Virus record (IMG/VR): IMGVR_UViG_3300035180_001333
Coordinates: 1 to 21,167 of that record
Direction: 5' to 3' (one strand)
Length of the DNA: 21,167 nt
Origin: a virus
The number at the start of each line of letters is the position of its first letter. The stretch's first letter is position 1. Of the stretch, positions 1 to 21,167 are shown one piece after another. Both the position numbers and the translations under genes were made by a program. The notes under the pieces were generated by a model. That model did not search any database. It was not told the DNA's origin and saw nothing but the letters and a program-made list of their open reading frames with translations.

Positions 1-238
1 TGAAGGAAATCTTAGTATCTTTGCACGCCTCCAGGAACTCCCCATACTCAAACTGCAGTTCCCGGCTCCCCAGGTATTTTTTCTTGATCCTAAAAAGCTG
101 GATGCGAAAGCGGTTCGCTTCTTTCTTGTCTGCACAGTCAATCACGAACTTCCCTGCCGTGTATGCCTTGAGGAAGAAGCGCAGACACATGATGTCCTCG
201 CTGGTGAGTTGGTCCTTGGTTGCTGCGGGTGCGGTCAT
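1..238 (-). CDS. Unknown leftward phage protein (partial, N-terminal 79 residues)
   Basis: A leftward gene starts at an ATG at 238-236 and stays open to the window edge, so only its first 79 codons are seen. A clear ribosome binding site (AAGGAG read on the minus strand, plus-strand positions 248-253) lies 9 bases before the start, which decides it. The visible protein begins MTAPAATKDQLTSEDIM and is charged, with a basic stretch near FRIQLFRIKKKY; there is no membrane segment and no domain I recognise. It is transcribed away from the structural genes and is probably the first gene of the opposite (early or regulatory) module. A leftward sigma70-like promoter lies at 319-348. Function unknown; that it is a real gene is well supported by start, binding site and promoter. 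Confidence 0.75.
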   Translation of the reverse strand, partial: MTAPAATKDQLTSEDIMCLRFFLKAYTAGKFVIDCADKKEANRFRIQLFRIKKKYLGSRELQFEYGEFLEACKDTKISF

Positions 239-318
239 AACAGTTTGCTCCTTGTAGCTGACGGTCGGGCAGCTTGTAAAAGGTTTAGTGTACGCAATCT
301 CCTCATCGTTATAATCAC

Positions 319-348
319 ACTATCACGTAATTCCTCCAAGTGTGTCAA
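319..348 (-). promoter_or_regulatory. Candidate leftward sigma70-type promoter
   Basis: Read on the minus strand there is a perfect -35 TTGACA (plus 343-348), an 18-base spacer, and a -10 GATAGT (plus 319-324, four of six consensus bases). It would start transcription near 312, giving a leader of about 75 bases before the ATG at 238. The -10 overlaps the sequence ACTATCAC, which recurs at 433-440, so it may also be under operator control. Confidence 0.45.
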
Positions 349-420
349 TCCCTATTCTCGCAGCTCTTAATCAATATACAATCCCCTTGCCGTATACCAT
401 ACAATAAAGCTGCCGTCTTT

Positions 421-436
421 TAGTAATCACTTACTA
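421..436. promoter_or_regulatory. Operator-like dyad TAGTAA-TCAC-TTACTA
   Basis: The 16 bases form six-base perfect inverted arms TAGTAA/TTACTA around TCAC. The same sequence recurs inverted at 555-570 with 14 of 16 matches, and shares TAGTAATC with the element at 646-661. Dyads of this size repeated between divergent promoters are typical of operator sites for a dimeric regulator; the regulator is not in the window. Confidence 0.45.
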
Positions 437-487
437 TCACATGAAGGCGGCAATTGGGCAGCCCCCCCGTCTTACCGTAAGTAGTTG

Positions 488-508
488 TTTTTTTTTTATT
501 TTTTTTTT
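488..508. repeat. T10-A-T10 homopolymer tract
   Basis: Ten T, one A, then ten T. It lies mid-way in the divergent region between two operator-like dyads. No hairpin of useful strength precedes it on the + strand, so it does not look like a terminator. It could act as a stiff or bent A-tract, an UP-like element, or an easily melted site. Its exact length may also suffer sequencing error. Confidence 0.6.
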
Positions 509-554
509 CTGAAAGTAATACTTGAACAATCACTCGGTGAACGGGTAGCTGCGA

Positions 555-570
555 TGATAAGTGATTACTA
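555..570. promoter_or_regulatory. Second operator-like dyad, inverted relative to 421-436
   Basis: Read on the minus strand the site is TAGTAATCACTTATCA, matching the dyad at 421-436 in 14 of 16 positions. The plus-strand 13-mer TAAGTGATTACTA (558-570) is the exact reverse complement of 421-433. With the first site it brackets the T10-A-T10 tract. Confidence 0.4.
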
Positions 571-630
571 GCGGATTCCTAGCAGATGCCTGGGAACACG
601 GATAGTTGATTGCATAGAGATTGTGCACCC

Positions 631-673
631 GACTTATCGCGCCATAGTAATCGCGATTACTCCCGCCAATCAA
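631..673 (+). promoter_or_regulatory. AGTAATC element, copy 1 (perfect 16-base palindrome)
   Basis: Positions 646-661 read AGTAATCGCGATTACT, a perfect palindrome, followed by CCCGCCAATCAA (662-673). The last 28 bases match a second copy at 2018-2045 in 26 of 28 positions, and an upstream GACTTA (631-636) is kept at the same distance in both. It lies about 190 bases before the -35 at 867. It is probably a regulator-binding site or a phage-specific promoter. Confidence 0.5.
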
Positions 674-866
674 TTCCGCAGCCGGGCCAGCCCAGCTCCC
701 ATGTTGCGGGCGGGCGGGGAGCAGGCAGGCGTGGGCGCGTGTGCGCGTTCGCGCGGGCGAGTTCGCAACCCTCAGCCACGTGGGCAAACGTCCCACAACA
801 CGAATCCACTGCTCCGTGGCACAATCCGCGCACGAAAAAGTTTGTTGTGCCGGGCAATGTTTTCCG

Positions 867-895
867 TTGACAAGGCTGCGCAGCATGATTAGATT
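867..895 (+). promoter_or_regulatory. Sigma70-type promoter for the 158/50-codon unit
   Basis: A perfect -35 TTGACA (867-872), an exact 17-base spacer, and a -10 TAGATT (890-895, four of six consensus bases). Transcription would start near 902, leaving about 50 bases of leader before the ATG at 953. A host-type promoter here means the two small genes could be expressed without phage factors. Confidence 0.6.
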
Positions 896-952
896 GTAGT
901 CACAAGGGAAGGGCAATCCCGCTCAACCCGCGAAGTATCTGGGAGGTACATC

Positions 953-1429
953 ATGGCCCCGCAACGCAAGGTTTTCTCCAAGTCCTTCGACCTCGCTAAT
1001 ATGTCCGTAACCATTAGCACCCCCTCGCGTTCCGAAACTTACCTTATAAAGGGCATGTCCGAAGACATCCGCAACACGCTCATGCTGCACGGCTTGACAC
1101 AAAAGCTTTCCGACAAGTGCGCGGCGTCCGCCGGGGCGCTCACCGAAGACGAAAAGTGGACCGCCATGAACGAAGTCTATGCGTCCCTCCATGCGGGCAC
1201 TTGGTCCCTCAAGTCCGAAGGCCAGGGCACCATGCTGGTTCGCGCCCTTATGGAACTCGCGCCCAATTCCACCCTCGCCGACATTCGCGCCAAGGTCGAA
1301 GGCTGGTCGAACATCGAACGCCGCGCCGTTTCCGCCAATCCCAAGGTTGCCACAATTCTGCGCCGCATGGAATCCGAACGGGCTTCCGGCATCGACTCGG
1401 ACGAATTGCTTGATGACCTGCTTGGCTAG
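953..1429 (+). CDS. Conserved-type phage protein of unknown function (158 aa)
   Basis: The ATG at 953 follows a strong GGAGGT ribosome binding site. The 158-residue protein has no membrane segment. It contains a segment reading roughly 'IRNTLMLHGLTQKLSDKCA', followed by 'DEKWTAMNEVYASLHAGTW', and a C-terminal helical part ending in an acidic tail (ELLDDLLG). From memory this layout (an N-terminal strand region, then LHGL-QKL, then W/G-T-W) resembles a small protein found in many proteobacterial phages and prophages, usually without assigned function. It sits behind its own sigma70-like promoter, overlaps nothing, and is followed 14 bases later by a 50-codon gene. The pair ends at a terminator, so it is a separate unit from the terminase operon. 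Whether it is regulatory, a host-takeover protein or a packaging accessory cannot be told from sequence. Confidence 0.8.
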   Translation: MAPQRKVFSKSFDLANMSVTISTPSRSETYLIKGMSEDIRNTLMLHGLTQKLSDKCAASAGALTEDEKWTAMNEVYASLHAGTWSLKSEGQGTMLVRALMELAPNSTLADIRAKVEGWSNIERRAVSANPKVATILRRMESERASGIDSDELLDDLLG

Positions 1430-1443
1430 GTAAAGGAGACAAC

Positions 1444-1596
1444 ATGACCGCTGTACGCACTTCCGAACTCCATACCTTAATCCAAGCCATCAAACCTACT
1501 ATGCCCAAGGAAGAGATACGCGCCTACATCAAGAGTCTTTCCGCAAAAGAACGGTCAGCACTCTTGCGCCGACTTCGCCGACTTTACAAGAGCTAG
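1444..1596 (+). CDS. Small basic protein of unknown function (50 aa)
   Basis: This short gene was found by eye: ATG at 1444, stop TAG at 1594-1596, with AAGGAG (1433-1438) five bases before the start. The product has 50 residues and is predicted to be mostly helical, with a strongly basic C-terminus (RSALLRRLRRLYKS). It follows the 158-codon gene by 14 bases and is followed within about 20 bases by an intrinsic terminator, which supports a two-gene unit. The arginine-rich amphipathic end could bind nucleic acid or a membrane or a protein partner; nothing in the sequence decides among these. I do not recognise the family. Confidence 0.7.
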   Translation: MTAVRTSELHTLIQAIKPTMPKEEIRAYIKSLSAKERSALLRRLRRLYKS

Positions 1597-1616
1597 ACAC
1601 TCTCACACGCACCCAC

Positions 1617-1648
1617 AAACCCGTGCCGCCAGTGACACGGGTTTTTTC
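1617..1648 (+). terminator. Rho-independent terminator
   Basis: The stem AAACCCGTG (1617-1625) pairs with CACGGGTTT (1636-1644), nine perfect base pairs around a 10-base loop, and the T-run 1642-1647 follows directly. It lies 20 bases after the stop of the 50-codon gene and separates that small unit from the terminase operon. Confidence 0.85.
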
Positions 1649-2002
1649 TTGCCCCTTGCATAACACGATTCCCCTGGTTGTATGCGCGCACGGCATACGC
1701 CCCACGTGCCACGAATCCGCAAGTCATTCCCCTCGCGTGTTACAATCAAGGCCGGGGGTGCTTAGCGGCTGGCGGGGGTCTTGGTTGGGTAAGTTTAGGC
1801 TTGGGGTGCCATCTCCCTTGCCGACCCCAAAAAAACTGAAAATTACCTCACTGCTGTTAGCGCAGAGTCACCCTCTTCGGGAAACCCCGGAAAAACACCA
1901 AAAAGAAAACTGATGACTTCTTTGGCTACTTAATTATCGACAGTGTGCGAGCGTCGGTAGTCTTTTGCGGCTTGCGGTAGGCGCGACGGCGGACCCGCCC
2001 GA

Positions 2003-2045
2003 GACTTAATTGCACCGAGTAATCGCGAGTATTCCCGCCAATCAA
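2003..2045 (+). promoter_or_regulatory. AGTAATC element, copy 2
   Basis: AGTAATCGCGAGTATT (2018-2033) followed by CCCGCCAATCAA (2034-2045) matches copy 1 (646-673) in 26 of 28 positions, with GACTTA at the same upstream distance (2003-2008). The palindrome is degraded here by two changes while the 12-base tail is identical. That suggests the tail is part of the functional site, not only the dyad. It ends 26 bases before the -35 of the terminase promoter, a position suited to an activator. Confidence 0.5.
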
Positions 2046-2071
2046 CCCGCGCGCTGCTGTCCTTTCCCCCC

Positions 2072-2100
2072 TTGACGCCGCGCCTACAGTCGGCTATATC
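2072..2100 (+). promoter_or_regulatory. Sigma70-type promoter for the terminase/structural operon
   Basis: -35 TTGACG (2072-2077, five of six), an exact 17-base spacer, and -10 TATATC (2095-2100, four of six). Transcription would start near 2107, leaving a leader of about 18 bases that holds the AAGGAG binding site of the first terminase gene. Confidence 0.55.
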
Positions 2101-2124
2101 AGCCCCAACACAAGGAGTACACCT

Positions 2125-2736
2125 ATGTCCGCCCCGCTTGCAGGTTCCAAACACGGCTACGACCTCAAGAAGCTTCGCTACACGCACGACGCGATGATCG
2201 ACGTGCTGATTGAGCGGCCCGAAATCAAGCAGTACGAACTCGCCGAAATGTTTGGCGTCACGAAAGAGTGGATCAGTATGCTGATGTGCTCAGACGCCTT
2301 CCAAGCTCGTTTGGCCGCCCGCAAGGCCGATGTGATCGACCCAATCGTCGCGGCGAGTTTCAAGCAGCGCATGGAAGTGCTGGCCCGCCGGTCCGTTGAG
2401 GTGCTGATGGAGAAGATGGAGGACAGCGCCGAGTGCGCGCCCAACGTTGCACTCGGCGCGCTGGGCATCGCGGCTAAGGGTTTCGGCTTCGGTGGCGCGG
2501 CACAGGTCAACGTGGACGCGCGCACGCAGACCCAGTTCGTCGTCGCCATGCCCGGAAAGGCACAGTCGAGTAAGGAATGGGCTGCCGCCTACGGGGCCAA
2601 GGACCTCGATGCCTCGTGCGCGGCGGACCACGAACTGGCCGTCCCGCCCCCGCCCCCCGGCATCGAGATGCTGACCCAAGCCAGCATCACCGAACCCAAC
2701 GACACCGAGCCGCCGATCAGGCCCATTGGCGGTTAG
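2125..2736 (+). CDS. Terminase small subunit (DNA-recognition)
   Basis: A 203-residue protein starting at ATG 2125 behind AAGGAG. Residues about 37-54 (YELAEMFGVTKEWISMLM) have the spacing of a helix-turn-helix, followed by a charged helical middle part suited to oligomer formation, and a Pro-rich C-terminal tail (PPPPPG) that is probably disordered. Small terminase subunits bind the packaging site on concatemeric DNA and hand it to the large subunit. The assignment rests on the helix-turn-helix and on the position directly before a clear large terminase, with the next start immediately after this stop. Low sequence conservation is normal for this family, so the fold is inferred rather than recognised in detail. 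Confidence 0.75.
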   Translation: MSAPLAGSKHGYDLKKLRYTHDAMIDVLIERPEIKQYELAEMFGVTKEWISMLMCSDAFQARLAARKADVIDPIVAASFKQRMEVLARRSVEVLMEKMEDSAECAPNVALGALGIAAKGFGFGGAAQVNVDARTQTQFVVAMPGKAQSSKEWAAAYGAKDLDASCAADHELAVPPPPPGIEMLTQASITEPNDTEPPIRPIGG

Positions 2737-2737
2737 C

Positions 2738-4252
2738 ATGGAAGCCGCGCGCGCTGTCGAACCCGCCGCCCCGTGGACCCACCCTGCCGTCGAGGTTGCC
2801 GAGAATCAACGCATTATCTGGCAGCCGCAGCCGGGTCCGCAGATGGCCCTTCTCCAGTGCCCTATCTTCGAAGTCTTCTATGGCGGCGCGCGCGGTGGTG
2901 GGAAGACGGAGGGTTCGCTGGGCGACTGGCTCCAGCACTCCTCCGAGTACGGCGAGCACGCCATCGGTCTCTTCATTCGTCGCAAGTTCAAGCAGCTTTC
3001 CGAGGTAGTAGCTCGTGCTAAGCAGCTCTTCATCCCACTCGGAGCGAAGTACAACGAAACCAAGCAGGAATTCGCGATGGCGAACGGCGCGCGTCTGAAG
3101 TTCGCTTACCTCGAACGGGACTCGGATGCGGAGCAGTATCAGGGGCATAGTTACACCCGCCTTTACCTGGAAGAAATAACCAACTTCCCTTCCCCTGCGC
3201 CGATTAACAAGCTGCGCGCCTGCCTCCGCTCCGCCTCTGGCGTCCCGGTCGGAATGCGCCTCACGGGGAACCCGGGCGGACCCGGCCACACTTGGGTCAA
3301 GGCCCGCTACATCGATCCCGCGCCGCAGGGTTTCGTTGTAATCGCCGAGGAGACGAGCATCGAAGTCGGCGGGGTTTCGACGACGGTTAAGCTGGAGCGC
3401 GTCTTCATCCCCAGTAAGATCAGCGATAACCAGCTCCTCCTCCGCAACGACCCCACCTACATCCTGCGGCTCCGCCAGTCGGGTTCCGAGGCTCTCGTCA
3501 AGGCCTGGCTCGAAGGCGACTGGTCCATGGTTGACGGTGCCTTCTTCAGCGAATTCGACTACACTCGGCACGTCCTCTCGATGGATTGGCTGTCGCTGAT
3601 CCCTGCCTCTGCCCTCCGTTTCCGCGCGTTTGACTGGGGCTCAGCGAAGCCCTTCTCCGTCGGCTGGTATGCGGTATCCGACGGCACCTGGGGCCTTCCC
3701 CACGGCGCGCTCCTCAAGTACCGTGAGTGGTATGGGGCAGATGGCCCGAACAAGGGACTCAAGATGACAGCGGACCTCGTTGCTATGGGCATCGTGGACA
3801 GGGAGCGCGGCGAGCGCATCCGCTATGGCGCAGCCGACCCCTCCATCTTCATCCGCGACGGCGGGCCCTCGATCGCTGAATCCATGATGGTAAAAGGCTG
3901 CATCTGGAAGCGCGCGGACAACCGCCGCAAGCCCGGTTGGGAAGCACTACACCAACGTCTCCAGGGAGGTCCCGACGGGCGTCCCATGCTCTACTTCTTG
4001 GAATGCTGCGACGATACGATCCGCACTCTCCCAGTCCTCCAGCACGACGAGACCGACCCCGAGGACTTGGATACGGATGCCGAAGACCATGCCGCTGACG
4101 AGACGCGGTACGCAGTAACCTCGCGCCCTTGGGTGAACAAAACCGAGGCCATGCGCGCGCCACAGTTTCCCAAGCACCCCTCGCAGATGACAGTGACGGA
4201 ACTGGTCGAAAAGCGTACCCAAGCCCGCCGATTGCGGGAAGATGGCGAATAG
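2738..4252 (+). CDS. Terminase large subunit (packaging ATPase/nuclease)
   Basis: This is the DNA-packaging motor. With the ATG at 2738 it has 504 residues. Walker A is GGARGGGKT (Lys56), Walker B is LYLEE (about 142-146), and the coupling motif is TGNPGG (about 176-181). The nuclease half shows conserved acidic positions in AFDWG (Asp299), GAADP (Asp367) and HAADETRYAV (Asp454), the pattern of an RNase H-like terminase nuclease. Walker B carries Glu-Glu where many terminases have Asp-Glu. The ATG lies one base after the stop of the small subunit, implying translational coupling; an upstream TTG at 2726 in the same frame is a possible alternative start adding four residues. The ATPase domain translocates DNA through the portal and the nuclease cuts it. 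Confidence 0.95.
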   Translation: MEAARAVEPAAPWTHPAVEVAENQRIIWQPQPGPQMALLQCPIFEVFYGGARGGGKTEGSLGDWLQHSSEYGEHAIGLFIRRKFKQLSEVVARAKQLFIPLGAKYNETKQEFAMANGARLKFAYLERDSDAEQYQGHSYTRLYLEEITNFPSPAPINKLRACLRSASGVPVGMRLTGNPGGPGHTWVKARYIDPAPQGFVVIAEETSIEVGGVSTTVKLERVFIPSKISDNQLLLRNDPTYILRLRQSGSEALVKAWLEGDWSMVDGAFFSEFDYTRHVLSMDWLSLIPASALRFRAFDWGSAKPFSVGWYAVSDGTWGLPHGALLKYREWYGADGPNKGLKMTADLVAMGIVDRERGERIRYGAADPSIFIRDGGPSIAESMMVKGCIWKRADNRRKPGWEALHQRLQGGPDGRPMLYFLECCDDTIRTLPVLQHDETDPEDLDTDAEDHAADETRYAVTSRPWVNKTEAMRAPQFPKHPSQMTVTELVEKRTQARRLREDGE

Positions 4253-4288
4253 TATCCCCGTTCACACTTACGGCAAGGAGCTACCAGT

Positions 4289-6787
4289 ATGCCCCCGTCT
4301 ACCAACACCAAAGTCAACACACGAGACCTCCTGCCGCAGGACATTCAGTCCGCTATCGCCATCAAGGCGGCGAAGCTCAGTGACGACCCCGCCGCTGACA
4401 ACATCGCGCCCGACTCCCCTAACGAGGAGATCATCCAGTTCTGGAAGTCTCAGCTCGACGATGCCCGGGAGCGCGAGGAGAAGTACCGTAAGTCCGCGCG
4501 CCCCGTGGTCCGCATCTACGAGGCTGCCGACAAGAAGGCCGACTCCTTCAACATTCTCTACAGCAACACTGAAACTCTGCTCCCCGCCGTCTACAACGCC
4601 GTCCCCCGGCCTGTCGTCAAGCGCAAGCAGGCGGGCAACGATGGCCCCGGCGGCACGACGAACCCCAACAACCAGTTGGAGCTCATCGCCACCCGCGTTG
4701 CGCAGCGCCTTCTGGACCAGTTCATTGACACGGGGTCCACTGATAGTCCCAACTTCGACGAACTCTCCGCCCAGTCCGTTCTCCAAGCTCTCGTCACCGG
4801 GCGTGGCCTGATGCGCTTCCGCTACGACGCCGACATCGAGGATGAGGTGATCGACGGGCAGCCCGTCGGCAAGGTCAAGTACGAAAACGTGCGCGGGGAG
4901 CTGGTCGATTGGGACCGTGTCCTCTTCGGCTACGCCCGCAGTTGGAATGATGTTCCCTGGCTCGCCTTCGAGCACTACATGTCGCGCGCGGAACTGGTGG
5001 ACAACTTCGGGGACGCCGGGAAGGACGTACCGCTCAATGCCTCCACCAGCGACACGGAATCGGAAGGCAGTGACTCCAGCGCTGCCGACGATGCGGACGC
5101 GCGGGCCCCCGCCGACAGCAAGGGTGCGAAACTCGCCCTCATCTATGAGATCTGGGACAAGACCAAGAAGCAGGTACTCTTCTACGCCCCTTCCCACGAG
5201 GATGCTATCCTGAAGCAGCTCGACGACCCGCTCGGGCTCACCGGCTTCTTCCCTTGTCCCGCGCCCCTCTGCTTCTTCAATAAGGTGTCGAGCCTTGTCC
5301 CTGTCCCTCTGTACCAGTTTTACAGGGAACAGGCCGAGGAACTGAACCGCGTCTCCAAGCGTATCAACAAGATTATCAAGGCGCTGAAAGTGCGCGGATT
5401 CTACGACTCGCAGCTTGGGTCGCTGGAGAAGCTCTTGCAGCAGGACGATAACATCCTCCTGCCCGCCGAGAACGTCGCCGCGATGCAGCAGGGGCAGACA
5501 CTGGAGAAGTCGATTTGGCTCATGCCACTGACTGAGTTGGTCTCTGTCCTTCAGCAACTCTACGCCCAGCGCGCACAGGTCAAGGCCCTTATCTACGAGA
5601 TCACGGGTATCAGCGACATCGTGCGCGGAGCTTCCGCTGCCTCAGAGACCCTCGGCGCGCAGCAGATCAAGGAGTCCTGGGTCACTTTGCGCATCAAGCG
5701 GCTCCAGAAGGCTGTCCACAAGTACCTCCGCAACTCCCTGCGCATTATGGCGGAAATTGCCCTTACCAAGCTGGCCCCGGAGACCGTCCAGGCCATGACG
5801 GGTGTGGACCTGCCTACAGAGGAGCAGAAGCAGCAGGCGCAAATGGAACTTCAAGCGTGGCAGCAACAGCAAATGGCCGTACATATGCCGCCAATGATGT
5901 CGCCCTCGCCGCTTGGCGGTCCTTCCGTGGGTATGGGTGGCCCGTCCGCGCCTTCCGCGCCTTCCGGGGCCCCCGGAGTGCCCTCTATGGGTACGCCCGT
6001 GCCCGCGCCGTCGTCCGCACCCGCCGCGCCTCCCGCTCCCTCTGCGCCAAACATGGCCCCAACTGTCCCTGTCGGCTCAACCGTTCCCGCCGGTTCCCAG
6101 GGCCCGCTACCCGGCTCCCCCGCTCCCGGTGGACCGCCGCCCCAGATCCTCGAAACCCTAAACACCCCGACCATGGTCGAAGTCCTGACCTTGCTCAACG
6201 ATAACCTTCAGCGCCGCTACCATATCGACATCGAAACCAACTCCACTGTGGATGCCGAAGCGACTGAGGACAAGCAGCAAGTAGGAGAGTTCCTCAATGC
6301 AATGGCGCAATTTTTGTCAGGTGTTGCTCCTCTTGTGCAGAATGGTTCGCTACCCTTTGAGGCTGCGCAGGCCATCATGCTCTCCGTCACTCGCCGTTAT
6401 CGTTTTGGGGATGAGGTCGAGGAAGCCCTGAAGAAGATGAAGCCACCGGAGGCGCAGGGCGACCCGAAGGCCGAATCCGAGGCGGCAATGATGCAGTTGG
6501 AGATGCAGAAAGGCCAGCAGGAGATGGGGCTCAAGAAGCAGATGGCTGACCTAGACATCCAACTCCGCACGATGGAGATGCAATTTAGGGAAAGGGAACT
6601 GGCGCAAGAGGCGAAGATCAAGGAGATGGAGGCGGGGATGAAGATGCAAGACATGCAGCGGAAGGCGCAGATGGGCGAACACAAGCACCAATCGCAGATG
6701 CGTATGATGGCGCTGAAGGAGCAGCAGGCGGCGATGCAGCCCGCCGTAGCCCCTCCCGTTGGTTCCCCCGGCCCGGAGGTCGCCTAG
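4289..6787 (+). CDS. Portal protein (long, P22-like) with Pro-rich insert and coiled-coil tail
   Basis: An 832-residue protein with AAGGAG before ATG 4289. The segment around residues 87-110 (FNILYSNTETLLPAVYNAVP) and the later region with SDIVRGAS and KESWVTLRIKRLQKAV match what I know of long podovirus portals. The portal is a dodecameric ring at one capsid vertex through which terminase pumps DNA and to which the tail attaches. Two parts stand out. Residues about 531-621 are almost only Pro, Ala, Ser, Gly and Met and are probably disordered. Residues about 728-818 are a long Met/Gln/Lys/Glu helix likely to form the barrel-like coiled coil at the C-terminus, as in P22. It follows the large terminase by 36 bases and precedes a zinc-ribbon gene by two. 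Confidence 0.9.
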   Translation: MPPSTNTKVNTRDLLPQDIQSAIAIKAAKLSDDPAADNIAPDSPNEEIIQFWKSQLDDAREREEKYRKSARPVVRIYEAADKKADSFNILYSNTETLLPAVYNAVPRPVVKRKQAGNDGPGGTTNPNNQLELIATRVAQRLLDQFIDTGSTDSPNFDELSAQSVLQALVTGRGLMRFRYDADIEDEVIDGQPVGKVKYENVRGELVDWDRVLFGYARSWNDVPWLAFEHYMSRAELVDNFGDAGKDVPLNASTSDTESEGSDSSAADDADARAPADSKGAKLALIYEIWDKTKKQVLFYAPSHEDAILKQLDDPLGLTGFFPCPAPLCFFNKVSSLVPVPLYQFYREQAEELNRVSKRINKIIKALKVRGFYDSQLGSLEKLLQQDDNILLPAENVAAMQQGQTLEKSIWLMPLTELVSVLQQLYAQRAQVKALIYEITGISDIVRGASAASETLGAQQIKESWVTLRIKRLQKAVHKYLRNSLRIMAEIALTKLAPETVQAMTGVDLPTEEQKQQAQMELQAWQQQQMAVHMPPMMSPSPLGGPSVGMGGPSAPSAPSGAPGVPSMGTPVPAPSSAPAAPPAPSAPNMAPTVPVGSTVPAGSQGPLPGSPAPGGPPPQILETLNTPTMVEVLTLLNDNLQRRYHIDIETNSTVDAEATEDKQQVGEFLNAMAQFLSGVAPLVQNGSLPFEAAQAIMLSVTRRYRFGDEVEEALKKMKPPEAQGDPKAESEAAMMQLEMQKGQQEMGLKKQMADLDIQLRTMEMQFRERELAQEAKIKEMEAGMKMQDMQRKAQMGEHKHQSQMRMMALKEQQAAMQPAVAPPVGSPGPEVA

Positions 6788-6789
6788 CC

Positions 6790-7218
6790 ATGCCAACTTA
6801 CGACTTTGAGTGCCCCGCCTGCCAGCACATTGAGCGTGATGTCATGCGCTCGCTGGAGGAGTACGGTACCCTGCACCTTTGCCCACTGTGCGGAACCCCG
6901 TCCAACCAACTCTTGTCCGCCCCGCACATCGTCATGGACTACGCTGGGTATCAGTGCCCTGTTACTGGACGCTGGGTGGAAGGTCGCGCCGCACACCGAG
7001 AGAACCTCAAGCGGCAGGGATGTCGGGTCTTGGAACCTGGCGAGACGGAGCAGGTGCGGAGGGACAGGCAGCGCGCCGAGCGCGACTTCGACCGCGCCCT
7101 CGACAACACCATCGATGAACTGCTCTACAAGGCAGGCAGTGATAAGGTTGAAAAGCTTTGCAACGAGGTGGCGAGTGGCGTCACAGCGACAGTGGAACGA
7201 CTGCCGTTAACCAAGTAG
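6790..7218 (+). CDS. Small zinc-ribbon protein between portal and scaffold
   Basis: A 142-residue protein whose ATG (6790) is two bases after the portal stop, with GGAGGT inside the portal end as binding site. The N-terminus YDFECPACQH...LCPLCGT gives two CxxC pairs (Cys8/Cys11 and Cys31/Cys34), the FmdB/rubredoxin-like zinc-ribbon pattern. The middle is Arg/Glu-rich and helical and the end is unremarkable. Zinc-ribbon proteins of this kind are often found beside the portal in podovirus-like genomes. Their role is not established; a DNA- or protein-binding assembly factor or a regulator of late genes are both possible. The zinc site is clear; the function is not. Confidence 0.8.
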   Translation: MPTYDFECPACQHIERDVMRSLEEYGTLHLCPLCGTPSNQLLSAPHIVMDYAGYQCPVTGRWVEGRAAHRENLKRQGCRVLEPGETEQVRRDRQRAERDFDRALDNTIDELLYKAGSDKVEKLCNEVASGVTATVERLPLTK

Positions 7219-7246
7219 CACCCGCAAGGGACAGGAGTTTGCCCCC

Positions 7247-8368
7247 ATGAACGACAGAGAAGAACTGACGGACAGTATTGTGGAGCGGGAGGCCGAGCCG
7301 AATCTTCAGGCAATGTCGGACGATATTTCCAGTGATCTGTTTGATACCACTGAGCGGGATGACAGTGGCGAGGACAAAACTCCGGTTGCAGACGTGCAAC
7401 CCGACAGCCGTCCGCGCACCCCCGATGGCAAGTTTGCCCCGAAGGATAAGAGTGCAGCGGACGTGAAGGACGGGGCGGACGTAACCCCCGGCGCGACACC
7501 CGCCGCGCCCCCCGTCTCCACCATTGACGGTGCGCCAGTAGCCCCCGCCTTCCAGGCCCCTAAGACTTGGCGTAAGGAAGCTGCCGAGGCCTTCGCCTCC
7601 CTTCCCGCCATCGTCCAGGCGGAAGTTGTCAAGCGCGAGGAGGACATCTTTAAAGGCATCGCGCAGTACCGTGAACACGCTCAGGTCGGCCATGTCTTCA
7701 ACGAGACCCTCAAACCATTCCTCCCGCTGTTCCAGCGTTACCAGCTCAACCCGGCGGATGCGACGAAACGTGCGCTGACTGCACACTTCAACTTGACCCT
7801 CTCCTCTCCGGCGACGAAGGTGGAGCTGGCAAAGACATTGCTCAGTGACTACGGTATTTCCTTGGAGTCGCTCGGGGTCCCTGCCCAGGAAGGCGCGCCC
7901 GCCGGCCCTTCCATCCTGGAACAGGAAGTCCAAGCTCTCCGGCAGCAGCTCCATCAGGTAGGTGAGACCACCGCAATGATGCAGCGGCGTCACATGGAGC
8001 AAGTTCATTCTCAGGTTCGAGGGGACGTTGATGCATTCGCTGCCGATCCGGCCAACTTGTACTTCAACGAGTTGACTGGAGATATGGAGCGACTCATCCG
8101 TTCGGGGGCGGCAGCCGACCTTCCCACGGCTTACGAGATGGCTATTTGGCAGAACCCGGCGGTCCGCGCGAAAGAGATTGCGCGCTTGTCAGCGCAGCAG
8201 TCCGCGCAGCAGACCGCCACCAGCACTGCCAAGGTTGACTCGGCCAGGAAGGCGACATCCGTCAACGTGCGCACTCAGTCGCACCCCAACGCTATCCCCG
8301 GCGAAAAACTGGGTTCGATGGATGACACACTGGAAACAACCCTGAAAAACATAAAGGCACGAGGGTAA
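7247..8368 (+). CDS. Probable scaffolding protein
   Basis: A 373-residue protein with AGGAG about ten bases before ATG 7247, directly upstream of the capsid gene. The first 110 residues are acidic and Pro/Ala-rich, likely disordered. A helical core follows (around WRKEAAEAFASLP and REEDIFKGIAQYREHAQVG), then Gln/Ala-rich helices (EQEVQALRQQLHQVGETTA), ending in a charged tail (TLKNIKARG). This composition and position fit a capsid scaffold, which guides assembly of the capsid protein into a procapsid and is then lost or digested. The core resembles annotated scaffold-like proteins of other podoviruses as I remember them. No protease motif is visible. Assignment is by context and composition. 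Confidence 0.7.
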   Translation: MNDREELTDSIVEREAEPNLQAMSDDISSDLFDTTERDDSGEDKTPVADVQPDSRPRTPDGKFAPKDKSAADVKDGADVTPGATPAAPPVSTIDGAPVAPAFQAPKTWRKEAAEAFASLPAIVQAEVVKREEDIFKGIAQYREHAQVGHVFNETLKPFLPLFQRYQLNPADATKRALTAHFNLTLSSPATKVELAKTLLSDYGISLESLGVPAQEGAPAGPSILEQEVQALRQQLHQVGETTAMMQRRHMEQVHSQVRGDVDAFAADPANLYFNELTGDMERLIRSGAAADLPTAYEMAIWQNPAVRAKEIARLSAQQSAQQTATSTAKVDSARKATSVNVRTQSHPNAIPGEKLGSMDDTLETTLKNIKARG

Positions 8369-8374
8369 CAAGCT

Positions 8375-9352
8375 ATGGCTTCTCCCAACACCATTTTTAC
8401 GGAACTGGTCACTACGACCTTCCGCAAGCACCGCAAGGAAATCGCTGACAACGTCAGCAAGAACAACGCCCTGTACCGCCGCCTGGCCGACAGCAAGATG
8501 CTCAAGACCGAGGACGGTGGCCTGTCGATCGCCGTGCCGCTGGAGTACGCGACCAACTCCACCTACCAGCGCTATTCCGGCTACGACCTTCTGAACATCG
8601 GCGCTAGCGACGTGCTGACCGCGGCCGAGTTCCAGTGGAAGCAGATCGCCATCAACGTGGTGGCCTCCGGCGCGGAGCTGCGCATCAACAACGGCGATGC
8701 TCGCATCGTGAATCTGGTCAAGGCGCGCATCAAAAATGCCATCAGGACGTTCAAGAACAACTTCAGCGGCGATTTGTACGGCGACGGAACGCTCCCCAAC
8801 CAGATCAACGGCCTGCAGGCTCTCGTCGCTGATGCTGGCACCGGCACCGTCGGCGGCATCGACTCCAGCGCCTGGGCCTTCTGGCAGAACAAGGTGCAGT
8901 CCGCTGCGGCCCCCATGCAGGGTGGCGCGGGCATCACCCCCAGTGGCACCGCCGGCATCATGGAATCCCTCATGCTGCCGCTGTGGCTCTCCCTGGTCCG
9001 TGGCGACGACAAGCCCAACCTGATTATCAGCTCCAACGACTACTTCACGTTCTACGAGAACGGTCAGGTCAGCATCAAGCGGTACACCTCCTCCGACGAG
9101 GTTTCCGGCGGCTTCGCTTCCCTGAAGTACAAGAATGCCGATGTCATCTTCGACGGAGGCTCCGGTATCCCCGCCAGCCACATGTACTTCCTGAACACCG
9201 ACTACATCTCCCTGGTGGCCCACAAGGATGCCAACATGGACGTGCTGGACGAGATGCACGCCCTGAACCAGGACGCCGTCGTCGTGCCCGTGCTGTGGAT
9301 GGGTAACCTGACTGTGAGCAACCGCAGCTTGCAGGGTGTGCTGAAGGCGTAG
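8375..9352 (+). CDS. Major capsid protein
   Basis: A 325-residue protein starting six bases after the scaffold stop. It has the mix of beta-rich and Gly-rich stretches of HK97-fold capsid proteins, including YQRYSGYDLLNIG, AAEFQWKQIAINVVASGAEL and, near the end, AHKDANMDVLDEMHALNQDA. Codon choice is biased to C-ending codons more than in its neighbours (for example long runs of AAC, ATC, GGC), as expected for the most abundant virion protein. Its position between scaffold and decoration genes is standard. The capsid shell encloses the genome. I am confident of the role from context and composition, less so of the exact subfamily. Confidence 0.85.
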   Translation: MASPNTIFTELVTTTFRKHRKEIADNVSKNNALYRRLADSKMLKTEDGGLSIAVPLEYATNSTYQRYSGYDLLNIGASDVLTAAEFQWKQIAINVVASGAELRINNGDARIVNLVKARIKNAIRTFKNNFSGDLYGDGTLPNQINGLQALVADAGTGTVGGIDSSAWAFWQNKVQSAAAPMQGGAGITPSGTAGIMESLMLPLWLSLVRGDDKPNLIISSNDYFTFYENGQVSIKRYTSSDEVSGGFASLKYKNADVIFDGGSGIPASHMYFLNTDYISLVAHKDANMDVLDEMHALNQDAVVVPVLWMGNLTVSNRSLQGVLKA

Positions 9353-9368
9353 CCGAGAAGTGGACTTC

Positions 9369-9405
9369 ATTGGCAACAGTAATAAATATTAAATTGTCCC
9401 GATAA
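9369..9405 (+). promoter_or_regulatory. AGTAATC element, weak copy 3
   Basis: ATTGGCA (9369-9375) followed by AGTAATAAATATTAAA (9378-9393) resembles copy 4 at 19064-19088, which also has ATTGGCA at the same distance before AGTAAT. The dyad itself matches in only 10 of 16 positions. It lies in the short gap after the capsid gene and is much more A/T-rich than the surrounding sequence. A phage-specific promoter or regulatory site is possible. Confidence 0.3.
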
Positions 9406-9415
9406 GCCGGGACAA
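9394..9415 (+). other. RNA hairpin between capsid and decoration genes
   Basis: TTGTCCCG (9394-9401) pairs perfectly with CGGGACAA (9408-9415) around a six-base loop. No T-run follows, so a strong terminator is unlikely; the following sequence leads into the ribosome binding site of the next gene. It could stabilise the capsid mRNA 3' end or be an RNA processing site. Confidence 0.55.
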
Positions 9416-9430
9416 AGCGAGGAACTTGCT

Positions 9431-10171
9431 ATGACCATGTTCGGAGCCGTCTCTGGCCGCATCGGCTACCCCAATTTGGGGCCGGGCCGCACGTTCGACA
9501 CCACGCAGGCCCTTCTGCCTGGCACCATCCTCCATACCCAGGATCCGTTTTGGGGCGCGGGCGAGATGATCTACTGCACCGCTTCCGCCACCATCGGCAT
9601 GTATGCTCTGTGCACCATTGTGCCGACCTGGGACGCCACCAACCTGCGTTGGGACTTCGTCGCCACGCCTTGCCCGAACACCGCCAATCTGGGTCAGTCC
9701 GCCGGTGTCGCCCAGACTCCTGCCACAGTCGGCCAGAAGCTCTTTGTCAAGATCTTCGGCGTGACTCCGGTAAACTCCAACGCTGCCGTAGCCACCGACA
9801 CCGCCTTCGCCGTGGCCGCTGTCGGTCAGGCTGGTGCTCTTGCCGCTGGCAAGCAGGTCCTGAACGCCCGCGTCTGCGGTGCCTCTTCGACCACCGTGGC
9901 CAAGTCCTGCACCGGTGTCAGCGGAACCAAGACCCTGACTATCAGCAACAGTGATGCTGGTGGCTGGTTCATTGGTGCGTACCTCAGTGGCACGGGTATC
10001 GGAGCTGGGGCCAAGATCACCGACATCAGCCCGGATGGCTCGACCGTCACTGTGGACGTGGCCCACACGGCTCAGATCGCCGGAGCCGTCACCGCCACCT
10101 ACAACAACAGCACCATCTACTACAACGTGGTGATGCTGGATCGCCCGTTCATGCAGGGGCAGATCACCTAG
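9431..10171 (+). CDS. Probable head decoration/structural protein
   Basis: A 246-residue protein with GAGG before ATG 9431. It is rich in Gly, Ala, Thr and Val with almost no charged clusters and looks beta-stranded throughout, like a surface-exposed virion protein. It starts MTMFGAVSGRIGYPNL and ends in YYNVVMLDRPFMQGQIT. It shares the C-ending codon bias of the capsid gene, suggesting high expression. Directly following the major capsid gene, it most likely binds the outside of the capsid to reinforce it. I do not recognise a specific family, so a head-fibre or neck protein remains possible. Confidence 0.5.
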   Translation: MTMFGAVSGRIGYPNLGPGRTFDTTQALLPGTILHTQDPFWGAGEMIYCTASATIGMYALCTIVPTWDATNLRWDFVATPCPNTANLGQSAGVAQTPATVGQKLFVKIFGVTPVNSNAAVATDTAFAVAAVGQAGALAAGKQVLNARVCGASSTTVAKSCTGVSGTKTLTISNSDAGGWFIGAYLSGTGIGAGAKITDISPDGSTVTVDVAHTAQIAGAVTATYNNSTIYYNVVMLDRPFMQGQIT

Positions 10172-10198
10172 CGATTCGCATTCCCATCTTCCAGACTT

Positions 10199-10225
10199 GG
10201 CCGGGGACTGCCACCCGGCCTTTCC
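10199..10225 (+). terminator. Weak intrinsic terminator after the decoration gene
   Basis: GGCCGGG (10199-10205) pairs with CCCGGCC (10214-10220) around an eight-base loop, followed by only TTT CC. The stem is strong but the T-run is short, so partial termination is likely. A smaller CTCGG/CCGAG hairpin follows (10237-10252). These would lower read-through from the abundant capsid genes into the neck genes. Confidence 0.45.
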
Positions 10226-10278
10226 CACTGAAAACACTCGGCATCCTCCGAGCCCACCCAAACCGCAGGAGTTACCTC

Positions 10279-10893
10279 ATGTCAGGAATCATGGAAGCCC
10301 GCCCGCCTTACGTCGTGTTTGAACTGCGTGCTGTCGAGGACCGTCAGGCCTCCCTCGACTCTGGTCAGTACGTCGCTAAGGATGTTGCTTTCGCCATCAT
10401 CACCCCGCAGGGCAGCAAGGACCGCACCGAACGTGTGGCGGAGGAGTGGCTGGCCCACATCACCACCGAAACTCACGACGGCAGGTTCCCGGACCAATGG
10501 CTCCAGCACTACCGCAAGTCCTACGAGGCCTGGAAGAGTGGGCAGGAACTCCCGTTGGAAGGCACCCCTATCCTTACCTGGCCTGCCATTTCCCCGGCCA
10601 ACATCAAGATGCTGCTCGAACTCAACATCCGCACGGTGGAAGAGTTGGCAGTGGCCAACGAGGAAGCTATCGCGCACATCGGCATCGGAGCCCGCGCCTT
10701 GAAGCAGCGTGCCGTTGACTTTCTCGCGCAGTCGGGCGATGCGGGCAAAGCCGCCGCTGAGATGGAGAAACTGCGCGCTGACCACGCGGGGATGGTCGAA
10801 CAGAACGCGGAACTGAAGAGGCAACTCGCGGAGCTCACCGCGCAGGTCAAGGCGTTGGCGGGCGCACAGGCCAACGCGCAGTCGAAGAAGTAA
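10279..10893 (+). CDS. Phage structural-region protein with helix-hairpin-helix-like and coiled-coil parts
   Basis: A 204-residue protein with CAGGAG nine bases before ATG 10279. The N-terminal 100 residues begin PYVVFELRAVEDRQASLDSG and include GRFPDQWLQHYRKSYEAW, a pattern I have seen in uncharacterised proteins of alpha- and betaproteobacterial phages. Residues about 105-150 (SPANIKMLLELNIRTVEEL...IGIGARALKQRAV) look like a helix-hairpin-helix/SAM-like DNA-binding unit. The last 45 residues are a coiled coil (AELKRQLAELTAQVKAL). Position between decoration and adaptor genes suggests a head or neck role, perhaps contacting the packaged DNA end. Function is inferred only. Confidence 0.7.
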   Translation: MSGIMEARPPYVVFELRAVEDRQASLDSGQYVAKDVAFAIITPQGSKDRTERVAEEWLAHITTETHDGRFPDQWLQHYRKSYEAWKSGQELPLEGTPILTWPAISPANIKMLLELNIRTVEELAVANEEAIAHIGIGARALKQRAVDFLAQSGDAGKAAAEMEKLRADHAGMVEQNAELKRQLAELTAQVKALAGAQANAQSKK

Positions 10894-10914
10894 TCTAACC
10901 CGGAGGGCTGTCTC

Positions 10915-11640
10915 ATGCCGGTCACTTGCCTTGACATCGCCACGGAGTTCTGCAAACGGACTGCCCAGACAATTCCCTCCGCCATCTTCGCCAGCAATGA
11001 CGACGGGTTCGTGCAGCTCGCGGGCCTGATGAACGAGGGGCTCGATGACCTCACCACCCGACATACCTGGGGTGTCTTACAGCAGGAATGCCTCGTGACC
11101 ACACTGGCCGCCGAGGACCAGGGGGACCTTTACACCCTGGCCCCCGGCTTCATCAATATCGTCCGCAATGAGATCTATGACCGGACTGTGAACCTCAAGC
11201 TCAATGGCCCCGTCTCCAGCTCCATGTGGCAGGCCATGAAGGCCGCGCATATGGGTGGAGAGCTGATCCAGTGGCGCGTCCGTTTAAACCACCTTATGAC
11301 GTACCCGCCGCCCGCCGCTGGTCACATTCTCGCTTTTGAGTATGCCAGCAACTTTGCCGTCCTCGCGCCATCACTCACGCCGCAGAAGTACTTCACCTCC
11401 GACACGGATCAGCTCCTCCTCCCCGAACGCCTCATGTACGCCTGGCTTCGGTGGCGCTGGAAGGCGGAAAAGGGGTTCGTCTACAATGAGGAGTTCCGGT
11501 TGTACGAGATCCTGGTTGCTCAGGCTGCTTCTCAGGACAACGAGGGGCGGACGTTGGACATGTCGCCCGACGACGCCAGCGGTCCCGGCATCTTCGTTCC
11601 GGCAGGCAGTTGGGTTGGCTTCGGCGGGGGGAATTCCTAA
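10915..11640 (+). CDS. Head-tail adaptor-like protein
   Basis: A 241-residue protein with GGAGGG before ATG 10915. The N-terminal half is helical (LMNEGLDDLTTRHTWGVLQQE), with a central beta part (YTLAPGFINIVRNEIYDR) and Arg/Trp-rich helices near the C-terminus (RLMYAWLRWRWKAEKG). This arrangement and the place just before a nozzle-like gene fit the adaptor ring that sits below the portal in podoviruses (P22 gp4 or T7 gp11 type). The stop overlaps the next start as TAATG, so the two are translationally coupled and probably needed in fixed proportion. I rely on context and general pattern; no single motif is diagnostic. Confidence 0.55.
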   Translation: MPVTCLDIATEFCKRTAQTIPSAIFASNDDGFVQLAGLMNEGLDDLTTRHTWGVLQQECLVTTLAAEDQGDLYTLAPGFINIVRNEIYDRTVNLKLNGPVSSSMWQAMKAAHMGGELIQWRVRLNHLMTYPPPAAGHILAFEYASNFAVLAPSLTPQKYFTSDTDQLLLPERLMYAWLRWRWKAEKGFVYNEEFRLYEILVAQAASQDNEGRTLDMSPDDASGPGIFVPAGSWVGFGGGNS

Positions 11641-13247
11641 TGGGTATGCGTAAAATGTTTCCCGTTGCTGTTCAGGCCCCTGGGCGTGACATCAACTTTG
11701 CCGCCCCGATGGGTGGGTGGAACGCGCGCGATCCGCTGATCGAAATGCCAACGAAGGACGCCGTCTACCTGGAGAATTTCTTCCCTCGTGGTACTAGCGT
11801 CGAGGTGCGGAAGGGATGCCAACAGATCGCGCAGGTTCCAACTGATACGCCGGACTCCCCGCATATCATCCGCACCCTGCTCAACTACAGCGCTGCCACG
11901 GGGGCGGAGCAGCTCTTCGCAGCTTGTGAGGATGGCATCTACGACGTGACGGCGGGGTTAACATTGCCGGGCACTCCACACAACGCCACCACTCCTGCCT
12001 ACACTCCGACTACCCCCAACGCCGTTTGGGACTTCGTCAACGTCACCACTGCAGGCGGGGCCTTCCTCATCGGCGTGAACGGGACTGACACCCCAATCAA
12101 GTACGATGGCTCGGTGTGGTCCAACCCTAGCTACACAGGTCCGCCCGACCAGACCAAACTCACTTCCGTCATGGCGTACAAGTCGCGCCTGTACTTCACC
12201 TACAAGGACTCCCTCAGTTTCTGGTACGGTGGCGTCAATGCCATTGCCGGTGCGCTCAGTGAATTTCCGCTCGCCGTCCTCTGCTCCAAGGGTGGCTATC
12301 TCGTGGGCATCATGAACTGGACCTACGCTACCACACTCTCTGTCACTGAGCGAATCGCAATGGTCACTAGCGAAGGTCAGGTCGTTGTCTATGAGGGCTA
12401 CGATCCCAGCAACTCTGCCTATTGGTCCTTGGTCGGCGTATTCGACCTGCCGAAGCCGCTGTCACGTCGCTGTCTAGTCAAGCTTGGTGGGGATGTCGGG
12501 ATTCTGACGGAGAACGGACTGATTATGATGGCGGGGGCACTGCGTAGCGCAACTCCGGGTATCTCCACCTCCCTGACGGACAAAATCAGGTTGGCCTACC
12601 ATGACTTCGTGGAGAAGTATAAGGCCAACTCTGGCTGGGAACTCACCTACCATATCTCCGAAGGGGCACTGTTCATCAATGTCCCACAGGGCATTTCTAG
12701 TGGCCGCAGTAACCTCTCTTCCCAGCTTGTCCTCAACACAGTGAGTAGTGGTTGGTGTCTATTCAGTGGGTGGAATCCAACCACCATACGCTCCTTCGGG
12801 GGTCATCTGTACTATGCTAACGGAAACAAGATCTACCGTGCCTGGTATGGGCAGAGTGACGCCGGGGCGGTTATCAACTGTCGCGCCAAGACCGCCTTTA
12901 TGTATCTAGGCTCGAAGGGGAAGAACAAGAATGTTTCCCTGGTGAAGCCCAACTTTACCGTAAGTTCCCTGGTCTCATTCAAACTCGGTATCGATACGGA
13001 CTTCTCGGCGGACAACTACGCGACCAGTTCTAGTTTCAGTTCCTTCAGCAGCGGCACCCCGACTTACTGGGACAATGCTTACTGGGATACGGCTACGTGG
13101 GATATCGAATCGGTTCAAGCGAAGTGGCGCACGGTCTCTAGCAAGCCCGGCGGCTATATCTCCTTTCGCCTCGCCTTGCAACTGAAGGACATCTCCTTGA
13201 CCTGGAATGCAGTTGATTGCATTGTGACCTTAGGCGGGTTGCTGTAA
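11640..13247 (+). CDS. Tail-nozzle/DNA-stabilisation-like protein
   Basis: The ATG at 11640 overlaps the previous stop (TAATG) and gives 535 residues; an upstream in-frame start at 11610 is less likely. The N-terminus reads APMGGWNARDPLIEMPTKDAVYLENFFPRGTSVEVRKG in two adjoining parts (residues about 20-57), a pattern common in large beta-propeller tail proteins of podoviruses. The rest is beta-rich with repeated aromatic and Gly turns (YKSRLYFTYKDSLSFWYGG). Such proteins form the nozzle that plugs the portal channel after packaging (T7 gp12 or P22 gp10 role). Its stop overlaps the GNAT gene start, again as TAATG. The family is a reasonable inference, not proven. Confidence 0.65.
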   Translation: MGMRKMFPVAVQAPGRDINFAAPMGGWNARDPLIEMPTKDAVYLENFFPRGTSVEVRKGCQQIAQVPTDTPDSPHIIRTLLNYSAATGAEQLFAACEDGIYDVTAGLTLPGTPHNATTPAYTPTTPNAVWDFVNVTTAGGAFLIGVNGTDTPIKYDGSVWSNPSYTGPPDQTKLTSVMAYKSRLYFTYKDSLSFWYGGVNAIAGALSEFPLAVLCSKGGYLVGIMNWTYATTLSVTERIAMVTSEGQVVVYEGYDPSNSAYWSLVGVFDLPKPLSRRCLVKLGGDVGILTENGLIMMAGALRSATPGISTSLTDKIRLAYHDFVEKYKANSGWELTYHISEGALFINVPQGISSGRSNLSSQLVLNTVSSGWCLFSGWNPTTIRSFGGHLYYANGNKIYRAWYGQSDAGAVINCRAKTAFMYLGSKGKNKNVSLVKPNFTVSSLVSFKLGIDTDFSADNYATSSSFSSFSSGTPTYWDNAYWDTATWDIESVQAKWRTVSSKPGGYISFRLALQLKDISLTWNAVDCIVTLGGLL

Positions 13248-13726
13248 TGCGGCTGGAAGCGCGGGAAGTCCGCTACTTCTCGACGGAGGAGGTCGCAACG
13301 CAGCTTGAAGCTCTCGTCCACCAGCAATGGCTGGAAACTGGGCAGTACCGTAGTTCCAACGTCCAGTACCGACCCGACTTTGCGTCCATTTTTAGACACA
13401 ACGACCAGGGTCTTTATCGTGTGATATGCCTCTTTGCTGGGCCTTACGAGATCGTCGGCTACTTGTTCTTTTTTGTAATGCCCAGTTTTCATACCTCCCG
13501 CATCGTGGCGACCCACGATATCTTCTTTGTCCGCAAGGACTGGCGATTTGGCAGAGGCGCTCTACTCCTTCTACGTGAGGCCGACAGGGTCTGCGAGGAG
13601 CTAGGTGCCAGAGAAGTATACGCTGGTCATTATGGCGGAGACTCCATGCGAAAGCTTATGACCTACTGTGGGTACAAAGTAATAGGCGCTCAGTGCTACA
13701 AGGCACTTGGCAGCCCGGAGGTATAG
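13247..13726 (+). CDS. GNAT-family N-acetyltransferase
   Basis: The ATG at 13247 overlaps the nozzle gene's stop and gives 159 residues; a longer in-frame start at 13217 is inside the previous gene and less likely. The fold pattern is GNAT: a central strand (YEIVGYLFFFV, about 67-77), then THDIFFVRKDWRFGRGA (about 89-105) with the RFGRG loop that binds the acetyl-CoA pyrophosphate, a helix, and the C-terminal MRKLMTYCGYKVIGAQCYKAL typical of the last strand. It would transfer an acetyl group from acetyl-CoA to an unknown substrate. Acetyltransferases occur inside structural operons of several podoviruses, where they may modify a virion protein or a host protein after infection. Target unknown. 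Confidence 0.8.
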   Translation: MRLEAREVRYFSTEEVATQLEALVHQQWLETGQYRSSNVQYRPDFASIFRHNDQGLYRVICLFAGPYEIVGYLFFFVMPSFHTSRIVATHDIFFVRKDWRFGRGALLLLREADRVCEELGAREVYAGHYGGDSMRKLMTYCGYKVIGAQCYKALGSPEV

Positions 13727-13728
13727 CT

Positions 13729-14997
13729 ATGAGTGGTGGCGGAAGTGCTCCCAGCCAGCCAGATCCGGCGGCAACGGCGTCGGCCCAAGGCGCTGCGAAT
13801 AAGGAAACGGCAGTTGCTCAGGCGGAACTTGACCGTTACAACCAAGTAAACCCGTTCGGGAAGCTGAGCTGGACGCAGGCTTCTCCCGCGCCGGTACTCG
13901 ATGCCAACGGGCAACCTACTGGTAAGACCGCTGGGCAGAACCAGTGGACTGCTACGCAGACCCTTACCCCCGACGCGCAGCATATCCTGGACCAGCAGAT
14001 GGGATCGGGCCGTACGCTCTCTGACGTACTGGCCTACCGTGCCGGGTTGGCGAAGGATGTAGCGAATCAGCCCGTGGCGAGCCTTGGAACTGCCCCAAAT
14101 TCCGGTGCCATTCTGGGGCAAACGGCCATGAATACGGTCGCACCCGCACAGCAGAATCTGGCGAACCAGCTACCATTGGCCGGGCAATACAACGCCATGG
14201 CTTCGCAGTTAGCCGGGCAGGCGCAGACAGCAGCAGGGCGGTACGCTGGGGATGTCGCGAATGTTGCTCCTGTACCTACCGCTGATGCGGCTTACCGTGA
14301 CCAAGTCACCAATTCTCTGTACGGGCAGATGCAGTCGCGCCTTGATCCCCAGTGGGGGCAGGCTCAGGATGATCTGGAGGCCAAGCTCGCCGCCCAGGGT
14401 ATTACCCACGGTTCCGAAGCCTACAACCGTGACTACATGAACCAGCAGCGAGCCAAGACAGACGCCTACCAGACTGCGCAGAATAACGCGATTGCCGAGG
14501 GCACGGCGGCGGAGCAGGCGCAGTTCGGTATGGGACTGCAAGCCAATCAGCAGGGGATGGCGAACGCCCAGGCCAAGGCCGCTACCCCCATGAACCTCAT
14601 GACCTCCGCGCAGGGGGCTAACCAAGGTCAGCAGTCCAACATCAACGCGGGGCTTTCTGGGTTGCTGGCCTCCACGACGGCCCTTCCCTCCACCGCCAAC
14701 GCCATGTACGGCTACGAGAACCAAGGCCGTCTGCAGAACTACACGGACCAGAATACGCAACTCAACAACCTGCTTGCTCAGCTCAATTCGATTGAGTCCG
14801 GCACGGCAACGGGGAGCCCGTCCTTCACCCCGCAGAATACCGGCGTGAACATGGGCTCCGTGGACGTTGCGGGTATTACTAACAACGCATACCAGGGTGG
14901 CTTGAACGCCTATAATGCACGAGTTGGGCAGCAGAATGCCATGATCGGTGCGGGCGGATTGCTCGGCGCGGCTGGCGCAGTCAGCTACTTCGGTTAG
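13729..14997 (+). CDS. Probable internal virion/ejection protein (Gln/Asn/Ala-rich)
   Basis: The ATG at 13729 follows a good GGAGGT site, giving 422 residues. The protein is rich in Ala, Gln, Asn and Gly, begins SGGGSAPSQPDPAATASAQ, and includes NQVNPFGKLSWTQ and ESKLANQG-like text (DDLEAKLAAQGITHGSEAYNRD split over 245-265). I recall this pattern from internal proteins encoded after the nozzle gene in podoviruses. The last 18 residues (MIGAGGLLGAAGAVSYFG) form a small-residue hydrophobic segment with Gly spacing suited to membrane insertion. Proteins of this type are stored in the head and ejected before the DNA to build a channel across the envelope. The role is inferred. Confidence 0.6.
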   Translation: MSGGGSAPSQPDPAATASAQGAANKETAVAQAELDRYNQVNPFGKLSWTQASPAPVLDANGQPTGKTAGQNQWTATQTLTPDAQHILDQQMGSGRTLSDVLAYRAGLAKDVANQPVASLGTAPNSGAILGQTAMNTVAPAQQNLANQLPLAGQYNAMASQLAGQAQTAAGRYAGDVANVAPVPTADAAYRDQVTNSLYGQMQSRLDPQWGQAQDDLEAKLAAQGITHGSEAYNRDYMNQQRAKTDAYQTAQNNAIAEGTAAEQAQFGMGLQANQQGMANAQAKAATPMNLMTSAQGANQGQQSNINAGLSGLLASTTALPSTANAMYGYENQGRLQNYTDQNTQLNNLLAQLNSIESGTATGSPSFTPQNTGVNMGSVDVAGITNNAYQGGLNAYNARVGQQNAMIGAGGLLGAAGAVSYFG

Positions 14998-15018
14998 GCG
15001 GGTAGGGAGGATAACGCT

Positions 15019-16506
15019 ATGGCAGACATGAGTGTCCAAAGTAAAGCTGGCTGGGGTGCAGACGCCCAAGATGTCGGAGTAAAGCCGCTCCCTCTTCCGC
15101 TGACCGTGCAGCAGCAGCAACTTCAGCTCGCCCGCAAGCAGCAGCTCGTTCAAGCCCTCATGGGGCAGCAGTTGCAGGACAAGGGCGGGACGCAGATGGC
15201 TGGCCGCATCGCCGTCAAGAAATCGCCATTTGAAGCACTGTCACAGGCACTGTCCGCCGGACTGCTTGCCAACAAGCAGAAGGAACTTGACGACAAGGGG
15301 ATGAAGATCGGCGAGGACTATAACGCACTTGGTCGGCAGGAAATGCAGAAGTACCTCGACACCGCGAACGGGTATCAGATGCGCGGGAACGACTCGCTCC
15401 CCACGGGACAGAGTGGACCCGTCGTGCCACAGGACAGTGAGGACTTTGTCCCCGGGAAGTGGATCGATGGTGACCCCATGCGCGCCATGACTGAAGGGCT
15501 GATGGCCCAAAATGCTGATGTCCGCGCCATCATGGCGGAGAAGCAGAAGCAGTGGGACTTGATGAACCGGATGATGCGCGAGAAGGGGATGGAAGGGCTG
15601 TCGAACCAGGGCAAGGTGCAGGCGGCGAACACGGGGACTCTGCAGGGAGCTCTGGTGAAGGCGGAACCTTATGAACAGCTTGATCCGGATAAGATCCTGA
15701 TGCAGAATGGGCAGGTTGTTCCTAAGGGAACTTTGCCGCAGTTCACGCAGACTAGGGGAGCTAATGGTTCCATAGAACAGGTTAGTCCGCAAACCAACAG
15801 TAACAAGAATGTTGGTATGCAGAACTCCAACACCAACAACGCCAATTTCGTCATGGAGAGTACTGCTGCGAAGAACACGGCAGACCTGCAAAAGTCTGCC
15901 ATTGATGAGGCGCGCAAGCAGATCAAGGAATCCACAGCATCTTTGTCGGCAAATAGGCAGGCACAAGCCGCCCTCGCCAACGGAGCCATGACTGGTGTCC
16001 TGCAGCCACAACGCCTTGCGGCTGCCAGCCTCGCGCAGCAGCTTAACCCCAACCTCTCTGCGAAGGAACTTGCGGCGACTGGTGCCCTTTCCACCGCCTT
16101 GAGCGAAGGGACACTGCAGCAGTTGGCCCACGACGGCGCGCTTTCCACTGATCCCGGCATGCGCCCCAATGTGCAGTCGTTGCAGATGGCTCTGCAGGCT
16201 GCTGGTGGTCGTGACCTTTCCACCAACAAAGAAGTTATCGCGGCGGGCCTCAAGGTCGCGGCGGGTCTGCACAACGAGCGGATTCAGCAGGCCAATGCGG
16301 CACTGGAAGCGCAGGCGGCGCAGGTTGGCAAGGTGAACCCGGAAGCGGCTGGGATTATCCGCAGTTTCAAGAGCAGCGCAATTCCGGTTGGGGGACAGGG
16401 GCAGGGACAGGTTCCAGGGGCAACTCAACCAACGACTGCGCCCGCTCCCGCTCCCTCCAACAACATGCGGTACAATCCGCGTACCAAGCAGTTAGACCCG
16501 ATGTAA
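15019..16506 (+). CDS. Probable internal virion protein, Gln-rich
   Basis: A 495-residue protein with GGGAGG before ATG 15019, starting 21 bases after the previous stop. It has Gln-rich helices near the N-terminus (QQQQLQLARKQQLVQALMGQQ split at about 33-53), a charged middle, a long Asn-rich low-complexity part (around SNTNNANF), and Ala/Gln-rich helices toward the end. The last 30 residues are Pro/Ala-rich. No enzyme motif is visible. Placement between two other low-complexity proteins and before the tail fibres matches the second ejection protein of P22/T7-like genomes. I cannot identify the family from sequence alone. Confidence 0.55.
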   Translation: MADMSVQSKAGWGADAQDVGVKPLPLPLTVQQQQLQLARKQQLVQALMGQQLQDKGGTQMAGRIAVKKSPFEALSQALSAGLLANKQKELDDKGMKIGEDYNALGRQEMQKYLDTANGYQMRGNDSLPTGQSGPVVPQDSEDFVPGKWIDGDPMRAMTEGLMAQNADVRAIMAEKQKQWDLMNRMMREKGMEGLSNQGKVQAANTGTLQGALVKAEPYEQLDPDKILMQNGQVVPKGTLPQFTQTRGANGSIEQVSPQTNSNKNVGMQNSNTNNANFVMESTAAKNTADLQKSAIDEARKQIKESTASLSANRQAQAALANGAMTGVLQPQRLAAASLAQQLNPNLSAKELAATGALSTALSEGTLQQLAHDGALSTDPGMRPNVQSLQMALQAAGGRDLSTNKEVIAAGLKVAAGLHNERIQQANAALEAQAAQVGKVNPEAAGIIRSFKSSAIPVGGQGQGQVPGATQPTTAPAPAPSNNMRYNPRTKQLDPM

Positions 16507-16524
16507 CCACGGGGAGGTTCTCAT

Positions 16525-19050
16525 ATGGATGTCACACTTCCCAGTGGGCGCGTTGTCTACGGCTTCCCGGATAAGCCGGATGCACTGGACATGGCTTCCC
16601 TGCACACCGAAGCGGAAAAGGATCAACTACTTGCAAAGGCGGCGGGGGTATCTCTTCCCGCTGATTCAAGTCCCCTTTCCCGCAACACTACCCCAAGCAC
16701 CCCCTACGCGGGTTCCCCGGAGCAGTTAAACGAGCAATCTTCCGGGGTATGGGTCGGGATGTCCCCACTGGAAAAGGTGAAGGATGTGGTAAAGGTGCCG
16801 CTCGCCGGTATCACCCAAGCGGTCGAATCCCCGAAAACCATTCCGCTGAACCTTGCCGGAATCGCTGCCAGCGGCCTCGCTAAGGGCGCGGACATGGTTG
16901 GGCTTTCGCAGAATGGGGACTGGGAACAGAAGGTGGACCGTTTCCGCAGCGATATGAACCACATGCATGCGCAGGAGAACGCGGATATCACACCGAAGAC
17001 GGGAATACTGCAGCGCGGGGCCGATGTAGTCGGTGGCGCGGCGGGCGCGGCGATGGTTCCGGTTCCGGGGTTGAACCTGAAGTATGCCATGCCGCTTGGA
17101 GCCGCCGCCGTAACCGGCGCGGAAGGCGTAGGCGCGCTTGACAATCCGCAGGGGATTTTCGGCTCCCCCGATGCGGATCAAAACCCGTACATGAAAATGG
17201 GAACTGCCGGTCTTCTCGGCATGGGAGGCCCGCTTGCCGTTTATGGTGTGCGCGCAGCTATCCCTGGCAGTACTCTCCAGAAGCAACGCGCCTTGGCTGA
17301 CTTCCCCAAGGCTGGTGCAACCTCTGCCCAGATGGAGAGCGCTATCCCCTTGATGCGGGAAGCTGAGCGTCAAGGTATGCCCATCACTATGCCTCAGGCT
17401 TTTGGTGGCGGCGAAAAGAACATCTTCTCCCCGATGCAGGAATACGCGGCGTCGCTGAAGAATGCTCTTACTCGACGCACTCTCGCCAATCAAGGTGAAC
17501 GTATCCCGCAGATACTCGACCAAGGTGTTCCGGGATCCGCCAGCCCTGGGCTTATGACGCAGAGTCCTTGGTCGTTGGGGGAAGAGCAGGGAGCCCATGA
17601 CCTCTCTGCGCAGACTCGTTTCGCCGCCAATCAGTTCCATAAGTCCATGGGCAGTGATGCGGGGATGGCGGCAAAGGAGGCTGCTTCTCGGCAACCCAAC
17701 GCTCCCGTGTCGCAGGAAGCACTGGCGGACTTGGATGCGCAGCTTGCCGCTCTGCAGAAGCAACACCCCACCAACGATGAAGCGCAGAAGGCCCTGGGTG
17801 CCCTGCGCGGAAAGTTGGTTGATCCGAAGTGGAAGGCGTGGAAGGCTGAGCAGGATACGGCGGCGGCTAATCCACTTGTGCCGACCTCTACCTATTCCGA
17901 CGAATACCTGCAAGCCGCTAAAAACATGCAGCTTGACCCCAGTGACCCCAAGATGCAGGCTTTGGGGGAGAAGGGTGGACTCGACACAGCTCCGAAGACG
18001 AAACTACTGGAAGCTGAACCTACCCCCGAACCGCCCAAGTACCTCGACAATCAGACGGTTTTGGGCGAGGGCTGGCGCACGACCAAGAACAGACTGGGCG
18101 GGTTCACTTCTACCGAACCTAATGCAGTCACAAAGGAAACTAATAAGTGGTTGACGGAAGCGGAGAATGCCTGGAAGAGCACCATCTATCCAGAAGCTCC
18201 GAAACTGGAAGCAGGGACAGCAGCTGCTCGCGGGGTCAACCTCGCCAACGATCCCAACCGCATTTCTCATGTGCTGGACTTTACGGGAAAGGAGACTGGG
18301 ACTGCTCCCGTTAACAACTCCCTCCCGGGTATGGTGCGGGATAACAACAACATCCCCGTGGGGGATACCCTGCAAGGCCCAGTGAGTCAAACCGCGGCTA
18401 ACCTGAATAAGGGGATGAACTATGCGCAGTCGCACATGGATCCCCTGGACCTCGCGGCCTCCCCGTACAACCCCAACATCGTAGCGGACTCCAACACGAC
18501 TTATCTGGCGCAGGTGCTTCGCGAATTGCAGCAGACCTCGCCGAGTCGCCGCGCTGACGTAGCGGTGGACAAGATGGGGAACTTCAATGGAATTCCTGAT
18601 GCCAAGGGATTGCTGGTCCATGAGTTGGCCCGCAATGCCTCCGCGTTCTCCCCCGGCACCGACCTAGAGGAGCTGGCGAAGAGTGTGGACATCCCGGAAC
18701 TGACGAAGAAGATGCAGGTTATCGCAGCCGCCCGCGACCGTACCGGGGAGTCACTTCCCGTGCAGTTGAAGGACTTGCAGCGTGGCAGTTCCCCCGCATT
18801 GGTGGACTCTGTAGGTCAGTCTTGGCTCAACAGTCCTCTTTACAAAACTGGTCTCTACGCGAAGGGATTGAACCAAGAGGCTATTGCCAAATGGATTGAC
18901 CAGAGCATCCATACGCCAGATGGTATACGGGACTTGGGGAAATACCTCGACATGGCTCCCGACAAAATGCGAGCTGCCATACTCGCGGATACTGTATCGG
19001 GATTGTCGGCTTCGCGGAATCAGGGAAGAGAAGATACCAGTAGAAAGTAA
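16525..19050 (+). CDS. Large internal virion/ejection protein (841 aa)
   Basis: An 841-residue protein with GGGGAGG before ATG 16525. The N-terminus VTLPSGRVVYGFPDKPD resembles the short 'LP-G-VV-PD' start found on large phage internal proteins. Two Gly/Ala-rich hydrophobic segments at about 168-205 and 226-248 (MGTAGLLGMGGPLAVYGV) could enter membranes. The middle and C-terminal parts are mostly soluble helices. I see no lytic transglycosylase motif (no clear ES...GLMQ), unlike some internal proteins, so it may lack peptidoglycan cleavage. It is the largest gene in the window and closes the internal-protein block. The channel-forming role is inferred from position, length and hydrophobic segments. 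Confidence 0.6.
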   Translation: MDVTLPSGRVVYGFPDKPDALDMASLHTEAEKDQLLAKAAGVSLPADSSPLSRNTTPSTPYAGSPEQLNEQSSGVWVGMSPLEKVKDVVKVPLAGITQAVESPKTIPLNLAGIAASGLAKGADMVGLSQNGDWEQKVDRFRSDMNHMHAQENADITPKTGILQRGADVVGGAAGAAMVPVPGLNLKYAMPLGAAAVTGAEGVGALDNPQGIFGSPDADQNPYMKMGTAGLLGMGGPLAVYGVRAAIPGSTLQKQRALADFPKAGATSAQMESAIPLMREAERQGMPITMPQAFGGGEKNIFSPMQEYAASLKNALTRRTLANQGERIPQILDQGVPGSASPGLMTQSPWSLGEEQGAHDLSAQTRFAANQFHKSMGSDAGMAAKEAASRQPNAPVSQEALADLDAQLAALQKQHPTNDEAQKALGALRGKLVDPKWKAWKAEQDTAAANPLVPTSTYSDEYLQAAKNMQLDPSDPKMQALGEKGGLDTAPKTKLLEAEPTPEPPKYLDNQTVLGEGWRTTKNRLGGFTSTEPNAVTKETNKWLTEAENAWKSTIYPEAPKLEAGTAAARGVNLANDPNRISHVLDFTGKETGTAPVNNSLPGMVRDNNNIPVGDTLQGPVSQTAANLNKGMNYAQSHMDPLDLAASPYNPNIVADSNTTYLAQVLRELQQTSPSRRADVAVDKMGNFNGIPDAKGLLVHELARNASAFSPGTDLEELAKSVDIPELTKKMQVIAAARDRTGESLPVQLKDLQRGSSPALVDSVGQSWLNSPLYKTGLYAKGLNQEAIAKWIDQSIHTPDGIRDLGKYLDMAPDKMRAAILADTVSGLSASRNQGREDTSRK

Positions 19051-19063
19051 TGGATTGGATTAG

Positions 19064-19100
19064 ATTGGCACAAGTAATCCCGATTATTGTTCCCAATTAA
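19064..19100 (+). promoter_or_regulatory. AGTAATC element, copy 4
   Basis: ATTGGCA (19064-19070), AGTAATCCCGATTATT (19073-19088) and GTTCCCAATTAA (19089-19100) follow the same layout as copies 1 and 2, with 21 of 28 positions equal to copy 1 and no gap. It fills the 61-base gap between the large internal protein and the tail-fibre gene and ends right at the ribosome binding site. A promoter giving separate control of the receptor-binding genes is a plausible reading. Confidence 0.45.
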
Positions 19101-19111
19101 AAGGAGCTACC

Positions 19112-20062
19112 ATGTCCTACGATGGTTCAGGCACTTACTCTCTCCCCTCCCCGCAATATCCTGCGGTCTCCGGGGCACTGATTAAAGCCGCGGACTACAA
19201 TACCATTCTGATGGACCTTGCCGCCGCGTTGTCGGCGTGCATGGTGCGCGATGGACAGTCTGTTGCCACCGGCTCGTTTAGCATGGGCGGGAAGAAGATC
19301 ACAGGGTTGGCGGCGGGATCCGTGGCCGGAGATGCGGTGCGGTATGAGCAGTTGACCGCAGTCATCACAGCGGCCCTCGCGGCACTGGGAGCTCTTACCC
19401 CCTCCGCCGATAAGTTCCCTTATTTCACAGGAGCTTCGACCGCTGACATGCTCACCATCGTCGCTGCGATTCGAGCGGTGCTGGCCAGCGCGGATGTTGC
19501 GGCAATGCGCAGCAACATGGGCGTGGCCTATGGCACGACGGCGGGAACGGTGGCGGAGGGTAATCACCTGCACAGCGGAGTGTACGAGCCCGCCGACGCC
19601 ACAATACTGAAAACCGCGGCTATCGGAGTTACGGTTCAGGGTTATGATGCGACTACGCTTAAAGCTGCGGCTATTGGCACTACCGTCCAGGCTTATGACG
19701 CCAACACCATGAAGTCTAATGTGGTGACAGCGCGTACTCGGGCTCACCTCTTTACCCCTGTCGGGGTGATCGCAGCCGCAGGCGGTGCACTTGCCATCGA
19801 CTGCGACCTGCACGAGGAATGCTACATCACCTTGGCAGAAACTACGACGACCGTTGGGCAGGCCAGCAACCAAGCCCGTGGCAAGTACGTGGTACTCGAA
19901 GTCACCGGGACCACTGGAAAGTCACTGGCCTGGAACTCCAATTGGCGGGTAGACGGCGCGGCCTGCACCATCGCGGCCCCGGCCAACGGGGTGAAGGACA
20001 TACACTGCTTCCGCTCCGATGGCACGGCAATGATCTACATCGGCAGCAAGTGGGCGGTGTAA
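19112..20062 (+). CDS. Tail fibre protein
   Basis: A 316-residue protein with AAAAGGAG before ATG 19112. The N-terminus SYDGSGTYSLPSPQYPAVSG followed by IKAADYNTILMDLAAALS and SMGGKKITGL is the familiar virion-anchoring start of many podovirus tail fibres. The middle contains two and a half tandem units (DATILKTAAIGVTVQGY and its near copy, residues 162-202) that recur in tail fibres of many phages. The C-terminal third is beta-rich (YVVLEVTGTTGKSLAW) and ends MIYIGSKWAV, a likely trimeric tip. It should sit at the tail and contact the host surface. It begins a new block, preceded by an AGTAATC element, and its stop is one base before the next start. Confidence 0.8.
   Translation: MSYDGSGTYSLPSPQYPAVSGALIKAADYNTILMDLAAALSACMVRDGQSVATGSFSMGGKKITGLAAGSVAGDAVRYEQLTAVITAALAALGALTPSADKFPYFTGASTADMLTIVAAIRAVLASADVAAMRSNMGVAYGTTAGTVAEGNHLHSGVYEPADATILKTAAIGVTVQGYDATTLKAAAIGTTVQAYDANTMKSNVVTARTRAHLFTPVGVIAAAGGALAIDCDLHEECYITLAETTTTVGQASNQARGKYVVLEVTGTTGKSLAWNSNWRVDGAACTIAAPANGVKDIHCFRSDGTAMIYIGSKWAV
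19595..19717 (+). repeat. Tandem 51-base coding repeat in tail fibre
   Basis: Two 51-base units (19595-19645 and 19646-19696) encode 17-residue repeats with 13 of 17 residues identical, followed by a partial third unit (19697-19717). The DNA differs more than the protein, mostly at third positions, so the repeat is old and kept by selection. Unit number could vary among relatives. Confidence 0.85.
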
Positions 20063-20063
20063 C

Positions 20064-21167
20064 ATGGGCAGCATTAACCCACGCTGGTTTTTCGGAGTTG
20101 CCGCAAGCTATCTCTTCGGGGATGGCACCTACAGCGGCAACATCATCCAGGGCGGCAGTGTGCTGCAACCGCAGACATACCACGCCGCCGGGTCAGATAT
20201 TGCCGCAACAGGCACTCCGACTTATGAAGGTGGGTCTATTTACGGCGGCACAATGAGCCTATTGTGGGATGGAAACAACTCATCGTATTTTTCTATCAAC
20301 AGTGACCCTGCGAATGCTTTTGATTGGGACTTTGGCGCTCCAGTTGCCATGAACAAGGTTGTGATGAGCATAAACGCAGGCTCTTACAATATGTATTGCA
20401 AGGCGCAATACGCTGACAGTGCTGGGGCTTGGGTAGACGCATCGAGCGCGACAACGGTGCCACTAGGGGCATCTTATACGACAATAGACCTCAGTTCATA
20501 TGGCTCTCATCGTTACTGGAGATTGAGACAGACAACGCAAAACTATTTCCAGTTCACAACCGTGCAATGGTATACCGATATTGCCACACAGAACGCCATC
20601 GTCATCACCGGAGCCGCCACTGTGGCCCCGGATGCCGTAACAGGTGCGGCGGCGTTCTCCTGTCAGAACCTGGTGCTGGATGGAGCCTCGGCTTCGTTGG
20701 CCCCTAGCACCAACTGTAAGGGGCTGGTCGGATTCGTTGCTGGCTCCATCACGCTCCGTAACGGCGCGAAACTCAACACCGACAAGCTGGGCAAGGCCGG
20801 GAACTTCGGAAACCTTACGGTGCTCGACCTCGTGCCGCAGAGCATCAAGCGCAAGCTCAAGCCCTCCCTGGCGTCCTTCGTGGTGCAGGGCGAGGGCGCT
20901 GGCGGTGGTCTGGGCGGAAACAACGCGTCTGGTGGAACGTCCAACGCCGGTGCTGGCGCGACGGCGACGGCGTTGCAAACCGCCGGTGGTGGTGGTGGTG
21001 CTGGCTCGAACAACGCGGCTGGTTATCCGGGAGCTGGCGGTGCTGGTGGCAAGGGTGGTCCGTGCTCCGGTGGCGCTGGCGGTGGCGGCTCTGGTGGGCC
21101 GCAGGGCACTCCTGGGTACACCGGATATCCCGCTGGCGACTACGGTGGCCCTGGTGGCAACGCCCAG
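20064..21167 (+). CDS. Tail-associated protein with discoidin-like domain and glycine-rich tract (partial)
   Basis: Starting at ATG 20064, one base after the tail-fibre stop, the frame stays open for 368 codons to the window end. Residues about 65-172 (LLWDGNNSSYFS ... FDWDFG ... SHRYWRLRQT) look like an F5/8 type C (discoidin-like) beta-sandwich, a fold that commonly binds sugars. From residue about 276 the protein becomes Gly-rich (GAGGGLGGNNASGG, GGGGGAGSNNAAG), which in phage adhesins can form packed polyglycine-helix bundles carrying receptor-specific loops. Together these suggest a receptor-binding or tail-tip protein. The ribosome binding site is weak, so it likely depends on coupling to the tail-fibre gene. 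The C-terminus is missing, so the final domain is unknown. Confidence 0.7.
   Translation, partial: MGSINPRWFFGVAASYLFGDGTYSGNIIQGGSVLQPQTYHAAGSDIAATGTPTYEGGSIYGGTMSLLWDGNNSSYFSINSDPANAFDWDFGAPVAMNKVVMSINAGSYNMYCKAQYADSAGAWVDASSATTVPLGASYTTIDLSSYGSHRYWRLRQTTQNYFQFTTVQWYTDIATQNAIVITGAATVAPDAVTGAAAFSCQNLVLDGASASLAPSTNCKGLVGFVAGSITLRNGAKLNTDKLGKAGNFGNLTVLDLVPQSIKRKLKPSLASFVVQGEGAGGGLGGNNASGGTSNAGAGATATALQTAGGGGGAGSNNAAGYPGAGGAGGKGGPCSGGAGGGGSGGPQGTPGYTGYPAGDYGGPGGNAQ

Follow-up and report, generated by a model that had tools for sequence, protein, structure and literature searches.

Features of the window

The window analysed here is the whole 21,167-nt stretch of IMGVR_UViG_3300035180_001333, a tailed-phage fragment in which the large terminase, the portal (phrog_12082) and the major capsid protein (phrog_9953) were recognised. 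Its left end carries a group of inverted repeats that an earlier sequence-only reading had flagged as operator-like, and longer dyads stand there and further to the right. The features on which the analysis turns are as follows.

319-348, minus strand: leftward promoter-like site TTGACA-18-GATAGT, not beyond chance by number
421-441, plus strand: left arm of a 21-nt inverted pair, holding the TA-N6-TA-spaced dyad 421-436; not a canonical member
488-508, no strand: T10-A-T10 tract, read from the sequence
550-570, minus strand: right arm of the inverted pair, holding the imperfect dyad 555-570
634-673, no strand: 40-bp dyad with core palindrome 646-661; leave-one-out rank 1, 27.2 against a shuffle maximum of 15.0
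867-895, plus strand: rightward promoter-like site in front of gp953, TTGACA-17-TAGATT, not beyond chance by number
953-1429, plus strand: gp953, of a two-member family common to most of the group; sits between two dyads
2006-2045, no strand: 40-bp dyad of the terS upstream region, centred 46 bp before the -35 box; 29.6 against at most 15.5, shuffle maximum 14.6
2072-2100, plus strand: late promoter of terS, TTGACG-17-TATATC; 9/12, reached in 1/200 shuffles
2125-2736, plus strand: small terminase gene (terS), the first late gene, by homology and place
about 9366-9405, no strand: divergent dyad between the major capsid gene and the next start codon, which is 45 nt away; leave-one-out rank 1, 23.3 against 15.3
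19061-19100, no strand: 40-bp dyad 31 nt before the start codon of the fibre gene; leave-one-out rank 1, 28.9 against 19.9

Relatives were gathered via the large terminase, 80 loci being taken from 282 that matched. The nearest annotated record is MW202489.1, a circular, uncultured phage of 40,250 bp, which together with G001, G002, G003, G007, G013, G018 and G019 forms what we call group A; group B includes G004, G006, G008, G010 and G011. Two contigs from one sample, L004/L086 and L087, derive from the same phage as the window. The first shows 5 differences from it over the 7,442 nt compared, and L087 extends it rightward by 7,248 nt, adding two leftward genes, one for a DNA polymerase and one that matches the primase-like DUF3987 protein of MW202489.1. 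Assuming a genome length like that of its relatives, an early region of about 12 kb is absent from the sequence of this phage; it was searched for and not found. A TerL search of a bacterial genome set did not find the host, the nearest TerL being 55% identical and located in metagenome-assembled contigs of diverse phyla. Directly after the portal gene, 6790-7218 encodes a zinc-ribbon-like protein (Zn_ribbon_8 32.3 bits, cut-off 34.4) of a family present in 18/18 genomes compared. The 59-aa ORF at 39992-40171 of MW202489.1, annotated as class D beta-lactamase OXA-58, is far too short for that label, which is probably a mis-annotation.

Two kinds of dyad at 421-661

The three dyads at 421-436, 555-570 and 646-661 exist as the sequence-only reading described them, and they are beyond chance: TAGTAATC occurs three times in the window against 0.17 expected, a number that 0/100 shuffles reach. 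The first, TAGTAATCACTTACTA, is a perfect 6+4+6 dyad, the second, TGATAAGTGATTACTA, is imperfect, and the third, AGTAATCGCGATTACT, is a perfect 16-bp palindrome. The first two were rightly described as reverse complements over 13 bases (421-433 and 558-570, TAGTAATCACTTA) that flank the T10-A-T10 tract, and they belong to a longer inverted pair, 421-441/550-570, which matches at 18/21 positions, the best value for any 21-nt inverted pair in 238-952 and one reached in 0/300 dinucleotide shuffles. What does not hold is that all three are the same site type, because the 421 and 555 dyads have TA-N6-TA spacing and those at 646, 2018 and 19073 have TA-N8-TA. No counterpart of the 421/555 dyads was found, and the only other copy of the region is a near-identical contig. 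The 421/555 pair is an element separate from the 646-type site, and the cooperative binding with looping that had been proposed for the three dyads is unsupported, given the different spacing and the lack of a counterpart. The divergent promoters thought to enclose the cluster are present as sites, leftward at 348-319 and rightward at 867-895, but by themselves they do not exceed chance, two having been found where 1.1 are expected. A helix-turn-helix gene, for which the leftward module was to be checked, is not visible in the 79-aa leftward stub that the window contains (0 families).

The related copies that had been noticed far downstream are real, at 2018-2045 (93% over 28 nt) and 19073-19100 (75%), on the same strand. 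The full element around these cores is a 40-bp dyad, two-fold symmetric in a layout of about 13 bp, 8 bp and 13 bp, with a TA-N8-TA core. The sequence-only reading had thus caught a real regulatory site of the whole group in one of its letter-variants, together with two look-alikes. It had missed the copy at 9366-9405, which was found by reading homologous places across genomes. That copy does not pass a structure-only test (p 0.31) and hence rests on its sequence match. A perfect 8-bp stem with no T run, TTGTCCCG-ATAAGC-CGGGACAA at 9394-9415, overlaps it. A fifth copy, TTTGGCCGGATTA-TAAAATTG-TATTCCGGCCAAA, is found on an overlapping contig, within the coding sequence of the DNA polymerase (L094, ORF 309-2690; L178:881-912), and is the weakest of the five, scoring 18.2 against a shuffle maximum of 16.1. 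All 5/5 sites of this phage rank first in the leave-one-out search.

A site family conserved in place but not in letters

When relatives are searched for letters, the site seems to be lost: GTAATCNCNANTAYTNNNNCCAAT, the letters of the window's site, occurs in 0/19 relatives' records, and a database scan with the 28-nt element returned matches only in contigs of the same phage. This apparent loss was overturned once places were compared. The sequence-only reading would have counted against itself a loss of the dyads in relatives that keep the promoters; the letters are indeed gone, yet a phage-specific dyad stands at the same place. Within each relative, the DNA upstream of terS was compared with that upstream of the fibre gene, and in MW202489.1 a 44-nt element was found at both (score 19, shuffle maximum 12), its letters quite different from the window's. 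Dyads of about 40 bp are seen at the same places in the eight genomes of group A.

A catalogue was then built with symmetric weight matrices, iterated from seeds picked by eye, the window's 421 and 557 dyads having been removed before matrix building. It holds 94 sites in 15/18 genomes, 4-9 in each, every genome with its own version and often at homologous places. G006 was left out of the count, all three of its hits having been dropped; G012 and G015 were unseeded, nothing being seen by eye. Also dropped were G018 21759, which overlaps 21735, and weak hits in G004 (3527, 39334), G008 (20983) and G010 (10011). Because the seeds were picked by eye and the matrices iterated, a leave-one-out test was applied, in which 91/94 sites rank first in their own genome. 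The three exceptions all rank second and all belong to G003, where 19502 scores below the shuffle maximum (21.7 against 23.1). In a blind test that used structure only, on the 90 nt after the capsid gene, a dyad was recognised at p < 0.05 in 12 of 39 distinct loci. The dinucleotides T15A16 and T25A26 are both kept in 58/59 group A sites and 73/94 overall, a conservation that is partly built in because the matrix search favours such sites; in group B the core deviates. We regard the group-wide family as solid on the strength of these sequence comparisons, and no published description of it was found in the open PMC literature within the terms searched.

The matrix of one genome finds the sites of some relatives and not of others, so the operator code appears to be specific to a genome or a small set of genomes. 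Could the code instead follow the hosts, the dyads being binding sites of a host regulator that differ as hosts differ? The distance of the nearest bacterial TerL and the diverse phyla of the contigs that carry it would allow this, but fixed homologous positions and graded, phage-specific sequences fit a phage-encoded factor better, and we consider a host regulator quite improbable.

The places are held more tightly than the letters. After the capsid gene, the dyad centre is 43-54 nt from the start codon of the next gene in group A and the window and 34-35 nt in G004, G008, G010 and G011 of group B; before the fibre gene it is 24-35 nt from the start codon. In seven genomes, including this phage, a dyad lies inside the polymerase ORF, 579-588 nt from the ORF start in five and at 672 and 693 nt in the other two, presumably between a uracil-glycosylase-like part and the polymerase part, as judged by eye from characteristic motifs. 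The window has two dyads upstream of terS, centred at 653 and 2025 and 1372 bp apart, and their counterparts are about 1.27-1.95 kb apart in eight relatives (counted round the circle in MW202489.1). The occurrence of the 646-type site at homologous boundaries in 15/18 genomes gives good support to the earlier proposal that several late blocks share one regulator, and the sites reach beyond the late blocks.

Between the two dyads upstream of terS, the gp953 module (953-1596) runs rightward in the window and in five group B genomes (G004, G006, G008, G010, G011) and leftward in all eight group A genomes, a difference that is an inversion bounded by two dyads. The predicted structure of gp953 is mixed strand/helix (pLDDT 81.3), with no match in the PDB (best E 0.53). 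At 1620-1647, 3' of the short ORF 1444-1596, there is a terminator-like stem, CCCGTG-N10-CACGGG-TTTTTT, the loop of which exceeds the limit of the terminator scan. The inversion, seen in this phage and group B relative to group A, together with the 13-8-13 geometry, would fit lox-like sites at which a site-specific recombinase shuffles or inverts modules. However, the central 8 bp vary among copies, orientation follows phylogeny except in this phage, and no tyrosine recombinase (PF00589) or integrase was detected in 21 records, with controls detected in 14/14. Recombination at these sites is highly improbable, and the lox-like reading was rejected on the variable centre and the missing recombinase.

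DNA site or RNA hairpin

The dyads could also act after transcription, as RNA hairpins that serve as terminators, processing sites or leader structures; the repeats of G001, G018 and G019 were at first taken for terminators. In several post-capsid copies a short T run comes after a long GC stem, and the copies before the fibre gene adjoin the ribosome-binding site. The arms, however, do not covary: complementarity within sites is 0.691, compared with 0.689 +/- 0.009 after the arms are re-paired within a genome, and taken singly only this phage (22/500 shuffles) and G010 (7/500) lean toward covariation. Moreover, the terS promoter is itself downstream of the terS copies, and some copies, such as the window's, have AT cores and no T run. 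The lack of covariation led us to reject the hairpin or terminator reading, which is improbable, in favour of a DNA site bound by a dimer, the two arms behaving in these comparisons as independent half-sites.

Dyads and promoters

A sigma70-type promoter lies between the dyad and terS in every group A genome and in the window, its shuffle support being weak in G001, G002 and G007. The dyad centre is 45-47 bp from the terS -35 box in 8/15 genomes (the window, G003, G007, G008, G011, G013, G018 and G019), which amounts to 6/9 for group A and the window, with two more added by G008 and G011 of group B. The seven exceptions are MW202489.1 (19 bp), G002 (30), G001 (79), G004 (70), G010 (166), G016 (89) and G017 (88). 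In the six genomes compared, the 25-27 nt between dyad and -35 box match at only 6-11 positions and are unalignable, so that the spacing is kept and the sequence is not. A distance of 45-47 bp places the dyad centre at about -81, a position used by class-I activators; CRP acts from about -82 in this way, and phage phi29 p4 has a site near -82 of its late promoter. Among 18 held-out loci, nine had a usable promoter, with clear dyads at 43, 48 and 49 bp, a weak one at 46 bp and none recognised in five, from which the true tolerance of the spacing would be a few base pairs.

Of the sites in the leftward early region, 9/34 overlap a sigma70 promoter (at least 9/12) that points leftward and 1/34 one that points rightward; at late sites the figures are 1/30 leftward and 1/30 rightward, and the shuffled rate is 0.0055. 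Examples of overlap are TTGACG-17-GATAAT at G018 29352 and 34823. The remaining 25/34 early sites have no strong overlapping leftward promoter, and in group B with G016 and G017 the overlap is found at 3/21 early sites leftward and 0/21 rightward, and at 0/9 late sites leftward and 1/9 rightward. For the window's own 653 site, no rightward promoter lies at the right distance, and the leftward one is only a weak TTGATT-18-TACTAT. The post-capsid, pre-fibre and most polymerase sites have no strong promoter in register, and a single activator/repressor role therefore leaves them unexplained.

Among predicted promoters, then, about half of the genomes keep a nearly constant distance between dyad and terS promoter, and some of the dyads overlap strong leftward early promoters. 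Both patterns agree with a single protein that turns off early promoters and aids the late one, and it is likely, with good reason, that a single protein would have this dual early/late role. The control of both directions, which had been proposed from the divergent promoters of the window, is plausible on other grounds: in the relatives, leftward early promoters are overlapped by dyads, and transcription from the rightward late promoter would start about 81 bp downstream of one. That the dyads themselves are promoters for a phage RNA polymerase was rejected on the absence of a single-subunit RNA polymerase (PF00940) from 18/18 records, the T7 control being detected and the early part of the window's phage being missing from the sequence.

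A candidate for the binding protein

What might bind these sites? The regulator is probably a small early protein, and the first candidate suggested by the gene comparison is a small ribbon-helix-helix-like protein, an early family encoded leftward in 13/18 genomes. In most genomes its gene is a little downstream of a dyad, behind that of a putative zinc-binding protein; the ribbon-helix-helix label is a reading of the sequence and the zinc label a reading of the cysteines. The AlphaFold monomer has an extended N-terminus followed by two helices and no strand (mean pLDDT 81.1). No match was obtained in the PDB by fold or profile, and no significant family in Pfam, NCBIfam or PHROGs. Whole-protein co-divergence with the operators singled out no family, several others outscoring the candidate. 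Operator distance is correlated with residues 12-16 of the candidate, its presumed DNA-contacting strand (Spearman 0.56, Mantel p 0.0005); this is a lead, because the best 5-residue window of the protein (residues 11-15) comes only 55th of 4607 over all families, corrected for genome distance.

Two activator families with dyad sites were also considered. P2 Ogr and P4 Delta are zinc-finger activators that act on dyads upstream of late promoters, with the site centred near -55. MW202489.1 has a gene annotated as an ogr/delta-like zinc finger, which matched none of the six other genomes shown, and the dyad here is mostly at about -81 rather than near -55. The Mu C dyad, TTAT-N6-ATAA, resembles the inner core in some genomes, such as G018, but C binds just upstream of the -10 region, and no Mu C relative was seen among the 25 commonest PHROGs hits shown, in family scans of 32 MW202489.1 proteins.

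Discussion

The sequences show that these sites exist, that those of one genome can be predicted from each other, that their letters are peculiar to one genome or a small set of genomes, and that their two arms vary independently. We consider it reasonably probable that 634-673 is one operator copy for a phage-encoded dimeric regulator that represses early promoters and activates a late one. Each phage would encode a dimeric DNA-binding protein matched to its own operator, present in 4-9 copies. By covering early leftward promoters, probably including that of its own operon, the regulator would repress them, and at terS it would stimulate the host RNA polymerase, acting on the late promoter from about -81. 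The post-capsid, pre-fibre and polymerase-gene sites may fine-tune or block passing transcription. In the missing region of this phage, further TTGATTGGC...AGTAATC half-sites are predicted upstream of early operons.

This is reminiscent of the phi29 p4 switch. There, p4 is described as an early dimer that binds inverted-repeat sites, some of which overlap the -35 elements of early promoters, and as necessary for host RNA polymerase at the late promoter (PMC3100819). The likeness lies in a dyad that stands before the late promoter where an activator would in 8/15 genomes, the other 7/15 differing. Coverage of early promoters by the sites may be a second likeness, 9/34 early sites overlapping a leftward promoter (at least 9/12), with the early region of the window's phage missing from the sequence. 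The differences are that phi29 has four sites between A2c and A3, whereas here 4-9 are spread around the genome, some in the polymerase gene, and that the p4 target is CTTTTT-15-AAAATG.

A second comparison, with the stoperators of cluster A mycobacteriophages, offers a different mechanism: a pure repressor, like that of L5, would block initiation at promoters and elongation between or inside genes. According to two reports, stoperators are many sites in promoters and short intergenic spaces, with a motif that varies by phage and is genome-specific (PMC6550527, PMC9283540). The present system has likewise many genome-specific sites, 94 in 15 genomes with 4-9 in each, at gene boundaries and in one case inside a gene, some of them overlapping promoters. 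Stoperators, however, belong to temperate phages and are asymmetric, 13 bp long, each bound by a monomer and aligned with the direction of transcription. The dyads have two-fold symmetry over about 34-40 bp, and no integrase was detected in 21 records, which gives no hint of a prophage state. The nearly constant distance of 45-47 bp ahead of the late promoter also looks like activation. A stoperator-like repressor is thus unlikely, though it deserves to be taken seriously. By analogy, the dyad system may work like the p4 switch, and we would file it under neither p4 nor stoperators.

More tentatively, and with the chances somewhat against so specific a picture, one small dimeric switch protein, possibly of a new ribbon-helix-helix type, may run the whole group of uncultured phages from places that are conserved, including the one in the polymerase gene, the protein and its sites changing their letters together so that each phage has a private code. 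A motif that seems lost in close relatives can conceal a conserved site, a caution that applies to any search by letters. Here comparative sequence alone exposes an operator set in 15 genomes, its position conserved and its letters changed. Phages without an RNA polymerase of their own must retime that of the host, and the group could be viewed as a natural series for the joint change of specificity in a DNA-binding protein and all of its sites, and as a source of candidate promoter/operator pairs that ignore one another.
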